Positions 1 to 64,000 of a stretch of 64,000 nt of DNA are shown here, in pieces; the first letter of the stretch is position 1; each line of letters opens with the position of its first letter. The notes under the pieces were generated by a model, which saw nothing but the letters and a program-made list of their open reading frames with translations, did not search any database and had not been told where the DNA came from. The stretch is from positions 1 through 64,000 of the forward strand of contig CAMBZJ010000010.1 in the NCBI GenBank assembly GCA_945872365.1. Direction: 5' to 3'. The DNA comes from Klebsiella pneumoniae (GTDB lineage: Bacteria > Desulfobacterota > Binatia > UBA12015). Both the position numbers and the translations under genes were made by a program.

Positions 1-288
<288 letters not shown>

Positions 289-329
289 TCATGCTCCACC
301 GACCTTTCTCGGCTCACCGGAGGATCATC

Positions 330-1181
330 GTGAAGTCGTACCGCTGCACCGTAACCGCCCTCGGCCTCGCGGCTCTCCTGCTGCCCTTGCCGGCGGTTGC
401 CGGGGTATCCAGGAGTCAGCTCTGTCTGGCCGACAAGCTGATGGCCTCCGCGAATTACGAGCAATGCATGCTCGCGTCGGAATCCCTGTTCGCCAAGACC
501 GGCAACCCGGCGAGGCGCGACGAACTCCAGGCGGACTGCGGATCGAAGCTCGCCAAGGCCTGGGACCGCACCGACCGCGCCTACCAGGGGGAGTGCCCGA
601 GAACGGACGACCTGCTCGACGTACAGACGCTTCTCGGGCAGTGCGCGGCCACGGCCGCGGGCGCCGTGCCGCCGCGCTTCTCCGACAAGGGCGACGGCAC
701 GATTTCGGACCATCTGACGCACCTCGTCTGGGAGGCCAAGACCGGCACGCCCGGCGACCCACCCAACCCCGCCGATGTGCACGACGTGAACCGCGTATTC
801 TCCTGGGCGCTCGCCGCTCCCTGGAGCCGGGACGGAACCGCGTTCACCGACTTCATCGACGTACTCAACGGTGCGCCGGGGTTCGCCGGTCGAAACGACT
901 GGCGGCTACCCACGGCCGAGGAACTCGGAGGTGGCACGACGAACCCGCTCGAGGGGGGGCTGGTGAACCGCTACGTCCCGGGATGCGGCACGGTGCCGTA
1001 CCCGTCGTGCATCGCGCAGGTCTTCGAGCCCAGCGCGCTCATCGAGTACTGGACCGACTCGACCTACACGGTCGACCCCGAGCCGCGCAGCGCCTGGTAC
1101 GTGAACTTCCGTTTCCGCACGGCAGGCCAAGGTTCGAAGACCGAGGAACGCGCGGTCCGCGCCGTCGCCGGCGACTCCTGA
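330..1181 (+). CDS. Exported DUF1566 (Lcl C-terminal domain) protein
   Basis: The GTG at 330 is chosen because GGAGG at 319-323 lies 6 bases upstream and the product then begins with a clear signal peptide (basic start, hydrophobic stretch with LGLAALLLPLP, cleavage near AVAG). The mature part is Cys-containing. At its centre it carries the DUF1566/Lcl hallmarks: a GDGTI(S/T)D...LVWE segment near residues 118-132 and NDWRLPT followed by EEL near 190-199. The family is found in secreted or surface adhesin-like proteins of Gram-negative bacteria, and its biochemical role is not settled. The length (283 aa) is normal. The neighbour upstream is the repeat-tailed protein, so the two may form a surface-protein pair. 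Confidence 0.75.
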   Translation: MKSYRCTVTALGLAALLLPLPAVAGVSRSQLCLADKLMASANYEQCMLASESLFAKTGNPARRDELQADCGSKLAKAWDRTDRAYQGECPRTDDLLDVQTLLGQCAATAAGAVPPRFSDKGDGTISDHLTHLVWEAKTGTPGDPPNPADVHDVNRVFSWALAAPWSRDGTAFTDFIDVLNGAPGFAGRNDWRLPTAEELGGGTTNPLEGGLVNRYVPGCGTVPYPSCIAQVFEPSALIEYWTDSTYTVDPEPRSAWYVNFRFRTAGQGSKTEERAVRAVAGDS

Positions 1182-1184
1182 ACC

Positions 1185-1778
1185 GTGCCGGCTCTCCGGG
1201 CCGTGGTCGATCGCGCGCGTGCCGTCGCCGGCCCGAGACCTACGGGAGGCGCGAGATTCGTCTACGCCCGCTTCGTCAACCGACTCTCGGCGACGCGATT
1301 CGGCTCCTGGCTCGTCAAACACTACGCGGCCAGGGTCGACCCCTTGCTCTTTCGCGCGACTAACGGCCGCCTTACCTCGACCGGGCTCCCGACACTGCCG
1401 ATGTTGACGGTGACGGCGATCGGTCGGAAGTCGGGCCGCGCGCGTTCCGTCCAGTTGGCCTACCACGACGACGGCGACGGCTACATCGTCGTCGCGAGTG
1501 CGATGGGGCAAGAGCGGCATCCCGACTGGCGCTACAACCTCGAAGCCCACCCGCAGGTCGAAGTGCAGGTGCCGGGCCGCCGCTTCGCTGCGCTGGCGGA
1601 GGTTCTCGACGACGCCGAGAAGGCGCGCCTGTGGCCCGACATCAAGCGGACGATTCCGCAGATGGAGGTCTACGAGCGCCGCACCGACCGCAACATCCGG
1701 GTCTTTCGGCTGCGGCCCTTGCCCGGCGACGGCAACGCATCGGCTGTCGGCGACGAGCGATCCGCGCCGCGGACTTGA
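1185..1778 (+). CDS. Nitroreductase/deazaflavin-dependent oxidoreductase family protein (DUF385)
   Basis: The 197-aa product has the split-barrel DUF385 pattern: an N-terminal helix with FxxxR(L/F)xxxxYR-like content, then LTxxGRKSG-RxR at about residues 79-89 (TAIGRKSGRAR), a central strand reading YIVVAS, and HPDWRYNLEAHP at about 110-121, the usual cofactor-binding motif of the Ddn/F420 family. These proteins use F420H2 or a related deazaflavin. Whether this organism makes F420 is not shown here. The start is the GTG at 1185, three bases after the upstream stop; the GTG at 1203 is an alternative. It converges on glgP with 4 bases between the stop codons. Confidence 0.75.
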   Translation: MPALRAVVDRARAVAGPRPTGGARFVYARFVNRLSATRFGSWLVKHYAARVDPLLFRATNGRLTSTGLPTLPMLTVTAIGRKSGRARSVQLAYHDDGDGYIVVASAMGQERHPDWRYNLEAHPQVEVQVPGRRFAALAEVLDDAEKARLWPDIKRTIPQMEVYERRTDRNIRVFRLRPLPGDGNASAVGDERSAPRT

Positions 1779-1782
1779 GACG

Positions 1783-4263
<2,481 letters not shown>

Positions 4264-4411
4264 GCCAAGGGCGCTAGCATGGCGCCACCGGGATCGACCA
4301 GCATGCACACCGCTGCGCCACTGGCGCGACCGGTTACGTACTCTCGCCGCCACCCGGCGGGCGGCCGGGCTCGCGAGCGTGGGCAAGCCCCCTGGTCGGC
4401 CCCCGCGCTGC

Positions 4412-5866
4412 TCAGGCGAGCCGTGCGGGGGCGAGGTCGGACATCCGGCGCAAGGCGCTCCGGGCGGCATGGTGACCGCACATGCCGTGCACGCCGCCGC
4501 CCGGCGGTGTCGAGGACGAGCAGATCCAGACCCGCGGATTCGGCGTGGAGTAAGGATCCATCCGTGCAACCGGGCGGGTGAAGAGCTGCGCCAGGTCGGC
4601 GACCCCGCCGGTGATCGCTCCGCCTACGTAGTTGGGGTCGTAGCGTTCGAGATCCCCGGGGCCCATCGAGTGTCGGGCGAGGATGCGATCGCGAAAGCCC
4701 GGAGCGAAGCGCTCGATCTGCGCCTCGATGCGGTCGCCCATGTCGACGGTCGAGCCCGCCGGGACGTGGCAGTAGGCGTAACCCGTGTGCCGGCCGACCG
4801 GTGCACGGCCCGGGTCGAACTGGCTCTGCTGTACGACGATCAAGAAGGGCCGCTCCGCATGCTCGCCGCGCCACATCGCGCGCTCGCTCGCGGCGATCTC
4901 CTCGATCGTCCCGCCGACGTGGACCGTCGAGGCTTCGAGGCAGCGCGGGTCGCGCCAGGGGATCGGGCCGTCGAGGGCGAGGTCGAGCTTGAAGACTCCG
5001 GGGCCGTAGCGGAAGCGCCCCAGTCGACGCCGGTAGCCGGCGGGCAGGGCGTCCGCGGCGATCGCGGCGAGCTGGCGCGGGTCGGTGTCGAAGAGGAAGA
5101 CGCGCGCGGCGGGCAGGTCGGAGGCGGCGCGGATGCGGCGGCCGGTGTACACGACCCCGCCCAGCGTCGCGAGGTAACTCGCGAGGGCGCGCGTGATCGC
5201 GATCGAGCCGCCGCGCGCGACCGGCCACTCCTCTATGTGGGCCGCGAGCGCGAAGACCAGCGCCAGCGCCGAGGTCGCAGGGTGGGACAGCGGCAGGACC
5301 GAGTGCGCGGCGCAGCCTCCCCACAGGGCGCTCGCCGGCACGTCGCGGAACGCGGCGCGTGCGAGCCAGGTCGATGGCCACAGCGCGAGCGTCCCGAAGC
5401 GGACGAACTTCGCCGGCCGCGACGGCCAGCCGAGCGGGCCCAGGATGTCGGCGAGCAGGGCGTGCGGATCCTCGAGCAGCGGGGCGACGAGCCCGCGCCA
5501 GGCGGCGGCGTCCACGCCGAGTTCGTCGCAGGTTCGCTCGATCGAGCGCCACAGCAGCACGGCCGGTCGGTCGTCGAGCGGGTGGGCAACCGAGGCCCCG
5601 GGGCGGATCCACTCGAGCCCGTGCTCGGCCAGCGGCAGGCCGCGGAAGAAGGGCGAGAGGACGCCCAGCGGATGGGCCGCGGAGCACACGTCGTGCAGGA
5701 AGCCGGGCAGGGTGAGTTCGGCCGTCCGGGTGCCCCCGCCGATCGTGTCGGCACCCTCGTACACGGCGACCTTCGCGCCGGCGCGCGCGAGTTCTACCGC
5801 GGCTGCGAGCCCGTTGGGGCCCGCACCGATCACCACTGCGTCGAAGGGTCCTTCCGTCGAATTCAT
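4412..5866 (-). CDS. CrtI/phytoene-desaturase-like FAD-dependent oxidoreductase
   Basis: The N-terminus has a dinucleotide-binding fold: DAVVIGAGPNGLAAAV (GxGxxG at residues 14-19), an acidic end of strand 2 (VYEGAD) and GGGTRTAEL. The 484-aa length and overall arrangement match the bacterial NAD(P)/FAD-dependent oxidoreductases related to CrtI carotenoid desaturases. The substrate is unknown, and there are no other carotenoid genes nearby, so a carotenoid role is not implied. The C-terminal FAD-contact block is GGxxHGMCG-like (residues near 460-466). It is divergent from the DUF3556 gene (92 bases apart) and 148 bases from glgP. Confidence 0.75.
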   Translation of the reverse strand: MNSTEGPFDAVVIGAGPNGLAAAVELARAGAKVAVYEGADTIGGGTRTAELTLPGFLHDVCSAAHPLGVLSPFFRGLPLAEHGLEWIRPGASVAHPLDDRPAVLLWRSIERTCDELGVDAAAWRGLVAPLLEDPHALLADILGPLGWPSRPAKFVRFGTLALWPSTWLARAAFRDVPASALWGGCAAHSVLPLSHPATSALALVFALAAHIEEWPVARGGSIAITRALASYLATLGGVVYTGRRIRAASDLPAARVFLFDTDPRQLAAIAADALPAGYRRRLGRFRYGPGVFKLDLALDGPIPWRDPRCLEASTVHVGGTIEEIAASERAMWRGEHAERPFLIVVQQSQFDPGRAPVGRHTGYAYCHVPAGSTVDMGDRIEAQIERFAPGFRDRILARHSMGPGDLERYDPNYVGGAITGGVADLAQLFTRPVARMDPYSTPNPRVWICSSSTPPGGGVHGMCGHHAARSALRRMSDLAPARLA

Positions 5867-5958
5867 GGCCCGCCGTGCCTCCCGGCGGTGGTGTGCCCCG
5901 CCGTCCGCCCGCCGGTTCTTCCACCCCGCGGGGGCTTCTGCCAGAAGAGGACGGGACG

Positions 5959-7644
5959 ATGGACAATCACGCGCAACGACTCCCTCCCTACGACCTCCGC
6001 ACGCTCCGTGCCGCCTCGTTCCCGGACCGGCTGCGGATGCTCTGCTGGACGTGGGTGCTTCAGGTGAACCCCACGCCGAGCATCGTCTATCTCGGCTACG
6101 TCCTCAAGATCCTGATCTTCTACGTCGGCCTCTGGTGCTTCTTCTGCTCCTTCACGCCGGGAATGGGAAACCCGCTCGCGATCGGCAGCTGGGCGCTCGG
6201 CGCGACGGCGTTCCGCAAGGCCGTCGTCTGGTCGCTTCTCTACGAGGGGCTCGGACTCGGCTGCTCGACCGGCCCCATGACCGGTCGTTTCATCCCGCCG
6301 ATCGGCGGCTGCCTGCATTTCCTGCGGCCCGGTACGACGAAGCTGCCTTTCTTTCCCGGTGCGCCGATCGTGGGCGGCGTGCGCCGAACGGTTCTCGACG
6401 TCGCGCTCTACGCCGCGTTCGTCGCGTTCTCGCTGCGCGCACTCGTCGCGCCGGACCCCGGCGCCGGGATGCTCCTGCCGATCGCGGTATCGATGGCCCT
6501 GCTCGGCGCCACCGACACGACCGTATTCCTCGCCGCGCGCAGCGAGCACTACTGGGTGGCGCTGGTCGCGCTCGTCGCGGCCGGCTCCGACGACCCGCTC
6601 TGGATCGCCGGCTGCAAGGCGATCTGGGTGGCGATCTGGTTCTGGGCCGCGACCTCCAAGCTGAACCGACACTTCCCGTCGGTCATCGCGGCGATGCTGA
6701 CGAACAGCCCGTGGATCCCGGTGGCGATGAAGCGACGCCTCTACCGCAGCGTGCCCGACGACCTGCGCCCCTCGGGGCTCGCGGCCGCGCTTGCCCACTT
6801 CGGCACCGTCGTCGAGTACGGCTTTCCGATGTTTCTCCTGTGGAGCGGCGCGGGACCGGCCACGCCCTGGGCGCTCGCGCTCATGGTCGCCTTCCACGGC
6901 TTCATCGCCGGCAACCTGCCGATGGGCATGCCGGTCGAGTGGAACGTGATGATGGTCTACGGCGGCCTGGTGCTCTTCGGCGCCTTCGGCGGCGTGCCGC
7001 TCGCCACGCTCGGCTCCTCCCCGCTGCTGCTCGCCTTCCTGCTCGTCATGCTGGTCGGGATCCCGCTGTGGGGAAACTTCGTGCCCTCGCAGGTCTCGTT
7101 CCTGATGTCGATGCGCTACTACGCCGGCAACTGGGCCTACAGCGTCTGGCTGTTCCGGGACGACGCGGCCCGCAAGCTCGACCGACTGGAGAAGTCGACC
7201 CCGCTCATGCGCGACCAGCTCGCGCGGATGCTCGACGACCCCGAAGCGATCGAGATGGCCTGTGCGATGACGCCCACGTTCCGGCTCGCCCACCTCCAGG
7301 GGCGCGCGTTGCATGAGCCGCTCGGGCGCGCCGTCGACGACATCGAACGCTACGAGTGGTTCGACGGCGAGATGATCGCGGGCATGGCGCTCGGCTGGAA
7401 CTTCGGCGACGGCCACCTGCACGGGCTGCGCCTGCTCGAGGCGATCCAGGGTCAGTGCGGCTTCGCACCGGGCGAACTGCGGGTGATCATGGTGGAGTCG
7501 CAACCGCTCCTCGGCGCGGCGATGGCGTGGACGATCGCCGATGCGGCCGACGGGGTGCTCGAACGCGGCGAGAGCCGGATCGCGGACATGGTGGAGCGCC
7601 AGCCGTGGCCGACGGGAGAGCACGCGGCGGCGCTCCTGCGGTGA
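5959..7644 (+). CDS. DUF3556-like multi-pass membrane protein with soluble C-terminal domain
   Basis: The 561-aa product begins at the ATG at 5959 (MDNHAQRL). The frame is open upstream, but that part is Pro/Arg-rich and not protein-like. About eight to ten hydrophobic segments occupy residues 45-385, followed by a soluble tail of about 170 residues with FDGEMIAGM, GWNFGDGHLHG and VESQPL motifs. I recognise these as resembling the actinobacterial DUF3556 family, which has no established biochemical role. It diverges from the CrtI-like gene, and the carbamoyltransferase follows 55 bases downstream in the same direction, so they may be co-transcribed. Confidence 0.65.
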   Translation: MDNHAQRLPPYDLRTLRAASFPDRLRMLCWTWVLQVNPTPSIVYLGYVLKILIFYVGLWCFFCSFTPGMGNPLAIGSWALGATAFRKAVVWSLLYEGLGLGCSTGPMTGRFIPPIGGCLHFLRPGTTKLPFFPGAPIVGGVRRTVLDVALYAAFVAFSLRALVAPDPGAGMLLPIAVSMALLGATDTTVFLAARSEHYWVALVALVAAGSDDPLWIAGCKAIWVAIWFWAATSKLNRHFPSVIAAMLTNSPWIPVAMKRRLYRSVPDDLRPSGLAAALAHFGTVVEYGFPMFLLWSGAGPATPWALALMVAFHGFIAGNLPMGMPVEWNVMMVYGGLVLFGAFGGVPLATLGSSPLLLAFLLVMLVGIPLWGNFVPSQVSFLMSMRYYAGNWAYSVWLFRDDAARKLDRLEKSTPLMRDQLARMLDDPEAIEMACAMTPTFRLAHLQGRALHEPLGRAVDDIERYEWFDGEMIAGMALGWNFGDGHLHGLRLLEAIQGQCGFAPGELRVIMVESQPLLGAAMAWTIADAADGVLERGESRIADMVERQPWPTGEHAAALLR

Positions 7645-7699
7645 CGTCGGCGGTTGCCGCCCCGGGACCCCTGCGATAGACAACGCCCGGGTCGGATTC

Positions 7700-9415
7700 G
7701 TGCACATCCTCGGCATCACCGCCTACGGGCACGATTCGGCCGTGGCGCTCCTCGAGGACGGCAGGATCCTGAGTTTCGTCGAGGAGGAACGCTTCACCCG
7801 CCAGAAGCACACCGGCGAGTTCCCCGAGAACGCGCTGCGCCATGTGCTGGAGCGACACGGCGTGGGCCTCGCCGACATCGACGAGGTGGCCTTCTTCGTG
7901 CGGCCGTGGCAACTCGCGGCGAGTCGCGCCCTGCGCACGATCCCCTACCTGCCGCGCTCCGCCGGGCAGTTCTTCAGCTACCGTCCGGGCTCGGCCGTGC
8001 GCTTCCTGCGCACCGAGGCGCACCTCCGCAAGCACGAACTCGCCGGGGGCCGGGAGCCGCGCTTCCGCATGCGCCACGTCCAGCACCACGTCGCGCACGC
8101 CGCGAGCGTGTTCTTCTCCTCGCCCTTCGAGGAGGCGGCGGTCCTCTCGATCGACGGGGCGGGGGAGGACGTCAGCACCTGGCTCGGTCGTGCCGTGGGC
8201 GATCGCATCGAGCGCCTACACGCGGTGCGATTGCCGCACTCGCTCGGGCTCGTCTACTCGGCGGTGACGAGCTGGCTCGGCTTCAAGCCGTGGGGCGGCG
8301 AGGGCAAGGTCATGGGGCTCGCGCCCTACGGCGACCCCGATCGCTACTGGGAGCAGATGCGGCGGGTGATCGACTGGGACGATCACGGCCGGCTGCGGGT
8401 CGCGCTCGAGTACTTCGACTACCACGTGAGCGGCTGGACACGCTGGACTTCGCCGCGCTTCGACGAGGCCTTCGGCCAGCGCCGCGAGCCGGAGAGCGAA
8501 CTCACGCAGCGCCACAAGGACGTCGCGGCCGCCCTGCAGCGCCTGACCGACGAGGTCGCGCTCGCGCAGGCGCGCTTCCTGCATCGCATCGCACCGTCGC
8601 GCAACCTGTGCATCACCGGCGGTGTCGCGTTGAACAGCGTGACCAACGGCCGAATCGCGGCCGAGGGGCTCTTCGAGAACGTCTTCATCCACCCGGCGTC
8701 GAACGACGCCGGTGCGGCCCTCGGTGCTGCCCTCTTCGCGGCGCACACGGTTCACCACCGGCGTCGCGAAGCCTGTGCCGACGCAGCGAGCCTGGGGCCG
8801 GAGTACGATGCCGGGGAGTGTGCCGCCGCCGCGCGTGCGGCCGGGCTCGCGGCCGAGCCCCTGCCCGACGTCGTCGAGCGCACGGCCGACCTGCTCGCGC
8901 AGGGCAAGGTCGTCGGCTGGTTCCAGGGGCGCATGGAGGCCGGGCCCCGGGCCCTCGGCGGGCGCAGCATCCTCGCCGACCCGCGCGATCCGGCGATGCG
9001 CGACCACCTGAACCTGCACGTGAAGCACCGCGAGAACTTCCGGCCGTTCGCCCCTTCGGTGGTGGCGGAGGCCGCGCGTGACTGGTTTCTCGGCCCCGAG
9101 GACTCGCCGTATATGCTGCTCGTGCAGGAAGTGCGCCCCGACAAGCGGGCGCTCGTGCCGTCGATCACCCATGTGGACGGAACGGCGCGGGTGCAGACGG
9201 TGCGCCGCGAGGTGAAGCCGCGCTACCATGCGCTCCTCGAGGCCTTCGGCCGGCGCACCGGCGTGCCGATGCTGCTGAACACCTCGTTCAACGTCCGGGG
9301 TGAGCCGATCGTGTGCACGCCCGGCGACGCGATCCGCTGCTTCCTCGGCACGAACATCGACCACCTGGTGCTCGGCGACCTGCTGCTGCACCGGCCGCAG
9401 GAGAAGGCCGCATGA
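7700..9415 (+). CDS. Carbamoyltransferase (NodU/CmcH family)
   Basis: Enzymes of this family transfer a carbamoyl group from carbamoyl phosphate (via carbamoyl-AMP) to a hydroxyl of a sugar or secondary metabolite. The N-terminal Kae1-like half starts with ILGITAYGHDSAVALL and has HVQHHVAHAASVFF and SIDGAGE; the C-terminal half has GWFQGRMEAGPRALGGRSI and HRENFRPFAPS, all diagnostic. The GTG at 7700 is chosen because the family starts at this point (VHILGITAYG). The 571-aa length is normal. Its stop overlaps the ATG of the methyltransferase (ATGA), so the two are translationally coupled. The acceptor molecule is unknown. Confidence 0.9.
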   Translation: MHILGITAYGHDSAVALLEDGRILSFVEEERFTRQKHTGEFPENALRHVLERHGVGLADIDEVAFFVRPWQLAASRALRTIPYLPRSAGQFFSYRPGSAVRFLRTEAHLRKHELAGGREPRFRMRHVQHHVAHAASVFFSSPFEEAAVLSIDGAGEDVSTWLGRAVGDRIERLHAVRLPHSLGLVYSAVTSWLGFKPWGGEGKVMGLAPYGDPDRYWEQMRRVIDWDDHGRLRVALEYFDYHVSGWTRWTSPRFDEAFGQRREPESELTQRHKDVAAALQRLTDEVALAQARFLHRIAPSRNLCITGGVALNSVTNGRIAAEGLFENVFIHPASNDAGAALGAALFAAHTVHHRRREACADAASLGPEYDAGECAAAARAAGLAAEPLPDVVERTADLLAQGKVVGWFQGRMEAGPRALGGRSILADPRDPAMRDHLNLHVKHRENFRPFAPSVVAEAARDWFLGPEDSPYMLLVQEVRPDKRALVPSITHVDGTARVQTVRREVKPRYHALLEAFGRRTGVPMLLNTSFNVRGEPIVCTPGDAIRCFLGTNIDHLVLGDLLLHRPQEKAA

Positions 9416-10200
9416 ACCCGATCGGCCGCGCGACGCGCTCCTTCTACGACCGCTACTCCTACGACTTCGAGACGTCGGAGCACGCCTCCATGCAGCTCGA
9501 CGCGAGCCTGCTCGGTCAGGCGGTCGCGCGGGTGCGCGAGGGGGACCTGGTGCTCGATGCCGGCTGCGGCACCGGCCTCGCGACGCGTCTCCTGCGCGGC
9601 CAGACCCGGGCGAGGCAGGTCTTCGGACTCGACCTGAGCCGTGGCTCGCTCCTGCGCAACCGGACTCTACCGGGAACCGCGCTCGTCCAGGGCGACATCC
9701 TGAACCTGCCGATCGCCTCGGATTCGCTCGACCTCGTCGTCTCGCGCGGCGTCATCATGACCACCGGGGATCCCGAGGGTGCATTCCGGGAACTCGTGCG
9801 GGTCACCCGGCCCGGGGGCACGTTCTTCGTGCGGGTCTACAACGCCCGCAACGTCTACCGCCCGGTCTACGAGGTCCTCGGCCCGATCTGCCGGGGCATC
9901 GCCTCGATCCCCGGGGGCAAGACCGCGCTGGCGATCGTCGCCGTGCCACCCTTCTGGCTCGTGCTCCAGACCCTGGTGCTCCTGCTGCGCGGGCGACCGA
10001 TCGCGATGTCGCCGCTCGTGCTCTGGAACTTCTTCGCCGACCAGATGCTCGTCCCGCACAACAGCTTCCATACCGTCGAGGAGGTCAAGGCCTGGGGTGA
10101 GCGTGCCGGTTGCCGCTGCGAGGCCGAGGGCGCGATCACGATGGGCCAGCAGATCGAGTTCCTGTTCGTGAAGGAGTCCGCCACGGCCCGCGACGCCTGA
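9412..10200 (+). CDS. Class I SAM-dependent methyltransferase
   Basis: The 262-aa product has motif I VLDAGCGTG at residues 47-55, an acidic residue after strand 2 (GLDLS), and later motifs VVSRGVI and RPGGTFFVR that are typical of class I methyltransferases acting on small molecules. A hydrophobic stretch near residues 175-200 hints at membrane proximity. The ATG overlaps the stop of the carbamoyltransferase by 4 bases, so the enzymes probably act on the same product. The substrate cannot be read from sequence. Confidence 0.85.
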   Translation: MNPIGRATRSFYDRYSYDFETSEHASMQLDASLLGQAVARVREGDLVLDAGCGTGLATRLLRGQTRARQVFGLDLSRGSLLRNRTLPGTALVQGDILNLPIASDSLDLVVSRGVIMTTGDPEGAFRELVRVTRPGGTFFVRVYNARNVYRPVYEVLGPICRGIASIPGGKTALAIVAVPPFWLVLQTLVLLLRGRPIAMSPLVLWNFFADQMLVPHNSFHTVEEVKAWGERAGCRCEAEGAITMGQQIEFLFVKESATARDA

Positions 10201-10214
10201 GTGCAGATCGGCGG

Positions 10215-10243
10215 TTGACATTTTCGGAAACCGAAGCTGTACT
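10215..10243 (+). promoter_or_regulatory. Sigma70-type promoter with an inverted repeat in the spacer, before the DUF3300 gene
   Basis: A perfect TTGACA (10215-10220) is followed by a 17-base spacer and TGTACT (10238-10243, 4 of 6 matches). The spacer holds the exact inverted repeat TTCGG-AAA-CCGAA at 10223-10235, well placed for a repressor that blocks RNA polymerase. The predicted transcription start is about 75 bases before the DUF3300 gene. Confidence 0.6.
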
Positions 10244-10326
10244 CCGGAGTCGTTCCGCGCCCGTCGGGGAGGCCCCGCCGGAGCCGGACGATCAGAGATT
10301 TCCTCCCGTCACGAGAGAGGGTGTCC

Positions 10327-11970
10327 ATGTCGAAGAAGAGAATCCCGATGCCCCGGCGACTGCTCGCCGGTGTCGCAGCCTTCCTGATCGCGGTGCAACC
10401 GCTTCAGGCGATCGCCCAGGACACCTCGGGCGCGCCGACGAGCCGGGTGCTGACCGGGCCCGATCTCGACGCGCTGGTCGCGCCGATCGCGCTCTACCCG
10501 GATGCGCTCATCGCGCAGGTGCTGGTCGCCGCAACCTATCCGCTCGAGCTGGTTCAGGCCGATCGCTGGCGCCAGTCGAATGCGCGCCTGCAGGGCAAGG
10601 CCTTGGAAGACGGACTCGCGCAGCAGACCTGGGATCCGAGCGTGGCCTGGCTCACGCACTTTCCCGACCTGTTGAGCCGGATGGCCCAGAACCTCGACTG
10701 GACGCAGGATCTCGGCGACGGGTTCCTCGGCCAGCAGTCCGAGGTGATGGCGGCCGTGCAGCGCATGCGCCAGCGCGCCGACCAGGCGGGCGCCCTCCAG
10801 TCGACGCCGCAGCAGACGGTCGTGAAGGAGAAGCAGGTCATCCAGATCGTGCCCGCGAATCCGGAGGTGGTCTACGTTCCGCAGTACAACCCGACGATCG
10901 TGTACGGGTCGGCCTTCGTCCCGCCGCCGGCCTACTACTACCCCGGCATGTACGCGTATGCGCCCGGTGCGATCGTCGCGACCAGCATGCTCTCCTTCGG
11001 CGTCGGGCTCGCCGTCGGCAGCCTCGCGTGGGGCGGCGGCTGCAACTGGTACGGCGGCAACGTCTACGTCGGGCCCGGGTACTGGGGCGCCGGCGGCTGG
11101 GGCAGCGTGAACGTCAACGTCAACAACTTCAATCGCTACGGCTATCGGCCCGGCCCGTGGGCGCACAATCCCTACCATCGCGGCGGTGTCCGCTACCGCG
11201 ATCCCCACAGCTACAATCGCTGGGGCAACGGCGGCCACGGCCGGCCGGGCAACGGCTACGGCCCCGGTGCGGGCTATGGCAGCTGGAACAAGCCCGGTGG
11301 CTGGAACAACAACAACAACTGGAACAACAACAACCGTCCGGGCAACAACAACCGCCCGGGTGGCAACAACGGCTACGGCAACAACAACAACCGCCCGGGT
11401 GGCAACAACAGCATCAACAACAACCGCCCCGGGGATGGCAATCGTCCCGGCAGTGGAAACATCGGGCAGGGCAACCGCCCCGGGGATGGCAATCGTCCCG
11501 GCAGTGGGAACACCGGGCAGGGCAACCGCCCCGGGGCCGGCAATCGTCCCGGCAGTGGAAGCACGGGGCAGGGCAACCGCCCCGGCACGGTGGGAGGTGG
11601 CCTGCCCCAGACCCGCCCGGCGCAAGTCCCGGGTGGTGACCGCTCCCCGATGGGTCGCCCCGCATCCGGCATGACCCGGCCCGCTCCTTCGACGGGCGGC
11701 GCATTCGGTGGGGCCGGAAGCCTGCCGATGACTCGGGATGCGAGCCTGCGCGGCGCGAACAGCCGCGGCTCGATCAGCCGGTCACCCACGCCCGCGATGG
11801 GGCGTCCCGCGAGCGGCTACGGCGGCGGCAGCGGTGGTAGCGGCGGGATGAACCGCGGCAACTTCGGCGGCGGCGGCGGTGGTAGCGGCGGGATGAACCG
11901 CAGCAACTTCGGCGGCGGCGGCGGTGGCGGCGGGATGAACCGCGGCGGCGGCGGCGGTCGGCACCGCTGA
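10327..11970 (+). CDS. DUF3300 exported protein with Asn/Gly/Pro-rich repeat tail
   Basis: The ATG at 10327 is preferred over the GTG at 10321 because AGAGAGG ends at 10320. A signal peptide covers about residues 1-30. The DUF3300 domain follows, with LDALVAPIALYPDALIAQVL, a WDPSVAWLTHFP block and NPEVVYVPQYNP. The rest is low-complexity: a Tyr/Gly-rich region, then GNNNRPGG-type repeats (about residues 320-420) and a Gly/Ser/Met-rich C-terminus. DUF3300 genes often sit next to DUF2950 genes, as here (11 bases apart). The family's function is unknown; envelope location is inferred. The two genes share the promoter at 10215. Confidence 0.85.
   Translation: MSKKRIPMPRRLLAGVAAFLIAVQPLQAIAQDTSGAPTSRVLTGPDLDALVAPIALYPDALIAQVLVAATYPLELVQADRWRQSNARLQGKALEDGLAQQTWDPSVAWLTHFPDLLSRMAQNLDWTQDLGDGFLGQQSEVMAAVQRMRQRADQAGALQSTPQQTVVKEKQVIQIVPANPEVVYVPQYNPTIVYGSAFVPPPAYYYPGMYAYAPGAIVATSMLSFGVGLAVGSLAWGGGCNWYGGNVYVGPGYWGAGGWGSVNVNVNNFNRYGYRPGPWAHNPYHRGGVRYRDPHSYNRWGNGGHGRPGNGYGPGAGYGSWNKPGGWNNNNNWNNNNRPGNNNRPGGNNGYGNNNNRPGGNNSINNNRPGDGNRPGSGNIGQGNRPGDGNRPGSGNTGQGNRPGAGNRPGSGSTGQGNRPGTVGGGLPQTRPAQVPGGDRSPMGRPASGMTRPAPSTGGAFGGAGSLPMTRDASLRGANSRGSISRSPTPAMGRPASGYGGGSGGSGGMNRGNFGGGGGGSGGMNRSNFGGGGGGGGMNRGGGGGRHR
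11293..11600 (+). repeat. Coding repeats: AACAAC runs then units encoding GNRPG(D/A)GNRPGSGN
   Basis: Within the DUF3300 gene, AAC-rich units encoding N/RPGG runs lead into three consecutive units of about 60 bases (starting near 11422, 11482 and 11542) that encode variants of NRPGDGNRPGSGNTGQG. The near-identical DNA suggests recent expansion by slippage or unequal crossing-over. Confidence 0.8.
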
Positions 11971-11980
11971 GGAGACCATG

Positions 11981-13216
11981 ATGCGCAACCAGATCGATTC
12001 CCTTTCCCTCCGCGGGTTCGTCGCCACGGCGGTGCTCGCGTCTCTCGGCTGTTCGGCGGTTCGCGGTGTGGGCCAGGCCACCGGCGCGGCGGTCGGCGCG
12101 GCGGGCAGCGTCGCAGGCGCCGCGGTTGGCACGGCGGGCAACGTCGCAGGCGCCGCGGTTGGCACAGCGGGCAACGTCGCAGGCGCCGCGGTTGGCACGG
12201 CGGGCAGCGTCGCGGGCGCCGCGGTCGGCACAGCGGGCAGCGTCGCGGGCGCCGCGGTCGGCACAGCGGGCGGCGCGACCGGAGCCGTCGCGGGCGCCGC
12301 GACCGACATGGTCGGCGGCACGGCCGCCACCGGGGCGCGCAGTGCTGCTCCGGCGGATCTCTCGAGCCTGCCGCACTTCAAGACCCCGGAGGCGGCGGCA
12401 AGCGCGCTCATCAAGGCGACGGCGGCCCCGGGCGACGAGCAACTTCTCGCGCTGCTCGGCCCCGGTGCGACCGATGTGCTGTCCTCCGGCGACGCCGTCG
12501 AGGACCGGCGCAACCGCGCGCATTTCGTTGAGCGTGCGCACCAGCGCCACGTCGTGCAGAAGACCGGCGACGACTCAGCGGTGCTCGAAGTCGGCCGCGA
12601 CGCATGGCCGTTGCCGATCCCGATCGTTCTCGACCAGTCCGGTTGGGCCTTCGACGCGGCCGCGGGTCGCGAGGAGATGCTGAACCGTCGCATTGGCGAG
12701 AACGAACTGAAGGTCCTGCAGACGGTGGACGCCTACATCGAGGCGCAACGCGAGTACGCGCGACTCGATCCGACCGGCGTGGGCTTCGAGAACTACGCGA
12801 TGAAGCTCGTCAGCAGCGAGGGTACCCGCGACGGGCTGTGGTGGCCGGACGAGAAGGGCGCTCCGCGCAGCCCGGTCGGCCCGCTCATCGCCGAGGCCTC
12901 GGGAGAGGGGTACGACGTCGCCGGTTCCGGACGCCGCGAGCCCTACCACGGCTACTACTTCCGCATCCTGCGGGCGCAGGGTCCGAGCGCCCCCGGCGGC
13001 GCGCGCAGCTATGTCACCGGGAAGCTCATGACGGGTGGATTCGCTCTCGTCGCATGGCCGGCCAAGTACGGCGTGACGGGCATCATGACCTTCCAGGTGA
13101 ACCAGCGCGGGATCGTCTACCAGAAGGATCTCGGCCCGGGCACGGCCGCGCTCGCGGCCGGCATGCAGACCTTCGACCCCGATCGCAGTTGGGCGCCGAT
13201 GCGGGTCGAGGAATAA
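11981..13216 (+). CDS. DUF2950 lipoprotein with 33-bp repeat linker
   Basis: GGAG at 11971-11974 sits 6 bases before the ATG at 11981 (the ATG at 11978 is only 3 away). The N-terminus is a lipoprotein signal with lipobox LASLG-C24. An Ala/Gly/Val/Thr linker of 11-residue repeats follows to about residue 105, and then the DUF2950 domain to the end (411 aa): FKTPEAAASALIKA, GWAFDAAAGREEM-like, PYHGYYFRIL and FALVAWPAKYGVTGIMTF blocks. The family is always exported and commonly paired with DUF3300. No enzymatic role is established. Confidence 0.85.
   Translation: MRNQIDSLSLRGFVATAVLASLGCSAVRGVGQATGAAVGAAGSVAGAAVGTAGNVAGAAVGTAGNVAGAAVGTAGSVAGAAVGTAGSVAGAAVGTAGGATGAVAGAATDMVGGTAATGARSAAPADLSSLPHFKTPEAAASALIKATAAPGDEQLLALLGPGATDVLSSGDAVEDRRNRAHFVERAHQRHVVQKTGDDSAVLEVGRDAWPLPIPIVLDQSGWAFDAAAGREEMLNRRIGENELKVLQTVDAYIEAQREYARLDPTGVGFENYAMKLVSSEGTRDGLWWPDEKGAPRSPVGPLIAEASGEGYDVAGSGRREPYHGYYFRILRAQGPSAPGGARSYVTGKLMTGGFALVAWPAKYGVTGIMTFQVNQRGIVYQKDLGPGTAALAAGMQTFDPDRSWAPMRVEE
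12098..12295 (+). repeat. 33-bp in-frame tandem repeat in the DUF2950 gene
   Basis: Five units start at 12098, 12131, 12164, 12197 and 12230, with a diverged sixth at 12263. Each encodes TAG(N/S)VAGAAVG. Units differ at only a few positions (Asn/Ser and synonymous changes), so copy number probably changes readily. They lie between the lipidated cysteine and the folded domain. Confidence 0.9.
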
Positions 13217-13237
13217 GCCGGAAGAGGGGGGCGACGA

Positions 13238-13839
13238 TTGCCTCCGCAGGGCTCCGGGCCCCGCGCGGGGCCCGGGCCGCGTGGCGCGCTGCGCCGCGCG
13301 GCGCTCGCGGCCGCGTCGATGCTCCTGCTCGAGGGGTTCTCCGCCCTCGTTCTCCTCGTCCTGCGCGGTACGGGATCCTGCGCGACACGGCCGCGCTCGG
13401 CGCGCGGCGCCGCGTCCCGGTCCTGCAGGTCCTGCAGCCCAACCAGTACGTCGCGGGGTCGAAGCCCTTCAGCGCAGAGGAGCGCGAGCGGTTCCTCGGC
13501 AACACGGCGATTCGGCGCTTCGTCGTGTCGGGCTGGCCGCACCTGCAGTCGACGTTCGCGTCGTCGGGTGCCGACGGGGTCGCCGTGGTCGACCTGACCG
13601 GGATGTTCGGCGACGTCGCCGAGACGGTCTACGCCGACGACTGCTGCCACTTGAACGAGTTGGGCAACCGCCTCATGGCCGAGCGCATTCTCGCCGAATT
13701 GGCATCGCGGCCGGGGGTGGTCGAGGCGATTGCGCTGCCCGGGGCGCGGGCCGATCGCCTGCGCTCCGGCGCGACCCCGGTGCCCGGTGGCGCGGCGAGT
13801 GCTGAGTCGGTCGTGTCGGCGGCCGCCGATCCCCCCTGA
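13238..13839 (+). pseudogene. Broken SGNH-type (GDSL-like) membrane-anchored protein
   Basis: Frame 2 from the TTG at 13238 gives a basic start and one hydrophobic anchor (AALAAASMLLLEGFSALVLL). Around 13365 the sensible sequence moves to frame 1: YGILRDTA, then VPVLQVLQPNQY-AGSKP and DDCCHLNELGNRLMAERIL, ending at 13839. The second part matches the C-terminal third of the protein at 28357-30021 (FLQPTPYFPGSKP, then a DxxH-type ending) and keeps the D-x-x-H-L-N block. About 200 central residues that hold the nucleophile block are missing. This looks like an internal deletion with a frame change; a sequencing error alone would not explain the missing middle. Confidence 0.6.
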
Positions 13840-13974
13840 CCCGGGGATGCTGCGGCCGCTTCGGTGCAGCGCTTGCACGCGGCGGATTCCCGGCCCAAGG
13901 TCTTGCCTCGCCGCGCCGGTCGCGGCCGGTCGGGATGCGAGCGGCCGCGACCGGCGCGCTCGCGGGGAGACGAC

Positions 13975-15666
13975 GTGGAATACGATCTCAAGATCACCGG
14001 GGGCACGATCTTCGACGGCGACGGCGGCGCAGGCGTCCGCGGCGACGTCGGCATCCGCGACGGGCGAGTCGCCGCGCTCGGGCGAGCCGAGGGATCGGCG
14101 CGGCGCACCATCGAGGCCGAGGGTCGTGCGGTCGCACCGGGCTTCGTCGACATCCACACCCACTACGACGCGCAGGTGTTCTGGGATCGGATGCTCTCGA
14201 TCTCGCCCTGGCACGGCGTGACGACGGTCATGATCGGCAATTGCGGCTTCGGCGTCGCGCCCACCCGCCCGGAGCATCGCGCGCTGGTGTTGCGGACGCT
14301 CGAGAAGGTCGAGGGCATGAGCTTCGAGGCGCTGACTTCCGGGTTGGGCACGGAGTGGCCATTCGAGACCTTCCCGGAGTACCTCGACGCGGTCGAGGGC
14401 CTTGGCACCGCGATCAACGTCGCCGCACTCGTCGGGCACTCGCCGGTGCGTCTGTGGGTCATGGGCGAGGCGGCGATGGAGCGGGCGGCGACGGCTGGGG
14501 AGATCGAGCGCATGCGGGCGGTCGTACGCGAGGCGATCGTGGCCGGCGCGGTCGGCTTCGCGACCTCGCGCGCGCCGACGCACGTCGGCTTCGCCGGGAA
14601 GCCGGTGCCGAGTCGGCTCGCGGAACTCGACGAGATCCGGGCGCTGGCCGGCGCCCTGGGGGAACTCGGCAGCGGCATCGTGCAGGCGACCGTCGGACCG
14701 GGACTCTTCTTCGAGGAGTTCGCGGGGATCGCGGGCGAGACCGGGCGCACCGTCACGTGGACGGCTCTGCTCTCCGGCATGTTCGGCGCGGGCTCGCACC
14801 GGATGCTGCTCGAGAAGACGGCAGCACTCGTGCGCCGCGGTCTGCGCATCGTCCCGCAGGTGGCGTGTCGTCCGCTCGACTTCGACTTCGATTTCGCGGA
14901 ACCCTTCATCCTCGAGAGCCTTCCCCTCTTCGCGCCGGTCTCCGCGGCCGACCGGGAGGGCAAGAAGCGGATCTATGCGGACCCGGAATTCCGCGGGAAG
15001 CTGCGCGACTACCTGGGCTCGAACTTCTCCGGACCCTTTCACGGATGCTTCTCGCGCATGTGCGTCTCGTCCTGCCCGACCCGGCCGGAGTTCGAGGAGC
15101 GACCGGTGGACGATCTCGCGCGCGAGCAGGGCGTCGACACCGTAGATTTCGTGCTCGATCTCGCACTCGCGACCGATCTCGCGGCCCACTTCCGGATGGC
15201 GGTCATGAATTACGACGAGGCCGAGGTGGCCGAACTGCTCACCTCCGGCGACACCGTGCTCGGACTCTCCGACGCCGGCGCGCACGCGAACCAGCTCTGC
15301 GACGCCTGCTTCTCGACCCACCTGCTCGGGCACTGGGTGCGCGAGCGCGGCGTCCTGCCGCTCGGCGAGGCGGTGCGTATGCTGACCTCGCGCGCGGCCG
15401 ACGTCGTCGGCATCACCGATCGGGGCCGTCTCGGCGTCGGCCGGCCGGCCGACGTCGTCGTCTTCGATCCGGAAACCGTCGGGGCGAGCGGGCTCAGGCG
15501 GGTACGCGACCTGCCGGCGGGCGCCGACCGCCTGGTCGCCGATGCGACGGGGATCGAGGCCGTCGTGGTGAACGGAACGCTCCTGCGCGAGCGCGGGCGC
15601 GACACCGTCGACCCGCAGGGCGCCCTACCGGGCCGCCTGCTCCGCAACGGTGCGGCGCGGGCCTGA
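13975..15666 (+). CDS. N-acyl-D-amino-acid deacylase-like amidohydrolase
   Basis: The 563-aa product starts at the GTG at 13975, preceded by GGGGAG at 13964-13969. It has the amidohydrolase signature: an N-terminal beta-sandwich (DLKITGGTIFDGDG), metal-site GFVDIHTHYDAQ with His61 and His63, then TVMIGNCGFGVAP, GHSPVR and a C-terminal GRLGVGRPADVVVFD block. These match the D-aminoacylase/N-acyl-D-glutamate deacylase subgroup, which hydrolyses N-acyl bonds. The exact substrate is not known, and many members are generically annotated. The following glycosyltransferase starts close behind. Confidence 0.8.
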   Translation: MEYDLKITGGTIFDGDGGAGVRGDVGIRDGRVAALGRAEGSARRTIEAEGRAVAPGFVDIHTHYDAQVFWDRMLSISPWHGVTTVMIGNCGFGVAPTRPEHRALVLRTLEKVEGMSFEALTSGLGTEWPFETFPEYLDAVEGLGTAINVAALVGHSPVRLWVMGEAAMERAATAGEIERMRAVVREAIVAGAVGFATSRAPTHVGFAGKPVPSRLAELDEIRALAGALGELGSGIVQATVGPGLFFEEFAGIAGETGRTVTWTALLSGMFGAGSHRMLLEKTAALVRRGLRIVPQVACRPLDFDFDFAEPFILESLPLFAPVSAADREGKKRIYADPEFRGKLRDYLGSNFSGPFHGCFSRMCVSSCPTRPEFEERPVDDLAREQGVDTVDFVLDLALATDLAAHFRMAVMNYDEAEVAELLTSGDTVLGLSDAGAHANQLCDACFSTHLLGHWVRERGVLPLGEAVRMLTSRAADVVGITDRGRLGVGRPADVVVFDPETVGASGLRRVRDLPAGADRLVADATGIEAVVVNGTLLRERGRDTVDPQGALPGRLLRNGAARA

Positions 15667-15688
15667 GCGGCAGCGTCGGGCGGTCGCG

Positions 15689-17227
15689 GTGACGGGCGAG
15701 GGGAAGGTCGGGGCGGTACGCCCGGTGCACGAGCCGAAGGCGTGGCGGCGGCGGCTCGCGGCCGGAGCGATCCTCGCCGGGCTCGCGGTGCTGCTCGCGC
15801 AGCGCGTCGGCGAGGCCGACGTCTGCACCGGCATCGAGGCGGTCGAGGGACTGGTGGTCCAGCGCATGTCGAGCCACGCCGAGTGGCTCTTTCCGCGCCA
15901 GAACAGCGGCCAACCGACCTTCAAGCCGCCGCTCTTCCACTGGAGTGCTGTCGCGTTGCAGCACGCGCTCGGCCTCGCCGAGACCACGTCACGGAGCCTG
16001 CGCCTCACCTCCGGGGCGTTCGCACTCGCGACCGCCTGCGCGACGATGCTTCTCGCACGCGCGCTGCTCGGCGGCGACGGCGCGCTCCTCGCGGGCCTGG
16101 CGCTCGCCGCCTCGGCCCAGTTCGTCGGCGAGGGGCGTTTTGGTCGCGTCGACATGGCGCTCACCTTCTTCGAGACCGTCGCGCTCGCGGCCTTCGTCGG
16201 CTGGCTCGGCGTTCGCGCGCGCAGCGCTCCCGTGGCCCTCCCGGGAACGCCGGGCGGCGCTCGCCGCGGCGTCGCCTGGCTCTATCTCCTAGCGCTGGCG
16301 ATGGGCGCCGCCGTCCTCACCAAGGGGCCGGTCGGGGCGCTCGTTCCCGGAGCTGCGATCGTCGCCTTCCTGCTGTTCGAGAGGCGTCCAGCCGAGTTGC
16401 TCGCGATGTTGCGCCCGGGGCCGCTCCTGAGCGGTGCGCTCGTCGCCAGCGCCTTCTACGCGGCCTGCTGGTGGTCGGGCCGATTCGAGTTCCTCCAGCG
16501 CCAGGTCGAGTGGGAGAATCTCCGCCGCTTCTCCGGCGGCCTCGGCAGGATGAAGTCCTGGTACTACGCCGTACCGATCCTGTTGAACTCGGCGCCGATC
16601 AGTCTCCTCGTGCCGTGGACGGTGCTGCTCGCCCTGCTCGGACGGATCCCGGCGCGTGGCGACGAACCCGGCGGGCCGGAGCGACGGCGGGCCGGCCTGC
16701 GGTTTCTCGCCGTGTTCTGGGTCGTGACGGTCGTCTTCTTCTCGATGGCCGCCTACAAGCGCCGCGCCTACCTGTTGCCGTTGTGGCCCCCCGCCGCCGT
16801 GCTGCTCGCGGGCTGGGTGGACTCTCTCGCAGTGCGCTGGCGCGGCCTCGCCGCCCGGCGCGCGTTCGCCGCGCTTTGCGCGGTGCTCGCCCTCGTGAAC
16901 CTGTTCCTGCTGCCGTGGAAAGAGCGCCGCGAGTGTCGCGACCTCTCGCTGCGACCGGTCGCGGCCGACCTGCGCGCGACGCTCGCACCGGACGAATCCC
17001 TCACGCTGCTCGACCTCGACGAGGAAGCCTACGCGCCGCTGCTCTTCTACCTGGGCCGCGAGGCGCCGCTGCACGAGGGTGGCACGCTCGACGAGGCGCC
17101 GCCGGGTGCGATCTTGCTGACTGCGGACGCGTGGGGGGCCGCCCGGCCCGCCACGCCCGGTTTCGTCGAGGTGCTTTCCTCGAACCACGGTGCACAGCAC
17201 ATGGTGCTGCTGCGGCGCGCGCCATGA
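15689..17227 (+). CDS. Integral membrane glycosyltransferase, GT-C fold (ArnT/PMT-like)
   Basis: The 512-aa product has about ten hydrophobic segments and the typical GT-C features: an early acidic motif (GEADVCTGIEAVEGL) in the first external loop, then FPRQNSGQPTFKPPLFHW, which corresponds to the conserved loop of ArnT-like lipid-linked sugar transferases, and GRFGRVDMAL. It presumably moves a sugar from a polyprenyl-phosphate donor to a lipid or protein on the periplasmic side. The start is uncertain: GTG 15689 is chosen, but GTG 15650 would overlap the amidohydrolase by 17 bases. Confidence 0.75.
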   Translation: MTGEGKVGAVRPVHEPKAWRRRLAAGAILAGLAVLLAQRVGEADVCTGIEAVEGLVVQRMSSHAEWLFPRQNSGQPTFKPPLFHWSAVALQHALGLAETTSRSLRLTSGAFALATACATMLLARALLGGDGALLAGLALAASAQFVGEGRFGRVDMALTFFETVALAAFVGWLGVRARSAPVALPGTPGGARRGVAWLYLLALAMGAAVLTKGPVGALVPGAAIVAFLLFERRPAELLAMLRPGPLLSGALVASAFYAACWWSGRFEFLQRQVEWENLRRFSGGLGRMKSWYYAVPILLNSAPISLLVPWTVLLALLGRIPARGDEPGGPERRRAGLRFLAVFWVVTVVFFSMAAYKRRAYLLPLWPPAAVLLAGWVDSLAVRWRGLAARRAFAALCAVLALVNLFLLPWKERRECRDLSLRPVAADLRATLAPDESLTLLDLDEEAYAPLLFYLGREAPLHEGGTLDEAPPGAILLTADAWGAARPATPGFVEVLSSNHGAQHMVLLRRAP

Positions 17228-17258
17228 CCGTATCCCCGGCCGTCTTGGGCTCCCGGAG

Positions 17259-18413
17259 TCAGCGCACCGGGTCGGCCACGTAGTTCATGATTTCGGGGGC
17301 GATGTTGCGGGCGAGCGTCGCGTCGTACTCGCGGATCCCCTTCAGGTAGCGCCCGAAGAGCGCGACCGAGTAGGTGTCGACGACGTCCCAGACCTCCATC
17401 GACTCGACGAAGGCAAAGGGCGAGCCGTCCGAGAAGCGCGTCGCGTTGCCGCAGCCGTCGCTGTTGCCGATGCCGAGCCCGGTGTAGCAGGCGAAGCTGA
17501 AGCTGTAGTGGCCGGCGTCGGGGAATTCACCGAGGAAGCGCGGGCCCGGCAGCAGGACGTAGCTGTCGCGGATCGCCTGGTCGGCGTCCTCGCCGATCAT
17601 CTTGTCCTCGGTGGCGAGGAGAAGCATCGTCGCGGCCGAGTAGGAGGGGCCGATCACGCTGGTGAGCGCCATCGGCAGGGCGGCGCCGACGCGCTCGTCC
17701 TGGCTCGCGACCTCGACGCTCGTGTACGCTCCGAAGGAGTGGCCGGTCACGCCGAAGGGCTTCGTCGTGTCGATCCAGTCGTAGAAGGGCGAGGAGCGGT
17801 CCGCGGTGAACCGCGTCATCTCGTCGTAGACGAAGCGGATGTCGAGTGGCCGGTCGATGCGCAATTGCGCCGGCGACTCGCTTCCGTCGAAGTAGGTGTT
17901 GCCCTGGTGATCAGGCGCGACGACGACGAAGCCGTGGCTCGCGAGGTGCTCGCACTGGAAGGTGTTCTGGAACCGGATGCCGCTCGAGCCGTGCGAGAAG
18001 GCGATGAGCGGGAACGGCCCGCCGGGTGCGACGGGGACGTCGCGAATGGCGACGAGCGGGACCGTCGCGTCCTTGGCGAGAAAGGCGAGTTCGGGCGGCA
18101 GGTAGCTCTCGGCCGGCGCCGCCGGCAGTCCGCGTGCCGACTCGGCGGCCGGATACCAGACCTCGGTCTGCAGCGTGCGACCGCGCGCGGCGTCGAAGAG
18201 GATGACGCGCGTCACGCCGACGGCATAAGGGCCCGGTGCCGCCGGGTCCGCGGCGATCGGGCCGGGGAGGCTAGACGACGAGTCGCCGCATGCCGCGATC
18301 CACAGCGCGACGAGCAGCGTCGCGGCGTTCGGCAGGTGCCGCCGCGCGAACCCGCGCAGGGGACCCCGCTCGCGGAGCAGGTCGGGCGCATGGTGGGGGT
18401 GCGAATTCGGCAT
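17259..18413 (-). CDS. Lipoprotein alpha/beta hydrolase (PAF-acetylhydrolase/dienelactone-hydrolase-like)
   Basis: The 384-aa product has a lipoprotein signal ending in LWIAA-C42 followed by GDSSSS. The catalytic region shows the oxyanion block FPLIAFSHGSSG and the nucleophile elbow GVTGHSFGAYTS. The HxGxxG-like SHGSSG plus GHSFGG-type elbow resembles the PAF-acetylhydrolase group, which cleaves short or oxidised acyl esters. A histidine in DAGHYSFSF near residue 300 is the likely third member of the triad. It diverges from the DUF35 operon across a 224-base region. Confidence 0.8.
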   Translation of the reverse strand: MPNSHPHHAPDLLRERGPLRGFARRHLPNAATLLVALWIAACGDSSSSLPGPIAADPAAPGPYAVGVTRVILFDAARGRTLQTEVWYPAAESARGLPAAPAESYLPPELAFLAKDATVPLVAIRDVPVAPGGPFPLIAFSHGSSGIRFQNTFQCEHLASHGFVVVAPDHQGNTYFDGSESPAQLRIDRPLDIRFVYDEMTRFTADRSSPFYDWIDTTKPFGVTGHSFGAYTSVEVASQDERVGAALPMALTSVIGPSYSAATMLLLATEDKMIGEDADQAIRDSYVLLPGPRFLGEFPDAGHYSFSFACYTGLGIGNSDGCGNATRFSDGSPFAFVESMEVWDVVDTYSVALFGRYLKGIREYDATLARNIAPEIMNYVADPVR

Positions 18414-18509
18414 GGTTGTTTCCTTTCGTGAGCGCAGGCGGGCGGCGGGTCCACCACGGTTATGGGCGGGCAGCAGGGCCCGTCAAGACGTTGCGCACCC
18501 CCGCTTGCC

Positions 18510-18538
18510 TTGACGAGCGAACGTTTGGTCGAGTATCG
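18510..18538 (+). promoter_or_regulatory. Candidate promoter of the acyl-CoA operon with overlapping TetR-type palindrome
   Basis: TTGACG (18510-18515), a 17-base spacer and GTATCG (18533-18538) form a modest sigma70-type promoter about 100 bases before the first DUF35 gene. Bases 18514-18531 form an imperfect 18-base palindrome centred on AACGTT (14 of 18 positions symmetric), which fills the spacer. AACGTT-centred palindromes of this size are usual for TetR-family repressors of lipid catabolism. No regulator gene is in this window. Confidence 0.45.
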
Positions 18539-18637
18539 CGGGGACTCCGGTGACGGCGTCGTCGAGGCGCCGGCGCCGTCAGCCACCGAGACCGACCGCC
18601 CTCCCGTGCCCCCGTGCCGGAACAGGAGTCCTGCCGC

Positions 18638-19108
18638 GTGAAGACCTACCCGAAGCCGCAGACGATCGAGCCGATGAGCCAGCGGATGACCGTGGCGTTC
18701 CCCTACAAGCGATCGACCGGCGAGATCGTCGGACGCTTCCTCGCGGGCCTGAAGGACCAGAAGAAGATCTGGGGTCGCCGGGTCGCGGGGCAGGGCGTGG
18801 TGGTCCCGCCGCAGTCCTACTCCGAGGTGGATGCCTCGGCCGGCGGCGAATGGGTCGAGGTAGCCGACACCGGCACCGTGACCGCCGTCGCCGAGGTCGC
18901 GAGTCCGATCGCGGACCTGCATCCCGCCTCGGAGCGCTTTGCCTTCGTGCTGGTCAAACTCGACGGCGCCGACACCGCGATTGCCCACATCGTGCGCCAT
19001 GGACTCGACCGCTTGAAGGTCGGCAGTCGGGTGCGTGCCGTCTGGGCTCCCGACGACCGGCGCAAGGGCACGATCCGCGACATCGAAGGCTTCGAGATCG
19101 CCGGTTGA
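18638..19108 (+). CDS. DUF35 OB-fold protein without zinc-ribbon cysteines (first of two)
   Basis: The GTG at 18638 has AGGAG (18624-18628) upstream. The 156-aa product has the DUF35 layout: an N-terminal helix (GRFLAGLKDQKKIWG), a degenerate zinc-ribbon region where the CxxC pairs are replaced (GRRVAGQGVVVPPQSY), and an OB-fold (GEWVEVADTGTVTAV, KLDGADTAIAHIV, GSRVRAVW). DUF35 proteins form complexes with thiolase-fold enzymes, for example ChsH2 with the aldolase Ltp2. The missing cysteines suggest a structural rather than metal-binding ribbon. It leads a five-gene operon. Confidence 0.8.
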   Translation: MKTYPKPQTIEPMSQRMTVAFPYKRSTGEIVGRFLAGLKDQKKIWGRRVAGQGVVVPPQSYSEVDASAGGEWVEVADTGTVTAVAEVASPIADLHPASERFAFVLVKLDGADTAIAHIVRHGLDRLKVGSRVRAVWAPDDRRKGTIRDIEGFEIAG

Positions 19109-19133
19109 ACCGGCCACCGTGGAGGAGTCCCCG

Positions 19134-19634
19134 ATGAGCGAACCACCGAAGGAGCGCGTCAAGTACATCGACACGAACCTGAACCTGCCGTATCACTACT
19201 ACGCCGGCGACTACAAGGCTCTCTACCTGCGCGCTCTGAAGGAGAGGAAGATCCTCGGCTCGCGCTGCAGCGTGACCGGCAGGGTCTTCGTGCCGCCGGT
19301 GATCAACTCGCCGGAGAGCCTCGCGCCCTGCAACGAACTCGTCGAGTTGCCCCACTGCGGCATCGTCACGACCTTCTGCGTGGTCAACATCCAGGTGTTC
19401 GGACGCGACATCGAGGTGCCCTACGTAGTGGCCTCAGTCGCGCTCGACGGCGCCGACATCTCGCTCTACAGCCTGATCCAGGAGTGCGCCGCGTCCGCGG
19501 TACGCATGGGGACCCGCGTCGAGGCGGTCTGGAAGCCCGACGCCGAGCGCCAGGGCGACCACACCGACATCCGCTACTTCCGTCCGACCGGCGAGCCCGA
19601 TGCGCCGCTCGACAGCTTCATCCATCGGCTCTGA
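19134..19634 (+). CDS. DUF35 OB-fold protein (second of two)
   Basis: GGAGG at 19121-19125 precedes the ATG at 19134. The 166-aa product has the same fold as its neighbour: LYLRALKERKILGSRC, a partial ribbon with Cys at GSRCSVTGRVFVPP and LAPCNE but no complete four-Cys set, then an OB-fold (GIVTTFCVVNI, ALDGADISLYSLIQEC, GTRVEAVWKP). Two consecutive DUF35 genes followed by two thiolase-fold genes suggest two DUF35-thiolase partner pairs. The following gene starts 1 base after this stop. Confidence 0.8.
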   Translation: MSEPPKERVKYIDTNLNLPYHYYAGDYKALYLRALKERKILGSRCSVTGRVFVPPVINSPESLAPCNELVELPHCGIVTTFCVVNIQVFGRDIEVPYVVASVALDGADISLYSLIQECAASAVRMGTRVEAVWKPDAERQGDHTDIRYFRPTGEPDAPLDSFIHRL

Positions 19635-19635
19635 G

Positions 19636-20772
19636 GTGAACGTGACCAAGCTGCGAAACGTGGCGGTGGTGGGCTTCGCGCAGGCGCCGATCGTCGCCGC
19701 CGACGAGCACCACACCAGCCCCGAGATGCTCTACCCGGTCGTCCGCGCCGCGCTCGAGTCCGCCGGACTCGAACGCAAGGACGTCGACTACCAGTGCGCC
19801 GGCTCATCGGACTACGTCGACGGTCGCGCCTTCAGCTTCAGCCAGGTGCTCGAGGTCATGGGCTCATGGCCGCCGGTGCAGGACTCGCACGTCGAGATGG
19901 ACGCGATCTGGGCGGCGCACCTGGTCTGGGTCAAGATGCAGGCCGAGGAGAGCGAGGTCGCAATCGTCTGCGGTTTCGGCAAGACTTCCGAGGGGAGCCC
20001 GGCGCACGTCCTGAACCTGCAACTCGAGCCCTTCTACGCGGCGGCGATCGGGCTCGACCCGACCTCGACCGCCGCCCTCCAGGCGAGCGCCTACATGGCC
20101 CGCACCGGCGTCGACGACCGCGCGCTCGCCGAGATCGCGGCGCGGAACCGCCAGGCGGGAGCCCGCAATCCCGACACGCAGTTGCGCAGCAGCGCGACGG
20201 CCGAGGAGCTCGCCGCGACTCCCTGGGTCGTGAAGCCGCTGCGCGAGGGCTACCTGGCGCCGATCGGCGAGACGGCGACCTGCATGATCCTCGCTGCCGA
20301 GGGCCGCGCCGAGAAGATCTGTGACCGACCGGCCTGGATCCAGGGGGTCGACCACCGGATCGAATTTCAGGCGATCGGTGCCCGCGACCTGACGCGCAGC
20401 GCGAGCACGGCGCTCGCGGCGAAACACGCGTTCGCGACGGCCGGCCTGCCCGACGCTCGGTCGGCCGACGTCGTCGAACTCGGGTCGGCCAACCCGGCCG
20501 AGGAACTCGTCTTGCGCGAGGCGCTGGGCCTGCCGACGACGGCGTCGGCCGCGGGCGGCCCGGTGGTGAACCCGTCGGGGGGAGTGCTCTGCGGCAACCC
20601 GCTCATGAACACGGGCCTGTTGCGGCTCGCCGAGGGCTTCCGCCAACTTTCCGGCCGCGCCGGCGAACGCGGGGTGCCGGGGGCGAAGCGGGCCGTGGTG
20701 CACGCCTCGGCGGGACACTGCCTGCAGCAGAACATCGTCTGGGTGCTCGGCACCGAGCGGAGGTGGACATGA
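19636..20772 (+). CDS. Thiolase-fold protein of the lipid-transfer/Ltp type (first)
   Basis: The 378-aa product (GTG 19636) has the thiolase fold: NVAVVGFAQAP at the start, AALESAGLERKDVDYQ, and C-terminal VNPSGGVLCGNPLMNTGL. At the place where thiolases have their nucleophilic cysteine it has DSHVEMDAIWAA, the pattern I associate with Ltp3-like proteins of steroid catabolism clusters. A canonical thiolytic mechanism is therefore unlikely; an aldolase-like or scaffold role is possible. It is coupled to both neighbours: 1 base after the DUF35 gene and an ATGA overlap with the next. Confidence 0.8.
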   Translation: MNVTKLRNVAVVGFAQAPIVAADEHHTSPEMLYPVVRAALESAGLERKDVDYQCAGSSDYVDGRAFSFSQVLEVMGSWPPVQDSHVEMDAIWAAHLVWVKMQAEESEVAIVCGFGKTSEGSPAHVLNLQLEPFYAAAIGLDPTSTAALQASAYMARTGVDDRALAEIAARNRQAGARNPDTQLRSSATAEELAATPWVVKPLREGYLAPIGETATCMILAAEGRAEKICDRPAWIQGVDHRIEFQAIGARDLTRSASTALAAKHAFATAGLPDARSADVVELGSANPAEELVLREALGLPTTASAAGGPVVNPSGGVLCGNPLMNTGLLRLAEGFRQLSGRAGERGVPGAKRAVVHASAGHCLQQNIVWVLGTERRWT

Positions 20773-21920
20773 AGCGGCCTGTCGCGGTGGTCGGCGTCGG
20801 GCAGACGCACCACACGTCCAAGCGCGGCGACGTGAACGTCGCCGAACTCGTGCGCGAAGCCGTCGATCGGGCGCTGGTCGACGCCGGCCTCCAGCACGAC
20901 GACATCGACGCCATCGTGATGGGCAAGGCGCCCGACCCGCTCGAGGGCATCATGCAGCCCGAGCAGTATCTGGCCGGGGCGCTCGGCGCGCATATGAAGC
21001 CGATCATCCGCGTCCACACGGCGGGTTCGGTGGGCTGCACGACCGCGCTCACCGCCGCGACGCACGTCGCCTCGGGCCTCTACGGCCGCATCCTGGCGAT
21101 CGCCTTCGAGAAGCAGTCCGAGGGCAACGCGATGTGGGCGTTGTCGCCGAACTACGCCTTCACGCAACCGATGGTCGCCGGTGCGGGCGGCTTTTTCGCT
21201 CCCTACTGCCGCGCCTACATTGCGCGCAGCGGGGCGCCCGGTCACATCGGTGCGGTGGTGGCGGCCAACGCACGCGAGAACGCGAGCCGCAACGAGTACG
21301 CACACCTCCGCGACCCGATGACCGTCGAGGACGCCCTGAACTCGCCCATGCTCTGGGAGCCGATCCGCCTCTCCGAGACCTGCCCGTCCTCCGACGGTGC
21401 GATCGCACTCGTGATGTCGAACGAGGACCACGCGCGGCGCGGTCCTCGCAAGCCCGCCTGGCTCAAGGCGGGTGCCACGTTCACCGAGCCGATGTACGTT
21501 CCCGGTCGCGATCAGGTGAGCCCGCTCGCGGGTCGCACCTGCGCGAAGTGGGTCTACGAGAAGGCGGGTATCCGCGACCCGTGGAACGAGATCCAGGTCG
21601 CCGAGATCTACGTCCCGTTCTCCTGGTACGAGCCGATGTGGCTCGAAAACCTGGGCTTCGCCCCCCTCAACGAGGGCTGGAAGGTCGTCGATCGGGGCGA
21701 CCAGAAGATGGGCCGCCACCTGCCGATCAACCCCTCGGGAGGGGTGCTCAACACCAATCCGATCGGTGCCTCGGGCATGCTGCGCTTCGGTGAGGCTGCG
21801 CTTCAGGTGATGGGCCGCGCCGGCGAGCACCAGGTCGGGGGCGTGAAGACGGCGCTCGGTCACGCCTACGGCGGCGGCGCGCAGTACTTCTCGATCGGGA
21901 TCCTCGGCGCGGAACTCTGA
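20769..21920 (+). CDS. Thiolase-fold protein of the SCP2/Ltp type (second)
   Basis: The ATG at 20769 overlaps the previous stop, and GGAGGT lies just upstream (20759-20764). The 383-aa product reads RPVAVVGVGQTHHT, KPIIRVHTAGSVGCTTAL and KTALGHAYGGGAQ. The VHTAGSVG segment stands where typical SCP2 thiolases have NNNCSTG, so the nucleophilic Cys is replaced by Ala; the C-terminal His block is kept. SCP2-type proteins with this change include the retro-aldolase Ltp2, which works with a DUF35 partner on cholesterol side-chain intermediates. The assignment here is by analogy. Confidence 0.8.
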   Translation: MKRPVAVVGVGQTHHTSKRGDVNVAELVREAVDRALVDAGLQHDDIDAIVMGKAPDPLEGIMQPEQYLAGALGAHMKPIIRVHTAGSVGCTTALTAATHVASGLYGRILAIAFEKQSEGNAMWALSPNYAFTQPMVAGAGGFFAPYCRAYIARSGAPGHIGAVVAANARENASRNEYAHLRDPMTVEDALNSPMLWEPIRLSETCPSSDGAIALVMSNEDHARRGPRKPAWLKAGATFTEPMYVPGRDQVSPLAGRTCAKWVYEKAGIRDPWNEIQVAEIYVPFSWYEPMWLENLGFAPLNEGWKVVDRGDQKMGRHLPINPSGGVLNTNPIGASGMLRFGEAALQVMGRAGEHQVGGVKTALGHAYGGGAQYFSIGILGAEL

Positions 21921-21934
21921 AGGGGAGCAAGGCC

Positions 21935-22747
21935 ATGTCGGAACCAGCCGTCGTCTACGAGAAGAAGGAAGGCGTCGCCCTCGTGCGGATGAACCGCCCG
22001 CAGGTGCGCAACGCGATGAACGCCGAGATGCTCTGCCGGCTCTCCGATGCCTGGCAGGACGTGAGCGACGATCCCGAGGTCCGCTGCGCGATCCTGACCG
22101 GCACCGGCGACGAGGCCTTCTGCGCCGGGGCCGACCTCGGCGACTTCATCCCCATGATGCAGGGCTTCAAGCCGCCCAAGGACGAGTGGGACGAGCGCGC
22201 CAAGGCCGACCCGGGTATCATCTTCAAGGGACTCCTGCGCGGCTTCGACGTCATGAAGCCGATCATCGCCGCGGTGAACGGCCACTCCTACGCGGGCGGC
22301 ACCGAGATTCTGCAGGCGACCGACATCCGGATCGTCGCCGACGAGGCGCGTCTCGCGATCTCGGAGGTGAAGCGCAGCCTGTTCCCGATGGGCGGCTCGA
22401 CCGTCCGGCTGGTGCGCCAGATCCCCTGGGCGATCGCGATGGAGATCCTGCTCACCGGCGAGCCGATCACGGCGCAGGAGGCGCATCGCATCGGCTTCGT
22501 GAACCGGGTCGTGCCGCGGTCACAGGTGCTGCCCGAGGCGCTGCGCTTCGCGGGGATCCTCGCGGAGAACGGGCCGCTCGCGGTGCAGGCGGTCAAGAAG
22601 GCCGTGCTGGCGGGGAGCGGGCTTTCGATCGAGGCGGCGCTCGGGAAGGAAATGGAAATCGGGATCTCGGTCTCGGCGTCCGAGGATGCGCGCGAGGGGC
22701 CGCGTGCGTTCAAGGAGAAGCGCAAGGCGGTTTACAAGGGGCGCTGA
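21935..22747 (+). CDS. Enoyl-CoA hydratase/isomerase (crotonase family)
   Basis: The 270-aa product starts at the ATG at 21935 with GGGGAG at 21922-21927. It shows the crotonase pattern: RPQVRNAMN, GDEAFCAGADLGDF (oxyanion hole), KPIIAAVNGHSYAGGTEIL (second oxyanion half) and EVKRSLFPMGGSTVRL. These enzymes hydrate or isomerise enoyl-CoA. It is the last gene of the operon that begins at 18638, 14 bases after the second thiolase-fold gene. Its presence with thiolase-fold and DUF35 proteins supports a beta-oxidation-like side-chain pathway. Confidence 0.88.
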   Translation: MSEPAVVYEKKEGVALVRMNRPQVRNAMNAEMLCRLSDAWQDVSDDPEVRCAILTGTGDEAFCAGADLGDFIPMMQGFKPPKDEWDERAKADPGIIFKGLLRGFDVMKPIIAAVNGHSYAGGTEILQATDIRIVADEARLAISEVKRSLFPMGGSTVRLVRQIPWAIAMEILLTGEPITAQEAHRIGFVNRVVPRSQVLPEALRFAGILAENGPLAVQAVKKAVLAGSGLSIEAALGKEMEIGISVSASEDAREGPRAFKEKRKAVYKGR

Positions 22748-22814
22748 GCACGAGCGGCCGTCGACGGGCGCGGGGGGGACGGCCGGGGCGCGACGTCGTC
22801 GGCGCAGGGGCGGG

Positions 22815-23684
22815 TCAGAGGAGGGCGCTGGAGGTGCCGACGAGGGTTTTGACGCCGTCGGGCTTTTCGCACCAGACGTCGCAGTGGCGTCGCGTCTTGT
22901 CGCCCTCGGGCACGTCCTCGCGGACCCGCCCGCGCACCGCGACGACGTCGCTGCCCCAGACCACGTTCACCAGGCGGACGTCGAGTTTGCCGCCGCACTG
23001 CCAGCCGTCGCCGAAACTGCGCGTCATCAGCTCCGAGACGAAGCAGATCGACATCATCCCCTGCACCACGACGTCGGGAAAGCCCAGCGCCAGCGCCATC
23101 TCCCGGTCGTTGTGGTAGTTTTTGCCGGGGCCGGAGAACGCGTCGCACATCTCCTGGGTGATCGGTCGCGAAAGCGGATCGAGGTCGGCACCTTCGCCCT
23201 CGCCGACGCGGAAGGTGCGGTCGGAGCGCTTCTCGCGCTCGCGGTCGACAGCAAAGCCCTTGCGCTCGTCCTGGACGAGGAAGCTCTGGTGGGTGCGGCC
23301 GCGCTGCAACCAGCGGCCGTCGGGGGTGGTGACGAGCACCTCGTTCACGATGTAGTCGCGATCGCGCTTGCGGTAGCGCTCGACGACGGTCGAGCGGGTG
23401 CGGATGTGCTCACCGACGCGCATCGGGTGAAAGAACTCCCACTCCTGGCGCGCGTGCAGGTTGCCGAAGATGTTGGGCAGGTACCAGCCGAGGTCCGCAT
23501 AGACCTCGGAATGGAAGAGCAGCGCCGGCGCGCCCGTGCCCGGCCCGGGCGGCTCTTCGCCCGTCCAGCCGAAGCGGTCGGAGGTTCCGGTCGCGTGTCG
23601 CCGCAGCAGGTCCGGGCCGATCGCGTACTCGTGGCCGCCCATGTCGCGTCCGACGAAGACACCTCGCGGGTCATGGAAATCCAT
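22815..23684 (-). CDS. MaoC-like/FAS1-type hot-dog dehydratase
   Basis: Starting at 23684 (MDFHDPRG, with a GGGAGG 9 bases upstream) the product is 289 aa with two hot-dog halves. The C-terminal half contains ITQEMCDAFSGPGKNYHNDREMALALGFPDVVVQGM, which matches the MaoC hydratase block with Asp and His catalytic candidates in the HND and GFPDVVVQG region. The family hydrates enoyl-CoA (R-specific). It reads against the DUF35 operon and diverges from the alpha/beta hydrolase, 160 bases away. It likely belongs to the same catabolic region. Confidence 0.78.
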   Translation of the reverse strand: MDFHDPRGVFVGRDMGGHEYAIGPDLLRRHATGTSDRFGWTGEEPPGPGTGAPALLFHSEVYADLGWYLPNIFGNLHARQEWEFFHPMRVGEHIRTRSTVVERYRKRDRDYIVNEVLVTTPDGRWLQRGRTHQSFLVQDERKGFAVDREREKRSDRTFRVGEGEGADLDPLSRPITQEMCDAFSGPGKNYHNDREMALALGFPDVVVQGMMSICFVSELMTRSFGDGWQCGGKLDVRLVNVVWGSDVVAVRGRVREDVPEGDKTRRHCDVWCEKPDGVKTLVGTSSALL

Positions 23685-23844
23685 GGTCAGCTCGCCTCCC
23701 GGGATGGAGCGAACCACGCCGGGCAAGCGGGTGTCCAGCGCGACGCTGCGACGCGGTGGCCTCCTCCGGTATAGGCTCGTGGCGGGCCGCGCCTGACGCG
23801 CGGCCGCAGGAGTCCGCGATCCGCGGACGGGGAGGGTCCATACC

Positions 23845-24687
23845 ATGGCGACGGTCCGGGTCGGCGATATCGACGTCTACTACGAGGAGCACGGCAGCGG
23901 TCCGCCCCTTCTCTTGATCATGGGCCTCGCGACCGACTCGACGGCATGGGCCTTCCAGTTGCCGGAGTTCGCCCGGCACTACCGCGCGATCGCCTTCGAC
24001 AACCGCGGCGTGGGCCGTACCTCGAAGCCCGCCGGACCCTACTCGATCCACCAGATGGCCGACGACGCCACGGGCGTCATGGACGCGCTCGGCGTCGCCC
24101 GTGCCCACGTGCTCGGCGTCTCGATGGGCGGCATGATCGCCCAGGAACTGGCGCTGCGTCATCCCGAGCGCGTCTCGGCTCTCGTGCTGGCCTGCACCTT
24201 CCCGGAGCCCGACGCGACCGTCGAGGACCGGCGCAGCTTCATGGTCGGGCAGCTCGGCGGGCAGGTCTCCGCCGACGGCGAACTCCAGATCGACGTCGCC
24301 AGCCTGAACCCGTTGCTCTTCGTCCAGCAGATGCTGCCCGCGGTCTTCAACCCGTCGTTCATCGCGAGCGACCTGCCGAAGCTCATGCAGGTGTTCGCGG
24401 GTGCCCTGCAGTACGGGTTCAGCATGGAGGCGATCCTCGGGCAGGTCGCGGCCGTCATGGGGCATCGCGCGACCGACCGGCTGCACCGGATCGCCGTGCC
24501 GACGCTCGTCCTCACGGGCGACGCCGACCAACTCGTCGCGCCCTCGAACTCCGACATCCTCGCGCGGGAGATCCCCGGTGCGAAGCTGGTGAAGGTCCCC
24601 GGCGGCAGCCACGGCTTCAACTTCGAGACACCCGAGGTCTTCAACCGCGAGGTGATCGACTTCCTCGCGGGCGTTCCGACGCCCTGA
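23845..24687 (+). CDS. Alpha/beta-fold hydrolase
   Basis: The 280-aa product has a complete set of alpha/beta hydrolase marks: PPLLLIMGLATDS (oxyanion loop), FDNRGVGRTSKP, nucleophile elbow LGVSMGG with Ser93, a GDADQLV acid and a GGSHGFN histidine. Such enzymes open lactones, esters or ring C-C bonds (the meta-cleavage hydrolase group is related). It diverges from the MaoC-like gene. The substrate is unknown; the neighbourhood suggests an acyl or ring-cleavage product. Confidence 0.85.
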   Translation: MATVRVGDIDVYYEEHGSGPPLLLIMGLATDSTAWAFQLPEFARHYRAIAFDNRGVGRTSKPAGPYSIHQMADDATGVMDALGVARAHVLGVSMGGMIAQELALRHPERVSALVLACTFPEPDATVEDRRSFMVGQLGGQVSADGELQIDVASLNPLLFVQQMLPAVFNPSFIASDLPKLMQVFAGALQYGFSMEAILGQVAAVMGHRATDRLHRIAVPTLVLTGDADQLVAPSNSDILAREIPGAKLVKVPGGSHGFNFETPEVFNREVIDFLAGVPTP

Positions 24688-24787
24688 CGGCGGATTCGCA
24701 CCGCAGCGCACCCCGGTTCGACCTGCGAGCTGCGGGCACGGCACGCGTCTCGCCAGGCGGTGCTGCGCCGCGCGCCGCGCCCGTCGT

Positions 24788-26005
24788 TCAGACGACGCGC
24801 GCGGCGGCGAGCGACTCGATTTCTTCGCGATCGAGGTCGAGCCAGGAGCGCAGCACCTCGGCCGTGTGCTCGCCGAGGCGTGGCGCCGGGGTGGTCGGCG
24901 GCAGGTCGGCGCGTCCGGCGCCGCTTGCCGGGTCGCGCAGCTGGATCGGGCTGCCGAGCACCCGTACCTCGCCCCAGCCCTCGTAGAAGACCCGGCGCAA
25001 GAGGCCCTGCTCCTCGACGTAGGCATCGTCGATCGCCTCGGCGAGTGCGCGCACCGGCGCACACGGTACCGCTGCCGCGTGCAGGAGCGCAATCGCAGCT
25101 TCACGCGTGCGGGTCTTCGACCAGTCCACCACCCGGGCGTCGATCCGGTCGCGCTGCGCGGCGCGCGCGCGGCCGCTGCCGAGCGTGGGATCCCCGGCGA
25201 GATCCCGGTCGCCGGTCGCTTCGCAGAACGCCCGCCAGTGCGCGTCGGTGACGCACATGATCGCGACCCAGCCGTCGGTCGTCGGGTAGATGCCGTAGGG
25301 ACTCGACCCGGGCACCGAGTGGCGGTTGCCGGTGCGGCCGGGATCGACTCCGGTTTCGAGGTAGGGCGACGCATAGGCCATGAGTGCCGGGAACGTCGCG
25401 TCGAGCATCGGCACCTCGACCGGGCGGCCGAGGCCGGTGCGGTCGCGCTCGCGCAGCGCGAGCAGGATCGCCGCGAAGAGGTGCGCCGCGCCGAGCATGT
25501 CGCAGAGCGTCGCTCCCGCCTTCACCGGGGGCTGGTCGGGGAAACCGGTCATCGCCATGTGCCCGGAGATCGCCTGCACCGTGAAGTCCATCGCTCCGAA
25601 GTTCGCGTAGGCGCTGCCGGCGCGATAGCCCCGCCCCGAGGCGAGAACCAGCCGCGGGTTCGCTGCGGAGAGTGCATCCCAGCCGAGCCGGAGTCCGCGC
25701 AGGACGCCGTCGTCGCGGAAGTTCTCCAGGACGACGTCGGCGCGGGCAGCGAGTCGCAGGAAGAGATCCCGCCCGCGCGGCTGCTTCAGGTCGATCGCGA
25801 CGCCCTTCTTGCCCGAGTTGAGCATGAGGAAGGAGTAACTGGCGCCGCCGGGCGAGATCGCGTGGCGTCGCACGATCTCTCCGCCGGGCGGCTCCACCTT
25901 GACGACCTCGGCCCCCTGCGCGGCCAGCAGCATGCCGCAGTAGGGCCCGTTGTAAACCTGGCCCAGGTCGAGGACGCGGAGTCCCGCGAGCGGTTGAGCA
26001 TCCAC
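24788..26005 (-). CDS. CaiB/BaiF family CoA transferase
   Basis: Members move CoA between carboxylic acids through an aspartyl-CoA intermediate. The 405-aa product has GLRVLDLGQVYNGPYCGMLLA at the start, EVVKVEPPGG, the catalytic block NFGAMDFTVQAISG (Asp140 expected as nucleophile) and a central VDV-like GRPVEVPMLDATFPAL segment. It shares the minus strand with the SDR gene (12 bases apart), so they probably form an operon that activates or exchanges CoA on the substrate of this region. Confidence 0.88.
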   Translation of the reverse strand: MDAQPLAGLRVLDLGQVYNGPYCGMLLAAQGAEVVKVEPPGGEIVRRHAISPGGASYSFLMLNSGKKGVAIDLKQPRGRDLFLRLAARADVVLENFRDDGVLRGLRLGWDALSAANPRLVLASGRGYRAGSAYANFGAMDFTVQAISGHMAMTGFPDQPPVKAGATLCDMLGAAHLFAAILLALRERDRTGLGRPVEVPMLDATFPALMAYASPYLETGVDPGRTGNRHSVPGSSPYGIYPTTDGWVAIMCVTDAHWRAFCEATGDRDLAGDPTLGSGRARAAQRDRIDARVVDWSKTRTREAAIALLHAAAVPCAPVRALAEAIDDAYVEEQGLLRRVFYEGWGEVRVLGSPIQLRDPASGAGRADLPPTTPAPRLGEHTAEVLRSWLDLDREEIESLAAARVV

Positions 26006-26017
26006 GCCGGTCGCCCC

Positions 26018-26794
26018 TCAGGCCGTCGTCATGCCGCCGTCGACGGTGTACACGGCGCCATTCACGAAGCGGGCATCGTCGCTGAACAGGAAGGCGACCA
26101 CGCCCGCGACCTCGTCGGCGGTCGCGTAGCGGCCGAGCGGGATGCGGGCCGTCATGAGGGCCTGTGCGACCTCGGGAGCGCCGGGCGAGAAGCCCTCTTC
26201 GAGCGAGCGCATCATGCGCGTGTCGACCGGCGAAGGGCAGATGGCGTTCACCCGGACCCCGGCGGGGCCGCCGGCGGTCGCGGCCGCCCGGGTGAGCCCG
26301 ATGAGTGCATGCTTGCTCGTGACGTAGGCGCACACGAGCGGGTTTCCGGTCAGGCCGGCCACCGACGAGGTGTTGACGATCGAGCCGCCGCCGCGCGCCC
26401 GGATCGCCGGCATCGCGTGCTTGATGGAGAGCCACGCACCGCGCACGTTCACCGCCATCACCCGGTCGAAGACCTCGTCGGGATACTCCTCGAAGGGGGC
26501 GACCACCCCCTCGATGCCCGCGTTGTTGAACAGGAAGTCGATCCCGCCGAATCGCTGCAGCGACGCAGCGACCCAGCGCGCGGCCGCGGCGGAGTCCGAG
26601 ACGTCGGCCGCGAGTGGCAGCGCCTCGGTGCCGAACGACTCCGCCCGTCGCGCGACCTCCTCGACGCCGTCGCGATCGAGGTCGACTGCGACGATGCGCG
26701 CACCCTCGGAGGCGAGCCGTGCGGCCGTCGCACGGCCGATGCCGCCCGCCGCCCCGGTGATCACCGCCACTTTGCCCTCGAATCGCCCCGCCAT
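26018..26794 (-). CDS. Short-chain dehydrogenase/reductase (SDR)
   Basis: The 258-aa product has the classical SDR features: cofactor loop TGAAGGIG (residues 13-20), DL at the end of strand 2 (NAD preference likely), NNAG at 90-93, and the catalytic Ser144, Tyr157 and Lys161. The C-terminus ends in VNGAVYTVDGGMTTA. It likely oxidises a hydroxy-acyl or alcohol intermediate. It is upstream of the CoA transferase on the same strand. Confidence 0.9.
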   Translation of the reverse strand: MAGRFEGKVAVITGAAGGIGRATAARLASEGARIVAVDLDRDGVEEVARRAESFGTEALPLAADVSDSAAAARWVAASLQRFGGIDFLFNNAGIEGVVAPFEEYPDEVFDRVMAVNVRGAWLSIKHAMPAIRARGGGSIVNTSSVAGLTGNPLVCAYVTSKHALIGLTRAAATAGGPAGVRVNAICPSPVDTRMMRSLEEGFSPGAPEVAQALMTARIPLGRYATADEVAGVVAFLFSDDARFVNGAVYTVDGGMTTA

Positions 26795-26885
26795 GGATCT
26801 CTCTCCCCTGGAATCGCGTCCGCCCGCGGAGGTCTTGCTCTGCCACGTCGGAAGTCGGTGCGCGAGCGGGTGCGGGCGCCGCGCG

Positions 26886-28157
26886 TCAGGCGGCGGGATC
26901 GTCGACTGGCGCGCCGGGTTCGCCGCGCGACACGACGACCGCGGCGGCCAGGTCGCCGGTCACGTTGAGCGTCGTCCGGCACATGTCGAGCAGGCGATCG
27001 ACGCCGAGGACCAGACCCACCCCCTCGGCCGGCACGCCGACCGAGGCGAGGATCATCGCGACGACCGGGATGGACCCCGCCGGCACGCCGGCGGTTCCGA
27101 TCCCGCCGAGGATGCAGACGAAGGCGACGCTCACCTGCTGGGCGATCGTCAGCCGCACCCCGTAGAACTGGGCGAGAAAGAGCACGGTCACGCCCTCGAA
27201 GAGCGCGGTTCCGTTCTGGTTCGCGGTCGAGCCGATCGTCAGCACGAAGCGGCTGACCTGGGGCGGCAGGCGCAGGCGCTCCTCGGCGACGAGCAGCGCG
27301 GTGGGCAGCGTCGCATTGCTGGAGGAGGTCGAGAAGGCGGTCAGCATCGCCGGGCGGATGTCGCGGAAGAAGCGCGTCGGACTCATGCCGCCGAGCCAGC
27401 GGACGGCGATCGGGTAGACGACGAACTGCTGCAGGGCGAGTCCCAGGAGCACGACCCCGACGAAGCTACCGAGTTGCATCAGCACGCCCCAGCCGAGTCG
27501 CGCCACGGTCGAGAAGACGAGGCAGGCCACGCCGAGGGGTGCCAATCGGATGACCAGTCCGAGCAGGCGCATGGTGACGTCGTAGAGGCCTTGGAGGCCC
27601 TTCTCGAAGCGCCGCGCCGCGTCGGTCTCGGTAAGCGAGATTCCGATCCCGAGCAGGAGCGAAAACACCATGACCGCGAGCACGTCCCCGTCGGCCATCG
27701 CGCGCACGACGTTGTTCGGCACGAGTTGAACGACGAAGTCGACCCCGTCGGTCCGGGCGGGCGGCGCGGTCGGCGCGGCCCGGGCCGCCTGCGCGAGCAG
27801 CCGGGCCCGCAACTCCTCGGGCAGGCCCGCGCCGGGCTGGAGCCAGTTCACGAGCCCGACGCCGATCGCCACGGCGATCGTCGAGACGACGACCGTGTAG
27901 ACGAAGGTCTTCAGCCCGATTCTTCCGAGGCTGCGAAGGTCGCCCAGGCCGGCGATCCCGAGCGCCAGCGAGGAGATCACCAGCGGCAGGACGAGCATGA
28001 ACAGGAGCCGCAGGAAGATCTTGCCGATGGGTTCGATCAGGTTTGCGACCAGCATCTCGAGCCAGGGCGAGCCTCCGGCGAGCAGGTGGGCTGCCGTGCC
28101 GAAGGCGATGCCCAGAGCGAGGCCGCGGAGCATTCCGAAGGAGGGATCGTCGCGCAT
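26886..28157 (-). CDS. Dicarboxylate/amino acid:cation symporter (DAACS, GltP-like)
   Basis: Starting at 28157 (MRDDPSFG) the product is 423 aa with about eight membrane helices and two re-entrant loops. The diagnostic motifs are the serine-rich STSSSNATLPTAL and the transport motifs GSTANQNGTALFEG and DRLLDMCRTTLNVTGD. The family moves C4-dicarboxylates, glutamate or aspartate with Na+ or H+. It is 91 bases upstream of the SDR and could feed the catabolic region, although its natural substrate cannot be distinguished here. Confidence 0.9.
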   Translation of the reverse strand: MRDDPSFGMLRGLALGIAFGTAAHLLAGGSPWLEMLVANLIEPIGKIFLRLLFMLVLPLVISSLALGIAGLGDLRSLGRIGLKTFVYTVVVSTIAVAIGVGLVNWLQPGAGLPEELRARLLAQAARAAPTAPPARTDGVDFVVQLVPNNVVRAMADGDVLAVMVFSLLLGIGISLTETDAARRFEKGLQGLYDVTMRLLGLVIRLAPLGVACLVFSTVARLGWGVLMQLGSFVGVVLLGLALQQFVVYPIAVRWLGGMSPTRFFRDIRPAMLTAFSTSSSNATLPTALLVAEERLRLPPQVSRFVLTIGSTANQNGTALFEGVTVLFLAQFYGVRLTIAQQVSVAFVCILGGIGTAGVPAGSIPVVAMILASVGVPAEGVGLVLGVDRLLDMCRTTLNVTGDLAAAVVVSRGEPGAPVDDPAA

Positions 28158-28356
28158 GCGTAGCGCAGGGTATGCGCGTCGATGGGCGCGCCGCAAACCC
28201 GGGCTGCGGCCCCGGTACGCGGATGCGGGGCCGCGGTGCGCGGCGGCGCCAGCACCTTCCGTGCCGTCCGTCGCGTGACAGGCTTCTCGCACTGCGGGGT
28301 GCTTTGTGATTGTGAGGCGCCGGAGCAGACCCGCGCGGCCGGCGGGAACCCGTCCG

Positions 28357-30021
28357 ATGTTGAAGAGGCTCGTCGTCTTTCTGTCCCTTTCGGTCTTCTC
28401 GCTCGTCGCCTGCGAGATGGTCGCACGCTGGGTCTATGGTCGCGTCCAGGGGCATCCAGTGGACTTCCGGCCGGTCGACGCCCGCAAGCGCGAGCTGCTC
28501 GCCGAGGCGATCGCGCTCGGGCCGTCGGCCGATCCCGCCGTCCCGAGCGACCCCTGGGCCTTGCATCCCTACCTCGGCGTGCTGCGCGACCCGGCCGTTG
28601 CGCTCGAGCCCCCCCCCGGCGACCCGGGCCTCCCGGTCTCTGCCTTCGGCTTCGTCGACGACAAGTCGCCGATCGTCGAGGCCTCGCCCGACCGCCTCGT
28701 CGTGGGCCTGTTCGGGGGTGCGGTCGCGTGGCGGGTGTCGAAGGACGGCGCCGCGGCGATCGAGGCGGCTCTCGCGCGCGTACCCGCCCTGCGCGGGCGC
28801 AAGCTCGTGCTCGTTCGCACGGCGATCGACGGCGGGAAGCAGCCCCAGCAACTGCTCGCACTCACCTGGCTGCTCTCGCTCGGCGCGCACTTCGACGCGG
28901 TGGTGGATCTCGACGGGTACGACGAGGTCGTCGTGCCGGTTCGTGCCAACGCGGCCCGCGGCGTGAACCTCGCCTACCCGGGCGGGTGGGACCTGCAGTT
29001 CGCGCGCTTCCAGGACCCGGTGCGCGGTCGGCTCGACGGCGAGATCGCGACCATGACGCGATTGCGCGGTTGGTGGGCCGAAGCCTTTCTCCTGCCGCAA
29101 CTGCGCTCGAGCGCACTCGCGACTCTCGTCTGGCGTGCCGGCGACGACGCGATCGCCCGCAAGACCGTCGACCGTCGGCTCGAACTCGCCGATCGGGGCG
29201 GGCAACTCGACCAGCGACGGCACTCGTTCGCGGAGCACGGCCCGCCCCAGGCGTATCCCTCGGAGGAGGCGATGATGGCGGACCTCGTGCGGGTGTGGCG
29301 CGAGAGTTCGCTGCAGATGCACCGGCTCGCCGCGGCCAACGGTATTCTCTACTTCCACTTCCTGCAGCCGACGCCGTACTTTCCGGGCTCGAAGCCGATG
29401 ACGGCGGCTGAGCGTCGCGTGGCGCTGCTTCCCGACGGCGTCGAGGCGAGGAGCGTCGCACGCGCCTACCCGATGCTGCGCGACGCCGCACTCGACCTGC
29501 GCGCGGCAGGCATCCGGTTCCACGACCTGAGCGGCGCCTTCGAAGGGCAGGAGGCTCCGCTCTTCGTCGACCAAGACGGCAGGATCAACGAACGCGGCGC
29601 CGCGATCCTCGGCCGTCGCGTCGGCGAGGCGATGGCGCACGAGTGGCGCGGCCGCGAGGAGGTCGAGGCGCGCGCCGGGGCCGAGGCGGAGGCCGCCCGG
29701 CAGGAGGCTGTCGGGCGCCCGGTCTCGACCTCGACGGAACCGCCGCCCGGGCCCGCGGCGGTCGGGCCCTCGCCGCGGCCGCTCACGGAGGAGGCGACGC
29801 CCGCGCCGGAGCCGACGCCGGAGCCTCCCGTCGAGCCGTCGGCGGGCTTGCCGACCGATGACTCCGCGGACGAACCGAGCCAGGAGCCGACGCCGACCGC
29901 GGTCGGTGTGCGTCGAGGGCCACCCGACCCCGAGGTCGCACCGGCAGGGGCGCGCCGCAATGCGGATCCCGAGCTCGCACCGGGCGGACCGCGCGAGCCG
30001 GAACCCTGGCCGCCGACCTAG
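28357..30021 (+). CDS. Membrane-anchored SGNH-like protein with altered catalytic blocks
   Basis: Starting at the ATG at 28357 the product is 554 aa: a membrane anchor at residues 5-25, an SGNH-like region to about residue 425, and a Pro/Glu-rich tail. The GGxKQPQQLLAL block and FLQPTPYFPGSKP are kept. The nucleophile block reads LFGGAVAW, with Ala122 where GGS is normal; the DGFNE-type block reads DGYDE (Asp189); and the DxxH block reads DQDGRIN with Arg409 in place of His. It is therefore probably not a hydrolase. Its stop overlaps the stop of the convergent coiled-coil gene. A paralogue remnant is at 13238. Confidence 0.6.
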   Translation: MLKRLVVFLSLSVFSLVACEMVARWVYGRVQGHPVDFRPVDARKRELLAEAIALGPSADPAVPSDPWALHPYLGVLRDPAVALEPPPGDPGLPVSAFGFVDDKSPIVEASPDRLVVGLFGGAVAWRVSKDGAAAIEAALARVPALRGRKLVLVRTAIDGGKQPQQLLALTWLLSLGAHFDAVVDLDGYDEVVVPVRANAARGVNLAYPGGWDLQFARFQDPVRGRLDGEIATMTRLRGWWAEAFLLPQLRSSALATLVWRAGDDAIARKTVDRRLELADRGGQLDQRRHSFAEHGPPQAYPSEEAMMADLVRVWRESSLQMHRLAAANGILYFHFLQPTPYFPGSKPMTAAERRVALLPDGVEARSVARAYPMLRDAALDLRAAGIRFHDLSGAFEGQEAPLFVDQDGRINERGAAILGRRVGEAMAHEWRGREEVEARAGAEAEAARQEAVGRPVSTSTEPPPGPAAVGPSPRPLTEEATPAPEPTPEPPVEPSAGLPTDDSADEPSQEPTPTAVGVRRGPPDPEVAPAGARRNADPELAPGGPREPEPWPPT

Positions 30022-30863
30022 GCTTGCTTCCCGCCGTCGGAATCGCCCCCGCCCCCGTCGCCGTCCGGCCGGGCACGGGTCGCGGTCGCGCGGCGTTCGA
30101 GACGGGTGACGCGCAGGCGCAGCGACTCGATCGCCGAGTGCTGGCGCCGCAGTCCCGCGACCGCGCGCAGCAGATGATCTCCGAGGACGCGGTTCACCTC
30201 GATCTGCTTCTCGCCGAGACTCCCGATGTAGATCAGGACCCTGCTGTGGAGGGCGTTGCGGAAGCGTCCGAAGACCGAGGAGACCAATGGTATCCGCGCG
30301 TCGCGCGAATCCATCGAGACGATCAGGCGCTCCGGTCGCATCGCCCACTCGACGTCCTGCTCGGCCTCGGGCACCTCGTCCTCGATGCCGTAGAGCGGGT
30401 CGACCAGACCGCGATCCGCCTCCGCGAACCGACCGGCCCCGCCGGCTGACGTAACCCGTCGCGGCGCCCCGTCGCGCCCGGGCGCGGGGGCGACCGCCCC
30501 GACGGGTGTAACGGAATCCGCTTCCGCCTCGTCCTCGATCACGACCTCCGCGAGGGACTCGCGGACGAACTCGGCGAGCCGCCGCGACCGTTCACGCGCC
30601 TCTTCCGCCGCGGAGACCGCTTCGCCGAGGACCGCGAGGATCATGTCGTCGACCTGGAACTGCCGGCGCAGCGCCTCGCGCAGGTCGGGCGTCGCCGTCT
30701 CCGACCCCGTGGCCGATGCACCGAACACGGCCTGGCGGTTGCGCTCGTGCAGTCGGCGGATCTCGCGGATCGCCCGGCGCAGGTCCTGGCGTGCGACTAC
30801 GCCCTGCGCGAGTTCGAAGTCGACCTCGGCGAGCACGTCGCGGATCGAGAGGCCGACCTTCAA
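30018..30863 (-). CDS. Predicted coiled-coil protein of the glycan operon
   Basis: The 281-aa product has no family I recognise. It starts at a TTG at 30863 whose TG overlaps the TGA of the upstream gene, so it should be translated by coupling. The N-terminal 110 residues are helical and charged (AIREIRRLHERNRQAVFG, QFQVDDMILAVLGEAVSAAEEA); the C-terminal 100 residues contain a FGRFRNALHSRVLIYIGSLGEKQIEVN block and an Arg-rich helix ending in Gly/Asp repeats. No signal peptide or TM is obvious. The location points to a role in the glycan system, perhaps scaffolding or chain-length control (inference). Confidence 0.55.
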   Translation of the reverse strand: MKVGLSIRDVLAEVDFELAQGVVARQDLRRAIREIRRLHERNRQAVFGASATGSETATPDLREALRRQFQVDDMILAVLGEAVSAAEEARERSRRLAEFVRESLAEVVIEDEAEADSVTPVGAVAPAPGRDGAPRRVTSAGGAGRFAEADRGLVDPLYGIEDEVPEAEQDVEWAMRPERLIVSMDSRDARIPLVSSVFGRFRNALHSRVLIYIGSLGEKQIEVNRVLGDHLLRAVAGLRRQHSAIESLRLRVTRLERRATATRARPDGDGGGGDSDGGKQA

Positions 30864-33181
30864 TGCCCCTCCTCCGCGGCCTGCGGCCCGCCGGCCCGGT
30901 CGAGCACCTGCCGGTAGAGGTCGGCGAAGCGCTCGGCCATCTGGCGATGGGTGAACCGCGCGAGGAGTCGCTCGCGGCCCACGAGGCCCATCTCGCGCAA
31001 GCGCATCGGCTGGCAGAGAAGCGACGCGATCGCGTCCGCGAGTTCGGTGCGCGCTCCGGGCTCGACCAGGAGCCCGGTCGTCCCGTCCTCGACCACCTCG
31101 GGGATGCCGCCGGCTCGGCAGCCGACGACCGGTTTCGCGAAGTTCATCGCCTCCAGATAGATCAGGCCGAAGGACTCGTACAGCGACGGGGCGACGAAGA
31201 GATCGCAGGCCGCGTAGAGTTCGTCGAGACGCTCGTCGCTCACCGTGCCCAGGAACTCGACCGAATCCGCCACCCCGCGGTGGCGGCGCCGGAAGTGCGT
31301 CGGGTAGTCGCAGCCGTGGCTGCGCTGGAAGCCGTCGTTGCGGCTGTTGTCGGCGCCGGCGATCACGAAGCGCGCCTTGGGGACGCGGCGGAGCACCCCG
31401 GGAATCGCGGCGAAGAGGTCGAGGATGCCCTTGCGGCGCTCGAGTCGCCCCACGTAGAGGACGGTCAAGCGCGCCGGGGGATCGAGCACCGGGAAGGGCC
31501 GCACCCGGCGCTCCCCGACCGGGACGATGCCGTGCGCGATGACCGTCACCGGGTGCGCATCGCCGCGGATGCCGTAGACCCGATCGAGAGCGGAGACCGT
31601 CGCGAGGGAGTTCGCCACCAGGTGATCGGCGCGCTCGAGGAAGCCCTGTTCGAGTTCGCCCACCAGCCGCGCGTCTTCGGTCACATCGTCCTGGATCTCG
31701 CTCACCTGCTTGTTGGCGGTCTGGACGCGTACCACCACCGGCAGGTCGTGCGCCTGCGCCGCGACGAGGCCGCCGAACTTCCACAGCGGCGAGTCGACGA
31801 TCTGGATGCCGTCGTTCAGGACCATGCGGCGGATCTTCTCGCGCACCGCGTGGCTCTCGTTGAGCGTATGGAAGAGGTCGGGTAGGTGCTCGAAGCGACG
31901 GTAGCGCTCGAGCGGCACGGGGATGCGGTGCACGAAGGCACCGTCCTGGAAGGTCGTGGTCTCGCGGTCGCCGCGCGTGATCACGTGAACGACGTGGCCG
32001 AGTTCGGCGAGCCCGCGCGCCATCAGGCTCGTGTGCCGGCCGACGCCCTCGACCTCGTGGGGAGGGTAGCAGTGGCTCAGCAGGCAGATGCGCAGGGGCG
32101 GTTGACCGCTCGAGGTCGCGAGGGGCCGGGCGGCTACCGGGTCGACGGCGGGCACGAGCGGCGACCGTTCGTCGGGGAAGGGGCGGATCGGCTCGCGCCG
32201 CTCGATCGCCGCGGCAGCCACGCCAGCCGGGATCAGCCGGCGCTCGCCGCGCAGGCCATGGAAAGCACCGTTCACGCCGGCGAACATCTCCATCGTGCGC
32301 ATGCGCCAACTTCCGAGCCGCGACAGTTTTCCTTCGCGGCGCAGGTTGCCGCCGAGGATCCAGCGCCCGTGGACGAAGCGGGTGGCCCACCAGGCGATGT
32401 CGCGCGCCGACTCGCCGGCGGCGCGGCCGTTGCGGATCATGAAGTAGACGACCGACTTCGTTTGCACCCAGGAGCGGAAGTTCCAGCTGTAGGCCTTGCG
32501 GTTCCGGCTCGAAGCCGGCGCGTGGTAGACCACGGCTTCCTTGACCGGTTCGACGACGGCGCCCGCGTCGGCGAGCCGCAGCGCGACGTCGGCGTCGTCG
32601 TAGACCCACTCGAAGAACTCGTCGAAGCCGCCGATCCCGAGCAGGGCCTTGCGGCGGTAGGCCATGTTCGTTCCCATCATCCGGGGCGTCCACCGCACGC
32701 CCGCTCCCGGGGCGGGAATCGACGCCGACCAGGCGTCGCGCACGTCCTCCTGCTCCGCGAGCGAGGACACGATGCCGATGCGGTGCTGCACGATCGGCAT
32801 GTTGGGGTGTACGCAGTAGACCATGCCGCCGGTCGCGTCGACCGAGCCGTCGGCGAAGAGCCGGGCGAGTTGCTCGAGCCAGCGGCGGCTCGGCACCGCG
32901 TCGTCGTCGACGAAGGCGGTGATGTCGCCGCGCGCCGCGAGCAGCCCTGCGTTGCGCGACCGGCTCAGGTTCGCCTCGGGACAGCGCAGCACTTCCACGC
33001 GCCCGGCCCAGCGGTCGAGCACCGAGAGGGTGTCGTCGCGGGTCGGCCCGACGACCGCGATGACCTCGAAATGCGGGTAGCTTTGCTGTTCGAGGGAGCG
33101 CAGCAGCGTGTCGAGCGGTCGGGCCCGGTCGATCGTGTTCACGATGACCGAGAAACTCGGTGTTGTCGCGTGGGTGGTCAT
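30860..33181 (-). CDS. Bifunctional glycosyltransferase: GT2 fused to GT4
   Basis: Starting at 33181 (MTTHATTPS) the product is 773 aa. Residues 1-300 are a GT2 domain (SFSVIVNTIDRARPLDTLL, FVDDDAVPS as the DxD-type metal site, and GFDEFFEWVYDDADVALRL). Residues 360-770 are a GT4 domain (ICLLSHCYPPHEVEGVGRH, VLYVGRLERRKGI, PSLYESFGLIYLEAMNFAKPVV with the EX7E motif). Fusing two transferases suggests consecutive sugar additions in one glycan. It overlaps the methyltransferase upstream and the coiled-coil gene downstream by 4 bases each. Confidence 0.88.
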   Translation of the reverse strand: MTTHATTPSFSVIVNTIDRARPLDTLLRSLEQQSYPHFEVIAVVGPTRDDTLSVLDRWAGRVEVLRCPEANLSRSRNAGLLAARGDITAFVDDDAVPSRRWLEQLARLFADGSVDATGGMVYCVHPNMPIVQHRIGIVSSLAEQEDVRDAWSASIPAPGAGVRWTPRMMGTNMAYRRKALLGIGGFDEFFEWVYDDADVALRLADAGAVVEPVKEAVVYHAPASSRNRKAYSWNFRSWVQTKSVVYFMIRNGRAAGESARDIAWWATRFVHGRWILGGNLRREGKLSRLGSWRMRTMEMFAGVNGAFHGLRGERRLIPAGVAAAAIERREPIRPFPDERSPLVPAVDPVAARPLATSSGQPPLRICLLSHCYPPHEVEGVGRHTSLMARGLAELGHVVHVITRGDRETTTFQDGAFVHRIPVPLERYRRFEHLPDLFHTLNESHAVREKIRRMVLNDGIQIVDSPLWKFGGLVAAQAHDLPVVVRVQTANKQVSEIQDDVTEDARLVGELEQGFLERADHLVANSLATVSALDRVYGIRGDAHPVTVIAHGIVPVGERRVRPFPVLDPPARLTVLYVGRLERRKGILDLFAAIPGVLRRVPKARFVIAGADNSRNDGFQRSHGCDYPTHFRRRHRGVADSVEFLGTVSDERLDELYAACDLFVAPSLYESFGLIYLEAMNFAKPVVGCRAGGIPEVVEDGTTGLLVEPGARTELADAIASLLCQPMRLREMGLVGRERLLARFTHRQMAERFADLYRQVLDRAGGPQAAEEGH

Positions 33182-34065
33182 CCGGTCGCGGGTCGGTGTC
33201 GCGCGCCGAGGGCCGTGCAGTCGATCGCCGAACGCGCGTCCTTCGCCGCCACCAGCAGGAGTCGGGTCGGCTCCAGATAGCAGGGTCGGGAAAAATGGCG
33301 AAAGCCCGCCGTCCGGAGCATCCCCAGGACGCACTCGGTGTCGGGCACCCACCAGTTCGAGGGGTCGCCGTTCAGTTCGGCGCCCTCGATGAACTTCATG
33401 AATCCCGACCCCACTGGGCGAACCCGCAGTCGCTCCGGGGGCCCTAGCCGCACCTGGAGGCGTTGGCGGCGACCCGGCGGGATCACCTCGGTCTCGACGA
33501 CGATCGCGTCGCGGCACAGGCGGCCTGCCTGTTCGAGGGCGAGCAGCGGGTGGCGCAGGTGGTAGAGAATCCCGGTCGCGAGGACGAGATCGAACGCCTC
33601 ATCGACGGCGTCGAGGTGCTCGGCGCCGAGTTCGCGGTATTCGACCTCGGCGCCCCACACGTCGCGACAGAACTCGGCCTGCGCGAGATAGCGCGGATCG
33701 GGTTCGAGTCCGAGGACGCGCTCGGCGCCGCGCCGTTTCGCCTGGAGCGAGAACCAGCCGGCGTTGGCGCCGACGTCGAGCACCGAAAGGCCGTGCAGGT
33801 CGGCGGGAAGGGCCGGTTCGAGAGCGGCCCAGACGGTTTCGTGATGGGCGGCATGAGGCCACTCGAGGGTGTGCACGCCACCGCCCAGATAGACCCGCTG
33901 GTACCAGTCGCCGAGCGCGGCCACGGTCCGCCGCAGTTCGTCGGCGGACCGCGGGCGGGGCGGCTCGCCGCGTACGCGCTGCGCATCCGCGGCCGGTGGC
34001 GGCGGATAGTCGCCGCGGCGCCGCTCGATCCGCGCGCGGATCCGTTCGAGCCGATCGCGGATCAT
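33178..34065 (-). CDS. Class I methyltransferase (CmoB-like/DUF1698 type)
   Basis: The 295-aa product has VLDVGANAGWFSLQAKRRGA as motif I, GLEPDPRYLAQAEF, and FDLVLATGILYHLRHPLLAL, which is characteristic of the CmoB-like methyltransferase group and of the methyltransferases found beside glycosyltransferases. In this setting it probably methylates a glycan or its lipid carrier rather than a tRNA. It overlaps both neighbours by 4 bases (ATGA type). Confidence 0.8.
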   Translation of the reverse strand: MIRDRLERIRARIERRRGDYPPPPAADAQRVRGEPPRPRSADELRRTVAALGDWYQRVYLGGGVHTLEWPHAAHHETVWAALEPALPADLHGLSVLDVGANAGWFSLQAKRRGAERVLGLEPDPRYLAQAEFCRDVWGAEVEYRELGAEHLDAVDEAFDLVLATGILYHLRHPLLALEQAGRLCRDAIVVETEVIPPGRRQRLQVRLGPPERLRVRPVGSGFMKFIEGAELNGDPSNWWVPDTECVLGMLRTAGFRHFSRPCYLEPTRLLLVAAKDARSAIDCTALGARHRPATG

Positions 34066-36623
34066 CGTGGATCGATCCCGATGCGGTCGACGAAGACGCC
34101 GAGCCTGCGCTCGTCCGTGCTTCGTCCGTCGTCGGCCGGACGGAAGGTGGGTCCCTCGAGGCGCACGAACGAGAACCCGCGCATCGGTGCCGCCTCGCCG
34201 TCGAAGCGGAAGACGCGCCAGCCGTCCTCGGCGCGGAATCGCCCGATCGGCCGGCCGTCGAGCGACACCGCGACTTCCGGTGCCGGGTCCTCCGGGCGGG
34301 CGAACACGCGAGCGCGAATCTCGACGGACACCGGCCCGGGCCGCGCGACCGGGAACCCGACGAAGCCGTCGCCGCTCGTCCAGCGTGCGGTGGTGCCGTC
34401 GGCGAGGAGTTCCTTGGAGTGGAAGCCGGCGACGACGCCGTTCGTGTCGACGGCCCCGACGTCGACCTGCCGTGGCCCGCCGTCGGGCGCAGGGGGGTCC
34501 GTGCCGACGTCGAAGACGTCGATGCCGTAGAAGGCTTCGCTCCGGGCGCCGGGATAACGGTCGAAGGTATTGGCCATCATCGTGAGCCGGACCGGAACGA
34601 AAGCGGCAGGTTTCATGTCGAAGCGCCGGCGCAGCGTGTTCAGGATCGGATCGACCGCAAGGAGCTGTACGGGGCGTCCCTCGGCCTTTGCCCGCGCGAG
34701 CACGTCCTCGACGAGGCCGGTCACCTGCTCGTCCCAGCCGCGCACCGGGACGACGGGGTGGTCGAAGACGTAGCGCAGCGGCGGACCGAAGGTGTCGGTG
34801 AAGAGACCCTCGGGCCGTTCGTTGAAGAGTACGACCGCGCGCGGCGCCAACTGTGCGTCGAGCGCATGGACCTGATCGATCGCGCCGGCGAAGTCACGTG
34901 CTGGCAGGATCTCGCGTGATCGCCAGAGAAGTGCGGCGACGAGCGCCGCGCCGATGCCCGTGGCGATCCACCGCGCCCGGGGCAGGCCCGGCGTGCGGGC
35001 GAGATCGCGCAGGGCGACGGCGGCGAAGATGGAGAGAGCCGGAAGCGCCAGCGGGACGAAGCGCCGCATCGCGTAGATCTGGTAGGGCGTGGTCATCAGG
35101 CGAAGGACGTAGAGGGCGATCGCCGTCGAGCCCACCGCAACGGTGAGGCCGGCCCGGGCGAGGTCGCCCCGCCAGGCGAGCCCGGCCAGCCCGGCCGTTG
35201 CGAGGGCGATCCCAGGTGGCGTCAGGTACCAGCCGAGACGCGGCCAGGTCTGTGCGTCGAGGAGCGGAAACCAGGCCCCGGAGGGCCAGGTGAGCGACCA
35301 CTCGGGCACCTGCTGCGGCCGCAGGAACCAGGCCCAGAGGCTCGCGAGCACGATCGCCGCCGCCGCCGCCGCGCGCGGTGTGCTGCCGGGGAGAAGCGCC
35401 GCGACGAGGTGGTCCTTCGACGGTGCTCGGTCGTCGCGACGCCCGGAGTGCAGCAGGCGCAGGCTCGCGAGCCCGCCCGCAGCAAGGAGCAGCGCGAGCG
35501 CCGCCGGCCGCGCGAAGCGGTTGGCGAGCAGGGCCCGCACCGGCCCTTCGAAGACGTTCCACGCATAGGGCCAGGCGAGCAGCCAGATGTGCAGGGCCGC
35601 ATGCATGGACAGCGTGCCGAGTGCTGCGGCGAAGGCTGTCCAGCCGCGCGTCCACCGCCCGCATCTCCACTCGACGACGAGGCCTGCGACGACCAGCAGG
35701 AGCATCGGGAGCACGTCGATCCGCGCGAGCGCGCTCGCGCCGAGTGCGCCACCTGCGAGCGCTCCGACGAGGACCGGGCGGGCGGCGCCGTCGCGCAGGC
35801 GGAGGTACCCGAGCAGTCCGGCCATCGCGAGTGCGAGGCTCAGCGGTTCGGCCGTGGGATAGCGGGAGAAGAAGCCCATGAGCGGGGTCGCGGCGAGGAT
35901 CGCGACCGCCGCGAGGCCGGTCGGACCGCCGAACAGGCGGCGCGCGAGCAGGTACGTGCCGCAGACTCCGAGAACCGAGAGCAGCGGAACGACGTGGAGT
36001 CCGGCGCGGAGCCCCCCGGCGCCGATCGCGACCGCGAGCAGTGCTGGGTGCAGCGGGAGGAATTGCGGCAACACCCGCGCGGCATCGGTGTCGTCGACGT
36101 ACCAGCCGACGAACTGGATGCGTCGCGGGCGCTGCTCCACGGGCTGCCCGCGCAACGACGTCCACGCGTGGCGGCTCGCGAGGTCGACCCACTCGTCGCG
36201 CACGACGAGGCGGCCGGTCCGCGCGAGGTTCGCGGCCACGTTCACGTAGGTCCCGGCGTCCGCGCCCCCGAGGACGTACTCGTGCGGACGGAGCCACGCG
36301 CCGGTGCAGGCGAGCAGCAGAAGAAGGGCGCCGCGATCCCAGAGATCGCCGGCGCGCAGCGCCGGGCGCGGCCGGCCGCGCAGCGTCCACGCGATCATCC
36401 CCGCCGTCGCCAGGCAGCCGGCGCCCACGGTGGACGGCGAGAATGCGCCCGCGGTCCCGAGCCCGACCGCGAACCACGACACGACGAGGATTCCGCCGAT
36501 GCCCGTCCAGAAGCCGGCCTCGAGCGGATCGAAGCAGGCACGTCGGGCTTCGTCTCGCGGCCGCGCGCACGCCAGCAGCAGCGAGATCGCGAGCGCGATC
36601 CCGCCGACGATCAGGAGCGCCAC
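34062..36623 (-). CDS. Large GT-C membrane glycosyltransferase with C-terminal beta-domain
   Basis: The GTG at 36623 overlaps the end of the upstream GT4 gene by 13 bases. The 853-aa product has about twelve hydrophobic segments (residues 1-620), an early external loop with GGADAGTYVNVAANLARTG (acidic GT-C catalytic motif candidate) and FFSRYPTAEPLSLAL. The last 230 residues are soluble and include a beta-rich part with VSVEIRARVFARPEDP. It is a typical polyprenyl-phosphate-sugar user. The alternative long reading of the same frame up to 37661 lies across the upstream GT4 gene and is not used. Confidence 0.8.
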   Translation of the reverse strand: MALLIVGGIALAISLLLACARPRDEARRACFDPLEAGFWTGIGGILVVSWFAVGLGTAGAFSPSTVGAGCLATAGMIAWTLRGRPRPALRAGDLWDRGALLLLLACTGAWLRPHEYVLGGADAGTYVNVAANLARTGRLVVRDEWVDLASRHAWTSLRGQPVEQRPRRIQFVGWYVDDTDAARVLPQFLPLHPALLAVAIGAGGLRAGLHVVPLLSVLGVCGTYLLARRLFGGPTGLAAVAILAATPLMGFFSRYPTAEPLSLALAMAGLLGYLRLRDGAARPVLVGALAGGALGASALARIDVLPMLLLVVAGLVVEWRCGRWTRGWTAFAAALGTLSMHAALHIWLLAWPYAWNVFEGPVRALLANRFARPAALALLLAAGGLASLRLLHSGRRDDRAPSKDHLVAALLPGSTPRAAAAAAIVLASLWAWFLRPQQVPEWSLTWPSGAWFPLLDAQTWPRLGWYLTPPGIALATAGLAGLAWRGDLARAGLTVAVGSTAIALYVLRLMTTPYQIYAMRRFVPLALPALSIFAAVALRDLARTPGLPRARWIATGIGAALVAALLWRSREILPARDFAGAIDQVHALDAQLAPRAVVLFNERPEGLFTDTFGPPLRYVFDHPVVPVRGWDEQVTGLVEDVLARAKAEGRPVQLLAVDPILNTLRRRFDMKPAAFVPVRLTMMANTFDRYPGARSEAFYGIDVFDVGTDPPAPDGGPRQVDVGAVDTNGVVAGFHSKELLADGTTARWTSGDGFVGFPVARPGPVSVEIRARVFARPEDPAPEVAVSLDGRPIGRFRAEDGWRVFRFDGEAAPMRGFSFVRLEGPTFRPADDGRSTDERRLGVFVDRIGIDPR

Positions 36624-37978
36624 CGGGCCTCCGTCCGCGGATCGCCGTCGGGGCCGCGCATCGCCCGCAGGTAGGTTTCGCGAAAACGGGCGGCGACGCG
36701 GGCCCAGCCGTGCTCGCGCAGCACCTTGCGCCGACCGGCAGCGCCCATCGCGCGCGCTTGCTCGGGGTGTTCGAGCAGCTGCAGGGCGGCCTCGGCGAGC
36801 TTCCCGGGCGAGCGATAGGGAACCAGGAGACCGTCGCGGTCGCGGTCGACAACGCAGGCAACCGCTCCGATGTCGCAGCCGATCACCGGCTTGCCCGCCG
36901 CCCAAGCCTCCAGGTAACTGATCCCGAAGGACTCGAAGGCCGACGGCAACGCGAAGACGTCGAGGGCCGCGAACAACGTCGGCTTTTCCGCCTCCGTGAA
37001 GTCCTGCATCAGCCGCACCCGGGGGCGAAGTTCCGGCGGGTAGGACGCGATGCGCGCTTCGACTTGCGCCGCGAAAACCGTGTGTGCGCCGGCGATCACC
37101 AGGCGCACGTCGGGGCAGCGCTCCCAGATCGCCGGCATCGCCTCGAGCAGCGTGTCGACTCCCTTGTGGACGCCGAGTTGTCCGACGAACCCGATCACGC
37201 GACCGCCGAGCAGCCCGAGTCGTCGCTTCGCATCGGCGGGGTCGACCGCGAGAAACGGCTCGGCATCGACGCCGAGCCCGATCACGTCGACGTCGTCCGG
37301 GGCGGCGCCGCGCTCGACGACGCGCGACGCCTCGAACGCGGTGTAGGCGACGTAGCGCTCGCACTCGGCGATCGCGCGGTGGATGCGCGGCCGCTCGAAG
37401 CCCCAGCGGTCGCCCGGGTGGAGGCCGCCGATCAGCACGCAGGGCTTGCCCGAGCGATGGGCGCCGCGCAGCGCGTCGTACATGTGGAGAAGCGGAAACG
37501 ACGACGCGGCGACGACGTCCGCGGGGAATCTCCGCACTGCTCCGGCGAGCCGCGGGATGATCGGCCCGCCGTACCAGGTTCGCAGGTGTTCGTTGTAGGG
37601 CAGTTGCCAGCGGAAGGCGGCGTTCTGCGCGACGTTCAGGAGCGCACCCGGCATGCGCCACACGGCGAAGCGACGCACCCGGACACCGTTGCGCGTCTCC
37701 CAGCCCGACGGCATGCGGGGCAGCGAGGGGCGCGGGAAGGCCTCGGCACTGTAGGCGTCGGTGGTGAACACGGTGACCTCGTCGCCGTGCCCGCGCACCA
37801 GTTCCTCGGAGAGGCGTTGGACGACCCGCTCGGTGCCGCCCACGGCCGGCGCGTAGCCCTGGACGACGTGGAGGATGCGCAGCGGCCGGTCGCGCCCCGC
37901 CGACGTCGTCGGCCGTTCCTCCTCCGTGGCCGCGAGCCGATCGGAAGTCGGGGGCAGGGTTCCTCGTCGGGGATCCAC
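36611..37978 (-). CDS. Glycosyltransferase family 4
   Basis: The 455-aa product (GTG 37978, uncertain) begins functional sequence with LRILHVVQGYAPAVGGTERV, the GT4 N-terminal loop, and has GFVGQLGVHKGVDTLLEA, PSAFESFGISYLEAWAAGKPVI (the EX7E motif region) and GRRKVLREHGWARV near the end. It is a retaining transferase of the GT-B fold and is the first gene of the five-gene operon, so it probably acts on the nascent glycan in the cytoplasm. The donor is unknown. Confidence 0.87.
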   Translation of the reverse strand: MDPRRGTLPPTSDRLAATEEERPTTSAGRDRPLRILHVVQGYAPAVGGTERVVQRLSEELVRGHGDEVTVFTTDAYSAEAFPRPSLPRMPSGWETRNGVRVRRFAVWRMPGALLNVAQNAAFRWQLPYNEHLRTWYGGPIIPRLAGAVRRFPADVVAASSFPLLHMYDALRGAHRSGKPCVLIGGLHPGDRWGFERPRIHRAIAECERYVAYTAFEASRVVERGAAPDDVDVIGLGVDAEPFLAVDPADAKRRLGLLGGRVIGFVGQLGVHKGVDTLLEAMPAIWERCPDVRLVIAGAHTVFAAQVEARIASYPPELRPRVRLMQDFTEAEKPTLFAALDVFALPSAFESFGISYLEAWAAGKPVIGCDIGAVACVVDRDRDGLLVPYRSPGKLAEAALQLLEHPEQARAMGAAGRRKVLREHGWARVAARFRETYLRAMRGPDGDPRTEARWRS

Positions 37979-38039
37979 GATCCGGTCGGCCCTGGCCGCA
38001 TCGCGCCCGTGGCGCGGACCGCCGGGGCCCCTCTTGCCC

Positions 38040-38068
38040 GGAAAATCACCACCGGGCGGGACTGTCAA
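38040..38068 (-). promoter_or_regulatory. Candidate promoter of the glycan operon
   Basis: On the minus strand a perfect TTGACA (38063-38068) is followed at 17 bases by TTTTCC (38040-38045), a poor -10 element. It lies about 60 bases upstream of the chosen start of the first glycosyltransferase gene, which is consistent with a promoter for the operon, but the -10 box is weak. Confidence 0.3.
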
Positions 38069-38148
38069 GGATTGCACGGCGCGCAGCGCCGCGCGGATGT
38101 CCGCTCGACTGGACGGGAGGTGGATTCCGCGGCTAGTCCCATGGCGCC

Positions 38149-38595
38149 ATGGAGTCCGACCTCGAGGCGATCGCCCGGTTGATCCACCTTTACGCGGAGC
38201 GACTCGACGCCGGCGACTTCGAGGGCGTGGCCGACTTGTTCGCGCGCGCGACGTTCCGATCGGACCGGCGACCGGAGGTCCGTCGCGGTAGCCGCGAAGT
38301 CCTCGAAGTCTACCGCGGCACCGTCCTGACCTACGAGGACGGTCGGCCATCGACGCGCCACGTCACCACCAACCTGGTCGTCGACGTCGCCGCGGACCGC
38401 GACTCGGCCTCGGCCCGATCCTATTTCACGGTCTTCCAGGCGCGCCCCGGGTTTCCCCTGCAGGCCATCGTGGCCGGTGGCTACCGCGACCGGTTCCGTC
38501 GCAGGGGAGCGGCCTGGGAATTCGAGGATCGCGAGGTGCGGATCGAACTCGTGGGGGACCTGCGCTTCCACCTCGCGCGTGCGCCCGAGGGCTGA
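38149..38595 (+). CDS. NTF2-like (SnoaL-type) protein
   Basis: The 148-aa product has the NTF2-like fold: an N-terminal helix with AIARLIHLYAERLDAGDFEGVADLFA, GSREVLEVYRGTV, and strands TRHVTTNLVVDVA, ARSYFTVFQ and GGYRDRFRRRG. The family includes isomerases, dehydratases and ring-hydroxylating enzyme small subunits, so the activity is open. It stands alone between the glycan operon and the lysyl oxidase. Confidence 0.78.
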   Translation: MESDLEAIARLIHLYAERLDAGDFEGVADLFARATFRSDRRPEVRRGSREVLEVYRGTVLTYEDGRPSTRHVTTNLVVDVAADRDSASARSYFTVFQARPGFPLQAIVAGGYRDRFRRRGAAWEFEDREVRIELVGDLRFHLARAPEG

Positions 38596-38616
38596 CCGGC
38601 AGTCCCGAGCCCGGTC

Positions 38617-39729
38617 TCAGCCGGGGACACGCCGCAGCGGCGAGGGCATGCGCTGGATCGAGAAGCGCCCGCTCGCGAGTTCCCCGCGCTGCGCCGACTT
38701 GTCGCGCGCCACGACGCGGATGCGGGCGTCGTCGCTCAAGATGTCGGTCGGCACGTTCCAGTTCCAGTACGACCGGCTCGGCGGGACGTCGCCGACGAGC
38801 TGCTTCCACGTCGCGCCGCCGTTGAGCGAGAGCCAGACCTCCTCGCTTCCGAGACCGACGTCGTCGCTCGCGGTCCAGGAGATCCGCGTCGGCAGGCCCG
38901 GCGAGAGGCGCTGGCCGGGCTGCGGCGCGACGATCGAGAGCACGCGCGGCGGGGCCTCCCCGGGTGGCGGGATGACCACGGGCGTGACGACTTCGTTGTC
39001 GTCGCGCGAGCCGTCGGCGAGCTGCTCCAGCGGGTCCCAGACCACGCGCAGCGCATAGCGGCCCGGCGGCACGTCGGTGATGTCGATCCACTGGCAGTCG
39101 AGGTTCGCGTCGTAGAGGTCGGCCATGCCCTTCGAGATGCCCTGGTAGTTGCAGTCGTAGCGCTTGACCGGTGTCGTGCCGGGTTCCGAGGGCACGCTGT
39201 CCATCATGCAGAAGCCCTGCTTGCGTCCGGTCACCACCACCGTGCCGTCGGCATCGAGGAGTTCGTAGGTCGAAGCGTCTTTGAAGTGATAGTGCCCGTG
39301 GCACTTGCTGAACATGTAGAGTTCGGGATGAGCGTAGGGATTGCCCAGGACCATGTCGGCGTCGCCGCGGTTGTGGACCAGTACGTCGAAACGCAGCAGG
39401 CGGCGCAGGCCGGATCCGCCGACGCAGGCCTCGTCCGGGTCGAGTGCGCAGAAGCCGGAAGAGGCCTCCGGCTCTTCGATCGAACCACCCCCATCGACCG
39501 AACTGCCCCCCGCGTGCGGGCGGATGATCGGGCGACGGTAGGGGGGGGCGAGCACCGGATAGGAAAATCCATCCACCGTGATCCGGATGGTCTCCCGGAG
39601 CGCCTGGGGGTCGAGCTGCAGCTCCGGCCCGGCGGCCGCCACCCTCGTCTGCCCCCCTAGGACAGCAGCGAGAAGCGCCGTCCATCCCCACTTCGCGGCC
39701 CTCGATCGCTCGAGCGCGGTCGACTTCAT
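38617..39729 (-). CDS. Bacterial lysyl oxidase (copper amine oxidase, LOX family) with Ig-like tail
   Basis: The ATG at 39729 has GGGGAGG seven bases upstream (the ATG at 39735 is too close). The 370-aa product has a signal peptide (about 1-33) and a LOX domain with the copper site CHGHYH (His144, 146 and 148), the cofactor lysine Lys170 in GRKQGFC, and Tyr206 in LYDANLDCQWIDITDV, the lysine tyrosylquinone pair. Residues about 250-370 form an Ig/FnIII-like domain. Known LOX enzymes oxidise lysine side chains to aldehydes and crosslink extracellular proteins. The natural substrate here is unknown. Confidence 0.88.
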   Translation of the reverse strand: MKSTALERSRAAKWGWTALLAAVLGGQTRVAAAGPELQLDPQALRETIRITVDGFSYPVLAPPYRRPIIRPHAGGSSVDGGGSIEEPEASSGFCALDPDEACVGGSGLRRLLRFDVLVHNRGDADMVLGNPYAHPELYMFSKCHGHYHFKDASTYELLDADGTVVVTGRKQGFCMMDSVPSEPGTTPVKRYDCNYQGISKGMADLYDANLDCQWIDITDVPPGRYALRVVWDPLEQLADGSRDDNEVVTPVVIPPPGEAPPRVLSIVAPQPGQRLSPGLPTRISWTASDDVGLGSEEVWLSLNGGATWKQLVGDVPPSRSYWNWNVPTDILSDDARIRVVARDKSAQRGELASGRFSIQRMPSPLRRVPG

Positions 39730-40027
39730 CCTCATGCCTCCCCGAGGGAGATCATGTAGCGGGTTTTCCGGAGTCGGGCCAGACGTTTTGAGGCTCGGGG
39801 GAGAACTTGCCACCGCGTTGGATTCGGCTGGATCGGTCTCTGGCACCGTGTTAAACGGGCGAAAGGTTGGTTCGTCGATTGCGCGGGTTTTCAGGATGGC
39901 CCTGCCTTCCTGTCTCGATCGTCTTCCCTCCAAATTGGGCCGCGAGGCCCCTTTCGTCCAGACCCGGAAAGTAAAAGGCGGGTCGTGTGCCCGGGGACGG
40001 CCTCGGGCAGGGTATCGGGTCATTGTC
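39730..40027. other. 298-base intergenic region between divergent genes
   Basis: This region lies between the lysyl oxidase (left) and the RRM gene (right), so it should hold two divergent promoters. I see no clear -35/-10 pair and no coding sequence. A relatively AT-richer segment lies around 39850-39950, which would suit a long 5' leader, as is common for cold-shock-type RNA-binding proteins. Confidence 0.5.
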
Positions 40028-40435
40028 ATGGGCAAGAAGCTATACGTGGGGAATCTGAGCTACGGCGTCGACGAGAACGGATTGAGCGACATCTTCTCGC
40101 CGTTCGGCGCCGTGGAGAGCGTCGCGATCGTGACCGACCGCGAGACCGGCCGCAGCCGCGGCTTCGGCTTCGTCGAGATGTCGAACGACGCCGAGGCCCA
40201 GGCGGCGATCGAGGGATTGAACGGCCAGGATAGCGGCGGTCGTGCGCTCACCGTGAACGAGGCCCGTCCGCGCGAGGATCGTCCGCGCCGTCCCGGCGGC
40301 GGCGGTGGTGGCGGCTACGGCGGCGGCGGCGGTGGTGGCGGCTACGGCGGTGGCGGTGGCGGCGGTGGCGGTGGCGGTGGCGGTGGATACGCTGGCGGTG
40401 GCGGTGCCGCCCGCCGGCGCGGAAGCCGTTTCTGA
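40028..40435 (+). CDS. RRM-type RNA-binding protein with Gly-rich tail
   Basis: The 135-aa product starts at the ATG at 40028 and has one RRM domain: RNP2 KLYVGNLSY at residues 3-11 and RNP1 RGFGFVEM at about 42-49. The tail is Arg/Pro-rich, then mostly Gly with Tyr (GGYGG). It resembles the cyanobacterial and deltaproteobacterial Rbp family, linked to cold or RNA-processing stress. It is followed 31 bases later by a small basic protein gene. Confidence 0.88.
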   Translation: MGKKLYVGNLSYGVDENGLSDIFSPFGAVESVAIVTDRETGRSRGFGFVEMSNDAEAQAAIEGLNGQDSGGRALTVNEARPREDRPRRPGGGGGGGYGGGGGGGGYGGGGGGGGGGGGGGYAGGGGAARRRGSRF

Positions 40436-40466
40436 TTGACGTCCGGCCGAATCGGCGGGGAGTTTC

Positions 40467-40685
40467 GTGAAGCGATCGAACAATGCCTTCCTTAAGCGAC
40501 AGAAGGAACTCCTGCGCCAGCAGAAGAAGCAGGAGAAGCGCGATCGACTGATTACCCAGCGAGGGCAGAAGGGTTCGCTCGAGTCCGGTGCGCTCGATGC
40601 GGACGCAAGCGATCTCGAGGCCCTCGGGCTCGAGGATCGCGTCGTGCTGACCAAGGGCGAGGATTCGGAGGAGTCGTCGAACTGA
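40467..40685 (+). CDS. Small basic protein following the RRM gene
   Basis: The 72-aa product begins at the GTG at 40467, preceded by GGGGAG at 40457-40462. The first 35 residues are Lys/Arg/Gln-rich and helical (NAFLKRQKELLRQQKKQEKR), then it becomes acidic and ends in EDSEESSN. I do not recognise a named family. Its position 31 bases behind the RRM gene suggests co-transcription and a role in RNA binding or ribosome handling (inference). Confidence 0.6.
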   Translation: MKRSNNAFLKRQKELLRQQKKQEKRDRLITQRGQKGSLESGALDADASDLEALGLEDRVVLTKGEDSEESSN

Positions 40686-40713
40686 CGGCTCTTCCGAATC
40701 CCGCCCCTCCCTT

Positions 40714-41493
40714 TCAGCTCGACATCAGGAGCTTTCGCGGGCCGTCGGGGAAGACGGCCTCGAAAACGGTGCGGCTGGAAATCCGCACCACTACCCCATC
40801 GCCGAAGGTGAGGTGCCTGATCCTCTGGCTCGTCTCGAACTCCCGCGACATCGCGTAGGGGATCGGGGGGCCGGACGAGTTCCGCATGGCCCTGTTCCAG
40901 GCCTCCTGCGGGGTGAGTCCAACGCCCGCCGGCTTGCGGCGCGGAGTGGCCGATTTGGCCGCCGGTTTCGTTTGGGGTGGGCTCGACGCCTGCGCTGCCT
41001 TGGCGGCCGTTTCTGCCGGGACTTGCTGCGGGACCTTGATGGCGCCGGGCTTCGCGGGCGTTGCCGCGAGTTGCGGGGGCCTCGGCTTCGCTGTCGTGGG
41101 GGTCTTGCCGCGCGCGACCTTGGCAGGTGCCGGTGTCGATCGTGCGACGGGCGCCGCCTTGCCGGCCGGCTTGGTCTTGGCCGGTGTCGCTGCCTTGGCG
41201 ACCTTCGCAGGGATTGGGACCTTGGCGGGCTTCCGAGCCGGTGTGACCGGCTTCAGAACCCGGCTTGCCTTGGGCCGCGCGGCGGCTGCCGCTGCCTTCC
41301 GGGCATGCGACTGCTTGACCGGAGCGACCTGCGAAGCCCCGGCCCGCGCCTTCGACCTCCCCGGTTTCAGCTGTTTTTTCGAGGGTTTGGACGGTTTTAC
41401 CGGGCGCTTGGGATCGCGCGCCGCACGCGCGGTCCCGGCCGTTCGCACCGCCTTCTTGGCGACGGGTTTCGCCTTTCCGTCTCGACGCGCCAC
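40714..41493 (-). CDS. Histone H1-like Lys/Ala/Pro-rich protein with C-terminal SH3-like domain
   Basis: The start chosen is the GTG at 41493 (VARRDGKAK). The first 180 residues are Lys/Ala/Pro repeats (AKPA, PAKVAKAAT types), like eukaryote-style H1 tails and bacterial HctB/AlgP-type DNA-binding proteins. The last 45 residues are different: FETSQRIRHLTFGDGVVV...VFPDGPRKLL, close in pattern to the SH3/Tudor-like tail of UvrD/PcrA helicases. The protein is probably a nucleoid or DNA-repair accessory factor (inference). The frame stays open upstream into a metallo-beta-lactamase remnant. Confidence 0.55.
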   Translation of the reverse strand: MARRDGKAKPVAKKAVRTAGTARAARDPKRPVKPSKPSKKQLKPGRSKARAGASQVAPVKQSHARKAAAAAARPKASRVLKPVTPARKPAKVPIPAKVAKAATPAKTKPAGKAAPVARSTPAPAKVARGKTPTTAKPRPPQLAATPAKPGAIKVPQQVPAETAAKAAQASSPPQTKPAAKSATPRRKPAGVGLTPQEAWNRAMRNSSGPPIPYAMSREFETSQRIRHLTFGDGVVVRISSRTVFEAVFPDGPRKLLMSS

Positions 41494-41679
41494 GCGGACA
41501 CCCCCTCCCTGGTGCGGGCCACTGGGTATCGATCGGCTGCGCGACCAGGCTTGCCAGTGGGCCCGCGGCGCGGACCGACGCCCGATGAAGCCGTCGACCG
41601 CGCGGGGGAGAATAACACGCGAATCGTGCGATCGCCCGTGGGCCTGACGGAAACCTTCGGCGACCGGGTACGTTCGCGC

Positions 41680-42147
41680 AGGGGTGGCCGCTTGGACCGT
41701 GGCTGCGAACCGATCGATCAACCGCAGAAGATCCGCGTGACCGAGTGCGCTCCGCGTCCGGTCGGTGTGGCGCGTGCGTTGGTCATGGCCGGGGAGGAAC
41801 CGAACCCTGTGGTCCAACCCGAGCAGTCGGGCGAGCGAGCGACGCAGGTCCTGGCGAGTTCCGTGAACATGACCGCAGGCGGGTGGGCGGTCGCCCGGAA
41901 ACGAGAGCAGGTCGCCGACGAAGACCTGCTCGCCGATGCGGTAGCTCGTGCAGGCGGGGGTATGCCCGGGAGTCGCCAGAACCTCGATCCGGAGCGGACC
42001 CGCCGCGAGCATGTCGCCGTCCTCGAGGAGCAGGTCGAAAGCCGCCTCGGACTCGTCCGATGGCGTGGCACCCTCCGACCCGAGCGCCTGCTCCCGGATC
42101 GGGCAGCGCGCCCCCGCGACCACCTGGGCACCGTGGCGGCGTTTCAT
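41680..42147 (-). pseudogene. Remnant of an MBL-fold metallohydrolase
   Basis: In the same frame as the H1-like gene, the stretch from 42147 reads KRRHGAQVVAG, EAAFDLLLEDGDML, IEVLATPGHTPACTSYRIGEQVFVGDLLS and, further on, RRSLARLLGLDHRVRFLPGHDQ. These match the second half of glyoxalase II/ETHE1-like MBL hydrolases. The N-terminal HxHxDH metal motif is missing because the fragment begins where another gene starts, and the segment between VFVGDLL and RRSLARLL is too short. It lacks its own stop, so it forms one ORF with the H1-like gene. Confidence 0.6.
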
Positions 42148-42213
42148 CCATGGGAATCCCACCCCCGCCCCCGCTCTTGGAAGGAATCGACGGATCGCTA
42201 TGGTGGGGGGGCC

Positions 42214-42873
42214 GTGGGTCGCGCTCTTATCCTTTTCCTTGCACTGGCCGCGGGCTGGTTCCTGCGCCGATTCCTCGCCGGCTACCCACGGCCGGTACCG
42301 GCACCGCGCTGCCTCACGGCCAGGGAATGGGCGACGGTCGCGGCTGCGGCCGACGCGACCTTTCCCGGGGGCGGCGCAATTCCGCCGTCGAGCGAGCAGG
42401 CCGAAGTGGCCGGGCACGTCGATCGCTTCGTCGCGGCCCAGCAGCCGTCGACCCGCATACTCATGCGGTTGCTCTTCGTGCTGGTCGAGCACGCCACCCT
42501 GGTGTTTCCGGCGGGTGGGCCCGGGGGGCGGCGTCGCTTCTCCGGCCTTTCCCGCGCGCAGCGGGTCGAGGTGCTCGATGGGTGGCGCCGAAGCGCGCTC
42601 TTTCCGCGCCGGCTCGTCTTCACGAGCCTGCGCGCGATCCTGACGATGGGCTACCTCGGCGATCCCGGGGTGCTGCGCTTGCTCGGACTCGCTCCGCCCG
42701 AGATCGAGCGCCGTGTTTGCGAGGCCGATCTCCTCTGGGGGCGCGTCGGCGAGCCGTCGAGCGCGGTGCGCTATCGGCGCGAGGACGTCACGCCGCCGGG
42801 ACCGGTGGCGCCGATCGCCGCCCCGGTGGCCGCGCATCGTTTCGACGAGCCTGCTGCGGGGGTGATTCGGTGA
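42214..42873 (+). CDS. Small-subunit-like protein preceding a GMC oxidoreductase
   Basis: The 219-aa product starts at the GTG at 42214, with an N-terminal hydrophobic anchor (ALILFLALAAGWF). The middle (LTAREWATVAAAADATFPGGG) and the gene order, a small membrane-linked protein directly overlapping a GMC flavoprotein (GTGA), are like the gluconate 2-dehydrogenase subunit 3 group. The ATG at 42200 is in another frame. A role in export or assembly of the GMC subunit is likely (inference). Confidence 0.6.
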   Translation: MGRALILFLALAAGWFLRRFLAGYPRPVPAPRCLTAREWATVAAAADATFPGGGAIPPSSEQAEVAGHVDRFVAAQQPSTRILMRLLFVLVEHATLVFPAGGPGGRRRFSGLSRAQRVEVLDGWRRSALFPRRLVFTSLRAILTMGYLGDPGVLRLLGLAPPEIERRVCEADLLWGRVGEPSSAVRYRREDVTPPGPVAPIAAPVAAHRFDEPAAGVIR

Positions 42874-44789
42874 GCGGGTCGGTGCGGGTGTTCGCCGACT
42901 ACACCGGCGACGTCTTCGACTCCTGCGACGCCGTGGTGGTCGGCTCGGGGCCGGGCGGTGCGGTGGTGGCGCATCGGCTTGCGACCGCGGGCAAGGACGT
43001 CGTGCTGATCGAGGAGGGCCCGCCGTTCACGCCGGAGGACTTCGTCGTCGACGGTGCGATCTCGATGGCTCGCACGATGCGCGAAGGGGGCCTGCGCGCG
43101 ACGCGAGGCTTCGTCATGCCGACCATGCAGGCCAACGCGCTCGGTGGCGGTTCGCTGGTCAATTCGGCGATTTGCGTGCGCTCGCCCGAGTCGACGCTTG
43201 CCGCCTGGGCCGAGAACTACGAGCTCGGGCGGACCGGACGCGCCGACCTGGACCCGCACTACCAGGCCGTCGAGGATTTCCTCGGCATCGCGCCGACGCC
43301 CGACGAGGTGCAGGGGCCGCGCAATCTTCTCTTCCGCAAAGGCTGTCGGGCGCTCGGCTGGTCGAGCGAGCCGATCGCCCGCAGCGTCGTCGGCTGCCGC
43401 GGCAGCGGCGAGTGCTTCACCGGGTGCCGCGCGCGCGCCAAGCAGTCCACCGACATCTCCTATGTTCCGTCCGCGATCCATGCGGGCGCGCGAGTGCTGA
43501 CCTCGGCCCGCGTCGAGCGCCTCCTCACCTGGGGGCGCCGGCGCGCGACCGGTGTCGAGGGGGTGATCGTGCGCCCGTTCACCGGCGAGGTGACGCACCG
43601 CTTCCGCGTCGATGCGAAGGTCGTGGTGCTCGCGGCGGGATGCATGGCGACGCCGGTACTGCTGCAGCGCAGCGGCGCTCTCGCCGATGCGTCCGGGCAG
43701 GTGGGCCGCAACCTGCAGTTCCACCCCGGCGTGGCGATCCTCGGCATCTTTCCCGACAGGACCGAGCCGCAGTTCGGCGCGACCCAGGGCTACCAGTCGC
43801 TCCACTTCGTCCCCGAGGGTTTCAAGATGGAGACCCTGTGGGCGCCTCCCGGCGTCTTCGCGGTACGACTGCCCGGCTTCGGGCTCGACTACAAGGCGAA
43901 CCTGGCACGCATCCCCTTTTGCGCCGTCTTCGACTCGATCTCCTCCTGCAACCGCTCCCTCGGTACCGTTCGCGCGCGGCGCAGCGGTCTCGACCCGGTC
44001 CTGCACTGGACGCTCCACCACGAGGACCTGAGGATTCTCGGCAAGGCGATGTGGGCGATGGCACAGGTGTTCTTCGCGGCCGGAGCCACGTCGATCCTGC
44101 CTGGCGTCCACGGCCTGCCGGACGAGATGCACTCGGCCGCCGAGGCCGAGGTGCTGCGCACGCACGACTACCGTCCGACCGACCTCACCTGCAGCGGCAA
44201 CCACGTCTTCAGCACGACCCGTATGCACGGCGACCCGCGCCGCGGCGTGGTCGGCGAGGACGGCCGCTGCCACGACTTCGACAATCTCTACATCGCCGAC
44301 ACCGGGATCCTGCCGCGGAGTCCCTCGGTGAACCCGATGCTCACGCTCATGGCGATCGCGCACCGCATGGGCGGGGAACTCGCCGCCCGCCTCAGAGCGC
44401 CCGCCGGGCGGCCCCCCCCCCCCCTCCCGAACGGTCCTTCACTCGCCCGCGGCGAAGTTGCGGCACCAGTGCCAGGCGGCATCGATGAAGGCGGCCGCGT
44501 CCGCCGCGAAGCCGTCGGCTTCCAGATCCATCGCGAGGAAGGCGACCTCCGCCGCCACGTCGCCGGTGCGCAGGTCGCGGGAGAATTCGATGCGGTCGGG
44601 CGGTCCGGCGGCCCTCCCGGTTCGCCCGGGCGGGTGCGCCACGGCCGGATCGGCTGCTCACCGGGTGGTCCGGGATGTCGGTCTGCGGGCTTCGCTGCGG
44701 CTCATCCGGTCGGACCCGCGTCATGGGCGCGGAGGGGTCCTGGCCTCCGCGCCCATGGCCGGAATCACTTCTGGATCGTCTCGAGGTAG
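42870..44789 (+). CDS. GMC family FAD oxidoreductase (3' end probably disturbed)
   Basis: Starting at the GTG at 42870, the product has the FAD fold AVVVGSGPGGAVVAHRL, the GGGSLVNSAI block, CRGSGECFTGC with several cysteines, and the catalytic C-terminal block GNHVFSTTRM with VNPMLTLMAIAHRMG (His and Asn candidates). The family oxidises alcohols or sugars. Homologous sequence ends about 44400; then comes a run of 13 C (44412-44424) and about 120 residues of unrelated Gly/Pro/Arg sequence up to 44789, which overlap the cytochrome gene by 25 bases. The true end is likely near 44410-44490. Confidence 0.8.
   Translation: MSGSVRVFADYTGDVFDSCDAVVVGSGPGGAVVAHRLATAGKDVVLIEEGPPFTPEDFVVDGAISMARTMREGGLRATRGFVMPTMQANALGGGSLVNSAICVRSPESTLAAWAENYELGRTGRADLDPHYQAVEDFLGIAPTPDEVQGPRNLLFRKGCRALGWSSEPIARSVVGCRGSGECFTGCRARAKQSTDISYVPSAIHAGARVLTSARVERLLTWGRRRATGVEGVIVRPFTGEVTHRFRVDAKVVVLAAGCMATPVLLQRSGALADASGQVGRNLQFHPGVAILGIFPDRTEPQFGATQGYQSLHFVPEGFKMETLWAPPGVFAVRLPGFGLDYKANLARIPFCAVFDSISSCNRSLGTVRARRSGLDPVLHWTLHHEDLRILGKAMWAMAQVFFAAGATSILPGVHGLPDEMHSAAEAEVLRTHDYRPTDLTCSGNHVFSTTRMHGDPRRGVVGEDGRCHDFDNLYIADTGILPRSPSVNPMLTLMAIAHRMGGELAARLRAPAGRPPPPLPNGPSLARGEVAAPVPGGIDEGGRVRREAVGFQIHREEGDLRRHVAGAQVAGEFDAVGRSGGPPGSPGRVRHGRIGCSPGGPGCRSAGFAAAHPVGPASWARRGPGLRAHGRNHFWIVSR
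44412..44424 (+). repeat. Homopolymer run of 13 C at the end of the GMC gene
   Basis: Thirteen consecutive C residues follow GGCGG and precede TCCCG. Runs this long slip in replication and are also a common sequencing error. A gain or loss of one or two bases moves the GMC frame to a stop at 44488 or elsewhere. Confidence 0.85.
44439..44600 (-). pseudogene. Fragment of an aminoglycoside-phosphotransferase-like protein
   Basis: The minus strand in one frame reads DRIEFSRDLRTGDVAAEVAFLAMDLEADGFAADAAAFIDA and ends at a stop at 44439. The EVAFLAMDL pattern after an IEF stretch is typical of the middle of phosphotransferase/kinase fusion proteins. Only about 50 residues remain, with no start and no flanking domains. 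It lies antisense to the tail of the GMC reading frame. Confidence 0.4.
44722..44757 (-). terminator. Strong stem-loop after the cytochrome c gene
   Basis: CATGGGCGCGGAGG (44722-44735) and CCTCCGCGCCCATG (44744-44757) form a perfect 14-base inverted repeat with an 8-base loop, 7 bases past the cytochrome stop codon. There is no T run, so it may stop transcription by a non-classical route or stabilise the 3' end. Confidence 0.6.
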
Positions 44790-45310
44790 TTCGCGATAGA
44801 GAGGATCTTCAGGTTGGCGGCATCCTGCTGGTACATCGAGTCGTCGAGCGGGTGACCGAGGATCTCGCCCCATACCGGCATCTCGCGCTTGCCGTGCGCC
44901 GAGATCGGCGTGTCGCCCTTCACGATCGAGATGACCTTCGCCATGGGAAACGTGCCGCCATTCTGCCGCGAGAGCTGCGTCAGGTCGACCGGGTGCTTGT
45001 TGAAGGTCGACGCCGCGACGCCGTCGCCGGTCCCGCTCGGGCCGTGGCAGGTCGCGCAATATTTCACGTATTGGTCGCGCCCCACCTGCAGGTACTCGGG
45101 CGTGCCCTTGGCGGGCAGCGGTGTGCTGCTTCCGGCGGCCCCGGTCGTCGCACCGACCGCACCGGCGGTTCCGGCCGCCGTCGCAGACGCGACACCCGTC
45201 GCGGTTCCGACCGCGCCCGTCGTAGCGGTGCCGACCGTGTTCGCCGCGTTCCTGGTCGTTGCGCACCCGGCGACCGAAATCCCGATCGCCACTGCAAGGA
45301 TCCTTCGCAT
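44765..45310 (-). CDS. Lipoprotein c-type cytochrome
   Basis: The 181-aa product has a lipoprotein signal (VAG-C, lipobox ISVAGC), an Ala/Gly/Thr linker of about 45 residues, and a class I cytochrome c domain with haem motif CATCH and a Met ligand in KREMPVWG. It transfers electrons in the periplasm. The gene converges on the GMC gene. Cytochrome c partners are known for GMC dehydrogenases with a small subunit, so these three may form a redox set even though this one is on the other strand. Confidence 0.88.
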   Translation of the reverse strand: MRRILAVAIGISVAGCATTRNAANTVGTATTGAVGTATGVASATAAGTAGAVGATTGAAGSSTPLPAKGTPEYLQVGRDQYVKYCATCHGPSGTGDGVAASTFNKHPVDLTQLSRQNGGTFPMAKVISIVKGDTPISAHGKREMPVWGEILGHPLDDSMYQQDAANLKILSIANYLETIQK

Positions 45311-45777
45311 GCTTCGCCCTCCCCTTGGTTGCGGCCCACTAGTGCGCGGACCTGACCGCGGCCGATGCTCGCGTCCGCCGCTGGGGGTCCTATCGCACCT
45401 CCCGAGGCATTCCTAGCTCGACGAGCTGGCGCGGGAATGGCGGCACCGGATCGCGTGAAGCGGTCGTGAGTGGATGAGCGACTCCATCGCGACGAGTTGA
45501 TCGGGCGCGTGCTTGTCCAAGGCCATGAAGCGATCGTGGCTGGTGGCGGCCGGGGCGACGCCTCCGTTCCGAGTGGCGACCCGCGTCCCAGCCGCGGAAA
45601 GCCGCGGCGTGTCGGGCTTCCCGATCGCGGGAAGGTGGAAGTCGTCGGAAGCGGTAGGGCGCCCCGCGACGTCGATGCGCGGGTCGGCAGGATCCTTGCT
45701 ATGCCAAGGGATCGCGCCGGGGGATCGGCGCGAAGCCGGCGACATGGCGTGCCGGCGGGGCAAGAGGAGCGAGTCCG
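45311..45777. other. 467-base stretch with no convincing gene
   Basis: There are minus-strand and plus-strand ORFs of about 115 and 137 codons (for example minus 45413-45763), but their residue patterns, starts and lack of any recognisable motif do not support them. It holds the promoter regions of the cytochrome (left) and of the small membrane protein (right). Confidence 0.55.
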
Positions 45778-45873
45778 ATGGAAGCTTATGTCATGCTCAT
45801 GGTCGGTGTGGTCATCTTCGCCGTTTCGATCACCGGGATCCGGCACCTGCTCGATCGGATCGACCACGTCTGA
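45778..45873 (+). CDS. 31-residue small membrane protein
   Basis: The ATG at 45778 is preceded by AGAGGAG (45763-45769), and the frame of 31 codons ends in TGA at 45873. After MEAY come hydrophobic residues 5-21 (VMLMVGVVIFAVSITGI) and then RHLLDRIDHV, a single helix with a charged tail. Such proteins often regulate membrane complexes. The coding evidence is the ribosome site plus the clean amphipathic pattern. Confidence 0.55.
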   Translation: MEAYVMLMVGVVIFAVSITGIRHLLDRIDHV

Positions 45874-46013
45874 GGAGGCGAGCGCGACCGGTGCCGGCAC
45901 CTGTCGCGCGACGCGCAACGCAGTGAACTCCGGCTGCTCGGCATGACCACCTTCGGCTACCAGGGGGGCGGGGCGGCCGAATCGCGAGGCTGGCGAGGCG
46001 GAGTGGGCCGAGA

Positions 46014-46029
46014 TTCCCGGGCCCGGGAA
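46014..46029. promoter_or_regulatory. Perfect 16-base palindrome upstream of the universal stress gene
   Basis: TTCCCGGGCCCGGGAA at 46014-46029 is an exact 16-base palindrome about 80 bases before the universal stress protein gene. It could be a regulator site or part of a stem-loop following the small membrane protein gene. Confidence 0.35.
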
Positions 46030-46106
46030 CGGGTCGAGCCCTAGGGGAGGCGAGGGGCTTCCACAGGCCTCGCAACGGTCGGCACGTCACTTGCGAAGAG
46101 CATGGC

Positions 46107-46571
46107 GTGCCCATGCTTGGTTCGACCGACCGGATACTCGTGGCGACAGATTTCTCGCCCGATTCACAGAAGGCCGTGGGCTGCGCCCGCGACCTGGCCC
46201 TTCGGTTCGGTGTCGAGGCGCTTCTCCTCCACGTCCGCCCCGAGGGGCCCGTCCCGGCCGCGCGTGACGCGGTTGGCGATCTCCTCTCGAACCTCGAGTC
46301 CATCGTCGACTCGCTGCGCGACCGCTGCGTGCGGGCACGCGGAATCCTCGGCGCCGGCGATCCGGCCGCCGAGATCCTGCGCGTCGCAGCGCGGGAGCGT
46401 GCGAGCCTGATCGTCATCGGGGCTCGCGGCATCGGTGCCGCCGCCGGATTGCTGCTCGGCAGCGTCGCCGACCGGGTGGTCCGCCGCGCCGCGACGCCAC
46501 TTCTGCTGGTGCGCAGCGATTCATCCGGGACGGCCAAGGAACCATGCGCCGGCGGTCGCCACGACGGCTAG
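46107..46571 (+). CDS. Universal stress protein (UspA family)
   Basis: The 154-aa product has one Usp domain: DRILVATDFSPDSQKAV at the start, and the ATP-binding C-terminal motif IGARGIGAAAGLLLGSVADRVVRRA...LLLVR, where G-2x-G-9x-G-S is met. Usp proteins respond to starvation, hypoxia and oxidative stress. The GTG at 46107 is used; the ATG at 46113 is an alternative. Its last 51 bases overlap the end of the convergent DUF4010 gene. Confidence 0.85.
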   Translation: MPMLGSTDRILVATDFSPDSQKAVGCARDLALRFGVEALLLHVRPEGPVPAARDAVGDLLSNLESIVDSLRDRCVRARGILGAGDPAAEILRVAARERASLIVIGARGIGAAAGLLLGSVADRVVRRAATPLLLVRSDSSGTAKEPCAGGRHDG

Positions 46572-47801
46572 GGCGGCGAGCCCGAGGCCGGCCCTTAAGC
46601 GGAACGCTCCGGCGCCGATCCCGATCACGATCCCGAGTTTCACGAGCGTGTTCGAGATGCCGCCTATCGCGACGGCGAGTGCCGCCACTGCTGGATCGCC
46701 ACCTTGGGCCACCGCGTTCGCCATCGTGATGGAAAGCGCGTCGGTGTCGGCGAGCCCGAGCAGGGCGGCCGAGACAAGCAGTCCTGCGTCGCCCCAGGTC
46801 TCGCGTGCCCAGCCGACGCCGAGGAGTACCCCCTGGAAGAGCAGCGCCATCTGGATCGCGGCGCGCATCTGGAGCGGGTTCTCGGTCTCGGCGCCGGGTG
46901 CGATCTCGCCCTCGGGACGGCGCAGCAGTCCGGCGAGGGTGAGCAGGGCGCCGAGTGCGAGCGGGCCGGCCAGCTGGATCGCCACCTTGCGGCCGAGTGA
47001 CGGCGCGAGCGCCGAAGTCACGAGCGCGATTCGTGCGAACATGACGCTCGAAGCCCCGACCACCCCGGTGGCGAGCGCGGTCGCGGCGGCGCCCGGAAGC
47101 CGGCTCGCCCTCGAGAAGCCGAGCGCGACCGACGTCGAGGAGACCAGCCCCCCGAGCAGTCCAGCGATCGCGTCCCCTTGGCGCGGGCCGATCGCGCGTC
47201 GAGCGATGTAGCCGGCAAAGCTCAGCCCCGACAGGAGCAGGACCAGCGTCCAGATCGCCTGCGGTCGGATCCCGCCGAACGGCCCGAAGGGACCCGTCGG
47301 CAAGAGCGGCAACACGACGGCCGCCATCACCGCGAAGCGGGCGCCCGCGCGCAGCTCGACGTCGTCGAGGCGCGCCACCATCGAGTGGAGGCTCGACTTC
47401 TCGACCAGCAGCAGGTCGGTCACCGCGATGACTGCGCTCGCGAGCGAGAGCCTCCCGAGTCCCGCGAGCACGCCGGCTGCGATCACCACCAGCGCCGCGA
47501 CCTCGGTGGTCGCCTCGACGTCGTGCCGGCTCGCCGCGACGTAGCCCGCCAGAATGAGTCCGACCGCGGCCCCGAGCAGGATCGCGGCGAACGCGGGAAA
47601 TCCCTCGATCCACAGGCGGGCGGAAACGCCGGCGAGTCCCCCGAGCAGCGTGAAGGTACGCACGCCGCCAAAGCGCGCCTGGTCACCACTCGCGTGCCCC
47701 GACCACTGCCGCTCGACGCCGATCGCGGCTCCGCCGAGCGCGGCCACGGCGATCTCGACGATCCCCTGGAGTCCGAGCAGGCCGCTGGTGGATCCGTTCA
47801 T
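46521..47801 (-). CDS. DUF4010/MgtC-SapB-like membrane protein
   Basis: Starting at 47801 (MNGSTSG) the product is 426 aa with about 11-12 hydrophobic segments. The N-terminal half is MgtC-like (AVAALGGAAIGVERQWSG, RTFTLLGGLAGVSA); the C-terminal half is the DUF4010 part (GLLGGLVSSTSVALGFSRAS, ADTDALSITMANAVA). The family is linked to Mg2+ and membrane homeostasis but has no proven activity. It overlaps the RMD1-like gene by 4 bases and is the last gene of the operon read from 51538. Confidence 0.85.
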   Translation of the reverse strand: MNGSTSGLLGLQGIVEIAVAALGGAAIGVERQWSGHASGDQARFGGVRTFTLLGGLAGVSARLWIEGFPAFAAILLGAAVGLILAGYVAASRHDVEATTEVAALVVIAAGVLAGLGRLSLASAVIAVTDLLLVEKSSLHSMVARLDDVELRAGARFAVMAAVVLPLLPTGPFGPFGGIRPQAIWTLVLLLSGLSFAGYIARRAIGPRQGDAIAGLLGGLVSSTSVALGFSRASRLPGAAATALATGVVGASSVMFARIALVTSALAPSLGRKVAIQLAGPLALGALLTLAGLLRRPEGEIAPGAETENPLQMRAAIQMALLFQGVLLGVGWARETWGDAGLLVSAALLGLADTDALSITMANAVAQGGDPAVAALAVAIGGISNTLVKLGIVIGIGAGAFRLRAGLGLAALAVVATAGAWFLGRPG

Positions 47802-48883
47802 CGGCGCCCCAAGAGCGAGATCACGATCTCCACCGCGATCAGCACGATGACCGTGATCTCGAGCATCTCGGCGCGAGCTGTGGAGGCGCGCTGCGCGAGG
47901 ATGGCGGAGAGTTCCTGGACGACCTCGAGCTTGCGGGCCACGCTGCGTTCCCAGGTCTCGAGGCCGAGTCGCTGGGCGGTCTGCGCGTAGACCTTGGCGA
48001 GGTAGATGTCGCCTCCCAGCTTGAGCGAGTTGTGGATCCGTTCGAAGATGCGCGCCATGTCGATGCGGATGTTCGCCAGCTCGTCGATCGTCGCATGGAG
48101 TTCCCTTGCGAGGAACGGCGCTCGGCGGCGCCGGCTCTCGCGCGCGCCGACGTCCGCGATGCGCCGGTCGAGCAAGGCGTCGTACCAACGCAACTCGACG
48201 AGCTGCACGTTGAGGAACTCGAGGATCGCCACCGCGTCGTGCCAGGCGGTATCGACCACGAGCGCCACGTTCCAGTCGGCGAGGAGCAGGTCCTCGGGGT
48301 AGTAGCGCAGGGCGGTGTGCAGAATCTCCTCGGCTTCGGAGTGCGACAGGGGGGTCGCCTCGCCGCGCACCGCGGCGGCCAGCGCTCCGCCGTGGACGGT
48401 GAGCACCTCCTCGATCGCAGTGGCCGGCTCGAAGCGGTCGACCTGGACGACGTAGTAGTCCTCGACCGCGCCCCCCGGCTCGGGCCGCTCGATCGCCGGA
48501 GAGATCCGCGCGACCAGTTCGGCGAGCGCTGCGCGGGCCGCATCCTCGAAGGAGGGCGTGCCGGTCAGCCCCCCGGTCAGGGCCGGAAGCGCAGCCACCT
48601 CGCAGTCGAGGGCGCACTCGAGCAGGATCGTCGCGGCTCCGAACTCGTGCACCCAGGCGCTCGCGGCGGCGGTGGCCTCCTGTCCGTCGGGCAGACGCAG
48701 GGGGCGGTCGCCGAGCGGCAACCGCAGCGGCGCCACTGCGTAGGCGAGGTGGACCGGCGCCGCGCGGCGCTTCTCGAGTCCACCGGCGGCGGCCTCGCTC
48801 GCCAGTCGCCGAACCTCGCCGAGGCGGATCTCGTAGCCGATGTCGAACGAGAAGAGGCCGATCAGCCGGCCGGAGATCCTCAC
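47798..48883 (-). CDS. RMD1/DUF155 family protein
   Basis: The 361-aa product (GTG at 48883) has the RMD1/DUF155 layout: an N-terminal soluble domain (FSFDIGYEIRLGE), a long helical middle (RELHATIDELANIRIDMARIFERIHNSLKLGGD) and a C-terminal TM (EITVIVLIAVEIVISLL). In yeast and bacteria the family is linked to meiosis or mitochondrial inner membrane and to unknown bacterial functions. It overlaps the kinase gene by 4 bases and the DUF4010 gene by 4 bases, so the products are made together. Confidence 0.82.
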   Translation of the reverse strand: MRISGRLIGLFSFDIGYEIRLGEVRRLASEAAAGGLEKRRAAPVHLAYAVAPLRLPLGDRPLRLPDGQEATAAASAWVHEFGAATILLECALDCEVAALPALTGGLTGTPSFEDAARAALAELVARISPAIERPEPGGAVEDYYVVQVDRFEPATAIEEVLTVHGGALAAAVRGEATPLSHSEAEEILHTALRYYPEDLLLADWNVALVVDTAWHDAVAILEFLNVQLVELRWYDALLDRRIADVGARESRRRRAPFLARELHATIDELANIRIDMARIFERIHNSLKLGGDIYLAKVYAQTAQRLGLETWERSVARKLEVVQELSAILAQRASTARAEMLEITVIVLIAVEIVISLLGRR

Positions 48884-50176
48884 GCGGCCGGCAATTCCAC
48901 CCAGAAGACGGTTTCGTCCCCGGGCCGACCGTCGAGGCCGATGCGGCCGCCCATGACCTCGACCGCGAGTTTACAGAACGGGAGCCCCAGCCCGGTGTCT
49001 CCCGGCGCCTCGCTCGCCGACGGTCGGCTCTGGAACTTCTCGAAGATGCGCGCCGAGTCCTCGCCACGCACGCCGCGTCCGCGATCGACCACCTCGATGC
49101 GGACCGTGCGACCGCTGCCGTCGGCGGCGGCGCGGATCCGCACCTCCTTGCTGCCGCTGTGCCGCAGGGAGTTGGTGACCAGGTTCACGAGAACGCGCTT
49201 GAGCAGCGCCCGATCGGCGGTCACGCGGAGCGTTCCCGGCTCGATCTCGTCGAGAATGCACCGGCCGGACTGCTCCGCGACCGGGGCATATTCGCGCAGC
49301 ACCTCGCGGGAGATCTCGTCGATCGGGAAACGCTCGCGCTCCACCGGCATCTTGCCTTCCTCGATCCGGCTGATTTCGAGCAGGTTCTGGATGAGGCGGC
49401 TCATCTCCCGGCAGGTCCGGTCGATGTGCCGGAGGTAGCCGCGGTGCGCCTCGGGCAGGTCGTGTCCCTTGCGCAGCGCGAGTTCCACCATCATCGCGAT
49501 GCCGTTGACGGGATTCTTCAGGTCGTGGACGACCATGCTCGTCAGGTCGTCCTTGAGGCGTTCGGTCGCCTGCTTTGTGCGCAGCGCCTCCTCGGCGATC
49601 TCGGTCGCCTCGCGCATCCGCGCCGCGGTGTCGCGATCGACGAAGCCGCCGAGGATGTAGGTGTCGATGGCGAGCGACATGTCGAGGAAGACCGTCTTCA
49701 GCAGGGACTCGAAGCCCCGGATCATCTGTCCTCGATCCGCCACCTCGCGGTCGATCACGTGAAGGCACTGCCGCAGGAAGAGCCCGAAGGCCCCGATGTA
49801 CCACTCGGGCAGGAGCCCGATGCGCTGGTGCGTATTGCCGACCCTCAGGCGACTCTCGACGTAGTCCGCCCCGATGCCCCCCTCGAGCATGCGCTCGAAG
49901 TAGCTGCGCTGCACCCGCTGGAGATTGGCGACGCGGCCCGGTTCGGCACGCAGCAATTGCTCGAGGTCCGAGAAGCGGAGGAGGTGGGAGTAGAAGTCGG
50001 CGATGATGTCGTCGAGGTGGGGCTCGAGCAGCGGCCGCAGCGTTTGGAGCCGGGCGGCATCCTCGTCGCCGAGGCCGTTGAACGCGAGTCGGCGCGCGCG
50101 TTCGTCGGCGTCGAGGCGGAGATGGCTCGCGTCCGCCTCCGCGTCGGAGCCGGCTTCGGCCGCCGGAAGCTTGGCC

Positions 50177-50184
<8 letters not shown>
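48880..50184 (-). CDS. Globin-coupled sensor histidine kinase
   Basis: Starting at the TTG at 50184 (8 bases inside the end of the regulator gene), the product is 434 aa. Residues 30-190 form a protoglobin domain with RLRVGNTHQRIGLLPEWYIGAF, in which His119 is the expected proximal haem ligand. A kinase core follows: H-box VVHDLKNPVNGIAM, N-box LVNLVTNSLRHS, G-box DRGRG and GLGLPFC. No TM is seen, so it is cytoplasmic. It most likely senses O2 (or NO/CO) and phosphorylates the adjacent NtrC-type regulator. Confidence 0.88.
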
Positions 50185-51538
<1,354 letters not shown>

Positions 51539-51865
51539 TGTCACGTCGCGGCGGGCCTAGGCGGCTCTACCCTTCGCCCGCCGCGCGCGCGCGAGCCTCG
51601 CACCCGGCGAGCCGGAGGCGCCCTGAATCGGCGGCGCGGTCCACACGAGGAGACTGGCATGGGCTATAGGATTAGCGAGGTGCCGACCCGGGGCAAGCCG
51701 TTCCCGCTCAGGCCCGACCGCCCCGCCTGACGCCCCGCCTCCCCCGCCCTTCCGATGTTGCGCCCCTTCGGTCCGTGCGCCCCCTTTCCCGGCAGGTCCC
51801 CGCAGGGTATGCGGAAATGCGGCGGCCGCTGCCTGGTCCGGTGCATCCGGGCCCGGGAGAACCCG
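51539..51865. other. 327-base region between the sigma54 regulator and a small membrane protein
   Basis: Divergent promoter region for the regulator operon (left) and the PGPGW-type gene (right). I looked for a sigma54 site (GG-N10-GC) and found none convincing. The plus-strand segment 51659-51730 encodes a possible 23-residue peptide with a good ribosome site. Longer minus-strand ORFs here (for example 51557-51883) are shadows. Confidence 0.5.
51659..51730 (+). CDS. Possible 23-residue peptide
   Basis: ATG at 51659 follows AGGAG (51648-51652) with a 6-base gap. The peptide has 23 residues and begins MGYRISEVPTRG, Pro/Arg-rich to the stop TGA at 51728-51730. It has no hydrophobic segment. 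It is near the start of the following gene and may be a leader peptide. Coding is uncertain. Confidence 0.25.
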   Translation: MGYRISEVPTRGKPFPLRPDRPA

Positions 51866-52153
51866 ATGGGCCTGGCAGAGCAAGATCCGGAACTTCAGGA
51901 AGAGGCGCGGGAGCGGAACGGGGTAATTCCCGCCGCCCTGCGCCAGGTCTGGCGCCTGATCATCCTCGTGGTGGGAGTCACCGTCGTGGCCGTCGGGGTG
52001 GCGATGATCGTCCTGCCCGGACCGGCTTTCGTGGTGATTCCCGCCGGCCTGGGCATTCTGGCGACGGAATTCATGTGGGCCCGGCGTCTCCTCGACAGGG
52101 TCAAGCGGAGCATCGACCTCGAGCGATTCAAGGATTTCGCCCGCCGCGGATGA
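51866..52153 (+). CDS. Small PGPGW-type membrane protein
   Basis: The 95-aa product starts at the ATG at 51866, with GGGAGA just upstream. It has two hydrophobic segments flanking a LPGPAFVVIPAGLGILATEF turn, followed by WARRLLDRVKRSID. This is the PGPGW-type pattern of short membrane proteins found in actinobacteria and proteobacteria. Function is unknown. It lies 48 bases before the tRNA-Leu gene. Confidence 0.7.
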   Translation: MGLAEQDPELQEEARERNGVIPAALRQVWRLIILVVGVTVVAVGVAMIVLPGPAFVVIPAGLGILATEFMWARRLLDRVKRSIDLERFKDFARRG

Positions 52154-52201
52154 GCCGCGGCGCTGCGAGGTGAAGGCCGGCTTGGTAGCGGACGTGTCGG
52201 C

Positions 52202-52281
52202 GCGAGAGTGGCGGAACTGGCAGACGCACTAGACTTAGGATCTAGCGGGCAACCGTGGGGGTTCGAGTCCCCCCTCTCGCA
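52202..52281 (+). tRNA. tRNA-Leu (anticodon TAG)
   Basis: Acceptor GCGAGAG pairs with CTCTCGC (52274-52280). The anticodon loop CTTAGGA gives anticodon TAG, and the long variable arm fits a leucine tRNA. The 3' CCA is not encoded. Confidence 0.93.
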
Positions 52282-52451
52282 TTCGCGCAGGCGAGCGGCC
52301 TGCCGACCGGCCCGGCGTCGACGCTTCGCGGGCGCCGGCGACGGGAGCATCGCTTGAGGCGCCCGCGGACCTCGGGTACGACAGAGTGGAGCGCGAGCCT
52401 TTGCGCGCGCCGCCGGGCCCGGGAGCCGCGGCAGGGAGTCCGGCGAGAATC

Positions 52452-53744
52452 ATGAAAGTCGAGATCGAAGAGGTCAGTCCGACGCGGCGCAGGATCGCGG
52501 TCGAGGTTCCGGCCGACCGGGTCGCGAGCGAATTCGAGCGGGCCTTCCGCAGCGTCTCACAGCGGGCCCGCATCAAGGGTTTCCGGCCGGGGCGCATCCC
52601 CCGCCCGGTCCTCGAGAGGTTCTTCGGCGAGGAGGTCCGCAGCCAGGTCGCCACGGTCCTCGTGCGCGAGGGCGTGGGCGGAGCGATCGAGGGTTCGAAG
52701 CTCGACGTCGTTTCCCAGCCCGAACTCGACATCGGCAAGCTGGACGAGAAGGAAGCCCTGGTCTTCTCGGCCATGGTGGACGTCCGGCCCGAGCTCGGTG
52801 CGATCGACCTCGACGGACTCTCCGCCGAGCGTCCCGTCGTGACGGTCGGGGAAGAGGAAGTCGACCGGGTCGTCGAACAGCTGCGCCAGCGCTTTGCCGA
52901 GCTCGTGCCGATCGAGGGGCGCTCCGAGCTCGCCCGTGGCGACTTCGCGAAGATCGACGTCGTGGTCGAGTCCGAGGGCGCCGCCGTCGCGGGACTTGGT
53001 GCCGAGGGCGCCAACGTCGAGGTGGCCGGCGGGGCGCTTCCCGCCGCGGTCGACGAGCGCCTGGCGATCGCACGCGTCGGCGAGACCTTTGCGGTGGACG
53101 CCCCCGCTCCGGAGGGGGCGCCCGACGATCTGGCCGGAAAACAGCTCACCTACCGCCTGGCCGTGCACGGCATCTCGGAGCGCCGTCTGCCCGCGGTCGA
53201 CGACGAGTTCGCGAAGGACCACGGCGACTGCGAGACGCTCGTCGAGTTGCGCGAGCGGATCGGGAACCAACTCCAGCAGGACACCGGCCGGCGGGCCGAC
53301 ACGGCGGTGCGCGAACAGCTGCTGGAACAGGTCCTCGCGCGGCAGGTGATCGACGTGCCCGCCTCGCTCGTCGAGCGGCGCATGGGCGATCTGCTCTCCG
53401 AGTTCAAGATGGAATTGCTCGGCCGCGGCCTCCAGTTGGCGAGCGAGGAGCACGAAGCGGAGGCGAAGGGAAAGCTCGCGCCGCGTGCCGAGCGCGACGT
53501 GCGCGTCGGGCTCATGCTCGACGCGCTGGCGCGGCAACTCGACGTCGAGGTCTCCGACGAGGATCTCGCCGGGCGTATCGGCCGTATCCTCGCGGGCGCC
53601 GGGCGCCACCGCGACCAGTTGAGCGAGCACTACAGGCACGAACATGCGCGTGACGCGGTGCGCGCCGAGATGCGCCGGTCGGCCGCGCTCGAGCAGTTGG
53701 TCGCCCGCGCGGCGGTGCGCGACGCGTCCGCGGCGCAGGGCTGA
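52452..53744 (+). CDS. tig: Trigger factor
   Basis: The ribosome-associated chaperone trigger factor binds nascent chains at the exit tunnel. The 430-aa product has the ribosome-binding loop GFRPGRIP (residues 43-50), a PPIase-like middle domain ([33 protein letters not shown]), and a long helical C-terminus. The PPIase core is degenerate. It precedes clpP, clpX and lon in the usual order. Confidence 0.9.
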
Positions 53745-53810
53745 ACATGGCGCGTTGCCCGCATCGGAGCAAAGGTCTAGGATTCGAGGTGATGCAGATG
53801 ATGCCTTCGA

Positions 53811-53817
53811 GGGGAGG
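53811..53817 (+). promoter_or_regulatory. Ribosome binding site that fixes the TTG start of clpP
   Basis: GGGGAGG at 53811-53817 is 6 bases before the TTG at 53824, while the first ATG of the frame (53845) is 27 bases away. It supports TTG as the real start. Confidence 0.75.
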
Positions 53818-53823
53818 ACTGTT

Positions 53824-54420
53824 TTGAGGGGCCAACTCGTTCCGATGGTGGTGGAGCAGACGGGTCGAGGCGAGCGTGCCTACGACATCTTCTCGCGGCT
53901 CCTGAAGGACCGTATCGTGTTTTTGGGCACCCAAGTCACCGACGAGATCGCCAACCTGGTGATCGCGCAGATGCTCTTTCTGGAGTCCGAGGACCCGGAG
54001 AAGGACATCCACTTCTACGTGAATTCGCCCGGCGGGTCGGTCACCGCGGGTCTCGCGATCTACGACACCATGCAGTATATCCGGCCGCCGGTCTCGACGC
54101 TCTGCCTGGGGCAGGCGGCGAGCATGGGCGCGCTCCTGCTCGGCGCCGGCGAGAAGGGCAAGCGCTTCGCGCTCCCCTACTCGCGCATCATGATCCATCA
54201 GCCGCTCGGCGGGGCCCAGGGGCAGGCGACCGACATCGACATCCAGGCGCGCGAGATCCTGCGTGTCCGGGAGCAGCTCAACGGCATCATGGCCCGGCAT
54301 ACCGGGCAGAGCCTCAAGCGAGTCGAAAAGGACTGCGATCGAGACTTCTTCATGACGGCCAAGCAGGCCGTGGAGTACGGGATCGTCGACGAGGTGATCG
54401 TCGCCCGGAAGAAGGGCTAG
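53824..54420 (+). CDS. clpP: ATP-dependent Clp protease proteolytic subunit
   Basis: ClpP forms the 14-subunit chamber that degrades proteins delivered by ClpX. The 198-aa product starts at TTG ([13 protein letters not shown]; the family starts a few residues before LVPMVVEQ). Catalytic Ser100 sits in [11 protein letters not shown] and His125 in MIHQPLGG; the Asp lies in KDCDRDFFM near residues 170-174. ClpX follows 8 bases later. Confidence 0.93.
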
Positions 54421-54428
54421 GGGGTTTC

Positions 54429-55682
<1,254 letters not shown>

Positions 55683-55692
55683 AAGGGGCCCC

Positions 55693-58143
<2,451 letters not shown>

Positions 58144-58222
58144 CGGAACGCGATCCGCGTCCCGGGACTCCATGGTGGCGCCCTGGGATGCGGTTGCCCA
58201 TGTGCTCGTCGCGGCCTCGATA

Positions 58223-58243
58223 CCGCCCCCGGCCCGGGGGCGG
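58223..58243 (+). terminator. Inverted repeat after lon
   Basis: CCGCCCCCGG and CCGGGGGCGG, separated by one C, form a 10-base inverted repeat about 80 bases after the lon stop. A very GC-rich hairpin without a T run; it could end lon transcription before the HU promoter. Confidence 0.4.
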
Positions 58244-58360
58244 GCGTGGCTTGAGCCGGTCCGGTCCGGCGCGGCACGCGTCGGCGATCCGCTTCGGGGC
58301 GCAGCGATTGCGGTCGGGCGTCGAGCCTGATAGCGGGAATCGGCTTCGAAGGGGGGACCG

Positions 58361-58633
58361 ATGACCAAGGCAGACCTGATCGATGCGGTGGCGACGAAGA
58401 TCGACCTCCCGAAGACGACGGCCGAACGGGCCGTGAACTTAGTCTTCGACGATATCGTCGCGGCGCTCAAGGCGAGCGACAAGGTGAATATCTCGGGATT
58501 CGGGACGTTCACGGTGTCGGAGCGCAAGGCCCGGCAGGGCCGCAACCCCAAGACCGGCGAGACGATCGACATCCCGGCGTCCCGGGCGGCGAAGTTCAAG
58601 CCCGGCAAGGTCCTCAAGGACTCGATCAACTGA
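58361..58633 (+). CDS. DNA-binding protein HU
   Basis: The 90-aa product is a standard HU: N-terminal MTKADLIDAVATKIDLPK, a central SGFGTFTVSERKARQGRNPKTG (the DNA-contacting arm with GRNP) and C-terminal ASRAAKFKPGKVLKD. It compacts and bends DNA as a dimer. It starts at the ATG at 58361, after GGGGGG at 58351-58356-type sequence, and is followed by the two tRNAs. Confidence 0.95.
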   Translation: MTKADLIDAVATKIDLPKTTAERAVNLVFDDIVAALKASDKVNISGFGTFTVSERKARQGRNPKTGETIDIPASRAAKFKPGKVLKDSIN

Positions 58634-58668
58634 CCCCTTCTGCTGGCCGGGGGTCGTTGGTTCAGCCG

Positions 58669-58741
58669 GGGCGGTTAGCTCAGCTGGCAGAGCATCGGCC
58701 TTACAAGCCGGAGGTCATCCGTTCGATCCGGATACCGCCCA
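58669..58741 (+). tRNA. tRNA-Val (anticodon TAC)
   Basis: Acceptor GGGCGGT pairs with ACCGCCC (58734-58740). The anticodon loop CTTACAA gives anticodon TAC. The 3' CCA is not encoded. Confidence 0.93.
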
Positions 58742-58760
58742 CTGTTCCTTGCCGACACCC

Positions 58761-58779
58761 CGTGGGCCTGTTACCCACG
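58761..58779 (+). other. Small hairpin between tRNA-Val and tRNA-Asp
   Basis: CGTGGG and CCCACG are separated by CCTGTTA. The 6-base stem lies in the spacer between two tRNAs and may help the processing of the joint transcript. Confidence 0.35.
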
Positions 58780-58789
58780 CCGGAGTTGC

Positions 58790-58863
<74 letters not shown>

Positions 58864-58932
58864 CTCATTTTATTCAATATCTCGAAAGGATCGGCTCAGC
58901 CGGGGAATCTCCCGGCCGTCGACAGAAGGCCT

Positions 58933-59379
58933 ATGGGATCCAAGACGACGGTGGTGAGCCGGGAGGACGCACTTTCCCAGCGGAAGTGGTTCGTGATCGA
59001 CGCCGACGGCCGGGCCCTCGGACGTCTCGCGACCCAGGCCGCCGGGTTGCTCCGCGGCAAGGGCAAGCCCATCTTTTCGCCGCACATCGACTGCGGCGAC
59101 TTCGTGATCGTCCTCAACGCCTCCAAGGTGAAGCTGACGGGGGCCAAGTTGAAGGACAAGATCTACTACCGCCATTCCGAGTATCCGGGTGGCTTGCGCG
59201 CGACGGCGGCCGGCAAGGTTCTCGCGGAGCGGCCTGAGCGCATGGTGCGCGAGGCGATCGCCGGGATGCTTCCCAAGAACCGGTTGAGCAAGCGCCTGAT
59301 CACCAAGCTGAAGGTCTACAGGGGCAACGAGCATCCCCACGGCGCCCAACAGGCGGTCGCGGTCGCGGCGAAGGACTGA
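58933..59379 (+). CDS. rplM: 50S ribosomal protein L13
   Basis: The 148-aa product matches L13 throughout: [20 protein letters not shown] at residues 18-37, [16 protein letters not shown] and the [14 protein letters not shown] block, then NEHPHGAQ at the end. It helps assemble the large subunit. rpsI follows 2 bases after the stop, the standard L13-S9 pair. Confidence 0.96.
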
Positions 59380-59381
59380 AC

Positions 59382-59780
59382 ATGGCAGAGCGAGCGCAGA
59401 CGCATCGTGCGACGGGCAAGCGCAAGACCGCGGTGGCCCAGGTGAGACTCCTCCCCGGAGCTGGCCGGATCGAGGTCAACAGCCGGGCCCTCGACGAGTA
59501 TTTCGGCCGCGAGACCTCGCGGATGATCGTGAACCAGCCGTTCGAGGTCACCGAGCTTCTCGGGCGCTACGACGTCGCGGTCCGGGTTCGCGGGGGCGGC
59601 GTGTCGGCGCAGGCGTCGGCGATCCGCCACGGCATCGCCCGGGCGCTCCTCGAGGCGGACAGTGGCCTCCGGCCCGCGCTCAAGAAGGCCGGTTACCTGA
59701 CCCGCGACTCCCGCGAGGTCGAGCGCAAGAAGTACGGTCGCCACAAGGCACGCAAGCGGCCGCAGTACTCCAAGCGCTGA
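59382..59780 (+). CDS. rpsI: 30S ribosomal protein S9
   Basis: The 132-aa product has [20 protein letters not shown] at the start, [23 protein letters not shown] in the middle, and the C-terminal [25 protein letters not shown] tail that reaches the P-site tRNA. It is coupled to rplM. Confidence 0.96.
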
Positions 59781-59856
59781 GTCTAGGGCAGGGGGGCTCC
59801 GGCACGACGGGCAGACCCCCGCGCGAACTTCAGGCCCTCGGGCGGTGTCCTCGGAT

Positions 59857-60948
59857 TCACTCCGTGCCGAGGAAGAAGATGCCGCCGATCGCCGCGAAGA
59901 TCACGTTCGCGCTCCAGGCGGCGACAGACGGCGGCAGGACTCCGCTTTTTCCTAGGCTCGTCGCGAAGGCGAGTACGACCCAGTAGCTGAACCCCACCAC
60001 GAGGGCGATGCCCACGTTGGCCGCGACGCCCGTGTTGCGGCTGTGCCGCACGGCGAGCGGAAGCGCGATCATCGCCATGACCAGACTGACGAAGGGTACG
60101 GCCAGCTTCAGCCACAGGCCCACCCGGGAGTCCGTCGTGTCGATGCCCTTGCTGCGCAGGTCGCGGATCTCTCGCCGCAATTCGCCAAAACTCAGCTCCT
60201 CCGGCTCGCGGTAGGCTGCGCCTAGGTCGTCGGGAGTTTCGGACAGAACGATCGCGTCGGGTCCAAGGGGACGCGTCTGCAGGTCGCCCTCGGCCGAGAA
60301 GAGCACCTCGACCGGATCGGTCGCGACCCACCGGTCGCCGGTCCACTTGGCGAGCGGCGCGGTCACGATCCGCTGGAGATGGAAATCGCCGTCGAAATCG
60401 TAGCGGCGGACGCCGTGCACCTGGTTCGTCTTGGCGTCGAAGCGATCGATGTTCGTCAGGCTGCCGACGCCGTGGTACCAGATCTCGAACTCGTTGAAGT
60501 GACCGCGCATCTGCTTCTTCGCGATGCGAACGCGGTCCACCTGGTGGGCGCGCATCGACGTCGTGGGTACCACCCACTCGTTCCACCCCAGCATCAGGAC
60601 CGAGATCGCGAGACAGGCGCCGAGGATCGGCGAGGCCATCTGCGCGAGACTGATGCCGCAGGCCCGCATCGCCATCAGTTCGTTGCGCTTCGCGAGTGCA
60701 CCTAGACCGAGCAGGGTCGCCGCGAGCACCGCCACGGGCATGATCTCCGTGATGATTCGCGGGATCTTCAGCAGGAAGTAGAGGAGGATCAGCCAGGCGC
60801 TGGCCTTGTGCGAGAGGAAGCTCGCGAAATGCTCGAAGAAGTCGACGCAGAGGTAGAGGGCGGTGAAGCCTCCGAGGCACAGCAGGAGCGCTCGGCCGAA
60901 TTCCTGCAGCAGGTAGGAGGATACCGTCGGCAGCCAGCGCAGGTTCAC
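59857..60948 (-). CDS. lptG: LPS export permease LptG
   Basis: LptG with LptF forms the inner membrane part of the ABC transporter that moves LPS from the inner to the outer membrane. The 363-aa product (GTG 60948) has the YjgP/YjgQ pattern: an N-terminal membrane region with TALYLCVDFFEHFASF, ITEIMPVAVLAATLLGLGALAKRNELMAMRACGIS, a periplasmic beta domain, and a C-terminal three-helix region ending in IALPLAVRHSRNTG. It overlaps lptF by 4 bases (GTGA). Confidence 0.9.
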   Translation of the reverse strand: MNLRWLPTVSSYLLQEFGRALLLCLGGFTALYLCVDFFEHFASFLSHKASAWLILLYFLLKIPRIITEIMPVAVLAATLLGLGALAKRNELMAMRACGISLAQMASPILGACLAISVLMLGWNEWVVPTTSMRAHQVDRVRIAKKQMRGHFNEFEIWYHGVGSLTNIDRFDAKTNQVHGVRRYDFDGDFHLQRIVTAPLAKWTGDRWVATDPVEVLFSAEGDLQTRPLGPDAIVLSETPDDLGAAYREPEELSFGELRREIRDLRSKGIDTTDSRVGLWLKLAVPFVSLVMAMIALPLAVRHSRNTGVAANVGIALVVGFSYWVVLAFATSLGKSGVLPPSVAAWSANVIFAAIGGIFFLGTE

Positions 60949-62132
60949 GGGTTGGCCGTCCGCAGCCGAAGCGCCCGTTCGCGGAGGGCCTCGACTAGGT
61001 TCGCCAGTCGGGGTTCGATCGCCCAAGGGCGCTCCCGTGCGGCGCGGCGGAACAGCGCGAGTCCGAGCAGTCCCATGACGATGTTGGGCGTCCACAGGGC
61101 GAGCACGATCGGGGCCCGGCCCTGGGCGCCGAGCGTCTCGGCGGCCGAGAGCATCACGTAGTAGAGCAGAATGATGCCGAGGCTCAGCGCGAGGCCGCGC
61201 GAGCGGACCGCGCGCACCGGCTGCAGCCCGAGCGGAATCGCGAGCAGCGCGAAGACCAGCGACGCGAACGGCAGCGAGAAGCGCCGGTGCCACTCGACCC
61301 GTTCTTCGCGGCTCGGTTCCCCCTTCGCGTCGAGGGTTTCGATCCGCTCGCTCAGCTCGTCGAGCGGGATCTCGCCCGGGTCCTTTCCCTTGCGATCGAG
61401 TTGTCCAAGGGCCTCGACGAGATTCAGCGATACGTCGTAACTGCCGAAGTCGGTCTTGTGGAACTCGGCTTCCCCGTCGGCATTGGTGAAGATCGTGCCG
61501 TCGTGGAGGCGGAGGTCGAGCGACAGAGCCTTCTCGTCGGGCACGAGGCTCCCGCTTCGGGCGATCACGGTGTTGTGCTGTGCGGGGTCTCGCCGGTCGG
61601 AGATCAGGATGTGTCGCAGTTCGTTTCCCGGGGGCTCGATCGAGTCCACGTAGATGACGATCCCCCTGAAGTCGTCGTTGAAGACGTGCTCCTTGAGCCC
61701 GGCACTCGCCCGGGTTCGCGCGAGTTCGAAGATCGAAGCCTTCAGGCCCGCGTTGCCGAGGGGCCGGACGTAGACGGAGAGCAGGGTCGAGAGGATCCAG
61801 ACGGCGACGGCGAAGGCCGCAAAGGGGCGCGCGAACTGGTAGAGGGACAGGCCACAGGCGCGCATCGCGACGAACTCGCTGTCCGAGGAGAGGCGTCCGC
61901 AGGCCATCAGGCAGGCGAGCAGCAGGGCCATCGGAACGGTGACCTCGAGGAATGCGGGCAGGATGAACGAGAAGACCTTGAGCACCTCCAGCGCCGGCAC
62001 GCCCCGGTTCACCACCAGTTCGACGAGCTTCATGATCCGGGCGATCAGCAGGATGAACGTGAACAGAGCGAGGCCGGCCGCGAACGGCGCCAGGATCTGC
62101 CGGAAGAGGTAGCGGTGAAACGTTCTCCCCAT
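60945..62132 (-). CDS. lptF: LPS export permease LptF
   Basis: LptF pairs with LptG. The 395-aa product has RYLFRQILAPFAAGLALFTFIL, the VPMALLLACLMACGRLSSDSEFVAMRACG block, a periplasmic middle domain and a C-terminal membrane part (FASLVFALLAIPLGLQPVR). It starts at the ATG at 62132 and is divergent from rlmB (111 bases). Confidence 0.9.
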   Translation of the reverse strand: MGRTFHRYLFRQILAPFAAGLALFTFILLIARIMKLVELVVNRGVPALEVLKVFSFILPAFLEVTVPMALLLACLMACGRLSSDSEFVAMRACGLSLYQFARPFAAFAVAVWILSTLLSVYVRPLGNAGLKASIFELARTRASAGLKEHVFNDDFRGIVIYVDSIEPPGNELRHILISDRRDPAQHNTVIARSGSLVPDEKALSLDLRLHDGTIFTNADGEAEFHKTDFGSYDVSLNLVEALGQLDRKGKDPGEIPLDELSERIETLDAKGEPSREERVEWHRRFSLPFASLVFALLAIPLGLQPVRAVRSRGLALSLGIILLYYVMLSAAETLGAQGRAPIVLALWTPNIVMGLLGLALFRRAARERPWAIEPRLANLVEALRERALRLRTANP

Positions 62133-62243
62133 CGACCGTCTTTCCCGAGGTTAGCCGAGGGGCCGGAGGGTGACAATCGCGAACGGCGTCGGGGTGGCCG
62201 TGGGGCCGATCGCGAACGGGCCGGCGGGCCGGGTCCTTACGTC

Positions 62244-62966
62244 GTGCCCGGCTGGCATGCGACGCGGGCGTTTCTCGAAGCCCGCCCCGGGGCGGTTCAG
62301 CGGGTCCTGCTGGCGCGCGAGGCGCCGCAAGACGTCGAACGAGCGCTCGTGGAAAGTCGGGTGCCGGTCGAGCGCTGCGATGCGTCGGTACTCGACCGCC
62401 ATGCGGCCGGGGTGGTCCACCAGGGGGTGGTGGCGATCGGTAACCCCCCCGAGACGGTCTCGATCGGGTCTCTCGACCCGACGCGTCACAGGATCGTCCT
62501 CGCACTCGACGGGCTCACCGACCCCCGGAACGTCGGCGCGATCATCCGGACCGCCGAGGCGGTCGGGGCCTCGGCCCTGGTCATGGCTCGGGACCGGGCG
62601 CCCGGTTGGTCGCCGGCCCTGGTCAAGGCCGCGGCCGGCGCAGTCGAGTGGCTCCCGATCGCCCGGGTGACGAATTTGGTGCGGAGCCTCGTCGGTCTCG
62701 CCCAACTCGGGTACTGGCTCGTCGGCCTCGACGGCGAGGTGGAGTGGGACCTTTTCGACCCCGCGGCCGTCCCCGGACTCCCGTGCGTACTCGTCGCCGG
62801 CGCCGAGGGGACGGGCCTGCGCGAACTCACCCGGAAGACCTGCCACCGGCTCGTGCGCATCCCCATGGCGGGTAGGGTCGAGTCGCTCAACGCCTCCGTC
62901 GCCGTCGCCATCGCCCTCTTCGAGTTGCGACGTCGCGAGCCGTCCCAGGTGTCCGGTCGTCCTTGA
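62244..62966 (+). CDS. rlmB: 23S rRNA (guanosine-2'-O)-methyltransferase RlmB-type (SpoU family)
   Basis: The 240-aa product has the SPOUT knot: LDGLTDPRNVGAIIRTAEAVG (motif 1), VLVAGAEGTGLRELTRKTC (motif 2) and IPMAGRVESLNASVAVAIALFEL (motif 3), with an N-terminal substrate-binding part (GWHATRAFLEA). It methylates a ribose in 23S rRNA. The start is uncertain: the GTG at 62244 is used because no ATG or GTG is found upstream in frame before the divergent lptF start. A tRNA-operon promoter overlaps its stop. Confidence 0.82.
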   Translation: MPGWHATRAFLEARPGAVQRVLLAREAPQDVERALVESRVPVERCDASVLDRHAAGVVHQGVVAIGNPPETVSIGSLDPTRHRIVLALDGLTDPRNVGAIIRTAEAVGASALVMARDRAPGWSPALVKAAAGAVEWLPIARVTNLVRSLVGLAQLGYWLVGLDGEVEWDLFDPAAVPGLPCVLVAGAEGTGLRELTRKTCHRLVRIPMAGRVESLNASVAVAIALFELRRREPSQVSGRP

Positions 62967-62990
62967 CAGCGGTTTTCCCGCCGTGGTAAT
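62963..62990 (+). promoter_or_regulatory. Promoter of the tRNA-rpmG-secE cluster
   Basis: A perfect TTGACA (62963-62968) overlaps the stop of rlmB, and at 16 bases GGTAAT (62985-62990, 4 of 6) follows. The first tRNA lies 113 bases downstream. A second AT-rich stretch at 63065-63076 might add a closer promoter. Confidence 0.5.
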
Positions 62991-63102
62991 GACTCCGGTT
63001 CACTCCACTTTCGGGGGAGGTGCCGGTCTTGTCTGGGCAATGCCGGAATCGAGAAAAAACGCAGTTAAATTAGATAGATAGAGCCAGTCGCCAACGCCGC
63101 GG

Positions 63103-63174
63103 GCCGATGTAGCTCAACGGTAGAGCAACTGATTTGTAATCAGTAGGTTGTCGGTTCGATTCCGATCATCGGCT
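63103..63174 (+). tRNA. tRNA-Thr (anticodon TGT)
   Basis: Acceptor GCCGATG pairs with CATCGGC. The anticodon loop TTTGTAA gives TGT. No encoded CCA. First of a four-tRNA run. Confidence 0.93.
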
Positions 63175-63196
63175 CCGGAATTCGAGTGGGGGATAG

Positions 63197-63279
63197 GGAG
63201 AGGTACCCAAGTGGCCAACGGGAGCAGACTGTACATCTGCCGGCGTACGCCTTCGAAGGTTCGAATCCTTCCCTCTCCA
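63197..63279 (+). tRNA. tRNA-Tyr (anticodon GTA)
   Basis: Acceptor GGAGAGG pairs with CCTCTCC. The loop CTGTACA gives GTA, and a long variable arm follows. Nearest neighbours are tRNA-Thr and tRNA-Gly. Confidence 0.93.
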
Positions 63280-63353
63280 TAGGACGATCAAAGAGACGCG
63301 AAGCGAGTGAAAGGAGATCGGCGGCCCGGGATCGGGGCAGGGAGCCCAGTCCG

Positions 63354-63426
<73 letters not shown>

Positions 63427-63469
63427 CTCGGACGATGCCCCGGGGACAGGCTGGCTCGATCGGCAGAGG

Positions 63470-63542
63470 GCCCAGGTAGCTCAGTTGGCAGAGCACGTCC
63501 TTGGTAAGGACGAGGTCGGCGGTTCGATCCCGCTCCTGGGCT
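63470..63542 (+). tRNA. tRNA-Thr (anticodon GGT)
   Basis: Acceptor GCCCAGG pairs with CCTGGGC. The loop TTGGTAA gives GGT. It is followed 22 bases later by rpmG; in many genomes tuf lies at this position. Confidence 0.93.
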
Positions 63543-63564
63543 CGTCGGAAAGGTTGAAGAAAAG

Positions 63565-63717
63565 ATGCGCGATCTCGTCGCTCTCCAGTGCGAAGACTGC
63601 AAGCGGAAGAACTACACGACCACCCGCAACAAGAAGCGTACGACCGAGAAGCTCGGCATGAAGAAGTTCTGCCCGGCCTGTCGGGGACACAAGCACCACA
63701 AGGAGGCGAAGGTCTGA
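63565..63717 (+). CDS. rpmG: 50S ribosomal protein L33
   Basis: The 50-aa product starts at the ATG at 63565 and ends in TGA at 63717. It contains the paired cysteines QCEDCKRKNY and KFCPACRGH, the zinc-ribbon form of L33, with a central TTRNKKRTTEKL. It lies between tRNA-Thr and tRNA-Trp. Confidence 0.92.
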   Translation: MRDLVALQCEDCKRKNYTTTRNKKRTTEKLGMKKFCPACRGHKHHKEAKV

Positions 63718-63732
63718 CGAGGAGTCGCAGGG

Positions 63733-63806
63733 GGGTCAGTAGCTCGAATTGGTAGAGCACCGGACTCCAAATCCGGGGGTTGCAGGTTCGAGTCCTGCCT
63801 GGCCCG
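63733..63806 (+). tRNA. tRNA-Trp (anticodon CCA)
   Basis: Acceptor GGGTCAG pairs with CTGGCCC with one T-G pair. The loop CTCCAAA gives CCA. It has one extra base in the D loop. Confidence 0.88.
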
Positions 63807-63877
63807 TAGTCGAGGCGGGTTCCAAAACGGGTTCCGGCCGGGCGACGGCGGAGATTTCGAGAGAGGCGGCGAGTCGA

Positions 63878-64000
63878 GTGCGAGATACGACGGAGCAGCG
63901 GACGGACGCGGGCGCCTCGGGTGGTCGTCAGATCACCGAGTTCGTGCCGCGCACGATCGAGTTCATCAAGGAATCTTGGCAGGAACTTAAGCGCGTTCAC
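63878..64000 (+). CDS. secE: Preprotein translocase subunit SecE (3' partial)
   Basis: From the GTG at 63878 (GAGAGGCGG upstream) 41 codons run to the window end. The last visible part TIEFIKESWQELKRVH is the conserved amphipathic helix before the first TM in SecE (normally followed by WP). SecE holds SecY in the translocon. The usual next genes nusG and rplK are outside the window. Confidence 0.8.
   Translation, partial: MRDTTEQRTDAGASGGRQITEFVPRTIEFIKESWQELKRVH

Follow-up and report, generated by a model that had tools for sequence, protein, structure and literature searches.

A divergent Binatia relative of the Ltp3/Ltp4–EchA19 system and its probable role as a hydratase–aldolase for branched acyl-CoA side chains

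Ltp3 and Ltp4 are reported to cleave C24-branched sterol side chains as aldol-lyases, and phytosterol induces them together with echA19 and fadD19 (PMC6593523, PMC4761994, PMC6273163). For this pair we found genetics in the open literature, but no structure or enzymology. Ltp2, which works with ChsH1–ChsH2 on the C3 sterol side chain, and Sal, which works with Shy on the C5 bile-acid side chain, are homodimers with a DUF35 protein on each flank (PMC11321319, PMC12329534). In the solved PhlABC complex, a thiolase-fold subunit that lacks the Cys and a partner that alone is catalytic are held together with DUF35 proteins (PMC6392133). Here we describe an operon that is a divergent relative of the known phytosterol-degrading system and is unusual in not being accompanied by the known sterol-ring pathways. 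With a probability of about 0.62, we read it as one hydratase–aldolase system acting on a β-branched acyl-CoA, most likely a sterol or sterol-like side chain, in which Tyr281 of one thiolase-fold subunit would be the base, the other thiolase-fold subunit would be dead and two DUF35 proteins would flank the pair.

The operon lies in a 64,000-nucleotide stretch of DNA (hereafter referred to as the window) from a Binatia genome, the 3.1-Mb assembly of which is 97% complete. Its five genes, all on the + strand, occupy positions 18638–22747, and the serial order described by the first-pass annotation, with gaps of 25, 1, −4 and 14 bases and the hydratase last, is exact to the base. DUF35a (18638–19108, 156 residues, GTG start) is an OB-fold protein without zinc-ribbon cysteines, and DUF35b (19134–19634, 166 residues) is an OB-fold protein with a degenerate zinc ribbon. 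They are followed by an Ltp4-like thiolase-fold subunit (19636–20772, 378 residues, GTG start), an Ltp3-like thiolase-fold subunit (20769–21920, 383 residues) and an EchA19-like enoyl-CoA hydratase of the crotonase type (21935–22747, 270 residues). The operon stands alone: the upstream gene, encoding a PAF-acetylhydrolase/PETase-like protein, points away from it, and the downstream MaoC-domain gene points toward it. Of 33 Binatia loci, each from a different genome, 32 have the complete order DUF35a–DUF35b–Ltp4–Ltp3 on one strand, and in the single exception (L078), where DUF35a was not found, the locus adjoins a stretch of N. The recurrence of this order shows that the four-gene arrangement is not due to chance.

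Among Pfam families, OB_ChsH2_C (the DUF35 OB domain, PF01796; cut-off 27.1 bits) matches DUF35a weakly (29.7 bits) and DUF35b at 40.2 bits. The rubredoxin-like zinc ribbon PF12172 scores 20.3 bits in DUF35b, below its cut-off of 23.2, and gives no match in DUF35a; of the four columns for the zinc-ribbon cysteines, three are without Cys in the DUF35b proteins of the window's clade. Thiolase_C_1 is found in both thiolase-fold proteins and ECH_1 in the hydratase. Among NCBIfam families, the Ltp3-like protein matches NF006180 (PRK08313) at 584 bits, exceeding the cut-off of 514, and the Ltp4-like protein, which has close relatives in metagenome-assembled genomes, matches NF005924 (PRK07937) at 352 bits, under the curated cut-off of 419. 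We therefore rate the operon as a variant of the Ltp3/Ltp4–EchA19 system and not as a member of it. In keeping with the actinobacterial gene order, we take PRK08313 and PRK07937 to be the mycobacterial Ltp3 and Ltp4 (Rv3523 and Rv3522), and the genes of the known system are Rv3521–Rv3523 and Rv3516 in M. tuberculosis and ltp3/ltp4 in Rhodococcus. The NCBIfam family closest to the hydratase is PRK07799/EchA19 (NF051848; 302 bits, under the equivalog cut-off of 400), and among solved structures the enzyme matches those of EchA19 best (top match 4f47, 236 bits). Its Glu124 and Glu144, which are invariant within the window's clade, stand at the usual catalytic places of crotonases and presumably have the corresponding role.

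Judged from these sequence relationships, the operon stands closest to the described Ltp3/Ltp4 system with EchA19, and not to the ChsH2–Ltp2 pair that the first-pass annotation had named as the closest model; the DUF35–aldolase part of that reading, retro-aldol cleavage, is supported. The operon resembles the actinobacterial Ltp3/Ltp4–EchA19 loci in the order of the thiolase-fold pair (identity 40–43% for Ltp4 and 58–63% for Ltp3), in a two-DUF35 unit placed directly ahead of ltp4–ltp3 on the same strand, in a linked EchA19-like hydratase and in the active-site substitutions of Ltp3. It differs in that the DUF35 proteins are encoded by two genes and their zinc ribbons are incomplete, and in that the Ltp4-like protein, besides falling under the family cut-off, is more eroded, the window's subtype belonging to a separate, deep clade. 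Its carriers lack KstD and rarely have KshA- or HsaC-type genes, and the window genome has no ligase adjacent to the operon.

We aligned 37 Ltp3-like and 38 Ltp4-like sequences together with SCP2-thiolase and Ltp2, and closely related sequences are included in these counts. At the nucleophile column, the Ltp3-like proteins have Gly in 37 of 37 (HTAGSVG; Gly86 in the operon's protein) and the Ltp4-like proteins have Met or Gln in 38 of 38 (SHVEMD or SHVEQD), confirming the earlier claim that both lack the nucleophilic Cys. The alignment was also checked for a catalytic Cys elsewhere, and neither protein has a conserved substitute, so that this claim survives: the sole invariant Cys of the Ltp3-like proteins is C205 (TCPSSDG), which is common to SCP2-thiolases, and the Ltp4-like proteins have no invariant Cys across the 38-sequence alignment. 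We rejected thiolase activity because the nucleophilic Cys is absent from both subunits; moreover, the His of the GHP motif is replaced by Asn330 in all 37 Ltp3-like sequences.

What the Ltp3-like proteins retain is an aldolase-type tyrosine. Tyr281 (YVPF; codon at 21609–21611) stands at the place of the HDCF motif, with His replaced by Tyr in 37 of 37 sequences, and corresponds in position to Tyr294 of TcLtp2 and Tyr302 of CtSal. The GHAYGGG motif is invariant, and its His365 and Tyr367 are candidates only for the proton donor. Equivalents of Tyr344 (TcLtp2) and Cys304 (CtSal), which in the known aldolases are the second catalytic residue, are absent, Asn330 and Pro283 being found there instead, with the Tyr344–Asn330 equivalence read by eye from the motif. 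The Ltp4-like proteins keep none of the catalytic residues, and the thiolase residues are gone from both subunits. At their HDCF His/Tyr column, the window's clade has Gly in six sequences, Cys in five, and Ser, Tyr, Leu, Met and Ala in one each, and the other Ltp4 sequences have His in eight, Tyr in eight, Ser in three, Thr in two and Ala in one. Invariant columns number 35 in the Ltp4-like proteins versus 111 in the Ltp3-like proteins, as expected if the Ltp4-like protein is a scaffold subunit. Because the aldolase Tyr is not kept and the variation is far greater than in the Ltp3-like proteins, the Ltp4-like protein is probably an inert partner, and the Ltp3-like protein is the probable aldolase subunit. 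AlphaFold2 models of the two proteins, built from five-sequence alignments, had a mean pLDDT of 34.

The proposed pathway would begin with a CYP125-type P450, the gene for which is present, and an acyl-CoA ligase, both encoded elsewhere, which would yield a C26-acyl-CoA; an acyl-CoA dehydrogenase would convert this to the enoyl-CoA, and pathway chemistry suggests that the EchA19-like protein would add water to give a tertiary 3-hydroxyacyl-CoA. Ordinary thiolysis would then be impossible, because a tertiary 3-hydroxyacyl-CoA is not oxidisable to the 3-ketone. Instead, an Ltp3–Ltp4 heterodimer flanked by DUF35a and DUF35b would cleave the C–C bond by retro-aldol chemistry, releasing a ketone and propionyl-CoA. 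Catalysis would fall to the Ltp3-like protein, whose Tyr281 would act as the base and take the proton from the hydroxyl, and the two DUF35 proteins would staple it to its catalytically dead Ltp4-like partner. We regard retro-aldol chemistry on a β-branched acyl-CoA as highly likely, given the Cys-to-Gly replacement and the Tyr281 that is invariant in 37 of 37 sequences. Ltp2 likewise is an aldolase without the nucleophilic Cys, with Tyr at the Tyr294 place and with a DUF35 partner, but the operon has YVPF where Ltp2 has YDHF, Asn where Ltp2 has Tyr344, two unlike thiolase-fold subunits, and a crotonase hydratase in place of the MaoC hydratase. Shy–Sal shares the retro-aldol logic, the Cys-to-Gly replacement of the nucleophile, the catalytic Tyr302 and the DUF35 contact, but Cys304 is absent from the operon's Ltp3-like protein (Pro283; YVPF versus YDCY in Sal), for which a heteromeric pair would be expected.

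DUF35 proteins also join two dissimilar thiolase-fold subunits in PhlABC, in which one subunit is dead, and in the archaeal thiolase/HMG-CoA synthase/DUF35 complex. This likeness of architecture (PMC6392133) would suit a complex that runs in the synthetic, aldol direction or catalyses a Claisen-type or acyl-transfer reaction, as those two do. Both, however, carry out a different reaction and retain the Cys nucleophile in one or more of their subunits, whereas here neither subunit has it, and the hydratase, together with the acyl-CoA ligase and P450 in relatives, points to catabolism. We consider such a role very improbable.

The first-pass annotation had also allowed for two pairs with differing substrates, that is, two independent DUF35–thiolase-fold aldolases, each a homomeric Ltp2-like pair. 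The operon does contain two genes of each kind, and the known Ltp2 and Sal aldolases are homodimers with two copies of one DUF35 protein (PMC12329534, PMC11321319). The genomic evidence argues for a single unit instead. In each of the 16 loci of the window's clade, that of the window included, the Ltp4 and Ltp3 genes share an overlap of precisely 4 bases. Four actinobacterial loci encode DUF35a and DUF35b as one fused protein, and one Binatia locus (L077) has the two in a single reading frame. In the Tsukamurella and Streptomyces clavuligerus plasmids, a CoA ligase, the fused two-DUF35 protein (309 and 339 residues) and two thiolase-fold proteins lie in succession with an EchA19-like hydratase alongside, and a translated search found fused DUF35s with a thiolase-fold pair in Nocardia farcinica and Nonomuraea DNA. 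Against the fused actinobacterial protein, DUF35a matches best in the N-terminal half and DUF35b in the C-terminal half (44–46%). Because the order is fixed and the DUF35 proteins are fused in relatives, we favour a single four-part complex. The fusions, the fixed order, the constant overlap and the conservation of an aldolase Tyr in one subunit only, with the Ltp4-like protein lacking a conserved catalytic Tyr or Cys, all weigh against two pairs, as does a 2012 Rhodococcus paper cited in PMC10398937, the title of which reports both ltp3 and ltp4 to be essential for the same substrates. We judge two pairs to be improbable and a four-part heteromer to be likely, and the simplest reading, drawn by analogy, is a heteromeric version of the Ltp2/Sal shape, in which Ltp3–Ltp4 would be central and DUF35a and DUF35b would flank it. 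The gene order, the DUF35 fusions and the split in conservation thus lead to a testable prediction of one four-part complex with one active site, at Tyr281.

To which substrate this machine is directed can be approached from its distribution. Among 58 genomes (the window's own and its relatives), 18 have an Ltp4 above the family cut-off and 16 have the window's subtype (about 330–357 bits), with no genome having both. In the Ltp3-like tree, the window's subtype forms a deep, separate clade (support 100/100), and the other Binatia sequences cluster with actinobacterial ones. Since the Ltp4-like protein falls under the family cut-off and the Ltp3-like clade is deep and separate, the substrate may have changed. 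Of the 16 genomes with the window's subtype, 13 have a CYP125-like P450 (at least 56% identity to the copy beside the G057 cluster), versus none of the 42 others (Fisher test, 2e-10, ignoring relatedness; 5 of 6 versus 0 of 8 within the window's own family); its gene adjoins the operon in four genomes and lies some 20 kb from it in two. The P450 of the window genome (G000:C5, 24860–26062) scores 556 bits against CYP125MRCA, which we take to be a reconstructed CYP125 ancestor, 349 against M. tuberculosis CYP125 and 334 against CYP124. Clusters of both subtypes include a PRK07798-family CoA ligase, and in the window's clade a FadD19-type ligase is linked to the operon in four genomes (G025, G032, G044 and G052); the window genome contains no match to this FadD19-type cluster ligase at E ≤ 1e-120. 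Elsewhere in the window genome (G000:C1, about 169.1–173.2 kb), a separate operon encodes P450–MaoC–DUF35–MaoC–Ltp2, the Ltp2 of which scores 573 bits against TcLtp2 and has both the YDHF and the EAY motif.

Steroid-ring genes were sought with probes for KshA (PF19298) and HsaC-type proteins (PF22632) and with a KstD protein query from Nocardia farcinica. KstD, KshA-type and HsaC-type genes were all absent from the window genome. At an identity of at least 44%, all 16 genomes with the window's subtype lack KstD, whereas 7 of the 18 with the other subtype have it (Fisher test, 0.008, ignoring relatedness); absence from incomplete assemblies is never proof, and for KstD 16 of 16 genomes agree. 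A KshA-type match (weak, G057) and an HsaC-type match (G039) each occur in 1 of the 16. The searches are sensitive enough, as the Nocardia farcinica control shows: kshA and hsaC were found close together, and HsaC was confirmed at 577 bits. We set KshA aside as a marker because Binatia matches reach at most 143 bits versus 296 for the Nocardia protein, many of them probably being other Rieske oxygenases, and KstD gives the better contrast. As no KstD, KshA or HsaC-type gene was found in it, the window genome is unlikely to belong to an organism that degrades sterols completely in the known way, and the carriers seem unable to degrade sterol rings through the known routes. Our search of the literature on Binatia and steroids yielded nothing useful.

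These absences, set against the KstD genes of the other subtype, would fit a non-steroid substrate for the same hydratase–aldolase machine, such as an isoprenoid of another kind, polycyclic or linear, or a branched acyl-CoA with a tertiary β-carbon. The depth of the Ltp3-like clade agrees with this, as do those CYP125 relatives, CYP124 for example, that hydroxylate methyl-branched lipids. Against it, the co-occurring P450 is far closer to the CYP125 ancestor than to CYP124, and the same genome has an Ltp2 operon, which serves the final step of sterol side-chain degradation. We therefore consider a non-steroid substrate unlikely, although less so than two separate aldolases, and lean modestly towards a sterol or sterol-like one. 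The options comprise sterol side chains only, sterols with novel ring chemistry, or another isoprenoid. Binatia with this deep sister clade of the Ltp3/Ltp4 aldolase, as an obligate heteromer of a Tyr-only aldolase and a dead subunit, might strip the side chains of sterols, or of polycyclic lipids related to them, and do so without the known ring pathways, with novel core chemistry or with the rings left behind; we offer this only tentatively, at somewhat less than even odds. The subtype marks uncultured bacteria that have a sterol side-chain gene set and no known ring pathway, and thus bears on natural sterol turnover.

Upstream of the operon lies an operator-like near-palindrome, CGAGCGAACGTTTGGTCG (18514–18531), which has a single exact match across the 3.1-Mb genome. 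We saw no regulon sharing an upstream palindrome, because the only exact site in the genome is the operon's own. Allowing up to three mismatches, there is one match in the window versus 0.01 expected, with a pattern derived from the site itself. In two other genomes of the same genus the site reads CGAGCGAACGTTCGGTCG. It is possibly a candidate binding site for a dimeric repressor, which we would guess to be of the TetR type.

Pairs of DUF35 and thiolase-fold genes are plentiful in the window's own genome (G000): a domain search of the 3.1-Mb assembly identified 13 DUF35 domains at 13 places, and a model search yielded 14 matches to the Ltp4 thiolase-fold model, which together mark the genome as rich in such pairs. 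On contig C1, an igr-like operon (G000:C1:169118-173209, equivalent to positions 9083-13216 of locus L100) comprises genes for a P450, a putative MaoC-like protein, a DUF35 protein, a second putative MaoC-like protein and Ltp2, the thiolase-fold aldolase of the C3 sterol side chain. This Ltp2 retains the YDHF motif, and the operon carries genes for the last sterol side-chain step. A further Ltp2-like gene adjoins a DUF35 gene on contig C14.

The combination of two DUF35 and two thiolase-fold genes also occurs beyond the Ltp3/Ltp4 family, in a more distant unit on a Cupriavidus necator plasmid (locus L104, 5989-9420), where two thiolase-fold genes precede two DUF35 genes.

In the window, the operon is flanked by two minus-strand genes. 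The divergent one (17259-18413) encodes a PAF-acetylhydrolase/PETase-like alpha/beta hydrolase, and its position is common to two other genomes of the genus, with 76-79% identity. The convergent one (22815-23846) encodes a 343-residue protein with one recognised MaoC domain, possibly a second hydratase, and is also present in locus L040 from the same genus. A predicted housekeeping block (54429-59780) would encode proteins resembling ClpX, Lon, HU and the ribosomal proteins L13 and S9.
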